48,039 nucleotides of DNA from positions 1-48,039 of the IMG/VR virus record IMGVR_UViG_3300022602_000154. The stretch is one strand, 5' to 3'. Source of the DNA: a virus. Every line of letters begins with the position of its first letter. Positions within the stretch are counted from its first letter, which is position 1. The notes below the pieces were generated by a model that saw only the letters and a program-made list of their open reading frames with translations, searched no databases and was not told the origin of the DNA. Made by a program: the position numbers and the translations under genes. This document shows positions 1-48,039 of this stretch, in pieces.

Positions 1-27
1 GCCCTCTTTAACCCCTTGTAATGATAG

Positions 28-62
28 ACCGGACGCCCCAAGGGGCTGGAAAGGCGTCCGGT
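28..62 (-). terminator. Stem-loop downstream of the leftmost gene
   Basis: Positions 28-37 and 53-62 are a perfect 10-bp inverted repeat enclosing a C-rich/G-rich loop that can fold further. It lies just beyond the stop of the leftmost minus-strand gene, so it probably ends or protects that transcript. There is no run of T on either strand, so it is not a textbook intrinsic terminator. Confidence 0.5.
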
Positions 63-74
63 CCTCTCTCATCC

Positions 75-95
75 GGGCGGTTGCGAACCCCGCCC
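75..95 (-). terminator. Small G+C stem-loop after the leftmost stop codon
   Basis: GGGCGG at 75-80 pairs with CCGCCC at 90-95 around a nine-base loop. With the larger stem-loop at 28-62 it makes a tandem hairpin after the gene ending at 104. The role in termination or RNA stability is inferred from position only. Confidence 0.4.
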
Positions 96-103
96 AGAGA
101 AAC

Positions 104-1438
104 TTATTTGCCGCGTGGCTTTAGGCCGTAGGCTTCGATCTTTTCGAGCCGTGCATTGCCGCCGCCTGCGCCGCTATCAATCGGGTAGCCGGTACGGCCA
201 CCAGACTTGCGAGGCATTGGGTAACCCATAGGCGGCTGCATAGGCTGGCCCATCATTGGTTGCTGCATTGGTTGCTGCATTGGCTGCATGCCACCGGCAT
301 TGCCTAACGACCCGCCGACCATTTTGCGGGTACGACCACCAGTAGCGCGGCCCGGCATCTGCGGAGGCATCTGCGGAGGCATCTGAGGAGCGCCGCCTGC
401 CATCTGTGGAGGTGGCACAGGAACGCCCATAGGAGGCTTTGGTGGCATCACAGGAGCGTTAGGCATGTTAGCCTGATCCTGACCGCCGCGCGGGGCCATC
501 ACGATGTTGATCGTAGTGGTGCCCTTGGTGCGGCCACCTTTGGCGTGGGCCTTGCGACCGCCGACTTCGCCCGGGTTTTTTTCTTTGGAATTGCCGGAGA
601 AAACGCCGCCACCTGCATACTTCATCGTGCGACCGCCGCTGCACATATGGCAGGTGCAATCCTTGTGATGCATGGCTTCACCGCCGGACTTGCGACCGGT
701 ACGGGCCTCAGGTTTGACCATGCGCTTGATCAGCGCCTTGTCTTCGGCGACGTCCTCGTGCTCGATCTTGCCGCCCTTCTTCGCGGCCATTTGATCGGCA
801 TACTTAGGTTTGCGACCCGGATGGATATCTGGATCGACCTGCGGTGCGCTTTTCTTGAAGACTGGTGGGCCTTCAGCAGGCAACCCACGGCCCGGTGCGC
901 CCATGCGGAACCCATCATCGTTTTGGATCATGCGTGTAATCTGATCCTGACCTTCTGGGTCAGTGCCCGGGACAAAACCGTCAACCGCATAGTGATGACG
1001 TTTTACCTTGCCACCCTTCTTCATAGGACCGGCAGCCTTGCCCATGGCCTTGTTTTGATCGGAAACAGGATTGTTGCCAATCATGCCGCCGCCAAACTTA
1101 TTGGTGCGACCACCCTTCTTGAATGCGCCCTCATGCTTGATGCCTTCGCGATCTTCGTTGGCTTCGCGGACGTTGCGGTTGATCAGGGTATCAGCGGTCA
1201 GCGCACGGCCACCGGACTTGCGGGGCTTGCGGTCGGCGCGTGGGATAGGGTTGTTGCCAATGACCTTGCCACCCTTCTTGTATAGGCGCTTCGAGATCGG
1301 ACGTGCGCCTGTCTTTACGCCAGCGTTTTCGGCTGCGTCAGGTGTCCACGTCGAGCTGTCCACCTTCTCTTGTGGGTCATTCTTGGTAAGGCGCTTGGCC
1401 TTGGACCTGCCACGGTCGTCTTTCTTGTATTCTTCCAT
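104..1438 (-). CDS. Lys/Gly-rich GG-repeat protein of the late region
   Basis: A 444-residue basic, low-complexity protein of unknown function. It carries ten or more short blocks of the form K-[KS]-G-G-[KR], such as KKGGKV, KSGGR and KKGGR, spread along the whole length. Around residues 255-270 there is a compact Cys/His cluster (HHKDCTCHMC) that could bind a metal ion. The C-terminal third is Pro/Met/Gln-rich, with repeats of the PQMPPQMP type. It follows the 866-residue gene by a short gap and is the last gene at the left edge. Similar GG blocks occur in four other late proteins here, so a virion or assembly role such as scaffold, DNA-binding or decoration is plausible but unproven. Confidence 0.75.
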   Translation of the reverse strand: MEEYKKDDRGRSKAKRLTKNDPQEKVDSSTWTPDAAENAGVKTGARPISKRLYKKGGKVIGNNPIPRADRKPRKSGGRALTADTLINRNVREANEDREGIKHEGAFKKGGRTNKFGGGMIGNNPVSDQNKAMGKAAGPMKKGGKVKRHHYAVDGFVPGTDPEGQDQITRMIQNDDGFRMGAPGRGLPAEGPPVFKKSAPQVDPDIHPGRKPKYADQMAAKKGGKIEHEDVAEDKALIKRMVKPEARTGRKSGGEAMHHKDCTCHMCSGGRTMKYAGGGVFSGNSKEKNPGEVGGRKAHAKGGRTKGTTTINIVMAPRGGQDQANMPNAPVMPPKPPMGVPVPPPQMAGGAPQMPPQMPPQMPGRATGGRTRKMVGGSLGNAGGMQPMQQPMQQPMMGQPMQPPMGYPMPRKSGGRTGYPIDSGAGGGNARLEKIEAYGLKPRGK

Positions 1439-1457
1439 AGTAACTACTCCAGAGTGT

Positions 1458-4058
1458 TTATTGACGGCGTCCCGTCACGTTGCCTAAAGGGGGAACCGAC
1501 GCAGGCAACGGTGCGGCGATCTTGGCCAGCACATGCTGGACAATTGCTGAATTGGTTGGCTCTCCATATTCAACATTTGCGTCTTTACCGTGCCAAATAC
1601 TGCCCTCTACCTTGCCACCCTTCATATATGCGCGGCGGACGACGCCGCCGGTGGCAAATTTTTTCTCTGAAGACATATTTGCAATTTGCTTATTTGCTTT
1701 CAGCACATCTTTTTGCTGAAGAGCCAAAGCTTCATCATAAGTTGAAACTGTTTTACCTTGTTTTCCATCATATAACGAAGATTGCTTAGGATTAAACGCC
1801 ATTGTAACAACATCTGGACGACCATTGTTAAATTGAGCGTAATCTGCATGGTTCCATCCATCAGGCTTATACTCTTCGTTCCAAGGCGTTCTGGCCGAAA
1901 CGGTCATTTTATTTCGGCTGTAAATATGGGGCAAAGCGGTATCATATGCATCAAGACGCCGTCCTCCTTGCTGGATGGCAAGTTGCATCATAGCATTAGA
2001 AATGTGTCTATGTGGGCTTTGAGCATGATTAAAAACAGAAACAATGTCATCGCCATCTAAAGCGAATCCAGCCCCGCCATCAGGGGTCATAAACATGTTA
2101 GTGTTTTTATATTCTTCTGGCGACTTTGCTGCTACTGAAGATCCATTAGGATGGCTATTTTGAGCAGCTATAATCGCTTGATGAAAAGCTTTTGCGCTTT
2201 TTGATCCGCGTCCCAATTGCAACATTGGTGGCGCGGATATGCCTGCATTATCAAAATGTGCTTTTGCATCATCAGTAGGTGTATGTATGGCGGTAATAGG
2301 TGCATCAAAAGAAGGTGCTACGTCCAATCCCCGATCTTTTCCAGATACGCGTCTAAATGATGAGGGGAGGACACTGGACCCCCACGCTGCTTGTGCGGCA
2401 TTTGCGAGTTGGCGGTGTCGTGAGAACCCTTGAATGTCTTGTGGGTCCAATCCTGTAAACTGGGGGGTAGCTCCTCCTCCAACTCCGCCGACCATGCCGG
2501 TGGGTTGCCCATGTACATTAGTTTCAAGTAATTTTCTCTGGTAAGTGGAATGTGGTTTTCCTTCATGAAATCCACCCATTCCTTCCAGTCCGGCTCCCTG
2601 TGAGGGGTCATGTATCACTCCATTTTGAGCGCCAGCAAAATCTAAAATTTGCTTTCTGGCTTGATCAGCAGAAATTTCACCGCGTTGATGACTTTTCCAT
2701 ATTCCATCAACAATTGCAATGTTTTTTGGGGTTTTAAACGTATCAGGGAATAAGGCTCTAGCACCTTCCCAAGTGATAGATTGCATTTCTCTTGGTTCAA
2801 CACCGCGCTCATGTGAAGCGCGTCTAACCGCCTCTGTATAAAACGGGTAAGTTCCTTGAATACCGGTTGAATTGCTTCCTTTGGCTGCCTGAAAACCAGC
2901 TTCTGGAGAGTTTTTAAAGTTGTGAGCAACAGGTGTACCATTTGCTCCATAAGGCATGAGATGAGCACCAGCAACTGCATGTGTATCTACGGTTACATCA
3001 TGTGTGGGTGAGTGCGGATCCAAAATATTATTGTAAAAATTACGGATTTTATGCCGTTCACCCATCAAATCACTGTTAGCTTCACGATTTCCTCCTGCCA
3101 ATATTGCTCTTACGCCTTTAGCAATTTCGGAAAGAGATCCCCACGCCATTCTGGCGTTTTGACCTTTGCCGGTCTTGACAAAATCACCTAATTCGCCGGT
3201 TGGGGAAATTGAACGATATGATGGATCATTATACGTCTCATCAAAAAGACGGATCCAAGCAGCTTTTTGCTTTGGATCAGTAAGTTCACCATAAGTTTTA
3301 CCGCGCATGCGATCTAACATTGTTGAAAACTTACCTTGGCCAAAGATCCTGTTGGCTGTCATTTCCATATCACGGGTGTATGGGGTATCTTGATGATAAT
3401 GATGGATATCCATAATGCGTTCACCAATGGAAGCATTTTGGAACCAATCTTTTTGAGGTGATGTTGCAGCAAGAGAAGCAGCCGCTACAGAAGGTTGAAC
3501 GCTGTGACGATCAGCCAAATCATTTGCAAATTTATTTGCGCCTACATACCAATGGCGAGTGCGTTCACGAAACCCCGGCTCCATTGCATCATGAATAGCA
3601 AGAAGGTTATCTTTGTAATGATTAATGAAACGCTCGGCCAATTCATCATCATCGCCGTGCATTTGATCATGCGGCAATTGATTATATGTCTTCATTAAGT
3701 TGACGTTATGTGAAAACGATGGTCGATGTTGTTTGGCTGCTTCCAAATTAACCAAAAGATGCCGCTTAATTGGGTCTTCTTCGGTTTTTACCGCTGTCGG
3801 CAACCGTTGTGAAATTAAATGAGGATGCAATTCACCAATTGGCATTGATGTTTCTATTGGCTCAGGAGGCATATTGTGGCCTATACCAACGCGTGGCATA
3901 TCATCTCGACCGCCATCCGCACGATGCAAAGGCTTTACAGCCTTGGCAATTTCCATTGGATTAATACTCATTTTATCCAAAATCGGTGTTTGAGCCATTC
4001 CACGGAGATGGTGGATCACATGTACCGACTGTGCCAGCTTGCGGAGCGCGTCATCCAT
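1458..4058 (-). CDS. Mosaic 866-residue late protein, function unknown
   Basis: This large protein follows the portal gene, overlapping its stop codon by eight bases. Residues about 160-205 have the pattern WYVGANKFANDL and AASLAATSPQKDWFQN, which recalls a phage domain (DUF7178-like) with a conserved LSP..W..N signature; that match is from memory. Residues about 665-770 include GGRRLDAYDTALPHIY and may be an acetyltransferase-like module, again tentatively. The C-terminus carries ATGGVV and MKGGKV blocks like those of other late proteins here. Most of the gene is AT-rich, but positions about 2340-2610 are clearly more G+C-rich, as if inserted. That insert also holds a second reading frame, listed separately. 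Confidence 0.75.
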   Translation of the reverse strand: MDDALRKLAQSVHVIHHLRGMAQTPILDKMSINPMEIAKAVKPLHRADGGRDDMPRVGIGHNMPPEPIETSMPIGELHPHLISQRLPTAVKTEEDPIKRHLLVNLEAAKQHRPSFSHNVNLMKTYNQLPHDQMHGDDDELAERFINHYKDNLLAIHDAMEPGFRERTRHWYVGANKFANDLADRHSVQPSVAAASLAATSPQKDWFQNASIGERIMDIHHYHQDTPYTRDMEMTANRIFGQGKFSTMLDRMRGKTYGELTDPKQKAAWIRLFDETYNDPSYRSISPTGELGDFVKTGKGQNARMAWGSLSEIAKGVRAILAGGNREANSDLMGERHKIRNFYNNILDPHSPTHDVTVDTHAVAGAHLMPYGANGTPVAHNFKNSPEAGFQAAKGSNSTGIQGTYPFYTEAVRRASHERGVEPREMQSITWEGARALFPDTFKTPKNIAIVDGIWKSHQRGEISADQARKQILDFAGAQNGVIHDPSQGAGLEGMGGFHEGKPHSTYQRKLLETNVHGQPTGMVGGVGGGATPQFTGLDPQDIQGFSRHRQLANAAQAAWGSSVLPSSFRRVSGKDRGLDVAPSFDAPITAIHTPTDDAKAHFDNAGISAPPMLQLGRGSKSAKAFHQAIIAAQNSHPNGSSVAAKSPEEYKNTNMFMTPDGGAGFALDGDDIVSVFNHAQSPHRHISNAMMQLAIQQGGRRLDAYDTALPHIYSRNKMTVSARTPWNEEYKPDGWNHADYAQFNNGRPDVVTMAFNPKQSSLYDGKQGKTVSTYDEALALQQKDVLKANKQIANMSSEKKFATGGVVRRAYMKGGKVEGSIWHGKDANVEYGEPTNSAIVQHVLAKIAAPLPASVPPLGNVTGRRQ
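2318..2611 (-). CDS. 97-codon frame nested inside the 866-residue gene
   Basis: This frame lies wholly inside the 866-residue gene on the same strand in another frame. It begins at ATG with GGAG at 2618-2621, six bases upstream, a good ribosome binding site. The product does not look like a chance frame. It has WKEWVDFMKENHIPLTREN, then YLKLMYMGNPPAW and SAELEEELPPSLQDW, a pattern I recall from free-standing small phage proteins (IPLTREnYL..aymG.PP...sAE.E.ELP). The segment differs in base composition from the surrounding gene. It may be a captured gene now read in two frames, or the outer gene may have changed frame through it. Function unknown. Confidence 0.5.
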   Translation of the reverse strand: MTPHREPDWKEWVDFMKENHIPLTRENYLKLMYMGNPPAWSAELEEELPPSLQDWTHKTFKGSHDTANSQMPHKQRGGPVSSPHHLDAYLEKIGDWT

Positions 4059-6363
4059 TTTGCTTGCCCTGTGTAATTGATGGGATCACGTTGCCCAGTA
4101 GCTGGTGGACGGCGGGGTCACTCTCGGGATGCACGGCGATATTCTGCGCCAGATCGATCATCTGGATGCGTTCCTTCGCTTGGATGTCTTCCTGCTTCAG
4201 GGCGTTGGTCACCTTGTCGTCCTGCGCCTTCTGGGCCAGCTCGGCAGCCTTGATCTTGGTCTCGGCGATCTTGGCGTCGGCCAGCTTTTCCTTGATGATC
4301 AGGTCAATGCCATCGACGCGCTTCTCGTGGTCGCTCTTCTCAGCAGGTGGCACAACGCCGCCTTGGCCGAATGTCTTGTGGGCTTCCAGCGAGGCCTTGT
4401 TGTTGTCCATGTGCAGTTGCGCACCATCAAGCGCAACCTTGCCCTTGGCCAGCATGAGCTTGGTGTCGCTGTCCTGCTTCTTGATCTGCAGCTCGGCCAT
4501 CTTGGCCTGCGCCTCGGGGTTGCTTTGCTGGCCCATTGCCTCTGGGGGCACCATGAACTGCTCAGGATTAGACCATCCGATGGCCTGCAGTGCCATACGA
4601 TCGACAGCAATCGGGTCGTACATCGCTGGGTTTGTAGCCTGCAGCTGCTTCAACGCCATCACCTTCATCAGGCGCTGTGTCTGGCTGGCCGTATTAGGGT
4701 CTGCCTGCGGCACGAGATCCACTTGATCAATAGCGCGAAGGAAGGTTTCCTCGTCCCACTGACGGGCCGGGCGCTTGTTTTGCTGCCAAAACGAATCAGG
4801 GTTCTCGCGGAAGCAGCGGACCAGCAGCTCGAACTCTTCCGACTGCGCGGTATGCATGCGCTTGTGAACGGCGTTCAAAACCTTGGTTGCCTGATCGATC
4901 AGCGCAATCGTGGTGCCCACCGGCGCATCTTGCTTGCCTTCGCCGACAGCCTGCTCGGCAGTGCCGCCGACACGCATGCCGGTGGTATTGATGCTATCCA
5001 CAAGGGTCATCAAGCCGGGGCCGACATCCTTATACGGAAGCGGCATGACGGCATCCGAGATCGGAGCGCCACCGGTCTTGATCAAGGCACCACCGCCGGG
5101 AGGAATGCGGAAGATGTTGGTATTCTGCCGCGCACCCGCATCGGAATACAGGAAGCCGGGGAAGTTGGCGTACATGCCAGCATCAAGCATTTCGCGCCAT
5201 GCTGCGGTCAATGCATTGGTCGTGTTGCCTAAGATGTGCAGGAGACCCAGATCATAAAACCCCAGCCCCGGTATGAAGGTGTACTTAACAAACGTCTGCC
5301 GAGGCTCCGGCAAATCCTTGGTATCCTCATCATAATTCCTGACAATGCTTAAAATTTCACGCGACGAGACGTCAATGGTCACGCGGTAAGGTATCTCCAG
5401 ACCGGTTTGCTTGCCGTTGCGGCGATGCTCAAAGGCTGCGATTTCCAATTCGCAATAGCACTCGTAGATTTCGCGGTCACGATCCTCGGGATCGTTCTCG
5501 TTCTCGCTGATGCCCTGCTGCGCCTTCTTCTCGCGCTGCGCCGCGTCGAGCTTGGCCTGCTTTGCGTTCGACAGTTCCACATCGCTATAAACGCCAAGGA
5601 TTTGCATCCGCTTGACGGTCGATGGCTTCATGTAGATGCGATGGGTTACGCGTGTCGAGTTGTAGAGGTCGGTGGCGCTGTTGTTGACGATGAGGTCGTC
5701 GGCGTCGATGCTTTCGCTAACTGGACGGTTGCGAAGGGGACAGAAATATACCTTCTTGAACGCCGTCCCGCCAAAGCCCAACATGAGGAGCATTCGGTCG
5801 GTATCAGGGTAATACTCTCGGGCAGTGGCCGTGAGGTAATGGTTGAGGTCGTTCTCAAGGTCATTGGCCAACTCGTCGGAAGCATCGTTCGCGTTGTTGT
5901 TGTCCTCGCGGATTTTTACGGGGCCATCCGTAGGCAATAGCTCCGACCGGGCATTGGCTTGAAAGCGTAGCACCGCCTCGAGCAGGAGCGGGTGCCGAAC
6001 GCGGGACATACCCTCAACGGGCGCTCCGTCAGCGGCTCCGGCGAGGCCCGGAATTTCAACCTTAAGGCCCAGAAGCTTAATGCCCTGAGCGCGGTCCTCG
6101 ATCCATTCTTGACGCGACTTAAGATCACCCTCGATACCCTTCATCAGTTCTTCGGCGATGCGGGTCAGCTCGTCCTTCGAGATATCCTCGACGATGTTGT
6201 CGAACCAGCCTTCTCGCGTTGGCTTCTCAGCCTTCTCTAGCGGCGACCCGTCCATCGTAAACTCTATGGAGCCGTCGGGAAGCTGGATGGACATGATGTT
6301 GCCATGCTCGTCCATCTCCGTGGTCGGCGCGTCTTCCTGAATTTCAATCTCGAAGTCTTCCAT
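4051..6363 (-). CDS. Portal protein
   Basis: About 770 residues. Portals form the dodecameric ring at the capsid vertex through which DNA is packaged and ejected. Recognisable stretches include LLEAVLRFQANARSELLP and DGPVKI near residues 125-150, and the region around LMLGFGGTAFKKVYFCP, typical of large podoviral portals. The last 150 residues are Ala/Lys/Glu-rich and probably a coiled coil. I place the start at 6363 because AGGA lies five bases upstream; ATG at 6369 and an upstream one at 6381 are alternatives. It follows the large terminase and one small gene, the usual packaging order. Confidence 0.9.
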   Translation of the reverse strand: MEDFEIEIQEDAPTTEMDEHGNIMSIQLPDGSIEFTMDGSPLEKAEKPTREGWFDNIVEDISKDELTRIAEELMKGIEGDLKSRQEWIEDRAQGIKLLGLKVEIPGLAGAADGAPVEGMSRVRHPLLLEAVLRFQANARSELLPTDGPVKIREDNNNANDASDELANDLENDLNHYLTATAREYYPDTDRMLLMLGFGGTAFKKVYFCPLRNRPVSESIDADDLIVNNSATDLYNSTRVTHRIYMKPSTVKRMQILGVYSDVELSNAKQAKLDAAQREKKAQQGISENENDPEDRDREIYECYCELEIAAFEHRRNGKQTGLEIPYRVTIDVSSREILSIVRNYDEDTKDLPEPRQTFVKYTFIPGLGFYDLGLLHILGNTTNALTAAWREMLDAGMYANFPGFLYSDAGARQNTNIFRIPPGGGALIKTGGAPISDAVMPLPYKDVGPGLMTLVDSINTTGMRVGGTAEQAVGEGKQDAPVGTTIALIDQATKVLNAVHKRMHTAQSEEFELLVRCFRENPDSFWQQNKRPARQWDEETFLRAIDQVDLVPQADPNTASQTQRLMKVMALKQLQATNPAMYDPIAVDRMALQAIGWSNPEQFMVPPEAMGQQSNPEAQAKMAELQIKKQDSDTKLMLAKGKVALDGAQLHMDNNKASLEAHKTFGQGGVVPPAEKSDHEKRVDGIDLIIKEKLADAKIAETKIKAAELAQKAQDDKVTNALKQEDIQAKERIQMIDLAQNIAVHPESDPAVHQLLGNVIPSITQGKQNG

Positions 6364-6370
6364 GATCATC

Positions 6371-6622
6371 CTATGCCGCAACGGCTACTGGAGTGCCGCC
6401 TTCGGGGGCGGTGGGCAGGTTTGAAGGCGGGATAACCGCAGGCTTGCAGCCCAGCAAACCATATCCATCGGCGTAGGCTTGGGCGCTTTCGGCGCTGTTG
6501 AACTTCTCGACGTCAATAATTTGACGCGTCCAACGGTGGGTCTGCATCCACTTGCCCTTGATCTCTTTGTTGGGGGCAATCCAGACATCCTTTTGCACCT
6601 TCAGCCCGTAACAAACGTCCAT
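6371..6622 (-). CDS. Small protein between large terminase and portal
   Basis: An 83-residue protein starting at ATG 6622, with GGGG six bases upstream inside the end of the terminase gene. Translation probably couples to that gene, whose stop codon is at 6624. It has a basic, Trp-containing N-terminal half (DVWIAPNKEIKGKWMQTHRW) and a Pro/Ala-rich tail. The end overlaps possible upstream portal starts. A frame extending up to 6673 exists but would overlap the terminase by 50 bases and has no better ribosome binding site. I do not recognise a family. Confidence 0.7.
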   Translation of the reverse strand: MDVCYGLKVQKDVWIAPNKEIKGKWMQTHRWTRQIIDVEKFNSAESAQAYADGYGLLGCKPAVIPPSNLPTAPEGGTPVAVAA

Positions 6623-6623
6623 G

Positions 6624-8252
6624 TCACACCCCGTAAAGCGGTTCCGGTGGACGACCGCCGTGCTGACGGGCATCCTCGTATGCCTGCGACACCTCGTCTG
6701 TCCTGAGGATGAACCCAGAACGGCGCAAGTAGCGCATAGCCATCGAAACTGTATCTACTAAATCGTCGTGCTTGGCTTTCGGGAAGCGCATGCACTGGCT
6801 GATCACCTCATCCGCCCATGCCTTGTCGGGGCAGTAGACCAGCCCTTCCTCGAACAGATGCTGCACCGAATAGAGACGGGCCATCTTGTCGATAGAGCCG
6901 GGGTCTTCGAGCTGGACGCCGAAATCCCTTCCTGCATACATCCTTCTTAGCTCTCTGGCAACTGGCATACCCACAGACTTGTTTTCGATGAGAAGCTTGG
7001 ACACCTTCCACTTCTGGCAGCTTTCGCTGACCTTGGTTATCAGGTCGGGCATCTCGAGGTGTTCCTGCCAAGCATGGATCAGCATGATCCGAGGCGGAAC
7101 TTCCTTCTCGTCGTATGTACGTACAATGTGGTAGCCGTTCTTGCCCAGCATGCGAGTGGCATGGGTCTTGGGGTCATCCGTCCAGATGCCCCAGACGGTC
7201 ATGGCCGATGGATCGTTCTCGGTCTTCTGGGTGTAGGCGGTGTCCAGCGATCCGATGATGTAATCGAACGGCGGGAATTTGGGGTCGTCCCACAACTGCC
7301 AGTGCTTGCGCTTGATGATACCGCCATCCTCCGGTGTCGGCTGCTGCTGGAACTGGCCGGACGCGGCGTAGGTGCCCATGATCTTCTTGTCGCGTTCCAC
7401 CACGAACTTGGGGAACCGGTTCGGAAACATCAGCTCCCCTTTGACGGTGCGGGGGTCTTGCCATCCCAACATCGTGGGTGCCGCACGGTCGGGGTCGTAC
7501 TCCATCGGGATCATGATGTGGTCATAGCCCATCTGCTTCTCGATGATGATGCCGGACACGTCTTCTTCGTGCAGGCGCTGCATGATCACCACGATGGCCG
7601 ACTTGTCGGGGTTGTTAAGTCGGGTGGGGATGGCGCGTTCGAAGGTCTCGGTGACCGTCTGGCGCTCGGCCTCGGAGTTGGCGCTGTTGACTGAATGCGG
7701 GTCATCGATGATGACGCGGTCGCCACGGGAGCCAGTGATCGAGGTCATGGCGATGGCCTGCCGGAAGCCGCTGGCCGTGGTTTCGAACTTGGTCTTGGCG
7801 TTCTGGTCGCCGGTCAGCGTGACGCGGTCGCCCCAGCGTTCCTGATACCATTCGGACTGGATCAGGCGGCGCATCTTGGTGCTGTCACGGATGGCGAGGT
7901 CCACATTGTGGGAGGCGCAGACATAGCGCAGGTATGCCATGTCACGCGGCCCCCATTCCCACGAGGGCCACAGCACGTTGCAAAGCAGGGACTTCATCGC
8001 GCCCGGCGGGACGTTGATCAGTAAACGGGCGTAATATCGCTCATCGTCGATCATCATCTCGTTGGTGATGGCGGTCAGGTGATCTGCAATGGCGTCGATG
8101 TGCCAGTTGTGCTTGTACTCTTGGCCGGGCTCGATGACGTGCCAAGCCTGCTTGATGTACTCGACGAACGAGAGTTCGCACATGCGCTTCTCGACCGCGA
8201 ACCGCGAGGCGTCAAGGTTAATCTTCTGGCCGTCGAGCATCATGAAGGTCAC
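6624..8252 (-). CDS. terL: Terminase large subunit
   Basis: The packaging motor: an ATPase that drives DNA into the prohead plus a nuclease that cuts concatemers. Residues 80-88 (NVPPGAMKS) are a variant Walker A with GAMKS where GxGKS is usual, as in many terminases. Residues 179-185 (RVIIDDP) are Walker B with the acidic pair, and GSLDTAYTQK near residue 330 is the first metal-binding Asp region of the RuvC-like nuclease. The 542-residue length is normal. I accept a GTG start at 8252 because GGAGG lies upstream and GTGA overlaps the stop of the preceding gene. Confidence 0.95.
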   Translation of the reverse strand: MTFMMLDGQKINLDASRFAVEKRMCELSFVEYIKQAWHVIEPGQEYKHNWHIDAIADHLTAITNEMMIDDERYYARLLINVPPGAMKSLLCNVLWPSWEWGPRDMAYLRYVCASHNVDLAIRDSTKMRRLIQSEWYQERWGDRVTLTGDQNAKTKFETTASGFRQAIAMTSITGSRGDRVIIDDPHSVNSANSEAERQTVTETFERAIPTRLNNPDKSAIVVIMQRLHEEDVSGIIIEKQMGYDHIMIPMEYDPDRAAPTMLGWQDPRTVKGELMFPNRFPKFVVERDKKIMGTYAASGQFQQQPTPEDGGIIKRKHWQLWDDPKFPPFDYIIGSLDTAYTQKTENDPSAMTVWGIWTDDPKTHATRMLGKNGYHIVRTYDEKEVPPRIMLIHAWQEHLEMPDLITKVSESCQKWKVSKLLIENKSVGMPVARELRRMYAGRDFGVQLEDPGSIDKMARLYSVQHLFEEGLVYCPDKAWADEVISQCMRFPKAKHDDLVDTVSMAMRYLRRSGFILRTDEVSQAYEDARQHGGRPPEPLYGV

Positions 8253-8509
8253 CCGATCAATACCTCCGCACGGTTCATGAACTCAACCAGCAGTTCGCGA
8301 AGTTCCTCTTCCTTTCGCGAAGCGTCTTGAGCCCAGATCGCGTTCTCGCCCTCGACGTGCTCCCATGCCGCGTCGGCCACGGCAGACCAGCAACGTTTGA
8401 TTGCTGGTTGAAGGTTCTCCCAATCCAAGGAAAGGTTAAAGCCATCCTTCTTCATTTGGGCGCACCAAGCTTCGTATAGCTTTCGGGTTAGTTCATCATG
8501 CGTAATCAT
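8249..8509 (-). CDS. Small protein upstream of large terminase
   Basis: An 86-residue hypothetical protein, Trp- and Glu-rich (LYEAWCAQMKKDGFNLSLDW, EEELRELLVEFMNRAE), with a helical C-terminal half. It starts in a TGATG overlap with the preceding gene and ends in a GTGA overlap with terL, so it sits in the packaging operon and is probably translated by coupling. It shares its general style with the 89-residue gene upstream (an R-C/G-W-x-A-V-A motif in both), which may mean an old duplication. Function unknown. Confidence 0.7.
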   Translation of the reverse strand: MITHDELTRKLYEAWCAQMKKDGFNLSLDWENLQPAIKRCWSAVADAAWEHVEGENAIWAQDASRKEEELRELLVEFMNRAEVLIG

Positions 8510-8778
8510 CAGTAACGGTCCACTTCGATGTCAACGCCGAGCTGGTCAGCGCATTGCTGCATGATGGCCCACAGCCGATCTCGTAGCACGGTGTTGATGT
8601 CTTCCATCATTCCGATCTCGGTACGGTCAATGGCCATGAACTCGGCGACGGCTTCCCAGCCCCGCCTTTGCGCTCGTGTGAGAAGATGGTACGGGATCGC
8701 TGGGCTTTGGTGCTGGTTGAACACCGAATACAGCGTGATCGCACGGTCGATGGTTTGAGCGGTCAAGAGGCTGATCAT
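8509..8778 (-). CDS. Small protein of the packaging operon
   Basis: An 89-residue hypothetical protein. It contains HLLTRAQRRGWEAVAEFMAI, which resembles LQPAIKRCWSAVADAAW in the next gene, and an acidic C-terminus. It overlaps the upstream membrane protein gene by four bases (ATGA) and the downstream gene by one base (TGATG). Nothing in the sequence gives a function. Confidence 0.7.
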   Translation of the reverse strand: MISLLTAQTIDRAITLYSVFNQHQSPAIPYHLLTRAQRRGWEAVAEFMAIDRTEIGMMEDINTVLRDRLWAIMQQCADQLGVDIEVDRY

Positions 8779-9074
8779 GATTTTCCATCCTCTAAGTGCT
8801 TTAGGATCCGCTTTAGCATCTCGTGATCCTGCTTCGAGCGCCGGTCGTTGTCTTTGCCTTCAAGCCGCTGGCCCACCATGATCAAGGGTAATGCCACGAG
8901 CTGAATAACTCCCCCGCTGACATAGAAGACGATCTGCTCCCAGCCCTTGTCGAGCGTCGGCAGCAGCGACCAGATGGTAAACGCATAAACGCAGGCCATC
9001 GACGACATGGCTGTGACAGTATGTCGCGCCAGCCACTCGTTGAATGCGTTGATGTGTGAGATGGCGCGTTTCAT
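8775..9074 (-). CDS. Two-TM small membrane protein
   Basis: A 99-residue protein with two hydrophobic segments, about residues 19-37 and 48-67, then a charged tail (RLEGKDNDRRSKQDHEMLKR) that should face the cytoplasm. The layout fits small phage membrane proteins of the DUF1003 or low-affinity iron permease type, and it could be an extra holin or exclusion factor. A clear holin-endolysin pair lies elsewhere at 43.5-44.4 kb, so a lysis role is not required. It overlaps both neighbours by four bases. Confidence 0.7.
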   Translation of the reverse strand: MKRAISHINAFNEWLARHTVTAMSSMACVYAFTIWSLLPTLDKGWEQIVFYVSGGVIQLVALPLIMVGQRLEGKDNDRRSKQDHEMLKRILKHLEDGKS

Positions 9075-9676
9075 GGCTTGTAGTCCTTGCCGACAGCGCC
9101 GCCGACATTGTCCCTAGTCCACTTGTACCGGTCGCTAAATGATTGGGCTACTTTGTCTGCCATTTCCCAGCCGTCGCTATAGCTTGGCTCATCCTTCCAC
9201 ATTGCTGCCTGCACAACGGCGCGGCGCTTCTCCTCGGCAACACGATACTCGGCGTCACGCTTGTCCTGCTTGACCTTCTGATCAGCCTTCCAGTCCTCAG
9301 TCTGCATGTCGGGGTTAAGCACGATCATGGCTTCGATCAGGTCCATGACGATGGCCGCATCGTGTGCAATCGCGCTGTCAGGATCGTGCTTGCGAAGCTC
9401 CACAACCAGCGTCTCGATCTGCTGCTGGCAGGTTGCGAGGCTCTTGATCGCGTCGTTGTAATGCTTGCGCTTGACCATCGTGGCCATGTCGTCCTTCAGA
9501 CGGTCTTCTTCAATCGAATAGCGGTTCTCGACCTGATCGATCAGTGCAGCCTCGGCAGCGGCCACATCATACCAGCCGCGGCGATGTCCTTCAGGCTCAC
9601 GATCCCACATTAGCTTCAATGTTGGATATGCCTGCTTATGCCAAAGGGCATACAATTGCTCTGCGCGTTTATACAT
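9071..9676 (-). CDS. Helical protein of the packaging operon
   Basis: A 201-residue, mostly charged, probably all-helical protein. It includes a conserved-looking start (LYALWHKQAYPTLKLMWDRE) and a Trp-rich end (DGWEMADKVAQSFSDRYKW). It starts two bases after the stop of the Trp-rich mini-gene, which supplies GGAG for its ribosome binding site. The location between small and large terminase suggests a packaging or head accessory, but I recognise no family. Confidence 0.7.
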   Translation of the reverse strand: MYKRAEQLYALWHKQAYPTLKLMWDREPEGHRRGWYDVAAAEAALIDQVENRYSIEEDRLKDDMATMVKRKHYNDAIKSLATCQQQIETLVVELRKHDPDSAIAHDAAIVMDLIEAMIVLNPDMQTEDWKADQKVKQDKRDAEYRVAEEKRRAVVQAAMWKDEPSYSDGWEMADKVAQSFSDRYKWTRDNVGGAVGKDYKP

Positions 9677-9824
9677 CGTTATTCTCCTTTTCTATCCACT
9701 TTTCAATCCTGATTGGCCCGAAGCGCCAATATTGAATATCCTGCCAACGATCAGAGTATGCGTTCGTCCGCCACCATGTGCGCCAGCCGAAGCCGACCCA
9801 ATTAATCTTCCATTTCGTCTTCAT
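9669..9824 (-). CDS. 51-residue Trp-rich mini-protein
   Basis: A very short gene found by reading the gap between small terminase and the 201-residue gene. It starts at ATG 9824 inside the end of the terminase gene, behind GAGGGG, and stops at TAA 9669-9671. Eight of 51 residues are Trp, with WVGFGWRTWWRTNAYSDRW followed by QDIQYWRFGPIRIEKWI. The regular spacing of aromatic and basic residues and the tight fit between neighbours argue that it is real. I recall similar mini-proteins near phage terminases but no function. Confidence 0.65.
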   Translation of the reverse strand: MKTKWKINWVGFGWRTWWRTNAYSDRWQDIQYWRFGPIRIEKWIEKENNDV

Positions 9825-10281
9825 CTGGCCCCTCGATTGCTGCTACCAAAGCTTCCCGCACCGCCAGAAGCTGATCCATGTCCAAAGCCTCCGCCTCGAT
9901 CACGCGGCCTTCGACCACCTTGATGTTGGCGTTGACGTCGATCTTCTCGCCATACCGGAACCGCGCCAAGCGAATCGCCTGCCACCGGCGCTCGTTCACC
10001 AGTTCCTTGCGGATATCCCATGCAACGTCTTTCCACTCGCCAATGCCGCGCAGGATCGCCTCGTTTTCCTCAACGCGCGGCTCGATGCTTAATTCACGCG
10101 CACGGGCGTATTCTGACATAAAATAGGGGTCGCGATGCAATTCTCGGTTCATGGTGCGGTAATCAAGCCCCACTTCCGCATCCGCGCAGATGTCAGTCGC
10201 CGAACGCCCAATCGCGATCTGCTCACAGACATAAGCCTTCATGCCGTCGTTCATCAGCCGTGGTGGTCCGCGTTTCGCCAT
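9802..10281 (-). CDS. terS: Terminase small subunit
   Basis: A 159-residue protein with an N-terminal helix-turn-helix region (VCEQIAIGRSATDICADAEV, residues about 18-37), a charged middle and an acidic C-terminus (EGPDEDEMED). Small terminases recognise the packaging site and present DNA to the large subunit. The family assignment rests on this layout and its place three genes upstream of terL. AGGAGATATAA before the ATG is a good ribosome binding site. Its last codons overlap the Trp-rich mini-gene. Confidence 0.8.
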   Translation of the reverse strand: MAKRGPPRLMNDGMKAYVCEQIAIGRSATDICADAEVGLDYRTMNRELHRDPYFMSEYARARELSIEPRVEENEAILRGIGEWKDVAWDIRKELVNERRWQAIRLARFRYGEKIDVNANIKVVEGRVIEAEALDMDQLLAVREALVAAIEGPDEDEMED

Positions 10282-10287
10282 TTATAT

Positions 10288-10322
10288 CTCCTGTTCTGAC
10301 AGGTTATACACCACTGACAGGA
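10288..10322. repeat. Short CTGACAGG repeats upstream of terS
   Basis: The 55-base gap before terS holds CTGACAGG twice, about 20 bases apart. The first copy forms a small hairpin with a preceding CCTGT. It may be an operator or part of a packaging recognition site near terS; only the repeats themselves are seen. Confidence 0.35.
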
Positions 10323-10336
10323 AAAAGAAACCCCCA

Positions 10337-10774
10337 TCATGCAAGCGTATAACGATAAAACTTAAACTTCTTTCTTGGATGAATTGAAATATTCACATTC
10401 AAGACACCATCTTTTTCTAAGTTTTTTAAAGCCTTTAAAACAATATCCTTGTCAAACCTTCTAAGTTTATTAACAATAATCCCAGCGGTTTCGCCGTTTT
10501 CATTACGAGAAATTACATCCTTAATCCAAACTTCTACATTGTTTTCCTTTTTAACTACATTTGAAGTCATAAAAACTCGGCTTCCATCACCCTCCTTCTC
10601 TGCAATAAATGTCTTTCTAAGAGAGGCTGACCACTTCGAGCATGCGCGAGTGACCTTAGCATGAGAAGATTCTTTTTTGCTGACATAGAAGGATTGACCT
10701 TCACACATCATGTGCCATGGAGCCGAATCCAACAAGTCTCTGTTTGGCTTGATGCCGTTTTCGATTGCAAACAT
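10337..10774 (-). CDS. Two-domain winged-helix protein sharing a module with the primase
   Basis: 145 residues. The N-terminal half (MMCEGQSFYVSKKESSHAKV, then KWSASLRKTFIA and GSRVF) fits a phage family with a G-x-SF-x-V motif followed by a basic strand (DUF7303-like, from memory). The last 55 residues (GETAGIIVNKLRRFDKDIV, SIHPRKKFKFYRY) closely match the C-terminus of the primase-helicase encoded at 19560-21818. That part is probably a winged-helix DNA-binding module. AGGAG lies seven bases before the ATG. It is the first minus-strand gene left of the AT-rich region, so a regulatory or origin-binding role is possible. Confidence 0.7.
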   Translation of the reverse strand: MFAIENGIKPNRDLLDSAPWHMMCEGQSFYVSKKESSHAKVTRACSKWSASLRKTFIAEKEGDGSRVFMTSNVVKKENNVEVWIKDVISRNENGETAGIIVNKLRRFDKDIVLKALKNLEKDGVLNVNISIHPRKKFKFYRYTLA

Positions 10775-11300
10775 GTTTTTCTCCTATTTGGTTTACTAAA
10801 ATCTTTTGTCACAACGAAATCATTGAATCAATCTTTTATTAAGGATTTTCATACTTATTTTAAATAAATGATTGATACTCATAAACCATTTTATCAACCG
10901 ATTGTCACAAGTCCTTGATTTTGCTCTTCTTCTTATTCTTTATTTATTACTTATTATTATTATTTATAATTATTATTATAACTCTCTCTTATATCTCAGG
11001 GGGTGCTATAGTGTATCTTTATATCTCTAATCTATTTTGAGAGTGTCTCTAGGGTGTATCCAATAACAGTATATCAGGAAGTGGCCATAAGTGACATTTC
11101 CAACAAGTAACTTGCATTTTTATAAGCAAATTCAATAACTTAGTTTTCATAGGTTTAAATAAATCCGTATAAGTTAAGACGTATCTATAAATCGTCACAC
11201 ACCTATGGCATATTAGGCCAGCTAACGGAGAAACCCCATGCTTCCCTTCAGATTCAACTACTTCCTAATGCACACAGCACCTCCCAAGGAGACCCGACCC
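10775..11300. other. AT-rich divergent intergenic region, possible origin
   Basis: About 460-520 bases without a convincing gene, separating the leftward packaging operon from the rightward tRNA unit. Positions about 10925-10985 are almost pure A/T with repeated TTATTA. TTGTCACAA occurs twice, near 10807 and 10905, and ATCAATC/GATTGAT and TAACTTA/TAAGTTA form inverted repeats. It must hold promoters for both directions, though I cannot fix their boxes. It is also the best origin candidate in the window by composition. Confidence 0.45.
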
Positions 11301-11579
11301 ATGACTTGGAATTACCGCGTTATCATGATCCCAGCCGAAGACGATGTTCTGTTCTCGGAAGACGTTTTCGTCATCCGTGAAGTCTTCTACGACAGCGAAG
11401 GCGACATCGAGTTCTGGTCAGAGGAAGACGCCAGCGCCATTGGCGACAGCTTCGAAGAGCTCTGCGACGACTACGACAACATGACAGAGGCGTTCAACAA
11501 GCCCATTCTGGTGCTTGTGAAGGGCGAGGACGGCGAAGACGAGCTTGTCGAGCTTGACGATAGCGAAGACGAGGAATAA
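11301..11579 (+). CDS. Acidic small phage protein
   Basis: A 92-residue, strongly acidic protein beginning MTWNYRVIMIPAEDD and ending in runs of Glu and Asp. The opening WNYRV and the middle (VFYDSEGDIEFWSEEDA, GDSFEELCDDYDNM) match a small conserved phage protein family of unknown function. AAGGAG lies nine bases before this ATG. A longer form from ATG 11238 also has a good ribosome binding site (GGAG, seven bases), adding 21 residues of unusual sequence, so either start could be used. It precedes the tRNA genes on the same strand. Confidence 0.7.
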   Translation: MTWNYRVIMIPAEDDVLFSEDVFVIREVFYDSEGDIEFWSEEDASAIGDSFEELCDDYDNMTEAFNKPILVLVKGEDGEDELVELDDSEDEE

Positions 11580-11631
11580 GAACTCCCCGGCACGTTCCTG
11601 CCCAGCACACTACCGGGGGGCATGAGTTTTT

Positions 11632-11708
<77 letters not shown>

Positions 11709-11715
11709 TCTATTC

Positions 11716-11803
11716 GAAGAGGCTGCTCAGACGGCGGATGGGCACCGGACTGTAAATCCGGCACATAGAAACGGAGTTGGTTCGAATCCAACCCTCTTCA
11801 CCA
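11716..11803 (+). tRNA. tRNA-Tyr (anticodon GTA), CCA encoded
   Basis: GAAGAGG at 11716-11722 pairs with CCTCTTC at 11793-11799. The anticodon stem CCGGA/TCCGG encloses loop CTGTAAA with anticodon GTA, followed by a long variable arm as expected for bacterial tRNA-Tyr. The T arm is GTTGG-TTCGAAT-CCAAC and ACCA is encoded. The spacer to tRNA-Pro is only seven bases, so both come from one precursor. Confidence 0.93.
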
Positions 11804-11811
11804 TCTATTCG

Positions 11812-11884
11812 GGGCATCGTCTAAGCAAGTTCCTGCACCTACTGGCAGGCGATGTGGGTTCAACCCCACTGCTCCGAAATAAAG
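11812..11884 (+). tRNA. Degenerate tRNA-like sequence
   Basis: After the same short spacer as between the first two tRNAs lies a sequence with most tRNA landmarks. Acceptor strands CGGGGCA/TGCTCCG pair, and there is an anticodon-type stem CCTGC/GCAGG and a T arm GTGGG/CCCAC with TTCAA. But the anticodon loop has eight bases, the T loop six, the D arm is weak and short, and CCA is not encoded. It is probably a decaying tRNA copy; a functional odd tRNA is less likely. No amino acid can be assigned. Confidence 0.5.
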
Positions 11885-11886
11885 AT

Positions 11887-11927
11887 GAGGGCCGCAACTT
11901 GTAAGGATTGTTTACAAGTTTGCCCTC
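11887..11927 (+). other. Long two-part stem-loop after the tRNA genes
   Basis: GAGGGC pairs with GCCCTC as the outer stem and a nine-base inner stem AACTTGTAA/TTACAAGTT follows, separated by a small internal loop. The structure is nearly perfect over 15 pairs and has no T run, so it is not a simple terminator. It may be an RNA processing or stability element of the tRNA transcript. Confidence 0.5.
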
Positions 11928-12086
11928 GGACTAGTTGGCCCTGCTGCCTTGTGTTCGCGGCTTGGTCGAGCGGCTGATACGTCCGTTTGTTAGGACACAA
12001 TGCTGCCATGCTGCACGGGGGGCATGGCTTAAGACAATGGATGCGCATGAGTGTGTGCTAGCCATAGCCCCTGCCCCATAAAGCTA
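11928..12086 (+). other. Structured non-coding stretch, no gene seen
   Basis: I see no convincing gene. Paired elements include TTGTGT/ACACAA enclosing two small hairpins (GCT/AGC and GTCC/GGAC), and GCCATGC/GCATGGC near 12004-12028. The first set looks like remnants of D and anticodon arms, but no acceptor or T arm is present, so I do not call a tRNA. Confidence 0.35.
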
Positions 12087-12112
12087 AGGGGGCCGTCGTT
12101 AAACGGCCCCCT
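12087..12112. terminator. Strong stem-loop between convergent units
   Basis: AGGGGGCCGT (12087-12096) pairs perfectly with ACGGCCCCCT (12103-12112) around a six-base loop. It lies where the rightward tRNA unit meets the leftward small-gene operon, and probably ends one or both. The T content after it is modest on both strands. The following 130 bases (12113-12243) hold no gene I can support. Confidence 0.65.
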
Positions 12113-12243
12113 AGACAGTTTGGTCGGTTTCACCAGTTACATAACAACACCCATTCCCAGTTCTGGAACCGACCCTTGTAGCGCCTTCAACGCTTGCCCG
12201 TTACTGTCGCGGCTGCAGGGAACACCACCGGGGTGGGTATCTC

Positions 12244-12498
12244 TTAAAGAACGTGACCGGCGTTCATGGCCCCACCAAGGGCATAAAGCGCATCCATCCT
12301 GACGCGGTTGCCTTCCTTGAGCCTGCCGTCGTAGCAGAAGGCGAACTGGCGTCCGCGCTCGTACTGCCACACCGTTTTGTAATCAAAGCCGTCAGCGGCC
12401 AGTGGTAAGCCTTTCTTGGCCTCCTCATAGCCTTTGCGGAACGCGGCATTAGTAATGATGCTGCGGAGGGTGACAGTACGTGTTTTTGCGTTTGCCAT
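12244..12498 (-). CDS. Small conserved-style phage protein
   Basis: An 84-residue protein starting MANAKTRTVTLRSIITNAAF, with FRKGYEEAKKG and WQYERGRQFAFCYDGRLKEG in the middle. The WxYERGRqFA pattern is one I associate with small phage proteins of unknown function. It starts two bases after the stop of the preceding gene, with GGGG upstream. It is the last gene of a leftward run before the convergent stem-loop at 12087. Confidence 0.7.
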   Translation of the reverse strand: MANAKTRTVTLRSIITNAAFRKGYEEAKKGLPLAADGFDYKTVWQYERGRQFAFCYDGRLKEGNRVRMDALYALGGAMNAGHVL

Positions 12499-12500
12499 GA

Positions 12501-12770
12501 TCAATACCCCATCTCAATTGCGAATGCGTCATATTCGGCTTCTACCTGTTCCAACTTGGCCTGCAGTTCGCGGCGCTCATTGACCATGTTGTTGAGAACG
12601 CGCTGGGTCACCTTCAGCTCGGTATAGACCCGCTGTGCGCCGTCAATCCAGCCTGCAGCCCAGTCGCTATGATACTCATGGTAGGCGGGGTAAGGGTTGC
12701 TGTCATACAGTTCGCCGGTACGGGCTGCGTAGGATCCTTCGGCGTAGCAAGTCTTTTCATCTTCGGTCAT
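12501..12770 (-). CDS. Small protein with C-terminal coiled coil
   Basis: An 89-residue protein from ATG 12770, which sits two bases after the stop of the preceding gene behind GGGG. The first half is aromatic and acidic (CYAEGSYAARTGELYDSNPY, WAAGWIDGAQRVY), with the A-x-G-W-x-D-G motif seen in ribosome-modulation-factor-like small phage proteins. The second half is a Glu/Leu-rich coiled coil. Function unknown. Confidence 0.7.
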   Translation of the reverse strand: MTEDEKTCYAEGSYAARTGELYDSNPYPAYHEYHSDWAAGWIDGAQRVYTELKVTQRVLNNMVNERRELQAKLEQVEAEYDAFAIEMGY

Positions 12771-12772
12771 AA

Positions 12773-12958
12773 TCAACCCCAATCCTTGAAATCTTCTTGT
12801 TGCAGATAGCCTTCACGATATGCGGCGTATTCTGGTGTGCCTGCCTCGATAGGGATCCGTTTGGAACCCTCAAAATAATGCGGATTAAAATCCCGACGAT
12901 AATAGGCGTCTGCCGATCCGCGATCATATGGTCCGCCGTGGCGTTGGTCGTAATTCAT
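12773..12958 (-). CDS. 61-residue Tyr/Gly-rich small protein
   Basis: A short protein rich in Tyr, Arg, Asp and Gly (HGGPYDRGSADAYYRRDFNP, ending FKDWG). The pattern RGSADAYYRR..P.Y..G resembles small phage proteins of unknown function. It is translated from the leader AGATGGAGATT, which recurs before several genes here, and a stem-loop at 12984-12999 lies just upstream of that leader. Confidence 0.7.
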   Translation of the reverse strand: MNYDQRHGGPYDRGSADAYYRRDFNPHYFEGSKRIPIEAGTPEYAAYREGYLQQEDFKDWG

Positions 12959-12983
12959 ATCTAAATCTCCATCTAGGTGGGGA

Positions 12984-12999
12984 GGGGGCCGAAGCCCCC
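12984..12999 (-). terminator. UUCG-capped stem-loop between two small genes
   Basis: On the minus strand GGGGGC-TTCG-GCCCCC forms a very stable six-pair stem with a UUCG tetraloop. It lies between the stop of the 53-residue gene and the leader of the next, without a T run. It may cause partial termination or set an mRNA end. Confidence 0.55.
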
Positions 13000-13003
13000 G
13001 TTA

Positions 13004-13165
13004 TCAGGACTGCTTTTCTGCGTTGTAAAGACGTTCAGCAATGCGGGAGCATTCGCTCATATTGGTGGCCATGCCAACAACTTGACGAGTACGACGGTCA
13101 ACGACAGCCCAATTCATTTTGCCCATCAACCAACCTTCAAAGTTGCCAAAACGAAATTTCATCAT
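13004..13165 (-). CDS. 53-residue small protein
   Basis: A short gene found by reading the gap. ATG at 13165 (a second in frame at 13162) follows the leader AGATGGAGATTGAAG, and it ends at TGA just before the UUCG stem-loop. The product opens MMKFRFGNFEGWLMGKMNW and continues AVVDRRTRQVVGMATNMSE, a compact sequence with a D-R-R-T-x-x-V pattern. The gene, its leader and both flanking hairpins form one cassette. Function unknown. Confidence 0.7.
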   Translation of the reverse strand: MMKFRFGNFEGWLMGKMNWAVVDRRTRQVVGMATNMSECSRIAERLYNAEKQS

Positions 13166-13183
13166 CTTCAATCTCCATCTGGG

Positions 13184-13198
13184 GGGACACCGTGTCCC
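13184..13198 (-). other. Small stem-loop upstream of the repeated leader
   Basis: GGGAC/GTCCC pair around a five-base loop, directly upstream of the AGATGGAGATT leader of the 53-residue gene. It is one of several G+C hairpins found at the same place before this leader type; a 5-prime stabilising or attenuation role is inferred. Confidence 0.45.
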
Positions 13199-13206
13199 GC
13201 CTGATC

Positions 13207-13235
13207 TTTATGGCATGCCGCCAAACTCATGTCAA
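13207..13235 (-). promoter_or_regulatory. Candidate sigma70-type promoter
   Basis: On the minus strand a T-rich stretch leads into TTGACA (13235-13230), then 17 bases, then CATAAA (13212-13207). It would drive the 53-residue gene and those to its left. The upstream 26 bases recur almost exactly at 13734-13759 before another small gene. Confidence 0.5.
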
Positions 13236-13253
13236 ACAAAAAAATGCATGACC
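13228..13253. repeat. 26-bp promoter repeat, copy 1
   Basis: This 26-base stretch, including seven A and TGTCAA, matches 13734-13759 with one mismatch. On the minus strand both copies contribute the T-tract and the TTGACA box of a candidate promoter, so the repeat appears to be a duplicated promoter upstream half. Confidence 0.7.
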
Positions 13254-13513
13254 TACGGATTTATTTGTTCGTCGATGCTCATCATCATAGCGTCAAAATC
13301 TAGGATCAGGTCACCAATGATATGATACTGCTTCCTAAAGGCCTCACGGGCCTCACCAAAGGCATCCTCGCCTTGCGGGTAATAATCACGGGCGTTTGGC
13401 GTTGCGGCCATCATAGCCTCGCGCACGGCCAGCAGGGCATCAAGAACTGCTTGGTTTCGGTCGAGCAGATCTTGGCCACTGGTGCCGTTCAGGTGAACCG
13501 TTGGGATGATCAT
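13253..13513 (-). CDS. Small conserved-style protein with LNGTS motif
   Basis: 86 residues. It begins MIIPTVHLNGTSGQDLLDRN and contains ATPNARDYYPQGEDAFGEA and later helices. This combination of an N-terminal LNGTS motif, a helical stretch, PN-x-RDYYPQG and a final long helix is a recurrent phage protein family of unknown function. It overlaps the preceding gene by four bases (ATGA). Its end runs into the promoter repeat of the next unit. Confidence 0.75.
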   Translation of the reverse strand: MIIPTVHLNGTSGQDLLDRNQAVLDALLAVREAMMAATPNARDYYPQGEDAFGEAREAFRKQYHIIGDLILDFDAMMMSIDEQINP

Positions 13514-13668
13514 TTCGTGTGCTCCGCAATGTAGGCATAAGCGCCCATCTGTGTGTTGAAGATTGGTGCATTGTCAGCAAATGTCTGCTCGACCCATGTG
13601 CCATAATTGGTCTTCACTGCAACGCGGAAGCCATACTGGTCTTGGTACACATAAAACACATTTTGCAT
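13510..13668 (-). CDS. 52-residue small protein
   Basis: A short protein starting MQNVFYVYQDQYGFRVAVK and ending AYAYIAEHTK. The start at 13668 is set by GGAG seven bases upstream within the recurring leader AGATGGAGATTGAAG. A longer frame to 13695 would run through the leader and is unlikely. It overlaps the next gene by four bases. Function unknown. Confidence 0.7.
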   Translation of the reverse strand: MQNVFYVYQDQYGFRVAVKTNYGTWVEQTFADNAPIFNTQMGAYAYIAEHTK

Positions 13669-13713
13669 CTTCAATCTCCATCTAGGCAGGAGCACCGTGC
13701 CCCCGACGACCTA

Positions 13714-13741
13714 TACATAGCACACCTATATTCCATGTCAA
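13714..13741 (-). promoter_or_regulatory. Candidate sigma70-type promoter
   Basis: On the minus strand a T-tract precedes TTGACA (13741-13736), followed after 16 bases by TATGTA. It lies about 45 bases upstream of the 52-residue gene. The upstream half is copy 2 of the 26-bp promoter repeat. The minus-10 box is weaker than the minus-35. Confidence 0.45.
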
Positions 13742-13759
13742 ACAAAAAAATGCACGACC
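13734..13759. repeat. 26-bp promoter repeat, copy 2
   Basis: It differs by one base from 13228-13253. See that copy for the role: it holds the T-tract and TTGACA box of a minus-strand promoter. Confidence 0.7.
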
Positions 13760-13762
13760 GTG

Positions 13763-13796
13763 ATAAAAAAATAGGGCCACCCTTTCGAGCGGCCCC
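13763..13796 (-). terminator. Intrinsic terminator of the long small-gene operon
   Basis: On the minus strand GGGGCC pairs with GGCCCT across a loop, followed by A and seven T. It lies just after the stop of the 41-codon gene, ending the leftward operon that starts at the primase. This is the clearest T-tailed terminator on the minus strand here. Confidence 0.8.
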
Positions 13797-13800
13797 AAGT

Positions 13801-13926
13801 CTAGGAGGAAGCTAACGCTACCATGCGTTTGATGATCTTATCAAGCTTCTTCACACGCGCCAGATATCCGCGCTGCTGGGCCAGAGCCTGCGCCCGTACC
13901 AGCTCCAGTAATGTTGGCTGTCTCAT
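13801..13926 (-). CDS. 41-residue basic helical protein
   Basis: A short gene overlapping the previous stop by ATGA, with GGGAG upstream, and ending just before the T-tailed terminator. The product is basic and helical (LLELVRAQALAQQRGYLARV then KKLDKIIKRM). The tight overlap and position argue that it is expressed. Function unknown. Confidence 0.6.
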   Translation of the reverse strand: MRQPTLLELVRAQALAQQRGYLARVKKLDKIIKRMVALASS

Positions 13927-14144
13927 TTATGGGTCTCCCTTACGCGAATCATTTCATGCTTTGTCTGCAGTGCTGAATTGAGCAACATAATTTTCTCCCT
14001 CTGGCGGTCGTTCTCTTCCTGCAGGCGGTTGATCCGATCCCGTAAAAGACCCGCATCGTAACCGCTAATCTCAAAATACAAATCCTTCTTGGCGTGGTCA
14101 TCAAGCTCTTTTAGCCACTTGGCTAACGTCCAGTTTTTCATCAT
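13923..14144 (-). CDS. Coiled-coil small protein
   Basis: 73 residues with a helical, Glu/Arg/Leu-rich second half (LLRDRINRLQEENDRQREKI) that should form a coiled coil. It starts in an ATGATG overlapping the stop of the preceding ERLR-type gene. It may be a distant relative of the neighbouring ERLR small proteins. Function unknown. Confidence 0.65.
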   Translation of the reverse strand: MMKNWTLAKWLKELDDHAKKDLYFEISGYDAGLLRDRINRLQEENDRQREKIMLLNSALQTKHEMIRVRETHK

Positions 14145-14386
14145 TTATCCTCCGATAAAACAAGGTTAGCCATAGCTGCCCATGCAGCATCCGGTGCTAT
14201 GCAGGCCAGCCCAAGCGCGTTATCTGCCACCAGCCTGTTCGCCGCCCTGCCTGCCTCTAGCATAGCCGGTGTTGGCTTCTCAAGGCGACTGCGTAGCCGT
14301 TCAATCTCATCGGCGGCATCGGTAATTGTTTGCCAAGTATAAGATTCTCCGCCTTTGTTGTTTCGCAACCGTTCTACAATATCCAT
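14141..14386 (-). CDS. ERLR-type small protein
   Basis: Starts MDIVERLRNNKGGESYTW and continues DAADEIERLRSRL. The MDIVERLR opening and [AS]-A-D-E-I-E-R-L-R block define a small phage protein type that recurs at 16432-17914. The C-terminal half (TPAMLEAGRAANRL, AWAAMANLVLSED) differs from the others. Start and upstream stop overlap as TGATG, and the upstream gene ends NGEVQW, as also found before 17914. Function unknown; the helices may mediate pairing. Confidence 0.75.
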   Translation of the reverse strand: MDIVERLRNNKGGESYTWQTITDAADEIERLRSRLEKPTPAMLEAGRAANRLVADNALGLACIAPDAAWAAMANLVLSEDK

Positions 14387-14610
14387 CACCACTGCACCTC
14401 CCCGTTAATAAATAATTGATCGTTTAGTGCTGCCCGAAGCCCCGGCATAAGTAATTCTCTTATTTCTGAAAGTCTTAATGCACTACTCATTTCCTGTAAT
14501 ACAAATTCAGGCGGCATGACCTTTACTGGCATTAACGTGCCTACCCTTATAACCGCAGGTGCGGCTACAAAACTAACAAGCCCTTGAATAACCCCACGGC
14601 GGGTAATCAT
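14386..14610 (-). CDS. Small protein with Tat-like N-terminus
   Basis: 74 residues. The first 20 (MITRRGVIQGLVSFVAAPAV) have a twin-arginine followed by a hydrophobic stretch, resembling a Tat signal or signal anchor. LMPVK follows, a combination I recall from small conserved phage proteins. The end is FINGEVQW-stop; those codons contain the GGGGAGG ribosome binding site of the next gene. Whether it is exported cannot be told. Confidence 0.7.
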   Translation of the reverse strand: MITRRGVIQGLVSFVAAPAVIRVGTLMPVKVMPPEFVLQEMSSALRLSEIRELLMPGLRAALNDQLFINGEVQW

Positions 14611-14849
14611 TTTGGCGGCTCCGTTTTACTAAACAAATCTATCAACATTGTATTTCTGGCCTCATACATTGAATCCATCAACATACGCCGTGTCATTTCC
14701 CGTTTTGTTATTCCGCCCTTTATAGGAAACCTATGCGCTGCCCAGCCATATTTTCCCCCTACCCACCGCTTTTCTGGCTCAACACATTTGTTTTCGTTAA
14801 CATCGCCAATTATGTTATAAGAGAAGCCAACGGCTTTGTGTTCAGTCAT
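14607..14849 (-). CDS. Small hypothetical protein
   Basis: 80 residues from ATG 14849, which overlaps the previous stop by ATGA. It contains KAVGFSYNIIGDVNENKCVE and RWVGGKYGWAAHRFPIKGG, with a helical C-terminus (MTRRMLMDSMYEARN). A longer frame to 14900 would overlap the DUF551 gene more and lacks support. Family not recognised. Confidence 0.65.
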   Translation of the reverse strand: MTEHKAVGFSYNIIGDVNENKCVEPEKRWVGGKYGWAAHRFPIKGGITKREMTRRMLMDSMYEARNTMLIDLFSKTEPPK

Positions 14850-15043
14850 TTTGGAAGTTCCGGCAATTCTGGCAGGTGCATCCAATGGGTAGGACGGCAA
14901 CTTAAATAAAACTTAGGATCATCAATTTGAGCATATTGCCATTGGTCTGCGTAAATCCATTTGGCAACCATAAGATGCCAACCGGGTTCACAAACTAATA
15001 CCCATTCATCTTTTGGGCAGGTTTCTATTGGTTGCCATGTCAT
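14846..15043 (-). CDS. DUF551-type small protein
   Basis: 65 residues beginning MTWQPIETCPKDEWVLVCEP and ending with THWMHLPELPELP. The W-Q-P-I-E-T-x-P-K-D start and the P-T-H-W-M-x-L-P end are the signature of DUF551, a common phage protein of unknown function. The start at 15043 is in an ATGA overlap with the next DUF551 gene upstream, so the two are tandem paralogues. Confidence 0.8.
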   Translation of the reverse strand: MTWQPIETCPKDEWVLVCEPGWHLMVAKWIYADQWQYAQIDDPKFYLSCRPTHWMHLPELPELPK

Positions 15044-15351
15044 TGTGGCTCCTCCGGCAATTCCATCCAATGAGACGGGCAGATACAACGTTCCGGCCCA
15101 TCACCCTCAACACGGTGAGGTGCATAAACAAACATCGGCCTGTCGCCAGATATTAGTTGCATTTCACTATGATACACCGCCACCGCAATTCGTTGACCAA
15201 ACTCAGCCTGATCACCTTTTTCCTTATTACCGTACACTAAAATTGGACGGTCTTTTGGTGCTGTTTCTATTGGTTGCCAGTCAGTCATTTTGGTTCCTCC
15301 GTCAATTAGTGCGCTTAATTCCCGATAGGCTTTGGTTATTTCATCAGTCAT
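15040..15351 (-). CDS. DUF551-type protein with N-terminal extension
   Basis: 103 residues. The core, from residue 22, is DUF551: MTDWQPIETAPKDRPILVYG through CPSHWMELPEEP. The first 21 residues are an added helix. The outer ATG 15351 follows the recurring leader AGATGGAG, but the inner ATG 15288 also has a very good site (GGAGG, seven bases away), so two products are possible. Paralogue of the adjacent 65-residue gene. Confidence 0.75.
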   Translation of the reverse strand: MTDEITKAYRELSALIDGGTKMTDWQPIETAPKDRPILVYGNKEKGDQAEFGQRIAVAVYHSEMQLISGDRPMFVYAPHRVEGDGPERCICPSHWMELPEEPQ

Positions 15352-15421
15352 GACCGAACTCCATCTGAAGCAAATTGCCCAAAATGATCTTTAGCCGCTG
15401 TATGGTTGGCAAAACATTCAT
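15344..15421 (-). CDS. 25-codon peptide upstream of DUF551
   Basis: ATG at 15421 with GGAG six bases upstream opens a 25-codon frame (MNVLPTIQRLKIILGNLLQM then EFGHD), overlapping the start of the next gene. It fits exactly between neighbours and may be a real mini-protein or a leader peptide for translational coupling. Evidence is limited to position and ribosome binding site. Confidence 0.4.
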   Translation of the reverse strand: MNVLPTIQRLKIILGNLLQMEFGHD

Positions 15422-15423
15422 TG

Positions 15424-15660
15424 TTAACTCCTAATCATCCCGCAGTATCCATGTGTCATTGGCTCCTCAGGCACAAGCGGAAGGGGAAGCCCAAGCCCCC
15501 GCATCAGGTCTTGATGACCAGCCGGACGCCACCGCCAAGCCATGCACTTGTCGCCAAGACACGCCTGATAAATAATACTGGGGTTATTCCTTCCCATTGA
15601 CATCACACAACCAAATTCTTGCGCTTTTTCAGGCGTCACATAGTGGGGGTTGTCGATCAT
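15424..15660 (-). CDS. Cys-containing small phage protein (CMAWRW type)
   Basis: 78 residues starting MIDNPHYVTPEKAQEFGCVM, then YQACLGDKCMAWRW and ending THGYCGMIRS. Spaced Cys residues with a CLGxxCMAWRW core and a GYCG end are typical of a small phage family that probably binds a metal. The start at 15660 forms ATGA with the preceding stop and has AGGAGG upstream; ATG 15666 is too close to that site. Confidence 0.75.
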   Translation of the reverse strand: MIDNPHYVTPEKAQEFGCVMSMGRNNPSIIYQACLGDKCMAWRWRPAGHQDLMRGLGLPLPLVPEEPMTHGYCGMIRS

Positions 15661-15836
15661 ATCCATGCCCTCCTTGGCATTGCGTTGTGTCTCACTAAAG
15701 CGTCCGTCAAAGCCTTACGAGTGATGCCCATGGCTTGTGCTGCTTTGATCAGGGACATACCCGCGAATAGCAGATCGTGGGCGTTCTTGCTCCTGTCTGG
15801 CGTCCAGCGTCCAGCGTGTTGGCCTATTTTTCTCAT
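15657..15836 (-). CDS. 59-residue helix-turn-helix-like protein
   Basis: A short gene with TAATG overlap at its start and ATGA overlap at its end. The product has GRWTPDRSKNAHDLLFAGMS, then IKAAQAMGITRKALTDALV, a good helix-turn-helix pattern (short helix, Gly turn, basic recognition helix). It is probably a small DNA-binding protein; target unknown. Confidence 0.7.
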   Translation of the reverse strand: MRKIGQHAGRWTPDRSKNAHDLLFAGMSLIKAAQAMGITRKALTDALVRHNAMPRRAWI

Positions 15837-15994
15837 TATTTGTTCCAGTTAATTTGGCTGATCTGCTCAATTTTTTGATTTCGCTTGTCGATCTCGGTCT
15901 GCGTCCAGATCCGTTTGATCCGCACTCTGCACCGGCAATCATTCAATGTCTGAAGGTACGGTGATCGTTCTGTTTTAATTGCAATCCCAAACAT
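15836..15994 (-). CDS. 52-residue basic small protein
   Basis: A short gene joined to both neighbours by one-base TAATG overlaps. The product is basic with a CRC pair (MFGIAIKTERSPYLQTLNDC then RCRVRIKRIW) and a polar C-terminus. Its exact fit into the chain of overlapping genes is the main support. Function unknown. Confidence 0.6.
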   Translation of the reverse strand: MFGIAIKTERSPYLQTLNDCRCRVRIKRIWTQTEIDKRNQKIEQISQINWNK

Positions 15995-16305
15995 TACTCA
16001 CTACCCTTCACCATTTTCCATTCAGGAAGCCCAATCTCTTCTGGCGACGAACCATAAATGTAACCGACGACATACCACTTTTTCCCGCCATCCAGTTCGG
16101 CCATAAGATGCATATAATCCTCGTGACCAGATCTCACCATCCAATCATCATGGCTGATACTGAATTGATGAAAATCATCTCCCCAACGGTTGTCAGTCCA
16201 TTGTTTAACAAACCCCACATTCATCAAGTCTTCGAGCGTTTCAAACTCCGCTTCTTTGGGGTCAATAGAGACGTAATTCGGCAGATGTTGTTTAATGATA
16301 GCCAT
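15994..16305 (-). CDS. Small hypothetical protein
   Basis: 103 residues with many aromatic and acidic residues (FHQFSISHDDWMVRSGHEDY, KKWYVVGYIYG). It starts at ATG 16305 behind the cassette CTGAAGGAGGGTGAGTG, the strong ribosome binding site that recurs in this array. It ends in TAATG overlap. I do not recognise a family. Confidence 0.65.
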   Translation of the reverse strand: MAIIKQHLPNYVSIDPKEAEFETLEDLMNVGFVKQWTDNRWGDDFHQFSISHDDWMVRSGHEDYMHLMAELDGGKKWYVVGYIYGSSPEEIGLPEWKMVKGSE

Positions 16306-16322
16306 CACTCACCCTCCTTCAG
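16303..16322 (-). promoter_or_regulatory. Recurring ribosome-binding/start cassette
   Basis: On the minus strand this 20-base cassette, CTGAAGGAGGGTGAGTGATG, supplies AAGGAGG and the start codon. The same 20 bases occur at 17016 and 17458, with near copies at 16771 and 17685. Here the upstream frame has already stopped, so the nucleotides rather than the encoded LKEGE residues are what is kept. Confidence 0.7.
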
Positions 16323-16432
16323 TATTTGCGATATCTAGGTCGTGTACGGCGTGTCCAATTACCAATTCTATTAAATATCCGCCACATCACGGGGTTTCTT
16401 ATGCTTGCAGTTCCCTTAAATTGAAAACACAT
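16319..16432 (-). CDS. 37-residue basic peptide
   Basis: A short gene with TGATG overlap at its start (GGGGGG upstream). It stops inside the following ribosome-binding cassette. The product is strongly basic at its end (WTRRTRPRYRKY) and could bind nucleic acid. Evidence is its fit and its ribosome binding site; function unknown. Confidence 0.5.
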   Translation of the reverse strand: MCFQFKGTASIRNPVMWRIFNRIGNWTRRTRPRYRKY

Positions 16433-16773
16433 CACTCACCCCCCATCAGTGCCGCACGGGCAATCTCGTTAATTTGCGATACAAGGCTATTTGGCCAACG
16501 CTGCTCCGACACATCGGCAATGCGTTCCATCTCATGCCGTAGCCGTTCAATCTGATCATTGGCCTTTGCAAGGTGATGACGCACGTCAATATTATCTTTG
16601 CGCTCCAATTCAAACAGTTCCCGCAACCGTTCAATCTCATTGGCGGCTTCATTTGGCCGATCTTTTGGCCGATCTTTTGCGGCCTCCCGTAGTCGTTCAA
16701 TCTCGTACACCGCCCAAGCGTAGCATTCTTCTTGATCGGCGCGATCTTTCAAAACGTCCATATAACTTTCCAT
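16432..16773 (-). CDS. ERLR-type protein with three internal copies of the motif
   Basis: 113 residues. The block Y/N/Q-[EQ]-I-E-R-L-R occurs three times (near residues 24, 47 and 75), separated by charged helices, so it is an internally repeated ERLR protein and probably a long coiled coil. It ends EIARAALMGGE, close to the DIARAALKEGE end of the gene at 17687. Start and stop are joined to neighbours by TGATG. Function unknown. Confidence 0.7.
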   Translation of the reverse strand: MESYMDVLKDRADQEECYAWAVYEIERLREAAKDRPKDRPNEAANEIERLRELFELERKDNIDVRHHLAKANDQIERLRHEMERIADVSEQRWPNSLVSQINEIARAALMGGE

Positions 16774-17018
16774 CACTCATTTTCCTTCAGTGCTTTTTCA
16801 GCAAGGCCCACTGCCATCGCTAGAACAATCCATGTCACGCTTTCATTAGATGTTTGGGGCGTAGGTATGTCTTCATGCTCAATGTCTGCAATTTGTTGCA
16901 ATACAACGCGCAATTGTTCAATCGTATTGGCGGCTTCATCAAAGATGTCATTGTTGCCCCAACCAACAGATACCCAAGTGGCTGCGCGTTTCCGTAGCCG
17001 TTCTACAATATCATACAT
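16773..17018 (-). CDS. ERLR-type small protein
   Basis: Opens MYDIVERLRKRAATWVSVGW and continues DEAANTIEQLRVVLQQIADI, the array's typical N-terminal helix pair. The C-terminal half has a short hydrophobic stretch (VTWIVLAMAVGLAEKAL) and ends LKENE. TGATG overlaps join it to both neighbours. Function unknown. Confidence 0.7.
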   Translation of the reverse strand: MYDIVERLRKRAATWVSVGWGNNDIFDEAANTIEQLRVVLQQIADIEHEDIPTPQTSNESVTWIVLAMAVGLAEKALKENE

Positions 17019-17134
17019 CACTCACCCTCCTTCAGTGCGTTGTTAACAAAAAGTATAAGTGCTTTGGCATTCGGTGGGCTATCAGATTCGCAGTGCGTTA
17101 AAATATAACGTAACGCTTCCCGTAACCGCTCAAT
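17016..17134. repeat. 119-bp perfect direct repeat, copy 1
   Basis: Identical, base by base as I read it, to 17458-17576. It covers the start cassette of one gene and the last 37 or so codons of the gene upstream, so two neighbouring proteins end in the same sequence. The identity implies a recent duplication or gene conversion. Confidence 0.9.
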
Positions 17135-17212
17135 CGCGCTTTTTGCATCACGGGATAACTGATCTTTGCCATTGAACCGCAGATGTTCATCTAACCGTTC
17201 AACAATATCCAT
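17018..17212 (-). CDS. ERLR-type small protein with duplicated C-terminus
   Basis: 64 residues: MDIVERLDEHLRFNGKDQLS, then SAIERLREALRYILTHCESD and an end (NALKEGE) encoded by the 119-bp repeat. From ERLREAL onward it is identical to the gene at 17460-17687, while the N-termini are unrelated apart from style. Joined to neighbours by TGATG. Function unknown. Confidence 0.75.
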   Translation of the reverse strand: MDIVERLDEHLRFNGKDQLSRDAKSAIERLREALRYILTHCESDSPPNAKALILFVNNALKEGE

Positions 17213-17460
17213 CACTCACCCTCACCAATCACGCCCATAATATCTTTTGCCATATCCAACCGCCCTGCTTGTCGCCCAACAAAATACGCTTCGTTAATCG
17301 CGTCTGCTGAAATGCCGTGTTGGTCAATAAAATACTTTGGAACATTACCATCTGCGGCTTTCAAGCGTTCGCTTGTCCAATGGGCGGAACTGCATATTTT
17401 ACGAATGTCGTCTTTTATAAATTTGATCCGCATTTGTGCTTTTTCTAAATCGGTTTTCAT
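17212..17460 (-). CDS. Small helical protein within the ERLR array
   Basis: 82 residues starting MKTDLEKAQMRIKFIKDDIR and including FVGRQAGRLDMAKDIMGVI. It lacks the ERLR block but ends GEGE within a near copy of the array's ribosome-binding cassette. It is bracketed by the two 119-bp repeats, so it may have been captured between them. Function unknown. Confidence 0.7.
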   Translation of the reverse strand: MKTDLEKAQMRIKFIKDDIRKICSSAHWTSERLKAADGNVPKYFIDQHGISADAINEAYFVGRQAGRLDMAKDIMGVIGEGE

Positions 17461-17576
17461 CACTCACCCTCCTTCAGTGCGTTGTTAACAAAAAGTATAA
17501 GTGCTTTGGCATTCGGTGGGCTATCAGATTCGCAGTGCGTTAAAATATAACGTAACGCTTCCCGTAACCGCTCAAT
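17458..17576. repeat. 119-bp perfect direct repeat, copy 2
   Basis: The partner of 17016-17134, offset by 442 bases. Recombination between the copies would delete one gene and leave a fused but still coupled array. Confidence 0.9.
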
Positions 17577-17687
17577 TTCGTCTAACAGCCCCCCGACAAG
17601 CACATCTGGATGCAAAGCAAAAATTGTTTTGTTCTCCATAGGTGGTCGCAGGGACAGGTATTTTTTTGCGTCATCTACAGCACTCAT
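17460..17687 (-). CDS. ERLR-type small protein with duplicated C-terminus
   Basis: 75 residues: MSAVDDAKKYLSLRPPMENK, then VLVGGLLDEIERLREAL and a C-terminus encoded by the second 119-bp repeat, identical to that of the gene at 17018-17212. The N-terminal half is unique. It is a clear chimera of an unrelated front and a shared back. TGATG overlaps on both sides. Function unknown. Confidence 0.75.
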   Translation of the reverse strand: MSAVDDAKKYLSLRPPMENKTIFALHPDVLVGGLLDEIERLREALRYILTHCESDSPPNAKALILFVNNALKEGE

Positions 17688-17914
17688 CACTCCCCCTCCT
17701 TCAGTGCGGCACGGGCTATGTCCACTAAAATGATATAACGCTTGATCAGTCCATATCGTATGTTTTCCACATCGCCAGAAATGCCAGAAATATGGGCATC
17801 AGCAATCTCCTTCAACGCTTCCCGCAACCGTTCAATCTCATCGGCAGATTCATCACAATTGCAATACACAGCATCACAACAATCTTCATGGCGCAACCGT
17901 TCAACAATATCCAT
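17687..17914 (-). CDS. ERLR-type small protein
   Basis: 75 residues: MDIVERLRHEDCCDAVYCNC, then DESADEIERLREALKEIADA and end VDIARAALKEGE. The CC...C.C pattern near residue 12 could bind metal. The upstream gene ends NGEVQW in the same junction cassette as before 14386. TGATG overlaps join it to neighbours. Function unknown. Confidence 0.75.
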   Translation of the reverse strand: MDIVERLRHEDCCDAVYCNCDESADEIERLREALKEIADAHISGISGDVENIRYGLIKRYIILVDIARAALKEGE

Positions 17915-18027
17915 CACCACTGTACCTCCCCATTAATAACGATGTGCTCGTACCACCGGTGCCCCGTATCGTCCTCCCATAAGGCCCACACGTTGTCCGG
18001 TTCATATTCATATCTGATCAGTGTCAT
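17914..18027 (-). CDS. 37-residue small protein ending NGEVQW
   Basis: A short gene: MTLIRYEYEPDNVWALWEDD, then TGHRWYEHIVINGEVQW. The last seven residues (INGEVQW) equal those of the 74-residue gene at 14386, and both are followed by TGATGGATATTGT and an MDIVERLR gene. The codons for NGEVQ carry GGGGAGG, the next gene's ribosome binding site. It overlaps the upstream gene by 20 bases. Confidence 0.65.
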   Translation of the reverse strand: MTLIRYEYEPDNVWALWEDDTGHRWYEHIVINGEVQW

Positions 18028-18208
18028 CTTTTTTATCCCAACTAAATTTTGGCAGGGTCACCTTCGGCTTAACGGAAGCCAGATCCCCTCGGATGCTGGC
18101 TTCTCGCTTGGCTTGGTTTGACGAAACCAGACGCACCCTGCTGCTTGGATCAATACCGCCGACGCTTGCGCCGCCATGGTTGCGCGGACCGCGCTTGCCA
18201 ATGGCCAT
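18008..18208 (-). CDS. Small basic protein
   Basis: 66 residues, basic and Gly-rich at the start (MAIGKRGPRNHGGASVGGID), then SSRVRLVSSNQAKREASI and a Lys/Asp-rich end. No fold is obvious. The start codon overlaps the previous stop as TGATG. Function unknown. Confidence 0.6.
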   Translation of the reverse strand: MAIGKRGPRNHGGASVGGIDPSSRVRLVSSNQAKREASIRGDLASVKPKVTLPKFSWDKKDDTDQI

Positions 18209-18429
18209 CACATATACAGGCTATGGTCGATAGCCTTCTCCGCTGGTCCGTCGTGAAGGGCCGTGTGGTCGTTGACGTTGTCGAATGGATAACGCCGCAT
18301 CTCGACGATGTCGTGATCCTCGTCGCGGGTCTTTTTCAAGAAATTGACGTGGAACCGAGCCGCCATAAACGATTCGGTCGTAGCCACGATGTGGTCGATG
18401 CCCTTGCCTGCTGGCACGATGTAAAACAT
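18208..18429 (-). CDS. Small hypothetical protein
   Basis: 73 residues from ATG 18429, preceded by the leader AAATGGAGATACCA. It contains MFYIVPAGKGIDHIVATTES and ARFHVNFLKKTRDEDHDIVE. A longer frame to 18441 would start inside the leader. A TTGACA box on the minus strand at 18485-18480 suggests a promoter upstream. Function unknown. Confidence 0.65.
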   Translation of the reverse strand: MFYIVPAGKGIDHIVATTESFMAARFHVNFLKKTRDEDHDIVEMRRYPFDNVNDHTALHDGPAEKAIDHSLYM

Positions 18430-18456
18430 TGGTATCTCCATTTACTGAACAAGGAT

Positions 18457-18485
18457 GTTGTCTCACGAATCAAAAGACGTGTCAA
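18457..18485 (-). promoter_or_regulatory. Weak promoter candidate
   Basis: TTGACA (18485-18480) on the minus strand is followed after 17 bases by GACAAC, a poor minus-10. It shares the TTTGACA context and downstream GGAGA leader with the better candidates at 13.2 and 13.7 kb, which is the main reason to list it. Confidence 0.3.
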
Positions 18486-18717
18486 ACATATTTTTATACA
18501 TCTCTTCGACGGTCCACTCGTCCTCGAATTCGCCGATCCCGTCGGGGTCCACCAGAACGCCATCAGGGAACGTAAGCGCCAAGCGTTTATGCCTTTCCTT
18601 CCTATGCTGGCGGCGGAAGGCCTGATAGGCCTCCTGCTCTGTCAGACCGTATTCCTCACCAATCGAGCGGTACGTTCGGCCATCATAGACCCGCTCAATG
18701 TAAATTTGATGGTCGTT
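18463..18717 (-). CDS. Small helix-turn-helix-like protein
   Basis: 84 residues: MNDHQIYIERVYDGRTYRSI, then GEEYGLTEQEAYQAFRRQHR, a helix-turn-helix with a basic second helix, and an acidic C-terminus. It may regulate this region. The start overlaps the previous stop by ATGA; a start one codon earlier is possible. Confidence 0.65.
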   Translation of the reverse strand, partial: NDHQIYIERVYDGRTYRSIGEEYGLTEQEAYQAFRRQHRKERHKRLALTFPDGVLVDPDGIGEFEDEWTVEEMYKNMFDTSFDS

Positions 18718-18953
18718 CATTGCTCTGGCCCCGCCTCGCTCTTGTCCTCGGCGATCTGGCCATAGAACGTCATTGCGGCCTGCATACGTGCCGGAGCATC
18801 GAGCTGTGACATGACATTGGCGACAAAGGTAGACGTCAGGTGCAGCACGGTGCCCACCGTCAGGCCATCCATGGCCTTGGCCATCGCGTCATAGGCCTTG
18901 ATATGCTTCTCTTGGGTCTTCTTCTTCATGTGCTCGTTTAGGTCGATTGTCAT
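18717..18953 (-). CDS. Small helical protein
   Basis: 78 residues: MTIDLNEHMKKKTQEKHIKA, then AKAMDGLTVGTVLHLTSTFV and an acidic end. The G-L-T-V-G-x-V-L-x-L segment and amphipathic helices are the only notable features. It overlaps its upstream neighbour by four bases (ATGA). Family not recognised. Confidence 0.65.
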   Translation of the reverse strand: MTIDLNEHMKKKTQEKHIKAYDAMAKAMDGLTVGTVLHLTSTFVANVMSQLDAPARMQAAMTFYGQIAEDKSEAGPEQ

Positions 18954-19309
18954 AATCCGTCTCCTTCTTCACAATCAATTTCAACTTTCACGCAGGCGAT
19001 GCGGTGTTGAGAAGCATATTCATCAGCATCTTCTTTTGTGTCAAAAAAATCATCTGTCTGTTTATCAATATTAACCCAAATTGTTTTTTTGATGCGTTGT
19101 TTGACTTCAACAAGGTCAGACGCAGATGAAGGTGAACCATCATAAACTCCACCGCATATAAATTTACCATCTTTTGCCCAACACATTGCCCACCAACCAT
19201 CTTCCACAAGAATGGCTCCATGAACTGCCCAAATACTATTCCCATCCGTTGCATAAATCCGAACCTCACGACCGTTGCGGGTGCGGTACTTCTTATTCTT
19301 GTCGATCAT
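18950..19309 (-). CDS. Conserved-style phage protein with YRTRNGREV motif
   Basis: 119 residues. The start (KKYRTRNGREVRIYATDG), the middle (AVHGAI, DGWWAMCWAKDGKF) and SDLVEVKQ match a common phage protein family of unknown function, usually shorter. The last 45 residues (IWVNIDKQTDDFFDTKEDAD) look like an added small domain. ATGA overlap upstream. Function unknown. Confidence 0.75.
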   Translation of the reverse strand: MIDKNKKYRTRNGREVRIYATDGNSIWAVHGAILVEDGWWAMCWAKDGKFICGGVYDGSPSSASDLVEVKQRIKKTIWVNIDKQTDDFFDTKEDADEYASQHRIACVKVEIDCEEGDGL

Positions 19310-19560
19310 TTTAATACCTCATAAAGTTTTGATGATTTTTTGCCAGACTGCGTGGGCATAAACTCGCCTGTCCACTTCAGCATCTCGTTATCGACGAAGA
19401 ATTTAAACAACTTCGCCCACATATTAGCCTTTGGTGGTGGGCCCACAAATAACTGCAACATGATGCGGATTGATTCGCCTGTTGCAGCAACGCCCACCAT
19501 TTCCCGTGCCCATTCGTCGTATTGTCTCTGGGCCTTCAAATACCAGCTATCATCGCTCAT
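19306..19560 (-). CDS. Small protein downstream of the primase-helicase
   Basis: 84 residues: MSDDSWYLKAQRQYDEWARE, then a helical middle, LFVGPPPKANMWAKLFKFFV, and a Lys/Ser-rich end. It starts on the last base of the primase stop (TAATG), so it is translated by coupling and may assist replication. Family not recognised. Confidence 0.65.
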   Translation of the reverse strand: MSDDSWYLKAQRQYDEWAREMVGVAATGESIRIMLQLFVGPPPKANMWAKLFKFFVDNEMLKWTGEFMPTQSGKKSSKLYEVLK

Positions 19561-21818
19561 TAAATTTTCCTATAGCGTTTGATTTTGATCTTTTTGCGTG
19601 GGTGTATGCTTTCTTCGACGACTAGATATCCTTTATCTGCAAGCTTCTTCAGCCCCTTTTCAATATCCTCCTTCTTGTATGTCCTAAGTTTATTAACCAA
19701 AACCCCGAAAGTTTCGCCCTCGTGGTCAATCAGGTTAACCAGCCGGGATAGCAACGCGTCCTCCGGCGCTTCTTTCTGGCGGTCGTTTCCGATCACCATA
19801 CGGGCCTTGGTCTCGATGTCATTCTTGATCATCGCATAGGCCCAACGAACGTGCTCAACCGTGCGCAGACCTTCCGGTGCCGCTAGGATGAACGATACCT
19901 TTGCCACAAGCTCCTTGCCGCGCAGATACAGCGCCTCCAGCCCATTACGCTCCGAGGCGTCCTCGGCCAGATTATGCAGCGCCTCGCTGGAGCGCTCCAG
20001 AAGGGCCACGGCGTCGTCTGTCGAGGGCACCGACACCTTGGAGCCATAGTTCTCGATGCGCCCCTCTGGCATCATGCTAAAGGATCCTGCAGATGCGATC
20101 TGCTGCAGGGTTGCCTTCATCTCATCTGGCATCGGGCGCTTCTTGAACCGCTTCTTCTCGTAGGGCACCGACTTGGTCTCGATGAACAGCAACGACCGAC
20201 CGATGAAACCGTTTGTGGCATTTTCAAAGTTGACAGTCGAATCAAAGTTTGTGTTGGTCGTAAACCCGATCATCGACAGGAAGGGATTGCGAATGCCGTC
20301 CTCGATGAACTTCAAAGCCTGCTCCAACTGAACACGCCGGGCTTCCTTGATCTTGTCAGGAGCGTCATCAAGCTGCCGGTCGATCTGGGTGATCTCGGCC
20401 AGCAACTGCTTGCGAATTTCCTTGCGCACATCGCCGCTGACCATCAGCGAACTATTGCCCTTGGAATAAACGGACATCAGGATGCCGATAATGCCTTCGA
20501 GGTAGTTTGCGCCGCCCTTGGTCTGAGCCGACTTGATCTTGGTAAACAGGTAGCCGATCTCGTCGATCAGGTAGAACGTGGGCTGGTGCTCGACGAGGTT
20601 GCGGACCATTTCCTGCTCTGACTTGATCGCGCCGTAGCAGGCCTTCTTAAGGCCCACAGCCGTCATGATCTCGCCCACGCCATCGAGGACGCTGTCCTTG
20701 CCGGTGCCCGATCCCGCGACGCAGAACCCGATTAGGTTTGACGTCACGCTGCCGATTGGATCGTTATACTTTAGGCCAATAAGGTTGCCCATTGCGATCA
20801 AAGCACCGCCGACCGATAGGTTCTCGCGCTTATAGCGAACCTGATCTTCGATCCATTCAGCTACCTCGCCGACGAAGCCTGGTGGGCGACGCAGGTCAAT
20901 GCCGCTGATATCGATCTCGTCCTGCTCTACCTCTTCAATGACCTCATTCGTCGAGAACGTGACCGGCCACTTCCAGCCACCCTCTTCAGCGTAGTAGACG
21001 AGGGTTCCGAGGGTGACGGGGTTGGCTGACTTTCCAAAGCTGTGCCACTTCTTGGCCATGTCTGAGGCATCGTGCTTGCTGGATGTGCTGGACCAAGCCT
21101 CCCAGAGGTCGTAGGCCGAACCAGCGGATGCGTGGTGTAGGGCCATGCCGATCTTGATCCAGACATCGTAGTCGAGATCGGCGTTGTTGATATACGAGAG
21201 CATATCCCCGAGTTGATTATATGATACATCGACGGTCTTGCTTTCAAAGGTTGCGCGGTAGCGTTCTGGCTTCTTTAGCAGTTCAAGCAGCGATGCTGGG
21301 GCGGTGTCAATATCATTTGGCGACCCCACAGCGATTGTGTAGCGGTTGCCACTGGCATGCAGCGACCCCGGCCCGACGACGTAGCCGGATGACTTGAAAT
21401 CAACACCTTTGTAGGCATCAAGCTGCTGCACCAAGGCGACATTTTCGGGAGCTTTGAAGTACAGGTGCTTCGATCCGCCGCCTGAACCTGTTTCTACGAT
21501 CAGGCCTGCGCCGGTGATTTCTGGAAAGTCCTTGATCAACTGCGCATATGATTCGACGCCGCCGTTACGGGCGTCAACATCGACGACGATCAACCCCTTC
21601 ACCAGCACACCGTAGCCGGTGGCGAAGTGGTCCATTTCCTCGAAGCTTTCCAATTGCTCTTCGGACCATTCCGGCACCGAGGTCCAATTAGACATGATCG
21701 GGTGCTTGCCGATAGCCTTGCAATCATGCTTGCCGCAGCCGCATTTATTTTGCTTGGTCAAGGGGTGCAGCCCAAAGATGCGGTAACCCGCCTCCCAAAA
21801 GTCGCGATGATTTGACAT
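19560..21818 (-). CDS. Bifunctional primase-polymerase/helicase
   Basis: About 752 residues. The N-terminus is a prim-pol domain: a Cys cluster (KCGCGKHDCKAIGKHP), then LIVVDVDARNGG with the catalytic Asp pair, and GSGGGSKHLYF with the conserved His. A PriCT-like helical domain follows (YDVWIKIGMALHHAS, about residues 205-270). The ATPase half has Walker A AGSGTGKDS near residue 370. The last 55 residues are a winged-helix-like module (GETFGVLVNKLRTYKK, SIHPRKKIKIKRY) shared with the protein at 10337. It makes primers and probably unwinds DNA at phage forks. ATG 21818 is preferred over an upstream TTG that would overlap the regulator. Confidence 0.9.
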   Translation of the reverse strand: MSNHRDFWEAGYRIFGLHPLTKQNKCGCGKHDCKAIGKHPIMSNWTSVPEWSEEQLESFEEMDHFATGYGVLVKGLIVVDVDARNGGVESYAQLIKDFPEITGAGLIVETGSGGGSKHLYFKAPENVALVQQLDAYKGVDFKSSGYVVGPGSLHASGNRYTIAVGSPNDIDTAPASLLELLKKPERYRATFESKTVDVSYNQLGDMLSYINNADLDYDVWIKIGMALHHASAGSAYDLWEAWSSTSSKHDASDMAKKWHSFGKSANPVTLGTLVYYAEEGGWKWPVTFSTNEVIEEVEQDEIDISGIDLRRPPGFVGEVAEWIEDQVRYKRENLSVGGALIAMGNLIGLKYNDPIGSVTSNLIGFCVAGSGTGKDSVLDGVGEIMTAVGLKKACYGAIKSEQEMVRNLVEHQPTFYLIDEIGYLFTKIKSAQTKGGANYLEGIIGILMSVYSKGNSSLMVSGDVRKEIRKQLLAEITQIDRQLDDAPDKIKEARRVQLEQALKFIEDGIRNPFLSMIGFTTNTNFDSTVNFENATNGFIGRSLLFIETKSVPYEKKRFKKRPMPDEMKATLQQIASAGSFSMMPEGRIENYGSKVSVPSTDDAVALLERSSEALHNLAEDASERNGLEALYLRGKELVAKVSFILAAPEGLRTVEHVRWAYAMIKNDIETKARMVIGNDRQKEAPEDALLSRLVNLIDHEGETFGVLVNKLRTYKKEDIEKGLKKLADKGYLVVEESIHPRKKIKIKRYRKI

Positions 21819-21819
21819 T

Positions 21820-22008
21820 TTATTCTTGGTTCCCAAAAAGATATTTCACGAGCTTTTCATATGTCGTCATGTGCGGATTATTGTTTTTACCCGCAGCAAT
21901 AGAGCGAATGGTATTCTCGTGTAGACCAGTAGAGACAGCAACCTTTGCGAGGTTGCGGTCATTGAGCGCCACCCTTATGCGCTCCATCGTGACATTGTTC
22001 AAATCCAT
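21820..22008 (-). CDS. HTH regulator
   Basis: A 62-residue protein with a clear Cro/CI-type helix-turn-helix (LAKVAVSTGLHENTIRSIAA) followed by NNNPHMTTYEKLVKYLF. The start at 22008 has AGAGG eight bases upstream. It reads leftward into the primase and borders a divergent promoter region with a 10-bp inverted repeat, so it probably controls both early units. A frame to 22062 would begin inside that operator and is rejected. Confidence 0.8.
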   Translation of the reverse strand: MDLNNVTMERIRVALNDRNLAKVAVSTGLHENTIRSIAAGKNNNPHMTTYEKLVKYLFGNQE

Positions 22009-22033
22009 TTTTTGTGCCTCTTTCAATATTGTG

Positions 22034-22072
22034 GTGTTGACAATCACACAACCTGCTGTCATTTGTCAACAC
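22034..22072. promoter_or_regulatory. Divergent promoter with 10-bp inverted repeat
   Basis: GTGTTGACAA (22034-22043) and TTGTCAACAC (22063-22072) are perfect reverse complements 19 bases apart. Each arm contains TTGACA, one on each strand, giving minus-35 boxes of facing promoters, although the minus-10 boxes are poor. It lies between the HTH regulator and the recombination operon and is a likely operator for that regulator. Confidence 0.65.
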
Positions 22073-22095
22073 GTTGAAACAGAGGAGATATGCCA

Positions 22096-22881
22096 ATGGG
22101 CATTTTAGATACGATAAAAAAGCCGGGTGACAGGCCTGTAGTTGTCACGCTTTGCGGGGATAGTGGTATGGGTAAAACCACACTTGCTGCCTCGTTTCCC
22201 AAGCCGATCTTTATTCGTGCTGAAGATGGTGTTCAATCAATCCCCGAAAATCTAAAGCCGGATGTTTTCCCCGTCATTAATGACGTCGAAGACCTTTGGA
22301 ACCAGCTTAAGGGTCTGATGGGCGAAGAGCATGGCTACAAGACCTTGGTCGTTGATAGCATTACGGCTCTGGAGCGCATGTTTATCGCGGACGTCATCGC
22401 GAAGGACAACAAGAAGGCCACAAACATCCAGCAGGCTGCTGGTGGCTATGGCGCTGGCCGCGAGGCTGTCGCGATCATGCATCAGCGTTTGCGAAAGGCT
22501 GCTGCAATCCTCGCTGAAAAGCGCGGCATGCATACTGTGTTCATTGCCCACGTTGAAATCGGCACTGAAAATCCACCGGATGATGATTCGTTTAGCAAGT
22601 ACGGCCTGCGCCTGCATGCCAAGTCGATGGCACCCTATGTCGATGACGTAGATGTCGTGGGCTTCTTGAAACTGGAAACTTTTACGAAAGGTGATGGCGA
22701 CCGCAAGAAAGCCATCTCCGACGGAACTCGTGTGCTGATCACACACGCAGCGGCAGCCAATGTGTCTAAAAACCGCTACGGCATTACCGAGCCACTGATT
22801 GTCGAGCTGGGTAAGAACCCTCTCGAAGCCTATATCCCATCACTCAGCGTTGTATTGAAGAAGGAAAAAGTAAATGGTTGA
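22096..22881 (+). CDS. Sak4-like RecA-fold ATPase
   Basis: About 261 residues with Walker A GDSGMGKTT (residues 21-29) and a Walker B-like YKTLVVDSITAL near residue 90, plus TVFIAHVEIG. This matches the single-strand annealing ATPase family of phages (Sak4, AAA_24 type), which works with a phage SSB in recombination and replication. GAGGAG lies eight bases before ATG 22096; ATG 22090 is too close. It is the first gene of the rightward operon and overlaps the SSB-like gene by eight bases. Confidence 0.85.
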   Translation: MGILDTIKKPGDRPVVVTLCGDSGMGKTTLAASFPKPIFIRAEDGVQSIPENLKPDVFPVINDVEDLWNQLKGLMGEEHGYKTLVVDSITALERMFIADVIAKDNKKATNIQQAAGGYGAGREAVAIMHQRLRKAAAILAEKRGMHTVFIAHVEIGTENPPDDDSFSKYGLRLHAKSMAPYVDDVDVVGFLKLETFTKGDGDRKKAISDGTRVLITHAAAANVSKNRYGITEPLIVELGKNPLEAYIPSLSVVLKKEKVNG

Positions 22882-23413
22882 TTATTGGAACCTCTCGGAT
22901 GGCGATGACATCCACAAGACCGGCGGCGAATTTGAAACCGGAGGCGGTAACTTTGCTCCGATCCCCGATGGCACCGGCCTGCTGGCTGCCATCGACGAGG
23001 CAAAGATCGATGAAGACCGTGATGGCAACCAGTTCGTCTCGATCCGCTGGTCGGTCCTGACGCCTGCGGAATACAAGAACCGCAAGGTCTTCCAGAAGAT
23101 TTGGTGCATCGACGACAAGCCGCGCCAGAAAGACCCAGAGAAGGCCAAGGACAAGGCCAAGCGCATGCTTTTCGCTATCGACAAGAACGCCGGTGGCGCA
23201 CTGGTGGCCAGCGGCAAGGCACCAAATGACAACAATCTGCAGAAGGCGCTTTCGGGCAAGCAGATGCAGATCACGGTCAACATCTGGGATATGGTCGGCG
23301 ACGACGGCAAGAAGATGACCGGCAATTGGATTGCGTCGGTATCGCCGAAGGCTAACGCGTCCAAGGCTGCACGGCCACGCCCTGCAGACGACGATGATGG
23401 AATTCCGTTCTAA
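22874..23413 (+). CDS. SSB-like DUF669 protein
   Basis: 179 residues. The core (IPDGTGLLAAIDEAKIDEDR, FVSIRWSVL, YKNRKVFQKIW) is the DUF669 pattern, an OB-fold-like protein found next to phage recombinases. The C-terminus is DDDDGIPF, an acidic tail ending in Pro-Phe just as bacterial SSBs do for partner docking. It directly follows the Sak4-like ATPase, fitting the known Sak4-SSB pairing. A stem-loop follows the stop. Confidence 0.85.
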   Translation: MVDYWNLSDGDDIHKTGGEFETGGGNFAPIPDGTGLLAAIDEAKIDEDRDGNQFVSIRWSVLTPAEYKNRKVFQKIWCIDDKPRQKDPEKAKDKAKRMLFAIDKNAGGALVASGKAPNDNNLQKALSGKQMQITVNIWDMVGDDGKKMTGNWIASVSPKANASKAARPRPADDDDGIPF

Positions 23414-23425
23414 GGGGACTAGAAC

Positions 23426-23453
23426 GGGACGGGGGCGGCTTCGGGGCCGTCCC
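23426..23453 (+). terminator. G+C stem-loop after the SSB-like gene
   Basis: GGGACGG (23426-23432) pairs with CCGTCCC (23447-23453) around a G-rich loop with TTCG. There is no T run. It sits just upstream of the leader ATGGAGATTAAA of the next gene, the same arrangement as around 13 kb. Confidence 0.5.
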
Positions 23454-23479
23454 CACTTTAACAACATATGGAGATTAAA

Positions 23480-23869
23480 ATGGTTGAGATTAAGAAAAAA
23501 CGCGGACGTCCTGCAAAAGTAACAGTAGAAAAGAAGACAGATACCCGAGATTGGGTTGAGTTGCTTCGTACCAGAGAGCCAAGCTTTGACGAAAAACTTG
23601 GAAAGCTTACAGTTCGTATTACCAAGCTTGAACGCATCCTCGAGGATGCTGTAAACGCTGGTCGCGAACTGCACAAGAAGATGGAAAGCCTGTCTAAAAT
23701 CCGAACTTTGGGATGGCAGGCGCACACTGCCGGTGAATGTCCGGTTCACGACGATACGTCTGTGGAAGTGCTTCTTCGCAGTGGCGAAAAAAACGGACCA
23801 CATTTGGCTTATAATTTCTTGTGGCGTGAATGTGGTACAGGCACCATCGTAGCCTATAAGGTGCTTTGA
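23480..23869 (+). CDS. Small DNA-binding-like protein with AT-hook
   Basis: 129 residues starting MVEIKKKRGRPAKVTVEKKT; KRGRPAK is an AT-hook core. A coiled-coil middle (LTVRITKLERILEDAVNA) and a C-terminal block with ECPVHDDTSVEVLLRSGEKN follow. The CPV-x-x-x-T-x-V pattern with a later A-x-x-F-x-W is a recurrent module in small phage proteins. GGAG six bases before ATG 23480 sets the start. TGATG joins it to the next gene. Confidence 0.7.
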   Translation: MVEIKKKRGRPAKVTVEKKTDTRDWVELLRTREPSFDEKLGKLTVRITKLERILEDAVNAGRELHKKMESLSKIRTLGWQAHTAGECPVHDDTSVEVLLRSGEKNGPHLAYNFLWRECGTGTIVAYKVL

Positions 23870-24129
23870 TGGCCGATAGATTTTCTCGTGGTTGGGACGG
23901 AGATCGTCATAAAGGCAAGCGAATTGCTACATTATGGACGGATGGTTATATCGATGGTGATGTGACATTTTCATCTTATTTTGATGAACTTAGCACAACC
24001 GCTCAAATTGATCTGATTGGCGATGTCATTGGTCTTTTGGAGCGAGAACGCAAAATTATAATGGACGAAGTAAACCCATCCGATGACCTTTGTAAGATAT
24101 TGGGCTGGCCTTTAAAGGACGAAAGATAA
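23869..24129 (+). CDS. Small hypothetical protein
   Basis: 86 residues: MADRFSRGWDGDRHKGKRIA, then LWTDGYIDGDVTFSSYFDEL and a helical acidic end. It begins in a TGATG overlap and its stop (TAATG) overlaps the exonuclease start, so the three genes are translated together. Function unknown. Confidence 0.65.
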   Translation: MADRFSRGWDGDRHKGKRIATLWTDGYIDGDVTFSSYFDELSTTAQIDLIGDVIGLLERERKIIMDEVNPSDDLCKILGWPLKDER

Positions 24130-24737
24130 TGGAACAGCGATCCGAGGAATGGTTTAACATTCGAAAGGGCCGAGTGACCGGTTCAGCCGTTGGAGCAATC
24201 CTCGGTATCGCACCCTTTGCGAATCAAGCGGACATCTTGCGCCGCATGGTTCGTGATTGGCACAAGGCTCCCAGTGAGTTTACGGGAAACATAGCCACTA
24301 ACTGGGGCGTACAGAACGAGGCCGGTGCCCTTCTTGAATACGAGATGGTCACCGGCAACACGGTTGAACCGTGCGCCTTTTACCAATACGAGCATTGGCT
24401 CGGGGCCAGCCCCGATGGACTGGTGGGTGATCGCGGACTGGTCGAGATCAAGTGCCCGTTTGGCATTCGGTACAAGAGACCGCCGGTATTCAAGACGGCA
24501 GCAATGCAGACCCACTATTATGCGCAGATGCAGATACAGCTCTTTGCCACGGACCGCGACTGGTGCGACTTCTACCAGTGGACGCCATACGGGGATGCGT
24601 TGGAGCGAATAGATCGGGACGGTAAATTTTTGCACACGGTTCTTCCCGTTCTAAAAAGTTTTTATGAAAAATATCTGATTGAACGTGAGCTTCCGAATGC
24701 GGAGAAATATTTAGATGGGCAAGCGAAGCAATTTTAA
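24129..24737 (+). CDS. YqaJ-type (lambda exonuclease-like) recombinase nuclease
   Basis: 202 residues. RSEEWFNIRKGRVTGSAVGA at the start, GVQNEAGALLEYEM, and GASPDGLVGDRGLVEIKCP hold the PD-(D/E)xK active site (Glu, Asp, E-x-K) of the YqaJ/lambda exonuclease family. It degrades one strand from double-strand ends to feed the Sak4-like annealing protein. The length is normal. It ends 23 bases inside the methyltransferase gene. Confidence 0.9.
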   Translation: MEQRSEEWFNIRKGRVTGSAVGAILGIAPFANQADILRRMVRDWHKAPSEFTGNIATNWGVQNEAGALLEYEMVTGNTVEPCAFYQYEHWLGASPDGLVGDRGLVEIKCPFGIRYKRPPVFKTAAMQTHYYAQMQIQLFATDRDWCDFYQWTPYGDALERIDRDGKFLHTVLPVLKSFYEKYLIERELPNAEKYLDGQAKQF

Positions 24738-25233
24738 ACCGCACAAGCTCGATGCCTATGCGACGCCGGAGGAAGCGGTTCTGCCGCTTCTTTCGCACCT
24801 ACCTAAGGAATCATACTATGCGGAGCCTTGCGCCGGTGACGGGGCTCTGATCCGCATTTTGCAAAAGCATGGCCACAAGTGTGTTGCCGCCTATGACGTC
24901 GAGCCTCGCCACAAGATCGTGAAACAGGCAGATGCGTCATTTTTGACACGCGAAGATATGAACCGCGCCAACCTAGTGATTACAAACCCGCCTTGGGGCC
25001 GCGATGTGATGCACCAGATCATCGAGCGGTCATTCTTCTGGGGGCCGACATGGCTGCTATTTGATGCAGACTGGATGCACACCAAGCAGGCCACGCCTTA
25101 CCTGCCGCACTGCAAGAAAATTGTATCGGTGGGGCGGGTGAAGTGGTTTGGGAATACGGCTGGCAAGGATAATTGCTGCTGGTACTTGTTTGATTTTAAC
25201 GACCCGCAACCCACAATCTTCGTAGGACAGTGA
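24715..25233 (+). CDS. DNA adenine methyltransferase-like protein
   Basis: 172 residues. The SAM-binding motif EPCAGDGALI is at residues 37-46 and the catalytic NPPW at 91-94. The order (motif I before IV) and NPPW suggest an N6-adenine or N4-cytosine type enzyme, short and without an obvious target-recognition domain. It could protect phage DNA from host restriction or alter a host site. The start overlaps the exonuclease gene and the end overlaps the next gene by ATGA-type contact. Confidence 0.8.
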   Translation: MGKRSNFKPHKLDAYATPEEAVLPLLSHLPKESYYAEPCAGDGALIRILQKHGHKCVAAYDVEPRHKIVKQADASFLTREDMNRANLVITNPPWGRDVMHQIIERSFFWGPTWLLFDADWMHTKQATPYLPHCKKIVSVGRVKWFGNTAGKDNCCWYLFDFNDPQPTIFVGQ

Positions 25234-25754
25234 TGAATATTATTAAACTAACCAAGCCCGAACTTATGGTTGCCGGGCTTGTCGGCAACATGCGAAGCAT
25301 ATCGTCGCTTGGAAATCTCGTTCAAAACAAGCACTCGCCAACCGATTCGCAGTGGCAGATTGATGTCGATGGGGCAGCCGCCGAAATGGCCTTTGCGAAG
25401 TGGCTGGATGTCTACTACGAGCCATCGGTGAATACATTCAAGGCACCGGATGTCGGGGTCATGCAGGTGCGATCCACCAAGCACGAGCATGGCAAGCTGA
25501 TCATCCGGGCAAACGACAAGAAGGACGAGATTGTCGTCCTTGTGATTAATCGCATGCCTACCTACACAATGGCCGGTTGGATACGAACCAACGAAGCCAA
25601 GCAGGACAAATACCTCTACGACCCCAATGGCAAGGGTGCACCGGCATGGATGGTGCCACAGGTCAATCTAAATAAAATGGAAGATTTAAATGTTAAGACC
25701 CTATCAACAAACAGCGCACGACCAGATCATCCAGTGGGTGAAGAAAACGGCTGA
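25233..25754 (+). CDS. Hypothetical protein, possible nuclease fold
   Basis: 173 residues. WQIDVDGAAAEMAFAKWLDV and DVGVMQVRSTKHEHGKLIIR look like the E...D...x-V-R pattern of some PD-(D/E)xK-like phage proteins, and a beta-rich segment follows (VVLVINRMPTYTMAGWI). The family assignment is uncertain. The last 65 bases are shared with the start of the SF2 helicase gene in another frame. Confidence 0.6.
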   Translation: MNIIKLTKPELMVAGLVGNMRSISSLGNLVQNKHSPTDSQWQIDVDGAAAEMAFAKWLDVYYEPSVNTFKAPDVGVMQVRSTKHEHGKLIIRANDKKDEIVVLVINRMPTYTMAGWIRTNEAKQDKYLYDPNGKGAPAWMVPQVNLNKMEDLNVKTLSTNSARPDHPVGEENG

Positions 25755-27471
25755 ACCCTGCTGCATCGAGGCGGCTACCGGCGCAGGCAAGAGCCACATC
25801 ATTGCGGCGATTGCGGACACTATTCACCGCATATCTGGCGGCAAACACGTCCTATGCCTTGCGCCTAGCGCGGAGCTTGTCGTGCAGAATAGCGAAAAAT
25901 ACCGCGCGACCGGCAACCCCTGCTCAATCTTCTCGGCAAGCGCTGGGGCCAAGTCGCTAAAGCACCCAGTGGTATTTGGCACCCCTCTGACGGTAAAGAA
26001 CCGCATCAGGCGCTTTGGCAGCCAATTCGGGATGATCGTCATCGACGAGGCCCACGGGATCACGCCGACGATCCGCAACATCGTCAATGCCATTCGCGAA
26101 CAGAATGCCAACATCCGCGTCGTGGGGATGACCGCCACGCCCTACCGCATGGGGACTGGCTACATCTTCGGCCAATGGCCAGATGGCAAGCCGGTCGGCG
26201 AACACGAAACCATCAATCCGTACTTCTCGGTCTGTGTGGACCGGATCACGGCTCAGGAGCTGATTGATCAGGGCTACCTGACAAAGCCGGTGATCGGGCA
26301 GATACACGCCGAATCATACCACACCCTCGACATGGAGCTGAATAGCCGCAATCAGTTCGACAGCGAGGACATCGACCGCGCCTTTATCGGCCAAGGCCGC
26401 AAGACGTCGGCGATCATTGCGGATGTGGTGGCGCAGGCCAGAGAACGCCAAGGGGTGATGGTCTTTGCCGCCACGGTGCAACATGCCCAAGAGTGCATGG
26501 AAAGCCTGCCACGGGGATTGTCTGCCCTTGTGACGGGGAATACGCCCAGTCAGGAACGCGCCGCCATCATAGCGCGGTTCAAGGCCCAAGAGATCAAGTA
26601 CCTTGTCAACGTGCAGGTGCTCACCACCGGCTTCGATGCCCCCCACGTCGATCTGATTGCAATCCTACGAGCGACAGAATCAGTGGGCTTGCTTCAGCAG
26701 ATCATTGGTCGAGGCCTGCGCCTGTCCGAGGGCAAGGATGACTGCCTGATCCTAGATTATGCCGAGAACCTCGAGCGCCACTGCCCCGATGGCGATGTGT
26801 TTAACCCCTTGATCAAGACGGTGAAGGCAAAGGAAAACGCGCTTTATCTGAAGGTGCGCTGCCCATTATGCGAGGTGGAAAATGAATTTAAAGCTAGGCC
26901 AAACCCATCGGGGTTCGAGATCAGCCCCTCTGGCTACTTTTGCGATCTCGATGGTATTACGATTGAAACCGAGCATGGCATGATTCCCGCCCATTACGGT
27001 CGGCGGTGCCAATCAAAGCAACTCGCAGCAGGACAATTGGTACAGTGCGGATCTCGTTGGACCACAAAGTCCTGCCCCCACTGTGAGGCGGACAACGACA
27101 TCGCGGCAAGGTACTGCGCGGAGTGCAAGGGAGAGATTGTTGACCCTAACGAGAAGCTGATTGCTGAGTTTAACGCCATGAAGGCCGACCCCAACCGGCG
27201 GCAGACCGACGTCGTCGAGGAGTGGTCCGTAAACCACACGTTAAGCAAGGCCGGGCGCGAGATGTGGCGGGTCGATGTGCGGACATCCTATCGTAAATTC
27301 TCGTTCTGGGTGCCAAAAACACCAAACTGGTCGCAAGGCTTCAAAGATCGTGCTATGTTTACCGCATTGGGTGGCAAGCAACCCGACACCATTACCTATG
27401 AGAAGGATGGGCAGTGGTACAAGGTAACGGCCTACAATAGGAAGCCAGATGAAATTCCCGACCGGCATTGA
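25690..27471 (+). CDS. SF2 DEAH-type helicase with zinc-binding C-terminus
   Basis: 593 residues. It has Walker A ATGAGKS near residue 29, VIDEAHG, GMTATPYRMG, TTGFDAPHVD and QIIGRGLRL, the ordered motifs of superfamily 2 helicases. After about residue 400 there are CPLCEVENEF and CPHCEADNDI with YCAEC, likely zinc ribbons. It probably acts in replication, repair or recombination with its neighbours. The start lies inside the previous gene and the end overlaps the nuclease gene by 23 bases. Confidence 0.9.
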   Translation: MLRPYQQTAHDQIIQWVKKTAEPCCIEAATGAGKSHIIAAIADTIHRISGGKHVLCLAPSAELVVQNSEKYRATGNPCSIFSASAGAKSLKHPVVFGTPLTVKNRIRRFGSQFGMIVIDEAHGITPTIRNIVNAIREQNANIRVVGMTATPYRMGTGYIFGQWPDGKPVGEHETINPYFSVCVDRITAQELIDQGYLTKPVIGQIHAESYHTLDMELNSRNQFDSEDIDRAFIGQGRKTSAIIADVVAQARERQGVMVFAATVQHAQECMESLPRGLSALVTGNTPSQERAAIIARFKAQEIKYLVNVQVLTTGFDAPHVDLIAILRATESVGLLQQIIGRGLRLSEGKDDCLILDYAENLERHCPDGDVFNPLIKTVKAKENALYLKVRCPLCEVENEFKARPNPSGFEISPSGYFCDLDGITIETEHGMIPAHYGRRCQSKQLAAGQLVQCGSRWTTKSCPHCEADNDIAARYCAECKGEIVDPNEKLIAEFNAMKADPNRRQTDVVEEWSVNHTLSKAGREMWRVDVRTSYRKFSFWVPKTPNWSQGFKDRAMFTALGGKQPDTITYEKDGQWYKVTAYNRKPDEIPDRH

Positions 27472-27862
27472 CGTATATGGCGATAAGTCATTCAGGGGCA
27501 AATGCGCCACCGAATCGCTAGAGCAGGTTACATTTTTTGCTAGGATGCGCCGTGATTATCCAAACTCATGGGGCAAAATTGCCTTCCATCCCCGCAACGA
27601 GGGTTTTAGGACGGCAATGAAGGTGAAGATTGAAAAGGCTGAAGGCATGGTGACCGGAACACCCGACATTATCATCCCCGGAAGCCCGACATTTGTATGC
27701 GAATTGAAGCGGCGGGACCACACCAAGTCCTCGCTACAAGATGGACAGAAGGATTACCTATATGCCGCCCAAGAAGCAGGGGGATTTGTTTGCATTGCCC
27801 TCGGCCACAAAGCGGCGCGGGAAGCATTCGGAAGATATCTGGCAATTCATTACGCGGCCTAG
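27449..27862 (+). CDS. VRR-NUC type nuclease
   Basis: 137 residues with GTPDIIIPG (Pro-Asp at residues 72-73) and FVCELKRRDH (E-L-K at 85-87), the PD...ExK site of the VRR-NUC family, plus Q-x-x-Y-L-x-A-A later. Stand-alone VRR-NUC proteins are thought to resolve branched DNA. It sits after the helicase, consistent with recombination. The next gene begins 101 bases before its end. Confidence 0.85.
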   Translation: MKFPTGIDVYGDKSFRGKCATESLEQVTFFARMRRDYPNSWGKIAFHPRNEGFRTAMKVKIEKAEGMVTGTPDIIIPGSPTFVCELKRRDHTKSSLQDGQKDYLYAAQEAGGFVCIALGHKAAREAFGRYLAIHYAA

Positions 27863-28088
27863 CAAAATGATCGAAGATGTAATGATTGGTAAGGTCGCGT
27901 TGCAGGACCAGCCTGAAGGGATACAGTCCGCCTGCCGCTTGGCGATCTATGAACGTGCCTGCCGGATACTTAATCTGGAGACAAAGTTGGAACGCAGGGC
28001 CGAAATTGGTCGGACCCCTGATAAATTGCGGCCTCACATCGAGGCAGAGGTCATGAAGATATGGAGGACAAGAAGTGACGAATCATGA
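27762..28088 (+). CDS. Small protein overlapping the nuclease gene
   Basis: 108 residues: MPPKKQGDLFALPSATKRRG, then KHSEDIWQFITRPSKMIEDV and a basic helical end. AAGGA lies eight bases before ATG 27762. This makes a 101-base overlap with the nuclease gene in a different frame; an internal ATG at 27867 would avoid it but loses the KRRGKHSEDIW segment, which looks coding. Function unknown. Confidence 0.65.
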   Translation: MPPKKQGDLFALPSATKRRGKHSEDIWQFITRPSKMIEDVMIGKVALQDQPEGIQSACRLAIYERACRILNLETKLERRAEIGRTPDKLRPHIEAEVMKIWRTRSDES

Positions 28089-28182
28089 AATTGCAGAATG
28101 GATAGGATTGCTTTGGGCGCTTGGCATGCTAGGCTACATAATCCGTATCATCATGTGTGAGATAAAAAATGATCCGAATTGA
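28075..28182 (+). CDS. 35-residue single-TM protein with GTG start
   Basis: A short gene: GGAGG lies seven bases before GTG 28075. The product has one membrane segment (IGLLWALGMLGYIIRIIM) flanked by an acidic N-terminus and a short polar tail. It overlaps both neighbours by a few bases. It is probably an inner-membrane mini-protein; function unknown. Confidence 0.6.
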   Translation: MTNHEIAEWIGLLWALGMLGYIIRIIMCEIKNDPN

Positions 28183-28390
28183 CCCCCCATTGCCACTGGA
28201 CACGCCAAAAGGCCCAGCGATGGCACATTTCCTAATCGATTACGGGTTCGAGCATCACCTCTCATGGGTTTGTTTCCAAGATGAAACAGGCGAGTGCTGG
28301 ACTTGGACAAATCGGGATGTGCGGATGCAAGATAATATTTCTGCAGGTCGTGCAAAAAAGTATTTGACACCTGAAAAGGACAGTGTATAA
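28169..28390 (+). CDS. Conserved-style phage protein (PLPLDTPKGPA type)
   Basis: 73 residues: PPLPLDTPKGPAMAHFLIDY, then GFEHHLSWVCFQDETGECWT. This matches a common small phage protein whose hallmark is PLPLxTPKGxAxAHFLIDYG...W...D.TGECWTW. Function unknown. The end of the gene contains the minus-35 box and most of the spacer of the promoter for the next gene. Confidence 0.8.
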   Translation: MIRIDPPLPLDTPKGPAMAHFLIDYGFEHHLSWVCFQDETGECWTWTNRDVRMQDNISAGRAKKYLTPEKDSV

Positions 28391-28391
28391 C
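28364..28391 (+). promoter_or_regulatory. Sigma70-type promoter
   Basis: TTGACA (28364-28369), a 16-base spacer and TATAAC (28386-28391), preceded by an A-rich stretch. It is the best promoter match in the window and lies 47 bases before the next start codon. It would be read by the unmodified host RNA polymerase. Confidence 0.75.
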
Positions 28392-28398
28392 AGGTTCA

Positions 28399-28413
28399 TC
28401 AGCAACCCGCTGA
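28399..28413 (+). other. Small leader stem-loop
   Basis: TCAGC/GCTGA pair around a five-base loop in the leader between the promoter and the start codon of the next gene. It may stabilise the 5-prime end of the message. Only the pairing is seen. Confidence 0.4.
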
Positions 28414-28437
28414 CGCAAATTTAAATGGAGACTTCAG

Positions 28438-28725
28438 ATGTCAAACCGCACCCTCGCCGACCGCTACTACGACATCGACGCACAGATCAAGGCTTTGGAA
28501 GTTGCCAAAGACGCCATCAAGGCTGAGATTATCGCCCTTGGCACCGATCTTGTCGAAGGCGCAGAATACGACGTCAAGGTTTCACTTTCGCAGCGTTCCG
28601 TTCTCGATGAGGCTTTGCTTCTTGCAACCTACGGTGTGACGCCAGAGCAGATGAAGCTCTATAATGCCTGCAAAAAAGATGGCAAGTGCTTCGAAGTTCT
28701 TAAAGTGGTTCCAAAGGGGGCATAA
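28438..28725 (+). CDS. Helical small protein
   Basis: 95 residues. An N-terminal coiled coil (RTLADRYYDIDAQIKALEVA, DAIKAEIIALG) precedes VEGAEYDVKVSLSQRSVLDE and a Lys/Cys end. The arrangement matches phage proteins with a coiled-coil DUF of unknown function. The leader ATGGAGACTTCAG is a variant of the recurring one. It has its own strong promoter, suggesting high expression. Confidence 0.7.
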   Translation: MSNRTLADRYYDIDAQIKALEVAKDAIKAEIIALGTDLVEGAEYDVKVSLSQRSVLDEALLLATYGVTPEQMKLYNACKKDGKCFEVLKVVPKGA

Positions 28726-28731
28726 GCCCCC
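28716..28731 (+). terminator. G+C stem-loop across the stop codon
   Basis: GGGGGC pairs with GCCCCC around ATAA; the stop codon lies in the loop. It has no T run. It probably marks the 3-prime end of the strongly promoted message or reduces read-through to the next genes. Confidence 0.5.
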
Positions 28732-28751
28732 ACCCTTGGGAGGATGAGTAA

Positions 28752-29096
28752 ATGGATAAGCAAGATATTATAGCCCTAGATGCCACCATGCTGATTGGAG
28801 AACTAGTCCAAGAGTATATCAACAATTTTAAATTTGGGGATGAGCGAAAGAACGAAAAACTCATCAACGCTTCATATATTGAAGATCTTACAATGGATTG
28901 CATTAAAGATGCGATTTGGAAGATTATAAGTGTGATGAAAGATATTGAGTATGAAGCAACAAACTCAGTTGATGAATATGTTACCAGACGCAAAAGGATG
29001 GAACAGGTTAAATCTATTTTGTTAATTGGCCGATCGCACCCAGATAGCGCAATCAAGCGTTTGAAGGGTTTAAAGCCAAAGTACGAGAAAGTATAA
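28752..29096 (+). CDS. Hypothetical helical protein
   Basis: 114 residues, AT-rich codons, acidic helical sequence (DIIALDATMLIGELVQEYIN, MDCIKDAIWKIISVMKDIEY) with a basic C-terminus. GGGAGG upstream is a fair ribosome binding site. Its base use differs from the preceding gene, hinting at separate origin. Function unknown. Confidence 0.65.
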   Translation: MDKQDIIALDATMLIGELVQEYINNFKFGDERKNEKLINASYIEDLTMDCIKDAIWKIISVMKDIEYEATNSVDEYVTRRKRMEQVKSILLIGRSHPDSAIKRLKGLKPKYEKV

Positions 29097-29097
29097 A

Positions 29098-29370
29098 ATG
29101 CTAAAGACAATTATGGATGTCGTGTACCACTTGGGGCTTGGCTCATCAGCCAAGCTTCTTTGGATTCGGTTGTTTGATAGATATGGTTACGAGACATTCG
29201 CAGGCACCTATGAGGAAATGGCCGACGAAGTCCACAGCAAGCGTTATACCGTCCGCGCCCAGATCGCCGCGTTACGCGAGGTGGGTGCGATCGAGACCAG
29301 CAACCACTACGAGACTAGCAACGCAGGCAATGAGTTTCGCTTGCGCCCACCAAATGAATGGAAAAACTAA
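29098..29370 (+). CDS. Winged-helix-like DNA-binding protein
   Basis: 90 residues. After a short N-terminal helix there are FAGTYEEMADEVHSKRYTVR and AQIAALREVGAIETS, the helix-turn-helix plus wing pattern of replication initiators and DnaD/GntR-like regulators. It may be a small regulator or replication accessory. The stop overlaps the next start (TAATG). Confidence 0.7.
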   Translation: MLKTIMDVVYHLGLGSSAKLLWIRLFDRYGYETFAGTYEEMADEVHSKRYTVRAQIAALREVGAIETSNHYETSNAGNEFRLRPPNEWKN

Positions 29371-29756
29371 TGCCAAATATGTTGGATTATGAACGCCTTG
29401 TACGGCAGGTTGCCGACCTAAGCGTTGAGAATGCTAGGCTTAAGGGCCACCATCGCAACGGGGAGGATGATCGTTGGAACACTATCGAGGAGCAAGCACT
29501 AGTTGGTACATTGGCGGAAGAACGCCGCCTTCGTCGAATTATTCGCGACTGGGAAGAGCGTTACGATATCTTGTGCGAATTGTTTATGCGCCGCGATCGG
29601 GACAGGGCCAACTTGAATTGGCACGACGCCAAGACGGACTTGGAGATACGTCGCCGGAAGCAAGCGGAAGCGCAAGCGAAGATCGAGAAGCGGCTTATGT
29701 GGCTGCGGATCGTTTATACGAAGATCATGAATTTAATCACAAAGAGGGTAAAATGA
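29370..29756 (+). CDS. Coiled-coil protein
   Basis: 128 residues from ATG 29370. Charged helices throughout: VRQVADLSVENARLKGHHRN, RRLRRIIRDWEERYDIL, and a Lys/Arg/Glu-rich end. No fold is recognised; the sequence suggests a rod-like or oligomerising protein. The last bases supply GAGGG for the next gene. Confidence 0.65.
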   Translation: MPNMLDYERLVRQVADLSVENARLKGHHRNGEDDRWNTIEEQALVGTLAEERRLRRIIRDWEERYDILCELFMRRDRDRANLNWHDAKTDLEIRRRKQAEAQAKIEKRLMWLRIVYTKIMNLITKRVK

Positions 29757-30049
29757 GTAATTTACTAAACACACGCGAGAAGACCCACGGGAACTACCGC
29801 GACAACGCCAACCTTAGCCAAGCCATTAAAGACGTGCTGCGGAGCGGCAAGAACTGGGAACGCCTGAGCGATGGCCAGAAGGAGGCTTTGGAAATGATTT
29901 CAGTCAAGCTTTCCCGTCTTCTTAACGGCGACAAGGACTTCCGCGATCATTGGGACGACATTGAGGGATATGCCAAGCTAGGCGGCCAAGCCAGCCCCAC
30001 CAATCTGCCAACCGTAACTTTAGATTTAACAAAGGCGATGGAAGGATGA
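29753..30049 (+). CDS. DUF6378-type small protein
   Basis: 98 residues: LLNTREKTHGNYRDNANLSQ, then ALEMISVKLSRLLNGDKDF and DHWDDIEGYAKLGG. The R-x-x-T-H-G-x-Y start and the KxSR-x-L-x-G-D...DHWxDIxGYA end are the signature of DUF6378, common in phages and of unknown function. A longer frame beginning at 29474 runs inside the previous gene and is not used. Confidence 0.8.
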   Translation: MSNLLNTREKTHGNYRDNANLSQAIKDVLRSGKNWERLSDGQKEALEMISVKLSRLLNGDKDFRDHWDDIEGYAKLGGQASPTNLPTVTLDLTKAMEG

Positions 30050-30243
30050 GCAAGTTTCGGATGTACGTGGCAACAACAATCTTTTTAGTATTAACCAGCT
30101 ACTGGTGTGCTAATGCCCTAAATGATTCGGTTGCATCTAATGCCACAACCATATGGCTTGCAATGTGGTGTTTTTTCAGTGGTATCTTGGGTTTGTTTGC
30201 AGGCGTCGGTGCTATCATGGAGCTAGAAAACCATGTGCGTTAA
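30046..30243 (+). CDS. Small two-TM membrane protein
   Basis: 65 residues with two hydrophobic segments (TTIFLVLTSYWCANAL, and IWLAMWCFFSGILGLFAGVG) and a short acidic tail. The start overlaps the preceding stop by ATGA. A membrane role is clear but which one is unknown; it lies far from the lysis genes. Confidence 0.7.
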   Translation: MSKFRMYVATTIFLVLTSYWCANALNDSVASNATTIWLAMWCFFSGILGLFAGVGAIMELENHVR

Positions 30244-30256
30244 GGGAGCGCCTGAG

Positions 30257-30664
30257 ATGACGGGATATCGTAGCAAGAAGATGATGTCAGATGTTCGTTG
30301 GTTGGGGCCGTACGCCCCAGCCGACCGCCATGCCGATGATATTACCATTGCCCATGTTGTGGAGCTTCGTAAGAAATTGGCAGATGCAGAACGCCACCGA
30401 GACAATGCTTTAGAAGGATTAATGGCCCTTAAAAAAGAAAGGGACCAATTTAGGGATGCTTTAATTAATATCCAATTTGAATATAATCGTTGGAAAACTA
30501 AGGCATCATCTCACTTTATTGGTTCTATTGCAAAAGAAGCATTAAAAGACATTCCAGATGGGAAACGCGCCCCAACTATTAAGGAGCATCGCCCAACGAT
30601 AGAGGAAAGTTTTAGAATGCGCCAAATAGAATTAGCAGAAAGAGCCGCCAATGCCCCGCGCTGA
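30257..30664 (+). CDS. Hypothetical protein with central coiled coil
   Basis: 135 residues from ATG 30257 with GGAG eight bases upstream; ATG 30233 would overlap the membrane protein gene. The middle is a coiled coil (VVELRKKLADAERHRDNALE, ALKKERDQFRDALINIQ). A basic helical tail follows and its last codons overlap the next gene. Function unknown. Confidence 0.65.
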   Translation: MTGYRSKKMMSDVRWLGPYAPADRHADDITIAHVVELRKKLADAERHRDNALEGLMALKKERDQFRDALINIQFEYNRWKTKASSHFIGSIAKEALKDIPDGKRAPTIKEHRPTIEESFRMRQIELAERAANAPR

Positions 30665-30935
30665 TCGTTTCCCGAAGCACTTCGACCATGCCTTGCGCTG
30701 CCGTGAGCAGAACCTTCCCGACACTGCGGACTTCATCCACAAGATTGGGAAGGCTTCCGACGAATATAAACGGGCATTGGTGTTTTGCATTAATGTTATG
30801 GAAGAGTATAAATCAGACCTAACACGTCCGAAAAGTGCGCGGCCAAAGGGTGATCTTACGCCATTCATGCTGGGTGCCTTGGACAAAGCCCGTGAGACTT
30901 TGAGGGATTATGATCATGACGTGGTTCCAGATTAG
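30651..30935 (+). CDS. Hypothetical small protein
   Basis: 94 residues: MPRADRFPKHFDHALRCREQ, then LPDTADFIHKIGKASDEYKR and a Lys/Arg-rich middle. It overlaps the previous gene by 14 bases and the next by about 20. No family recognised. Confidence 0.6.
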   Translation: MPRADRFPKHFDHALRCREQNLPDTADFIHKIGKASDEYKRALVFCINVMEEYKSDLTRPKSARPKGDLTPFMLGALDKARETLRDYDHDVVPD

Positions 30936-31110
30936 AGGCGAACGCCGCGACTTTATGCGCCAGCCATCTATCATTATCGACAACGATATGACAAAAGAAG
31001 AAGCAGATCGTATGTTGATCGAGTTGAAATCCGAGATGCCCCTTTGGGACTTCTTTATGGAAGAGCAGGAATTCGTAGATGGAAAAATACAAGAGGGTCT
31101 TCGTACCTAA
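30916..31110 (+). CDS. Hypothetical small acidic protein
   Basis: 64 residues from ATG 30916, inside the end of the previous gene; ATG 30910 is an equal alternative. It contains RRDFMRQPSIIIDNDMTKEE and a helical acidic C-terminus. It overlaps the next gene by 32 bases. Function unknown. Confidence 0.55.
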   Translation: MTWFQIRGERRDFMRQPSIIIDNDMTKEEADRMLIELKSEMPLWDFFMEEQEFVDGKIQEGLRT

Positions 31111-31420
31111 CCCAAGCTTTCGGTTTGACCCAACCGAGCTAAATACCCTCGCCGAATCGGTCGTCTATGTCAGCGACCTTCCCATGTTTGACAACCTGAT
31201 TGGCGATGAAAACATTCATCGCTTCGAACACAAGGTTGCAGAACGGATGACCGACTTCGACCCGGCAGCCGATATCATCGCCTACTACGGCGACAGCATG
31301 ATCTTTGCCATTATGGTGATGTACCTATGCGACAACCACGATGGGTTCGACGTGGCGCGGTATTCGTCGAAGCTCGGCGGGTACGTCATCCGCGAACTGG
31401 CCTACGATAAATTCGTGTAA
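31079..31420 (+). CDS. Hypothetical protein at the end of the rightward operon
   Basis: 113 residues: MEKYKRVFVPNPSFRFDPTE, then an acidic region (FDPAADIIAYYGDSMIFAIM) and GGYVIRELAYDKFV. It is followed within a few bases by a strong T-tailed terminator, so it closes the operon begun at 22096. No family recognised. Confidence 0.7.
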   Translation: MEKYKRVFVPNPSFRFDPTELNTLAESVVYVSDLPMFDNLIGDENIHRFEHKVAERMTDFDPAADIIAYYGDSMIFAIMVMYLCDNHDGFDVARYSSKLGGYVIRELAYDKFV

Positions 31421-31422
31421 TA

Positions 31423-31455
31423 AAAAAGCCCGGCTTGCACCGGGCTTCTTTTTTA
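31423..31455. terminator. Bidirectional intrinsic terminator
   Basis: GCCCGG (31428-31433) and CCGGGC (31440-31445) pair around a six-base loop, flanked by six A on the left and a T-rich run on the right. It can end both the rightward operon and the leftward late operon, which converge here. Confidence 0.9.
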
Positions 31456-31623
31456 TTCTGCGACCTGTGCCGCTGTCGTTGCCGCCTCGACTTGCGGCTT
31501 GGCCTGCGAATGAAGCATCGCAATCACTTCCGAAACCTCTTCATAGGCACCCTTCGCAAGGTGCTTTAGGATGGCATTGACGTGCGCCACGGTGAGCTTC
31601 AGTTCTACTTCTAAATTGTCCAT
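31453..31623 (-). CDS. 56-residue small protein, paralogue of the 46602 gene
   Basis: A short gene with TAATG overlap with the 765-residue gene, ending in the terminator. The product (LKLTVAHVNAILKHLAKGAY then EEVSEVIAMLHSQAKPQV) aligns with the 50-residue protein at 46602, sharing L-x-[VI]-x-x-[VI]-N-x-I-L...Y...V-x-E-V-I...Q-A-x-x-Q-V. Such small helical proteins occur near phage tail genes. Function unknown. Confidence 0.7.
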   Translation of the reverse strand: MDNLEVELKLTVAHVNAILKHLAKGAYEEVSEVIAMLHSQAKPQVEAATTAAQVAE

Positions 31624-33920
31624 TAGATACCCCTGTTTGCAATTTCCAACGCCTTGGCGATGGTTGTATCATCCACGTTAAGCAAAGGCTTCGTGCCCTT
31701 GCCCTCGTCCTTCTTAATACGATCCACCATGGCAATCAACTGGTCAGCCTTGGCTTTTGCAGCGCCAGTTGTTCGACCGCCGCTTTTGCGGCCTATGCGA
31801 CCGCCAGTCGCTCTATTGCGGTCTTCAACCGTCTGGCTTGGGTTTGCAAGCATCATCTGCGCCCCAACACTTGATGGAGATAGGCCTTTAGTGCTTGCAT
31901 CAAGAAGAGCCTTTGTTGCTGCCTCACGAGGGGATGTGAGGATATTTCCAATGCCTTCGCTGAACTCCGGACCAGTTCTCCCAAGCAGTGCTGGGCCAAC
32001 CTTGTTGGCAGCCTTTACACCAGCAGACAACGCAAGGCCAAAGGCATTTGTACGCGGATCAGGCTCGAAAAATGGAAGCTGTTCCTGATCAATCATTTTT
32101 GCACCAATGCTGCTTCTGCCAGCCTGTCTAGCGGCAAGAATTTGCTTGGCGGTGCTTGCGTATGCAGCTTCGCGTTGCGCGGTATTTTGAATAGCATTGA
32201 CTGCATCTGGACCATGCAGAAGTTCAAGGTTCTGTCTCGTAAAATCAGGCAAACCGCTTTGTGGGTCTGTTGTCATCTTGCTAAGTGCAGCAATGTCATT
32301 TGGGGTGCTTTGCAGCTTGTTCTCGACAGATGCCCGTGCGCCAGTTCTAAAGGCCGATGAGACATTTGCGTCTGGGTGCTGAAGCATGGCTTGAACCTGC
32401 TCAGGGCGCAAGGCATTCTTGCCACCCGCAAGCATATTTGCACCCATTTCATTGGCGTCAAGCATGTCGAAGATATTTGAATATTTTCCCATCAAATCTC
32501 CGTACCCGTCTACTTGATTGAATAAGGTATTATTCAAAGATTTGCGGACGGTGGAGATTGCATGATCGCTGGATGAAATGCTGCCAGCATTAATGCCAGC
32601 CTCCGGGTCGCCGACGTTGACCATGCGGTCAAGCGCCTTCTTCACTTCATTCAGCTTTGTTGGGTCAGAGACATAGGTAGGAGGCTTGTACTCTTGCGGT
32701 GGGCTAGTCGTGTAAATGCCGCCCTTTGTAGGGGTCTCGGAGCGCGTCCCTGCGATGAATGGCTGGCCGTTATCTTCCACCAGCATCTTGCGGGTCGAGT
32801 TCAACGCGCGTTCAAGGGGGGAGTTCGGCGGTGCCTTCTGAAGAAGCGAATCAATTTGTGCAACTACGCCGGACGAATCAACTGGCCCAGACTTCTGTAA
32901 AACGTCTTCAAGCTGTGGGCCGAGAAGTTTTTTTGCCTGCTGAAGACCTTGATCGACAGCAACATCATTTTGCGACAGAGGGCCAAAATTCGCATCAAGA
33001 TCGGCTTTGACACGCGCCCCAGACTGAGACGCATGCGTATTCAAGCTTTGCTCAATGACATCGGCAGCCTCAGAGTTCGGCTGTGTCTGCATGATACGGG
33101 TTGCGGCACCCGTGAAGTTAGGATCATGCAAAAGCATGTCTTGCGGGTTTGCGCCTGCCGTGCTCATGCCCGGCTTGATGCCCATTTCTGGAGCAGCGCT
33201 GGTAAATACCTTTTGTGAGGCCGAAGGCGTACCAGCAAATACTTCTGGTGTAGGGGACGGGAATAACCCTTTAACGGCACCGGCAGTGAGGCCGCTGATA
33301 GCAGCATCCATTCCCACTTGGCTTGGGTTTAGTTGTTGTTTAGCACCAGCCCAATTGGAAATGAAATTGCCACCGACGGTGTTGGCCGCACCGGCAGCTC
33401 CCTGCGCGGCCATTACAGCAGGAATGGAGGCTACTGCGGCAGGAGCAACAAACTCGGCAGCCGCTGCGGCTGGAATGGCCATAGCGCCACGGGCGACGAT
33501 GTTGGAAAACATCTGCGCATTGGCTTTGTCGGGCCGATTGATATGATATGTGCCGTCCGGCGTTTCGACCAGAGGATTGCCATACCGATCACTGCGAAAC
33601 TTAGCATTGGGCATGTTGGCCGCAATGATGTTTTTCGTTGCCTCATCCGATTCGGCAAACGGAAGGCCTGCCATCATCTTAAGGGTTCCCATTGGGGAGC
33701 TTGCCTTCAGCGGCATTTCCGCAATGGTTGGGTAATCCTCATACTTCTTCGGAACCGGCGTCTTGACGGTCGTGGTCGAACCAATCGCCGCACCGCTGGC
33801 CGGGTCAATGTCCGGCACTTCTGTCGTGGTGTATTCAGGCTCGGCAGGCGGAGGATTATAATCAACAGTATGCGATGCAGGTGCAGGAGATTGATTATTA
33901 GAATAACTAACGCTTGCCAT
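31623..33920 (-). CDS. Large late protein, probable internal/ejection protein
   Basis: 765 residues. A Pro/Thr-rich N-terminus (residues 1-60) is followed by an Ala-rich hydrophobic region (135-180, IPAAAAAEFVAPAAVASIPA) that could insert in membrane, then long helical stretches. Residues near 720-735 carry ATGGRIGRKSGG, the GG block shared with other late proteins. With the adjacent 1590-residue lysozyme protein, at the end of the late operon of a podovirus, it fits an internal virion protein ejected with the DNA. That role is inferred from size, composition and position. Confidence 0.7.
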   Translation of the reverse strand: MASVSYSNNQSPAPASHTVDYNPPPAEPEYTTTEVPDIDPASGAAIGSTTTVKTPVPKKYEDYPTIAEMPLKASSPMGTLKMMAGLPFAESDEATKNIIAANMPNAKFRSDRYGNPLVETPDGTYHINRPDKANAQMFSNIVARGAMAIPAAAAAEFVAPAAVASIPAVMAAQGAAGAANTVGGNFISNWAGAKQQLNPSQVGMDAAISGLTAGAVKGLFPSPTPEVFAGTPSASQKVFTSAAPEMGIKPGMSTAGANPQDMLLHDPNFTGAATRIMQTQPNSEAADVIEQSLNTHASQSGARVKADLDANFGPLSQNDVAVDQGLQQAKKLLGPQLEDVLQKSGPVDSSGVVAQIDSLLQKAPPNSPLERALNSTRKMLVEDNGQPFIAGTRSETPTKGGIYTTSPPQEYKPPTYVSDPTKLNEVKKALDRMVNVGDPEAGINAGSISSSDHAISTVRKSLNNTLFNQVDGYGDLMGKYSNIFDMLDANEMGANMLAGGKNALRPEQVQAMLQHPDANVSSAFRTGARASVENKLQSTPNDIAALSKMTTDPQSGLPDFTRQNLELLHGPDAVNAIQNTAQREAAYASTAKQILAARQAGRSSIGAKMIDQEQLPFFEPDPRTNAFGLALSAGVKAANKVGPALLGRTGPEFSEGIGNILTSPREAATKALLDASTKGLSPSSVGAQMMLANPSQTVEDRNRATGGRIGRKSGGRTTGAAKAKADQLIAMVDRIKKDEGKGTKPLLNVDDTTIAKALEIANRGI

Positions 33921-33922
33921 GA

Positions 33923-36900
33923 TTAACCTCCGTATTGCAGGCCGGGAGCGGCGAGATGGGTGCGGTACGCATCCCGTGGGTCAACCTTTTTCAAGTCAAA
34001 GTTAGCCTTGCGTGAATTTTTATCATGCTTGACACCAACCGCAGTAAACATATCACCCGGCTTCAAACCTTCATCGATTGCAATTTGCCGGATTGCTTCG
34101 CTAGAATCATTAGTGGAAGCTTTATCTGGAACAACATAGACAACGCCTTCTGTAAGTCGTTCAGACGCTGGCAAATCCTGCCCCTTGAAATTACCCAAGA
34201 GGCGATCAGCGGAATCTTCAAACATGGATGATGGATGCAGCGCCTTCCAACGGTCGAGATATGAGCCAAAGTTTGAAACGCCCTGCGTCTGCTGATCCTG
34301 CTTCCAGTCGTGATAGAGTTGCTGCTGCCACAAGAACCCGGCAAGACGCGTTTGCGCAAGGCTGTGGGACGTGTCAACGGGCGCGTCAATGTTGGGCGAA
34401 CCCTTTTCAGCAATTGTGCCAAACTCAGACTGTGTGGGCTTCGAGAATGCTGCATTAGAAGTTGAAATGGCACTATCCAGTGCGGCCTTTGTTGCCGTGT
34501 AAGCGGCAGCATCATCCTGCTGGTTTTCCACCATATCAGCCGCCGATCCAAGGCCAAGACCACGGAGCATATTTGAGTATTCCGCCTTGGTCATGTTCAG
34601 GCCCTTCGATTCAAGTTGCTGCGCCGCTGTGGCGAACTTTATGATCGAGGAAATACCCGTCTGGGTGCCTTGGGCTGCTGTTTCAAAGTCCTGTTGAGTA
34701 CCGGCCTGTGCAGCCTTTTGAGCCATTACACGAGCATCGCCATTCTCGATAGGTAGAGCGTTTGGTGGATACGTGTCTGGATAGAACCCACCCGTCGAGT
34801 GAAACCCAATATCACGGGATTTCGGCGGTGCCGAAATAATTTTGCCGGTATTTGGATCGAGCTGCCCCCGTGGCGTAGTTTCGTCAATCGGCACTGATGG
34901 CGTATCCTTTGGATAGTTATAACCCGGACGGATGACATACTGCGATCCAAAAGCGGTCGCTTGTGTCGTATTCATTAATTCGGCAGCCCTCTTTTGCATG
35001 TCATTTGCGCGGTTTTCCAGAATTTCTTGTTGATCTTTGTTAACACCAACAAAGGTCTGCGCCTGCTCACGAAGTTTCTGCGCGTTTTGCATCAGCCAAT
35101 TATAATCCGTTTGATGCGCAGCGATGTCGGGATCGCTGTTCGCCGTGGGCGGTGATTGCGAGGCTGTGGTAGCAGCAGGAGCTTGCGTGGCTGTGCCAGC
35201 AGGCGGCGGTGTAGGCGTAGCCGCAGGAGGCACCACGCCGCCAGCCGGAGGAGCTCCGAGCGCAACCGATGAAGCGCCGCCTACACCGCCCCCACTGGTT
35301 ACCTGCCCCGCAATGCCACTCATGATGGAATTGTATTGTTCAGGGGATACTTCTTCGCCAGTAAGCTTATTGCGATAGATTTTTTGACCCGTTGCATTAA
35401 GCGCCGGAATGAAATTCCCTTGATAATACTTAAGAACTTCAAGGTTTTTCGCTTGCACCTCAGCATTTGCCCTAAGGCCTTCGATGCCCACCCGCTGACG
35501 CTCGATGCCCTGCTGCTGCAGACCCTTGTAGGTATCGGCACCGCCGCCAATGCCCTGTAAAATTGCAGCGCCAAGATACCGGCTGTTAGAGCCAGCCATC
35601 GTGCCAAGTCCAGATAGAATGGACAAAAGCATATTTGGGTCTTGTGCCTGCTTTGAAATAAAATCGCCGATACTTGTCGGGGCGGCGGCAGGCGTAGCAG
35701 ATGCCTTTGGCTGGGCAGCCATCGGATCGTACTTGCCTTGTGGATCAATGATAGATGCTTCCTTTGACCGGCGAACGGCGTTGACGCCTTCGTTTGCGCC
35801 GCCTAGCCCATTGAGAGCCGTAGCGATGTCGCTTGGGCCTCCCGACTTTGCCGCTTCGGCGACAGCATCTGGAAGTGAACCGTAATTGTATGCGGTCGAG
35901 GTGAGCGCCACACGGGTATCCGGCGAAAGCTTGCCCCAAGTGTCTGCACCAATCTTGGATTGAATGCCCTGCTGTGTAAGCGCAGTGCGTCGAGCCAGAT
36001 CGCGCTCAGCGTCATCCTTTGTGATCGATGTCTCTGCAGTTACAGGGACGACAGTGCCGTCGGGCTGCGTGATCGTATCGGACCCGTAGCCAGTGCGATA
36101 TGCATTGGTGTCATACTTTGCGTTGGTAAGGAGGCCTTCATTCTGGCGCAGAAGTTCCTTAGCCGCGCTGACGCTGTAATCGTCGGGCGCAACAGCATCT
36201 GGCGTATCGGTGCCGACAGTTCCAAGTGTTGCATGATGTTCGCGGCCAGCAACACCGCCGGTGGCAAGGCCAATTGGTGCCAATGCTGCTATGACACTAC
36301 CAATGCCAGAACCAATAGTTGCTGCAGTTTCACCTGCACTGACAATTTTACCAAGATCGCCCATTGTGCTCGATGACTGCCCAGTAGGATTTTGAGCTGT
36401 CATGAGGCCATGCTGGCTTTTGTCTTTTTCGGTATCCGAAACTACCTGCGACATCGGATCATCAGTTTGATACGGATCGACACTGCCGCCGTCTGCATAA
36501 CCGACAACGCCGCCGTGGGCCTGCCCTTGTGGCTGACCAAGGGTTTTTAACCACTCTAGGCCAGTTGCATTTTGGGCAGGGACGGCTGCTACAGCCGCTG
36601 CGCCAGTTTTTGGGTCAGCAGGAATTGCAGCCTGTGCAGGCGCGGCAGGATGACCAACAATATCCTTGCGATAATCGTTTGCCTTTTTAATGGTATCGCC
36701 AATATTCATGGCACCCTGCACGTCACCCATAAGCGTGTCGCCCTGCTGCGCACGAGCAGGATTGGCAATGCTTAGATGGGCGACTGGGAGGTTTGCCGCT
36801 GGAACAACGCCCTTGCCACCCGGCGTACCGGCTGGGGAGCCGCCATAAATACCGCTTTTTTCAAAAGGAGCATAGGACTGCTGCTGCGATGCTAAGATGG

Positions 36901-38695
36901 CCGATAGATCATATGGCGATACGACGTCGCCACCGTTAAAATAACCTTCTGCAGCATGCTGCGGGGCTACGACGCCACCTTCAGAATTTGTGGCACCGCC
37001 ACGGGCCCATGCGCCATCAGAACGGTTGGATGCCTGCTGGCCGCCCATGTCAGAAAAACCAAAGCTGCCATGCTCAACATTGTCATGCCCACCATGATTT
37101 CCATTGAGGACGACGCCGCCATTGACGGGAGGTAGTACCAATGGGTCTTGGCTTCCTTGGCCCATTCCACCCATCAGGGTCGATGCTGGGTTTAGATTTA
37201 AACCCCCAAACGCCCGATGCACCGGCTTCGAAGCTTGTTCATAATTAACGGTCTTAAAGCCATTCGATTCGCCGACGGCCTCTGGATGAACCTTTTCAAC
37301 GTCCTGCGCCATGTAGCCGGTATGGGTCTGCTCAGTGTCATCTCCCTTGTACTTAAAGGTGTAGATCGGCAGGCCGTTCTTGGCCGTGCCAACGCGCTTG
37401 ATGTCTTCCTTGAGCCGCGCATCGGAGAAGAACGACTGCGGTGCCGTCGTAGTCGTGGTCGAGCCAGACAGAGCGCCGGTGCCTTCCGCGATGTTCGCGA
37501 GGAACTGCGATACTTGGAATGGATAGGCCTGCTGCTGCTGGAACTGATTGTACAGAGCCGACAGTCCGGCCTGCGTCGTTTGCTGGCCCAACGTACCCGC
37601 GCCAACCTGTGCCTGAGCTCCTTGAAGACCGGCAGTTTGAGCTCCGGCTCCAAGTGCTCCCTGTTGGGCACCAGCGGCTAATGATAATGGAACACCCTGC
37701 AATGCAGCATTTTGTGCAGCCGTGCCCAAAGCACCATATTGGCCAGCTGCATTCATGCCTTGACCTGCAATATTTGCAATATTAGCAGCACCCGCCTGTT
37801 GGGCTTGACCTGCGTTGATAAGAGCCTGCTGTGCCTGACCGCCAAGTTGTCCGTATTGATTAGCAAAATTGCCCATCTGTCCGTACATAGCACCCTGTTG
37901 ACCCGCAATACCTGCTTGTGCTCCAAGACCGGATAGATAATTTTGAGCTGCAGCCTGATAGCCAGTATTAGCCATCTGCCCAAGCGTTTGACCCATAGCA
38001 AGGTTCTGCTGGCCCATAAGAGCCGCCTGAGCTACGTTGCCACGATCCCCACCGAAAGCACCCTGCTGGATTGCGCTTCCCTGAAGTTGCTGTTGCTGCT
38101 GTTGATTTTGGTTCTGCATCATTGCAGCCGTTGAACCCATTGCATTCTGCAAATAAGGATTCATATAGCCTTGTACGCCAGCTTGATAGTTTGGAGCATT
38201 ATAACCTTGCGAAATATTTCCAAGGCCACCAATGGTCTGGCCAGTTCCCATAGCCGCACCCATAGTTCCCGCTTGAGCAACTTGGTACCCTGGCTGTGCG
38301 GCATATGTAGCTTGTTGCAAGGGCGTCATTGCTGCAGCAGCTAACCCAGAGGCTTGCTGGTATTGTGGAATAGCACCCGCTGCAATTGTTTGAGCACCAC
38401 CGAAATAAGGCTGAGCTACATTTTGTCCTGCATTAATTTGGTTTATAGCAGATCCAGTTGTATTCATGCCTGCTTGGTAGCCCGGCTGAGCCGCATTAGC
38501 CTGTTGGTTGATATTGTTAATACCAGCCTGCTGCTGCTCGTTAAGAGGGGCAACAAACGCATTAGGATCAGTGCTATATTGCTGAAACGGCGTACCGGCT
38601 GTAGCTTGAGCTTGAGTATTGACAGCGTTGTACCGAGCCAATACCTCTGGTGGAATGGCTACGCTTGAAGTCGTTGTTCCAGTTTTACCACCCAT
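33923..38695 (-). CDS. 1590-residue ejection protein with S74-like and lysozyme domains
   Basis: Residues 1-420 are Gln/Ala/Gly-rich low-complexity repeats. Residues about 423-490 (SDARLKEDIKRVGTAKNG, GYMAQDVEKVHPEAV, VNYEQ) match the peptidase S74 / intramolecular chaperone domain usually at the C-terminus of tail fibres. Here it is internal, followed by HRAFGGLN. GG blocks lie near residue 725 (HGGVVGYADGG). Residues about 835-990 are a GH24-like lysozyme (NEGLL with the catalytic Glu, YRTGYGS, AYNYGSLPDAV). The remainder is helical. In podoviruses such a protein enters the host envelope and cuts peptidoglycan during DNA delivery; that role is inferred. Confidence 0.8.
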   Translation of the reverse strand: MGGKTGTTTSSVAIPPEVLARYNAVNTQAQATAGTPFQQYSTDPNAFVAPLNEQQQAGINNINQQANAAQPGYQAGMNTTGSAINQINAGQNVAQPYFGGAQTIAAGAIPQYQQASGLAAAAMTPLQQATYAAQPGYQVAQAGTMGAAMGTGQTIGGLGNISQGYNAPNYQAGVQGYMNPYLQNAMGSTAAMMQNQNQQQQQQLQGSAIQQGAFGGDRGNVAQAALMGQQNLAMGQTLGQMANTGYQAAAQNYLSGLGAQAGIAGQQGAMYGQMGNFANQYGQLGGQAQQALINAGQAQQAGAANIANIAGQGMNAAGQYGALGTAAQNAALQGVPLSLAAGAQQGALGAGAQTAGLQGAQAQVGAGTLGQQTTQAGLSALYNQFQQQQAYPFQVSQFLANIAEGTGALSGSTTTTTAPQSFFSDARLKEDIKRVGTAKNGLPIYTFKYKGDDTEQTHTGYMAQDVEKVHPEAVGESNGFKTVNYEQASKPVHRAFGGLNLNPASTLMGGMGQGSQDPLVLPPVNGGVVLNGNHGGHDNVEHGSFGFSDMGGQQASNRSDGAWARGGATNSEGGVVAPQHAAEGYFNGGDVVSPYDLSAILASQQQSYAPFEKSGIYGGSPAGTPGGKGVVPAANLPVAHLSIANPARAQQGDTLMGDVQGAMNIGDTIKKANDYRKDIVGHPAAPAQAAIPADPKTGAAAVAAVPAQNATGLEWLKTLGQPQGQAHGGVVGYADGGSVDPYQTDDPMSQVVSDTEKDKSQHGLMTAQNPTGQSSSTMGDLGKIVSAGETAATIGSGIGSVIAALAPIGLATGGVAGREHHATLGTVGTDTPDAVAPDDYSVSAAKELLRQNEGLLTNAKYDTNAYRTGYGSDTITQPDGTVVPVTAETSITKDDAERDLARRTALTQQGIQSKIGADTWGKLSPDTRVALTSTAYNYGSLPDAVAEAAKSGGPSDIATALNGLGGANEGVNAVRRSKEASIIDPQGKYDPMAAQPKASATPAAAPTSIGDFISKQAQDPNMLLSILSGLGTMAGSNSRYLGAAILQGIGGGADTYKGLQQQGIERQRVGIEGLRANAEVQAKNLEVLKYYQGNFIPALNATGQKIYRNKLTGEEVSPEQYNSIMSGIAGQVTSGGGVGGASSVALGAPPAGGVVPPAATPTPPPAGTATQAPAATTASQSPPTANSDPDIAAHQTDYNWLMQNAQKLREQAQTFVGVNKDQQEILENRANDMQKRAAELMNTTQATAFGSQYVIRPGYNYPKDTPSVPIDETTPRGQLDPNTGKIISAPPKSRDIGFHSTGGFYPDTYPPNALPIENGDARVMAQKAAQAGTQQDFETAAQGTQTGISSIIKFATAAQQLESKGLNMTKAEYSNMLRGLGLGSAADMVENQQDDAAAYTATKAALDSAISTSNAAFSKPTQSEFGTIAEKGSPNIDAPVDTSHSLAQTRLAGFLWQQQLYHDWKQDQQTQGVSNFGSYLDRWKALHPSSMFEDSADRLLGNFKGQDLPASERLTEGVVYVVPDKASTNDSSEAIRQIAIDEGLKPGDMFTAVGVKHDKNSRKANFDLKKVDPRDAYRTHLAAPGLQYGG

Positions 38696-38696
38696 A

Positions 38697-39173
38697 TCAG
38701 TGCTCCGCGTGTCCGGTCTGGACGTTGTATAGGAAGAAAGCGCCAGCCGGTGGGCCGAACGAGCGCTCGTATAGTTTTACTTTGGCTTCTGTACGATGAT
38801 TTGACAGAACGCCAATAATTAGTGGAAGGTTAAGCTCATCAGCAACCTTCTTTGAAAAATCACAAAGGCGACGCGCCCTACCGCCCTTTGCGCTTCGGAA
38901 CTCAGGATCGACAAAAATTGCCTTCTCTTCGAGCATCCAAGCATCAGAATACCACATCTGCGTCATCCGTAAAAGGACTGCGCCTTCAATCTTTTCGCCC
39001 GGTTCGCCGATGATGCCGACCAGCCCCTGCCACAGGTAAAGAGCTGGCTTGATCATGCCTAGCATCTTTTGTGGGTTAACGTCCTTGATGCCATTTTCTT
39101 CCCACGCATCTAGCGCCAGCTTTAGCATGGCGGTTTCGTCGGCGGGTGTTCCTAATCTAATCGTTGGTTCCAT
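38697..39173 (-). CDS. GNAT-family acetyltransferase
   Basis: 158 residues. The N-terminal strand-helix (IRLGTPADETAMLKLALDAW), the central strand pair (IEGAVLLRMTQMWYSDAWML, EKAIFVDPEFRSAKGGRARR) and LYERSFGPPAGAFFLY fit the Gcn5-related N-acetyltransferase fold; V-D-P-x-x-R-x-x-x-G-G-R is the acetyl-CoA loop region. Such enzymes are often found among phage late genes; the substrate is unknown. Confidence 0.8.
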   Translation of the reverse strand: MEPTIRLGTPADETAMLKLALDAWEENGIKDVNPQKMLGMIKPALYLWQGLVGIIGEPGEKIEGAVLLRMTQMWYSDAWMLEEKAIFVDPEFRSAKGGRARRLCDFSKKVADELNLPLIIGVLSNHRTEAKVKLYERSFGPPAGAFFLYNVQTGHAEH

Positions 39174-39174
39174 T

Positions 39175-39840
39175 TTAATCTCTCTTTGGGCCGGGAAGTT
39201 TCTTCAATGTATCAATCGTCTTCTTGCGGTATCCGGTCACGAAGTGGTCGAGGATTTCATGGCCGTGGTCAATGTCCCCACCGCCAATGCGGGTGACGTC
39301 ATCTGGTTCAATAACATATTCGCCACCGGCTGCAACGATCTCGACCGGCGCTGTGCCACCCGACGCCAAATGAGAACCGTATGGGCCAGCGCTGCCGTTA
39401 TACGGTGCGCCGGAAGCATTATACGGAGCTTTGGAGCCATTGTAGGGCGCATTGCCAGCCCCGTAGGGAGTGGCACCATGTTCCATGTATGGCTTTGACG
39501 AAAACATGCGCTTGGCGATCTTGAAGCCTGCCATCGTGTTGCCTTCGCCCATTGCGCCGATGATGTCGGCTGGGATCACGTAAGACCCCGACGGCACGTT
39601 CATTGGAAGGTGATCGGTGCGGCCAGCCACGGGGCTGTGGATCGGTCCCACATGCAACTGGTGCTTAGGTGCTCCCAGACCCAAGGCAATCTGCTCACCC
39701 ATGCCGCCACCGGCAAGACGCGAATGCCGAGCCGTATTCAGTGCAGCGGCAACGGCTTGATCCTGCGGGTGCCCGGCATGCATCATTTCGCCGATGTTGT
39801 GGCTGATTGTTTTCTGGGACTTGCCCTTCGATAGCGGCAT
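39175..39840 (-). CDS. Conserved-style late protein with PYNGS repeats
   Basis: 221 residues beginning MPLSKGKSQKTISHNIGEMM, with AVAAALNTARHSRLAGGGMG and GRTDHLPMNVPSGSYVIPAD. The start SKG-x-S...NI..M...G and SGSYVIPADI...GEGNT are typical of a protein found in the late region of many uncultured phages, probably structural. Residues 130-150 repeat A-P-Y-N-x-S. GAGG lies five bases before the ATG. Confidence 0.75.
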   Translation of the reverse strand: MPLSKGKSQKTISHNIGEMMHAGHPQDQAVAAALNTARHSRLAGGGMGEQIALGLGAPKHQLHVGPIHSPVAGRTDHLPMNVPSGSYVIPADIIGAMGEGNTMAGFKIAKRMFSSKPYMEHGATPYGAGNAPYNGSKAPYNASGAPYNGSAGPYGSHLASGGTAPVEIVAAGGEYVIEPDDVTRIGGGDIDHGHEILDHFVTGYRKKTIDTLKKLPGPKRD

Positions 39841-39847
39841 AGCAACC

Positions 39848-40195
39848 TCAACTATAGGAGACGGCGACGATCATGCCGGAACCGGGGGTGATGACGATGC
39901 CTTTATTGACAGGCATATTGATGGTGTAGATGCCGACGGTGTTTGGGATGACCGCCAAGCGAAAGCCGGTAACTGCCGTCGCCACGGATAGGGCGTCATA
40001 GATGGTGCCCGTTGTCGTTCCAGCCACGATAACACTGACCTTGGCAACCCAGCCAATCGGTGTGGCAAAGTATGTCGCAGCCGTTATTTCATAGGTATTA
40101 ATCGTACCGGCAAGGTTTTGCGTTGTGTGGTTCAGGGCATTGATGCCCTGCACACCGTTTTTCTGGGTCGTCAGGATATCGTCTAAGGATGCGAT
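39848..40195 (-). CDS. Late structural protein, apparent ATC start
   Basis: 115 residues if initiated at ATC (40195-40193), which has AGGAGG five bases upstream and gives ASLDDILTTQKNGVQGINAL after the first residue. I recall the MASLDDILTTQKNGV opening from similar small late proteins of other phages, so the first codon should be ATG. No ATG, GTG or TTG lies in frame between the ribosome binding site and GTG 40153, and TAG is just upstream. A GTG start at 40153 would lose that segment. The rest is beta-rich, probably structural. Confidence 0.65.
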   Translation of the reverse strand: MASLDDILTTQKNGVQGINALNHTTQNLAGTINTYEITAATYFATPIGWVAKVSVIVAGTTTGTIYDALSVATAVTGFRLAVIPNTVGIYTINMPVNKGIVITPGSGMIVAVSYS

Positions 40196-40208
40196 GGCAA
40201 CCTCCTAC

Positions 40209-40240
40209 TTGACTAATGTCATCTGAGATGACATGATAAT
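40209..40240 (+). promoter_or_regulatory. Promoter-like site around a palindrome
   Basis: TTGACT at 40209-40214 is followed by CATGAT after 17 bases, or GATAAT after 20. The spacer contains the perfect 17-base palindrome at 40217-40233. It precedes the plus-strand homing endonuclease gene, which has no clear ribosome binding site. Confidence 0.45.
40217..40233. repeat. Perfect 17-bp palindrome
   Basis: TGTCATCT-G-AGATGACA, eight paired bases on each side of a single G. It is the shape of a dimeric operator or nuclease site and lies in the 48-base gap between a structural gene and the endonuclease gene. Confidence 0.75.
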
Positions 40241-40243
40241 ATT

Positions 40244-40747
40244 ATGGAAAATGAAATCACAACGTGCCGCGTTTTTGAACTTCTGGATTATAACCCAGAA
40301 ACTGGAAACTTTACATGGAAAATAAATCGAAGGGGCCGCCGACAACAAGGCATGGCCGCTGGTTGTGTCAACACTAATGGGTATGTTCGAATTAGTATTG
40401 ATTATCGACTTTATAATGCTCAAAGATTGGCTTGGCTTTTCATAACCGGAAGTTGGCCACAAAAGTTGATTGATCATATTGATGGAAATCCCGCAAATAA
40501 TTGTGCCAATAATTTGAGAGAATGCGACCATGTTCAAAATGGAGCAAATCGAAAAATTCCAAAATCTAATACATCTGGATACAAAGGTGTTTCCAAGATC
40601 AAATCTAGTGGAAAATGGGGGGCATGGATTAAGGTTGAGGGAAAAAGTAAAAACCTTGGATGCCATTTTGACACGCCTGAAGAAGCCCATGAGGCTTACA
40701 AAAAAGCATCTAATCAAATGCATGGGGACTTTGGACGTCACCATTAG
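40244..40747 (+). CDS. HNH homing endonuclease with AP2 domain
   Basis: 167 residues. The N-terminal half has GNFTWKINRRG, a strand-rich NUMOD-like part, and the HNH core DHIDGNPANN...NLRECDHVQN. The C-terminal half (TSGYKGVSKIKSSGKWGAWI, LGCHFDTPEEAHEAYKKAS) is an AP2 DNA-binding domain. Enzymes of this class cut a site in phage DNA lacking them and spread by repair. It lies on the opposite strand to all its neighbours, is more AT-rich, and its end overlaps the next gene's stop by four bases. Confidence 0.9.
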   Translation: MENEITTCRVFELLDYNPETGNFTWKINRRGRRQQGMAAGCVNTNGYVRISIDYRLYNAQRLAWLFITGSWPQKLIDHIDGNPANNCANNLRECDHVQNGANRKIPKSNTSGYKGVSKIKSSGKWGAWIKVEGKSKNLGCHFDTPEEAHEAYKKASNQMHGDFGRHH

Positions 40748-42786
40748 AATTTCCCATCCGGTTGGAACCGATACCTGATAGCGCCCAGACGCCAGAAGGT
40801 GCCCACGTCGCTGGAAGACACACCAATGGACATCAGACGGGCACGGATGCGGACGGAGATATACTCCGTTACCTGTGTCATGTTGTAGGGGCCATAGGCC
40901 GTCACCGCATCACCGGGGTAGTTGGTCACGTAGAATGTAATCTGCACCGTGGCGTTCTGCGAACCGCTGTATGTACCCCACTTCATGTCCGGCCAAATCT
41001 GGTCGATAAAGATCAGATCATCGGCTTCGTTGAGCTGGAAGAAGCCAGTCTGGAACGAAGACAGCATGGCCGTTGTCGATGTACCGCTGGCCGCATCGTT
41101 TCCTATTTCGTGCTGATATAGGTAATTATCAGACCCAGCACCAATGGGAGGCCCAAGCACAGATTGATCAACCCAAGCAGTACGACCAAGAGAGCCATAG
41201 TCCCACTGTTGGAGAACCGTATTGTATTTAACATAGGAATCATTCTCCGTCGAACTCGCCGATGGATAGTACCAAGTCACTTCGTTAAACTGCGAGTTAA
41301 CACCGCAGGCAACCTTGTAAAGGTACGAGGTGTTGATGTTTTGGAAGACGACGTCCCAAATAGGGCAGGGAATGCTTTGCGGCCCCGAACCCATCGACAT
41401 AAAAAACTGCTTCTGGCTCATCCAGAAAATTGCGCCGTTGAGCTGGCCGGTGCAGTGGCGGGAAATCGCGCCGCAGTTTGAGCCAATTTTGTTGAACCCA
41501 TAGACGAATGGCGCACCAATATACTGCATTGCCCATAGATCAAGATCGGTCCAGATCAAGCCCTGCTGCGGACCCTGAACGGCGGCGACAATCTTGGAAC
41601 CGGTAGGGATGCGGTATGAACCAGCCTGATTGGTAGGCGTGGCATTCCACTGGGTGAAGTCGTCGATGTCTGACCAGCGGATAAGGAGGGGGTCAGGCGC
41701 AAGTGTAAACGACGAGCCAAATGCAATGATCTGGCGCTCCGGCATGGCGACGAAGATGCCGCTGTTTACCAGTGGGCCATTGCCGCCGACGATTTGCGCA
41801 TTTTGCAACTGGCCGCCGGGCTGCCAGTAATAGACAGCGCCACCTGCAGGACACGCGATTAGGTCTTGGCCGAAGTTGTCAAGCGTCCAATCGGTAGCTG
41901 TGATAGGCGTTCCGGGCACCGAAGGCTGGGTCGTTCCGACACCGAAGCCACCCGTGCCGAAGCCGCCGACGCCGAAACCGCTGCCGGTAGGCTGTGGGCC
42001 AAGGGCCACATAAAATGTGGACTGGATGTTGCCGGAATTGATTGAAACGGGGCCAGCCGTCGATGTGGCTGTATTCGCAGCAGAGAAGGTAAACGTATTT
42101 ACCGTTGGAACGGTAAGAACGGTATACAGGCCAGATAGCGTCAAACCGCCTAAAGCTGTCGCAACGCCGACATAAAAACTGTCGCCAACATTATAGCCGT
42201 GATTGTTGAATGTCGTGGAAATGATCGACGATCCGCTCGTCGTCGAGAACGCGTAGGACAGGCCACCACTGGTTACGGTTGCCGTCGCCAGAGCGGAGGC
42301 GTTAATCGTGTATGTGGTGCCGCTTGCCGTGTAAATTGCATAGGGGCCGGTGAGAATCAGTCCGCCGACAGATACGGGCGTGACATAGTTTACAAAGTCC
42401 AGAACTGACGAGGTAATCCCCGCGTCTGTAACGGTGACAGTGTTTGACCCAGATGTCGTTGAAAAATTCGGGGCTGAATTCGTGACCGTTATCTGGGGAG
42501 TGATGTCAACGAGGTTATTGCCCGTCAGGACATCGAGCTGTGATTCGCCGCCGATGCCTAAATGATTGGTGGCGTTAAGATCGGCCCAGCCTTTTAGGGC
42601 GCGAATTTTAGATGACAGGGCAGAATTGTAATACGACACCCAGCCGCCCAGCTTTTGCGCCAGACCAAGGCCGGTGCGCTCTGGAAGAAACCGGATCAGG
42701 GCCGAAGACGAATAAGCAGCCTCGTTGAGCGCCAACGTGGTGTTGGTCTCGACGCCCGGCTTAAGCTTAATCGTGTTATGCGGCAT
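40744..42786 (-). CDS. Tail hub/DNA stabilisation-like structural protein
   Basis: 680 residues. The start (IKLKPGVETNTTLALNEAAY, IRFLPERTGLGLAQKLGGW) matches the opening of P22 gp10-like packaged-DNA stabilisation or nozzle proteins in podoviruses. Long Ser/Thr/Gly beta-rich segments follow (residues 100-250), then Trp- and Tyr-rich blocks typical of a beta-propeller hub. AGGG lies eight bases before the ATG. It follows the adaptor gene, as expected for tail assembly. Confidence 0.75.
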   Translation of the reverse strand: MPHNTIKLKPGVETNTTLALNEAAYSSSALIRFLPERTGLGLAQKLGGWVSYYNSALSSKIRALKGWADLNATNHLGIGGESQLDVLTGNNLVDITPQITVTNSAPNFSTTSGSNTVTVTDAGITSSVLDFVNYVTPVSVGGLILTGPYAIYTASGTTYTINASALATATVTSGGLSYAFSTTSGSSIISTTFNNHGYNVGDSFYVGVATALGGLTLSGLYTVLTVPTVNTFTFSAANTATSTAGPVSINSGNIQSTFYVALGPQPTGSGFGVGGFGTGGFGVGTTQPSVPGTPITATDWTLDNFGQDLIACPAGGAVYYWQPGGQLQNAQIVGGNGPLVNSGIFVAMPERQIIAFGSSFTLAPDPLLIRWSDIDDFTQWNATPTNQAGSYRIPTGSKIVAAVQGPQQGLIWTDLDLWAMQYIGAPFVYGFNKIGSNCGAISRHCTGQLNGAIFWMSQKQFFMSMGSGPQSIPCPIWDVVFQNINTSYLYKVACGVNSQFNEVTWYYPSASSTENDSYVKYNTVLQQWDYGSLGRTAWVDQSVLGPPIGAGSDNYLYQHEIGNDAASGTSTTAMLSSFQTGFFQLNEADDLIFIDQIWPDMKWGTYSGSQNATVQITFYVTNYPGDAVTAYGPYNMTQVTEYISVRIRARLMSIGVSSSDVGTFWRLGAIRYRFQPDGKF

Positions 42787-42789
42787 GTA

Positions 42790-43500
42790 TTATACCCTGA
42801 TCGGGGTTGCGGCAGGCGCAGGGGAATAGGACGACCAAGCAGATGCTTCGTATTTCTTGCGGTTTTCTTCGACCAGTGCGCTTGCCTTGAGGGCTTGATA
42901 CTGGTTCTCGTAGCTTTGGGCCATAGCAGGATCGTCGGATTGACGGCCAAAGTTGCGCTGGTATGCCGAGATGTAGATCATGGATGCCATGATCATCATG
43001 TCTGGCAGATTAGTCGAGATGTATGTCATCGTATTCGTGGCCGAAAGCGGCGCAGAGCGAACAGTGCCCGTCAGGCGCACCTGATATGCCGAATCAGGAA
43101 TAGGGCCGACAATCATGATCTGGGAGGTGTAGCCGGTGGTTGCAGCATCACCGCCATATTCGGCGTAATAGGTGGGAAGGCCAGCGGTTGAGCCACTGCC
43201 ATATACGTTCTGCAAAAATTCCTTCGTGACCGGCAACAGCGGCGAGGACGCGCCAGAGCCATTGATCACTTCCAGTGTTTCGGTCGTGACAAACTGCGAC
43301 TGCGGAACCGTCAGCGTGTTGTTGTTTGCCGTAAACGAGTATGCGGTCGTGCTAATCTGCGTTGACAGAAAATCGATGTCGCGCTGCATCCGCAACTCGG
43401 CATATGAGATCATCTGTGGTAAAATGATCTGATAGTTGGTGTCCGTTACCGGAACCACCGCCATCGTAGCGATTTGTTGCACAAAAGTGTTGTAATCCAT
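42790..43500 (-). CDS. Head-tail adaptor-like protein
   Basis: 236 residues. The N-terminal helices (ILPQMISYAELRMQRDIDFL) and a beta-rich middle fit the adaptor that binds under the portal in podoviruses of the SU10/P22 type. The C-terminal helix (MAQSYENQYQALKASALVEE) is charged. The gene lies immediately before the hub-like gene. The assignment is from pattern and order; there is no single diagnostic motif. Confidence 0.7.
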   Translation of the reverse strand: MDYNTFVQQIATMAVVPVTDTNYQIILPQMISYAELRMQRDIDFLSTQISTTAYSFTANNNTLTVPQSQFVTTETLEVINGSGASSPLLPVTKEFLQNVYGSGSTAGLPTYYAEYGGDAATTGYTSQIMIVGPIPDSAYQVRLTGTVRSAPLSATNTMTYISTNLPDMMIMASMIYISAYQRNFGRQSDDPAMAQSYENQYQALKASALVEENRKKYEASAWSSYSPAPAATPIRV

Positions 43501-43502
43501 GA

Positions 43503-44015
43503 CTACCTAGCCAAGTTAAAAGCAATTCGCTCGACTTCCGAAACGCGTTTAGACCAGCCTTTGCCAAAGGTATCATAGGTGGCAAGACTTTGCAAAAAAG
43601 CTAATCGAGCTTCGCAGACGGACGTAACAACATCACGAGGGTTTGCCGCTTCAAGAGCACCAAGTGTACCGGCCCCGATTTTTCCGTCTGCATTAACACC
43701 GAGAACCGCTTGAAGGGCTTTCGCTGCGCGGGACGGCCCCGAGTTGACGGCAAAATCGAAGACGGCATAATCCACCCCTACAGGGAGATCGTCGCCGCTT
43801 ATAGCATCCCAATACCTTGTGCGATAGAGCGGTTCGACATCTTCCGGCGTTAACGCCTTGATATCGTCTTTGGTTACCGAATGTCCAACATACTGTTCCC
43901 AAACTGCTTTAGTGCATCCTAAGTTGGTTGCACCACCGGGGTCTTTGGGGTTGTCAACATATCCGCCCTCGTTTTGAAGGACGAGCACGAAGCAGGGCTG
44001 CCAGTTACTTTGCAT
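43503..44015 (-). CDS. Endolysin, GH108 muramidase
   Basis: 170 residues from ATG 44015. LQNEGGYVDNPKDPGGATNL holds the catalytic Glu of EGGY (residue 16) and the DPGGxTNxG motif of the GH108 N-acetylmuramidase family. WDAISGDDLPVGVDYAVFDF and NSGPSRAAKALQAVLG follow, the latter part of the C-terminal peptidoglycan-binding domain. It cuts the host cell wall at lysis. It overlaps the holin gene by 11 bases. Earlier in-frame starts would lie deeper in the holin gene. Confidence 0.9.
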   Translation of the reverse strand: MQSNWQPCFVLVLQNEGGYVDNPKDPGGATNLGCTKAVWEQYVGHSVTKDDIKALTPEDVEPLYRTRYWDAISGDDLPVGVDYAVFDFAVNSGPSRAAKALQAVLGVNADGKIGAGTLGALEAANPRDVVTSVCEARLAFLQSLATYDTFGKGWSKRVSEVERIAFNLAR

Positions 44016-44379
44016 GGACACCCAACGTCTTTTCATAGGTACGCAAACCAGCCATACCAAGCATGGCCGTTACTAATTCCATAAGGGACTGATCCAAAGT
44101 AGGCAAATCATGCCACCCCGCCCCAACGGCGATTGGACGCAGAAGGTATTGGTATGCGAGGCCAAGTGCGCCAACCCACCCAATAGCAGGCCGCCAGCCA
44201 CTAACAAAAATAGAAGACGATTGTGCTTCATTTGCATTTACCTGTGTCTGTTGTGCATCCCAGCCCTGCAGAGAAGACCGTAGAGCGGCTTCCGCCTCCG
44301 CACGTTGGTTTGGGTCTGGAATAAATTTGTTGACGATCTGTAGACCCGCGCTGATCGCATCATCTAAGCCAAAAGCCAT
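44005..44379 (-). CDS. Holin of the three-TM (GTA holin) family
   Basis: 124 residues. After an amphipathic N-terminal half there are FVSGWRPAIGWVGALGLAYQ, LLRPIAVGAGW and LPTLDQSLMELVTAMLGMAG, with RTYEKTLGV at the end. This is the GTA_holin_3TM pattern, common in alphaproteobacterial phages and gene transfer agents. It makes the membrane hole releasing the endolysin, whose gene follows directly. Confidence 0.9.
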   Translation of the reverse strand: MAFGLDDAISAGLQIVNKFIPDPNQRAEAEAALRSSLQGWDAQQTQVNANEAQSSSIFVSGWRPAIGWVGALGLAYQYLLRPIAVGAGWHDLPTLDQSLMELVTAMLGMAGLRTYEKTLGVHAK

Positions 44380-44388
44380 GTTATACCC

Positions 44389-44697
44389 CTAGAATGGTGC
44401 CGCTTGCGTTTGCAAGACGGGTTGCGAAAGTTGTTGTACCTGTTGGGCAATGCCGTTTTCTACCGCTGGTATACTGATACAACCAGCAACCCATGCATAA
44501 GCCATTGCATATGTTATGTCAGCATACGGGACAAATTCAGCTGGGTTAGGCGTACCTAGTTTTGCTGTACCAGATGCAGATGACGAGATTGTGCCATCCG
44601 TGCCAGTGCACACCCAATTTACTGCCGTAACCACATTGGTCAGGCCATCAGATGTTGGATTGACAATGAATTGGGGAAACGTCCAAGTAAAATTCAT
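44389..44697 (-). CDS. DUF7936-type small protein
   Basis: 102 residues: NFTWTFPQFIVNPTSDGLTN, then VVTAVNWVCTGTDGTISSSA and a helical C-terminal half ending in Gln/Pro. It shares the T-W-x-F-P...V-V...W-x-x-T-G-T-D-G-T pattern with the protein at 46273, so the two are paralogues. Such proteins sit beside tail fibres and may be fibre-associated; function unknown. Confidence 0.75.
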   Translation of the reverse strand: MNFTWTFPQFIVNPTSDGLTNVVTAVNWVCTGTDGTISSSASGTAKLGTPNPAEFVPYADITYAMAYAWVAGCISIPAVENGIAQQVQQLSQPVLQTQAAPF

Positions 44698-46040
44698 CAG
44701 CGTAATTCAACCCACTGTTGAAGACCCGCGCCGCCTGTTCCTGTAACAATATAATAATGCCCATTTGGAACAACAAAAGTTCCCGTGCAATAAGTACCGC
44801 CACCACTATTTGCATCTTGGCCAATTAAAAATGAAGTACCATTAACATTGGCGCTTAAGTTTTGATAATTACCAGCTGTCGAGTAAACCGAAACAATAAC
44901 CATAATTGGACTACCAGTCGAATTTGTATATGTTGAACCAAGAGCACGGGAAACATTTTGCCATGATTGATTAATGCCAATACCTGGTGATGTAATAGTC
45001 ACAGCGCCTTGATTAGCAGAAACACTAATACCAGAACCCGCCGCTATAGAAGTTACAAGACCACCAGAAAAAGACGTCGCATTAACAGAGCTTGCATTTA
45101 TTGCACCTGCGTTAGTGGTAGTTGCATTAAGGTTTAAAACGCCATTCGTGGATGAAATAGATGACCACTGAGCAGTAACTGCATTATTTGTAAATTGAAT
45201 AAGACCCGCTGTATCTCCCGAACCAGCAACAACCCGAACACCGAAGCCTTGACCCGCTATTGTTGTACCCTGAACGCCGTTACTAAAAGTACCGCTAGTG
45301 GCAGCTACGCTACCGCCTGATAAATTAGTAGCCGTAGTCGCATTTGTTGCATTTGTTGCATTTGTTGCATTTGTTGCATTTGTTGCATTTGTTGCATTTG
45401 TCGCATTGGTGGCATTTGTTGCCGTTGCTGCGTTTCCACCAATGTTTAATGACGAAGCTGTTCCGGTTAAGCCAGTTCCTGCCCCCGAATAGGATGTAGC
45501 AGTCACAGTTCCATTAACCGTCAAAAGAGTACTTGGCGAAGTTGTACCAATCCCGACGCTCCCCGATTGGGTCGCCAAATACGTGTTGCCTAGCACCGTC
45601 AACGTAGCAAAATTATTGGTTAAACCATCATCGGTATAACGAATGTTTGTGCCATCGGAATAGATGGACACGTTATAACTTTGTGGCGCAACAACACTCG
45701 TTCCGCCACCACCAGACGTAATGTACACGTTTGATGTACCTGTGCAGGTATTGTATACAATCCAACGACCGCCAATACCTGCCGGAATTTGAAGATACTG
45801 ATTAGCCGACAACGAGCCCGTCAGAACAATACGCATGGCCTGAGTTTGACCAAGTGAACCAGTGGATGTTGGCCCGGTCAGCGTAGTTGTAGATGATGCG
45901 CCAGTTGGCATCGCGATGGAAGTGGTGTTACCAAAAACGGCATCTAGAATTGTTTCGTTAAAATTTAACGGCTGATCCCACGTGGGCGACGTGCTATTAT
46001 ATACAGGTTGATTTAACCCAGTATTAGTCGTCGTTGACAT
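44697..46040 (-). CDS. Tail fibre-like protein with ATN repeats
   Basis: 447 residues, rich in Thr, Ser, Gly and Asn. An N-terminal region (TGLNQPVYNSTSPTWDQPLN) probably joins the virion. SGSVGIGTTSPSTLLTVNG is a motif of phage fibre shafts, and residues about 205-240 are A-T-N tripeptides repeated about nine times, encoded by a 9-bp tandem repeat. The C-terminal third is beta-rich and likely carries host binding. No S74 domain is present in this one. Confidence 0.75.
   Translation of the reverse strand: MSTTTNTGLNQPVYNSTSPTWDQPLNFNETILDAVFGNTTSIAMPTGASSTTTLTGPTSTGSLGQTQAMRIVLTGSLSANQYLQIPAGIGGRWIVYNTCTGTSNVYITSGGGGTSVVAPQSYNVSIYSDGTNIRYTDDGLTNNFATLTVLGNTYLATQSGSVGIGTTSPSTLLTVNGTVTATSYSGAGTGLTGTASSLNIGGNAATATNATNATNATNATNATNATNATNATNATTATNLSGGSVAATSGTFSNGVQGTTIAGQGFGVRVVAGSGDTAGLIQFTNNAVTAQWSSISSTNGVLNLNATTTNAGAINASSVNATSFSGGLVTSIAAGSGISVSANQGAVTITSPGIGINQSWQNVSRALGSTYTNSTGSPIMVIVSVYSTAGNYQNLSANVNGTSFLIGQDANSGGGTYCTGTFVVPNGHYYIVTGTGGAGLQQWVELR
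45340..45420. repeat. 9-bp tandem repeat (gcatttgtt), nine units
   Basis: Six perfect copies followed by three with one to three changes, in frame with the fibre gene and encoding Ala-Thr-Asn. Such repeats change copy number by slippage, so the shaft length may vary between relatives. Confidence 0.9.
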
Positions 46041-46233
46041 CGGTATTGTCCTTCTTACGGCCTAGAATCTGCTGAAAAGTTTCAGTTTCGTATATGCGAA
46101 TGCTATACCACATAATGGGCAGCAATGCACCAAGCGGTGTCAGCCAGCCCAGAAGCGTCGTAATCGTTGCTGAGATCGATATCCAGTCCATGAAATGCTT
46201 CATTCCACTGTCGATGTTGTCAGTTGCAGACAT
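46024..46233 (-). CDS. Small membrane protein next to the fibre genes
   Basis: 69 residues. After MSATDNIDSGMKHFMDWISI there is a hydrophobic region (SATITTLLGWLTPLGALLPI, MWYSI) with one or two membrane segments and a charged tail (RIYETETFQQILGRKKD). The W-Y-x-I-R-I-Y-E-T motif is common in small phage membrane proteins near fibres or lysis genes; it could be a second holin or antiholin. Confidence 0.7.
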   Translation of the reverse strand: MSATDNIDSGMKHFMDWISISATITTLLGWLTPLGALLPIMWYSIRIYETETFQQILGRKKDNTDVNDD

Positions 46234-46272
46234 GATCGGACTCCAATATCAAAACAGGACGTTTCGAAAACA

Positions 46273-46602
46273 TCATGCGCTCCAAGGCGGTGGGAGATTA
46301 ACGCTCGTAGGTGTGATCTGTTGCTGGATCTGTGCGTCAATGTTGGCTTCCAAAGCAGCAACTTGTTCTGCGCCAAGGGCAGTTGTCGTCCAGCCTTGAA
46401 CCTGAGCTTCGGTAAGCTGGGCATACGGCGTGTAAGGCGAACCAGCCACATAGGTCAGGCCAACAGTGCCGTAAACTGAGCCTGTGTATGTTCCGTCAGT
46501 GCCGGTTAGAACCCAGTGAACTATAAAAACAACATCCGTCTGACCTTCGGCCTGAGGATATGCAGTAAGGGTCGGAAACGACCATGTGTAAGTGTTCGAC
46601 AT
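46273..46602 (-). CDS. DUF7936-type small protein
   Basis: 109 residues: YTWSFPTLTAYPQAEGQTDV, then VFIVHWVLTGTDGTYTGSVY and VAALEANIDAQIQQQITP, ending PPPWSA. The layout matches DUF7936, a phage protein type near tail fibres. It is the better preserved of the two copies in this window. TAATG joins it to the 50-residue gene. Confidence 0.8.
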   Translation of the reverse strand: MSNTYTWSFPTLTAYPQAEGQTDVVFIVHWVLTGTDGTYTGSVYGTVGLTYVAGSPYTPYAQLTEAQVQGWTTTALGAEQVAALEANIDAQIQQQITPTSVNLPPPWSA

Positions 46603-46754
46603 TAGTGAGTCTCCTCAGGAGTAGGTGCAGGCTGTACTTGTGCCTGAGCCTGTGTGCGGATCTTTTCAATTACTTCTGCAACTGAAACGTATGGTGCGTT
46701 ACCCAGTGCCTGAAGGATGATGTTGATTTCATTGATATTAAGATCAAGTGTCAT
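46602..46754 (-). CDS. 50-residue small protein near the tail fibre
   Basis: A short gene with TAATG overlap downstream, lying right after the S74 fibre gene. The product (LDLNINEINIILQALGNAPY, VAEVIEKIRTQAQAQVQ) is a paralogue of the 56-residue protein at 31453. This helical family commonly accompanies phage fibre genes. GAGGAG in its last codons serves the next gene. Confidence 0.75.
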   Translation of the reverse strand: MTLDLNINEINIILQALGNAPYVSVAEVIEKIRTQAQAQVQPAPTPEETH

Positions 46755-46765
46755 AGTACGTCCCC

Positions 46766-48039
46766 TTATGCGATATTAGCTGCTTTAAGTCTTGCACGAA
46801 GCTCTTGAATTTCTTTGACCAGCAATGGAACAAGTTTGCTGTAATCTACGCCCATCATTTCTTTTTCATCAACTGGTGTATGCACGGCTTCAGGAACAAG
46901 CTGATTAAGTTCTTGTGCAATCACACCATAGCGGTTGTGTGAGCCATCCGATTTCCAATCAAAGGATCGGATTTGAATAGCATCAATGATAGATGAAGCC
47001 GACGGCGCATCAACTATGTTATTTTTTAAACGTTGGTCGGATATATTATTAAAAAGAACACCAGCTGTGCCATTTTGCGTAATAGAACCAATAACTCCAC
47101 CATTATAAGCAAAGTATTGATAAACAGTGCCAGATGCTGTCCCGTTTGCATGGTTTTCAAAAATTAATCCAAGAGCGCCTTGAATACCTACGGAATTGCT
47201 GTTTGTTAATGATGCAGACGTTGTGTTAATTAATAGATTGCCGTTGGTGTCAATTCGCATTTTTTCTCCGCCGGATGAACCTGCGGCAAAGACCATCACA
47301 CCATTGTTATCTACGTTTAAAGCGCCAATTTGTTTAGTTACCGGATTATCCGTAAACTGTATGATTGCTCCGGTAGCATTTCCTGATGGTTGACGAACAC
47401 GGAGTCCTGCACCCGCTCCAGAACTTGTGATTACATCTAAAGGCGCACTTGGCGAAGTCGTCCCAATACCCACATTCTGCGACGTATCAATCGTCATTGC
47501 GGTGGATTGGCTGCCTGTTTTAAAGATAATACTATCGGACGTACCCGCACCAGACGTGGATTCCAGTGTCAGCGTAGACGATGCTGTCGTTCCGCCAATG
47601 AGAAGCGGGGTAGTTAATGACGTGGTTAACGTAGGCGAAGCAGAATAAGCAGGAGCCGTTCCCGTTCCTGAAGATACTAATACTGAACCAGTTGCAACAG
47701 CAGCCAATTTGGACAATGCAGTGGTGGTTGATGCATAAAGCAAATCGCCAACCGTATATGAAGATTGTCCCGTTCCGCCGTTTGCTGCGACAAGAGTACC
47801 TGCAACCGTAACAGCGCCTGTTGTGGCCGAAGATGGCGTTAAGCCCGTTGTACCAAACGTAATTGATGTAACAGCAGCAGTTGATGGAATTGCACCCCAC
47901 GAAGGAGCACTGCCCGTTGTAGCTACAAGAACTTGACCCGTAGTTCCAACGCCCGTAACGCCAAGCGCACTTGTTCCATTACCATAAATGATGCCATTAG
48001 CCGTAAATGTAGCCGCGCCCGTACCACCACTTGCAACTG
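46766..48039 (-). CDS. Tail fibre with C-terminal S74 chaperone domain (5-prime end outside window)
   Basis: The frame is open to the right edge, so the start is not in the window. The N-terminal visible part has Gly/Thr/Ser shaft repeats (VAANGGTGQSSYTVGDLLYA, GVGTTGQVLVATTGSAPSWG). Later come NVGIGTTSPSAPLDV, then SDQRLKNNIVDAPSASSIID, RYGVIAQELNQLVPEAV and VDYSKLVPLLVKEIQELRAR. That is a full S74 intramolecular chaperone domain, which trimerises the fibre and then cuts itself off. It is the host-recognition candidate. Confidence 0.85.
   Translation of the reverse strand, partial: VASGGTGAATFTANGIIYGNGTSALGVTGVGTTGQVLVATTGSAPSWGAIPSTAAVTSITFGTTGLTPSSATTGAVTVAGTLVAANGGTGQSSYTVGDLLYASTTTALSKLAAVATGSVLVSSGTGTAPAYSASPTLTTSLTTPLLIGGTTASSTLTLESTSGAGTSDSIIFKTGSQSTAMTIDTSQNVGIGTTSPSAPLDVITSSGAGAGLRVRQPSGNATGAIIQFTDNPVTKQIGALNVDNNGVMVFAAGSSGGEKMRIDTNGNLLINTTSASLTNSNSVGIQGALGLIFENHANGTASGTVYQYFAYNGGVIGSITQNGTAGVLFNNISDQRLKNNIVDAPSASSIIDAIQIRSFDWKSDGSHNRYGVIAQELNQLVPEAVHTPVDEKEMMGVDYSKLVPLLVKEIQELRARLKAANIA

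Follow-up and report, generated by a model that had tools for sequence, protein, structure and literature searches.

Which codon begins the short minus-strand gene that ends at position 39848 of the window, the whole 48,039-nucleotide stretch of DNA analysed here (a 48-kb uncultivated virus record), and why should it be the rarely used ATC? The features around the presumptive start are as follows.

39848..40195, minus: 115-codon virion-module gene with proposed ATC start (sequence, relatives)
40193..40195, minus: proposed ATC start codon (sequence and relatives)
40201..40206, minus: Shine-Dalgarno AGGAGG, separated from ATC by the spacer TTGCC (40196-40200)
40205..40207, minus: in-frame TAG stop, contained in TAGGAGG, just upstream of the start

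Start site and its conservation

On the minus strand the region reads GTC AAG TAG GAG GTT GCC ATC GCA TCC TTA GAC GAT ATC CTG and continues ACG ACC CAG AAA AAC GGT GTG; the leader TAGGAGGTTGCC thus precedes the start codon, which is followed by GCATCC. The initial annotation had taken ATC, a rare start codon, as the beginning of the gene on the grounds that AGGAGG lies five bases before it and that an in-frame stop, with no ATG, GTG or TTG before 40153, lies upstream. All of this was borne out on the minus strand, with AGGAGG at 40206-40201, ATC at 40195-40193, TAG at 40207-40205 and the first in-frame ATG, GTG or TTG being the GTG at 40153-40151, codon 15. The N-terminus that it gave as usual for this protein type, MASLDDILTTQKNGV, likewise held up, the ATG, GTG or TTG start of relatives falling at exactly that residue; when the N-termini of homologues were aligned, most relatives had one of these three codons where the window has ATC. 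The locus therefore combines a stop just upstream, no serviceable NTG codon, alignment with the starts of homologues and conservation in independent genomes, and these features argue strongly that the gene at 40195-39848 starts at ATC. Initiation at this codon, and its efficiency, are what we infer from them.

The next gene downstream (start 39840, minus) has the context TGAGGTTGCTATG with ATG, as had been described. Its leader (39840-39852, minus) resembles the ATC leader, with a GAGG overlapping the stop, a similar spacer and ATG kept (TGAGGTCGCCATG in L006). A small hairpin in which part of the Shine-Dalgarno region pairs with bases after ATC was weakly predicted at 40160-40240, minus (z -1.76).

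Relatives were collected from IMG/VR loci, all on uncultured contigs, with the protein and by scans that left the start codon free. Among 47 viral loci found with the protein, ATC occurs in 13 sequences, that of the window among them, and AGGAGG precedes it in every case. The scan for the N-terminal codon pattern yielded at least 120 stretches, and the family leader scan, with AGGAGG allowed at any spacing from 3 to 9 ahead of the conserved codons, yielded 57 AGGAGG-led loci, of which 49 have ATC, five ACG, two ATA and one GTC; ATG, GTG or TTG follows the leader in none of these 57. The spacing was always 5. The loci comprise 25 leader haplotypes, which represent fewer than 25 independent events because leaders may share descent by recombination. 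Such common descent is also the simplest reason for the spacer consensus CT(A/G)CC found in most haplotypes, a consensus measured in the family scan only, the leader scans outside the family having used patterns with a fixed spacer. Conversely, the AGGAGG leader is absent from the 143 canonical (ATG/GTG/TTG) loci, in which the start codon usually shares bases with the stop of the gene before it (TAATG, TGATG, TAGTG). The mean predicted pairing with the 16S tail was -6.05 kcal/mol for the canonical class vs -10.65 kcal/mol for the AGGAGG class.

Across 28 AGGAGG-class haplotypes, the encoded amino acid never changes at ten of codons 2-15, with third bases free, and the frame from codon 2 onward is evidently translated. 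Codon 15, GTG in the window, still encodes Val but by a different codon in 22 of the 28 (third base G in 6, T in 11, A in 3 and C in 8). Conservation at the protein level extends over codons 2-15 but not to GTG 40153 as a codon; codon 1 is the only conserved candidate start. As to cellular genomes, the ATC leader was found in none of 385 from alphaproteobacteria; in a control of 398 Pseudomonadota genomes, TAGGAGGCTGCCAT occurred at eight sites, followed seven times by ATG, once by ATT before a 7-codon frame and never by ATC.

The 115-residue product was modelled by AlphaFold as an N-terminal helix plus a beta domain (mean pLDDT 76). Fold searches gave no informative PDB match, and the sole strong BFVD match is an uncharacterised phage protein. 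The search for cultured relatives of the window protein gave only MW202675, which itself came from spring water. When L050, L059, L070 and L078 are compared with window 39848-40195, the N-terminal ASLDDILTTQKNGV module is seen to precede no fewer than five distinct distal parts, collagen-like GPTGPTG repeats among them, and it looks like a modular virion anchor.

An HNH/AP2 gene between codon 1 and codon 2

Comparison with HNH-free relatives placed the start at the edge of an insert, whose features are listed below.

40193..40741, strand unspecified: 549-bp insert relative to HNH-free relatives, ending in AGGAGGTTGCCATC (window against L013, L007 and L019)
40217..40233, strand unspecified: 17-bp palindrome TGTCATCTGAGATGACA, separating the leader from the HNH gene and conserved in elements of the window type; candidate operator or hairpin
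40244..40747, plus: HNH/AP2 homing-endonuclease gene, 167 aa (PF13392, AP2, phrog_99)
40742..40744, minus: vestige of the ancestral ATG start; it overlaps the upstream TAA stop (40744-40746)
40744..42786, minus: upstream gene, P22 gp10-like stabilisation/virion protein (phrog_3287; homologue annotated as stabilization protein)

The HNH domain was recognised by PF13392 at 40 bits (cut-off 24.8) and by phrog_99 at 4.7e-64, and AP2 scored 31.3 bits, under its cut-off of 33.3. The stop of the HNH gene, TAG, overlaps that of the upstream gene. In HNH-free relatives TTCTAATG is joined directly to GCATC, the empty site reading TTCTAATGGCATCC.., whereas in the window the same TTCTAATG and GCATC are separated by the 549 bp. 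The insert is thus flush between the start codon and the GCN codon 2, and this holds with the HNH gene in either orientation. The antisense arrangement is seen at this point in the window, L003, L005, L017 and L030, as well as in the more distant L143, whose HNH gene is only 44% identical and which again has an ATC start. The sense-oriented HNH genes use the old start codon (GTG in L108 and L159, ATG in L215), and their TAG stop lies within the TAGGAGG that precedes ATC, GTC and ATC, respectively.

Close relatives differ in the presence of HNH at one and the same site (window vs L013, L054 vs L019, L215 vs L127). Scar-like leaders free of HNH occur in L200, L202, L203 (TTCTAATGGCGAACAAAAATTCTAGGAGGCTGCTATC) and L070; TTTTAATAGGAGGCTACCATC belongs with them, and an AP2 fragment persists in L205. 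These leaders probably derive from HNH loss, which we also infer for the remaining near-cognate loci of the family. HNH was detectable in 19 of 68 near-cognate family loci (some contigs being counted twice) vs 1 of 143 canonical ones, and the lone canonical case, L175, carries an HNH fragment, keeps TGATG and has no AGGAGG leader. In L175:1-261 a mini-ORF, MATFNEFCKDRF*, comes after the fragment, and its end in TGATG recreates a coupled ATG start. In a tree built on the upstream gene (40744..42786), the start type switches 21 times, at least 14 of them on well-supported branches, and in independent pairs the near-cognate start goes with HNH about 7:0 (p ~0.016).

The best reading of these data, to which we assign a probability of about 0.78 as a whole, is that the ATC is the near-cognate start codon of a mobile ribosome-binding site associated with HNH genes. 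The ancestral gene would have started at an ATG overlapping the upstream stop (TTCTAATG), and insertion of the HNH/AP2 gene exactly between codons 1 and 2 would have severed it from that start. The edge of the insert would in turn have supplied TAGGAGG-N5-ATC, a near-perfect Shine-Dalgarno sequence together with a near-cognate codon at which translation would now begin, presumably with fMet-tRNA. HNH would have been gained and then lost, the leader apparently remaining as a short scar, and the leader itself may be mobile, being associated with HNH in both orientations and recurring before unrelated phage structural genes. Methionine aminopeptidase removes Met before Ala; codon 2 being Ala, removal would be expected here and the mature protein would be the same in both start classes.

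The same leader before unrelated phage genes

Outside the family, RTAGGAGGYTRCCATCNC also matches about 30 further contigs, and in the majority a long frame for an unrelated protein begins at ATC. With the next codon left free, AATAGGAGGCTGCC was found at 64 sites. Where a frame of 100 codons or more followed, the first codon was ATC 11 times, ACG five, ATT three, ATA once, ATG twice and TTG once, counts that include a few near-identical contigs. In several such genes the first in-frame NTG lies deep inside (codon 75 in L256, codon 94 in L277), and homologues of the L224 (SU10-type adaptor) and L240 families have ATG at the aligned residue. The genes concerned include a major head protein (L248:1394-2254, minus; phrog_3437, 5e-42), which has an ATC start after GGTAGGAGGTTACC, and a tail tube protein (L237).

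An HNH/AP2 gene stands directly before the genes in L234, L272 and L292, its stop being the leader's TAG, and nearby in L248, where it ends about 260 bp upstream of the head protein gene. The homologous tail-fibre genes of L272 (6750-7712, minus; ACG) and L292 (1071-2006, minus; ATT), each directly behind an HNH/AP2 gene, follow the same TAGGAGGCTGCC. In L234:7259-8185 (minus), an 11-nt repeat occurs as ATGACGGTTTT at the start of HNH and as ATCACGGTTTT at the host gene, the two copies differing at the start codon only. No HNH was found within 900 bp in the other-family cases L223, L237, L232 and L247, and nine cultured phages that carry related HNH genes showed no near-cognate leader behind HNH; the leader thus belongs to a subset of elements and not to HNH genes as such.

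A broader proposal, which we put forward tentatively and at slightly less than even odds, is that TAGGAGGCTRCC followed by ATC, ATT, ATA or ACG constitutes a mobile phage translation-start cassette, carried by HNH/AP2 genes that capture the starts of structural genes. Such a cassette would initiate efficiently enough for major capsid synthesis, and gene callers would systematically miss its starts.

Why the codon is not ATG, and comparison with known systems

One possible, if rather unlikely, reason for the avoidance of ATG is immunity: an ATG beside codon 2 would rebuild the target of the endonuclease, and ATC, ACG, ATA or GTC alleles would escape cutting. The insertion exactly between codons 1 and 2 in both orientations, the lack of NTG at all 57 AGGAGG-led loci, the non-ATG codon retained by HNH-free leaders and the two copies in L234 that differ at the start codon alone are all in keeping with this idea. 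As a universal rule, however, it is opposed by L175, which keeps ATG beside an HNH fragment, and by Rhizobium phage 16-3, an apparent start capture in which ATG is kept. Free-standing T4 endonucleases, moreover, cut far from their insertion site (PMC2988022), which also makes the exact insertion seen here unusual. A further candidate explanation of ATG avoidance is descent of one cassette that works well enough.

Less probable still is that ATC serves as a dosage or IF3-sensitive device, in which a strong Shine-Dalgarno and a weak codon together keep a minor virion protein low. A strong Shine-Dalgarno is indeed always paired with a weak codon and a weak one with ATG, GTG or TTG, and precedents exist in the GTC of sigR and the ATT or ATC of infC (PMC5472188). 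Nevertheless, the same leader starts the major head protein of L248 and the tail tube gene of L237, so that low expression is unlikely as its general purpose; GTG and TTG are never used with the AGGAGG leader in the family; and within the canonical class, where dosage compensation was also considered and rejected, codon strength does not track Shine-Dalgarno strength (p 0.32). The weak expression that the initial annotation expected of an ATC start accordingly finds no support here.

It is very improbable that the insert is an intron, or that the frame is reached by read-through or frameshift with ATC internal, even though taking the insert out would restore ATG GCA and short overlapping ORFs cross the leader in L143 and L070. 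No self-splicing intron RNA was matched in Rfam up to E 1 in 40000-40950, and the HNH-free TTTTAATAGGAGG leaders have no upstream start, and hence no 5' exon start, to splice or shift from. These same leaders carry TAA and TAG in frame and lack overlapping ORFs, which speaks against read-through and against a frameshift from a leader ORF. Recoding of TAG was likewise rejected, leaders also having TAA (TTTTAATAGG) and relatives starting at the aligned residue. Although the window is a metagenomic contig, a sequencing or assembly error, or translation from GTG 40153, the outcomes that the initial annotation had named as fatal to its proposal, is scarcely credible, being already contradicted by the ATC of 49 other contigs and by the protein conservation of codons 2-14 upstream of a codon 15 that is mostly not GTG.

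Near-cognate starts are documented in bacteria for infC (ATT in E. coli, ATC in Streptomyces) and sigR (GTC) (PMC5472188), and one ATC upstream site has been reported in a study of near-cognate initiation in E. coli (PMC13245402). The present system resembles infC and sigR in a non-NTG start kept by selection. Those, however, are host regulatory genes repressed by IF3, whereas here phage virion genes, an extreme Shine-Dalgarno, a mobile endonuclease gene and one recurrent leader are involved. The T4 mob genes and the HNH/AP2 genes of Felixounavirus, Klebsiella and Vibrio phages likewise lie between phage genes and are present or absent at one site among relatives, but the elements described here differ from those free-standing phage HNH genes in their precise insertion between start and codon 2, in both orientations, and in the near-cognate restart. 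The ShiLan-domain HNH insertion in a phage methylase (PMC11855218) is similar in that an HNH element lies within a phage gene where no intron or intein is recognised; the reading frame of that host gene stays open through the insert, whereas the window insert pushes the start away and has the gene begin anew behind it. In Rhizobium phage 16-3 (L311) and Sinorhizobium phage AP-16-3 (L310), where HNH precedes xis, CCGCAAACGACAACA is common to both starts, a repeat suggesting that in these cultured phages an HNH element captured a start, but the downstream gene there appears to keep ATG. A search that covered mainly open-access papers gave none that connects homing endonucleases to non-AUG initiation in phages.

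To our knowledge, well-studied natural ATC, ATT or GTC starts in bacteria are few and lie in regulatory genes. Among the phages described here, such starts turn up repeatedly in genes of the virion, even that of a major head protein, behind a leader of nearly fixed sequence, and on the phage tree the start type switches in company with a selfish endonuclease gene. Annotation limited to ATG, GTG and TTG would truncate or lose such proteins or misplace their starts. The system makes it testable to what extent a very strong Shine-Dalgarno sequence compensates in nature for a near-cognate start codon, and how a gene survives a homing endonuclease placed precisely at its start.
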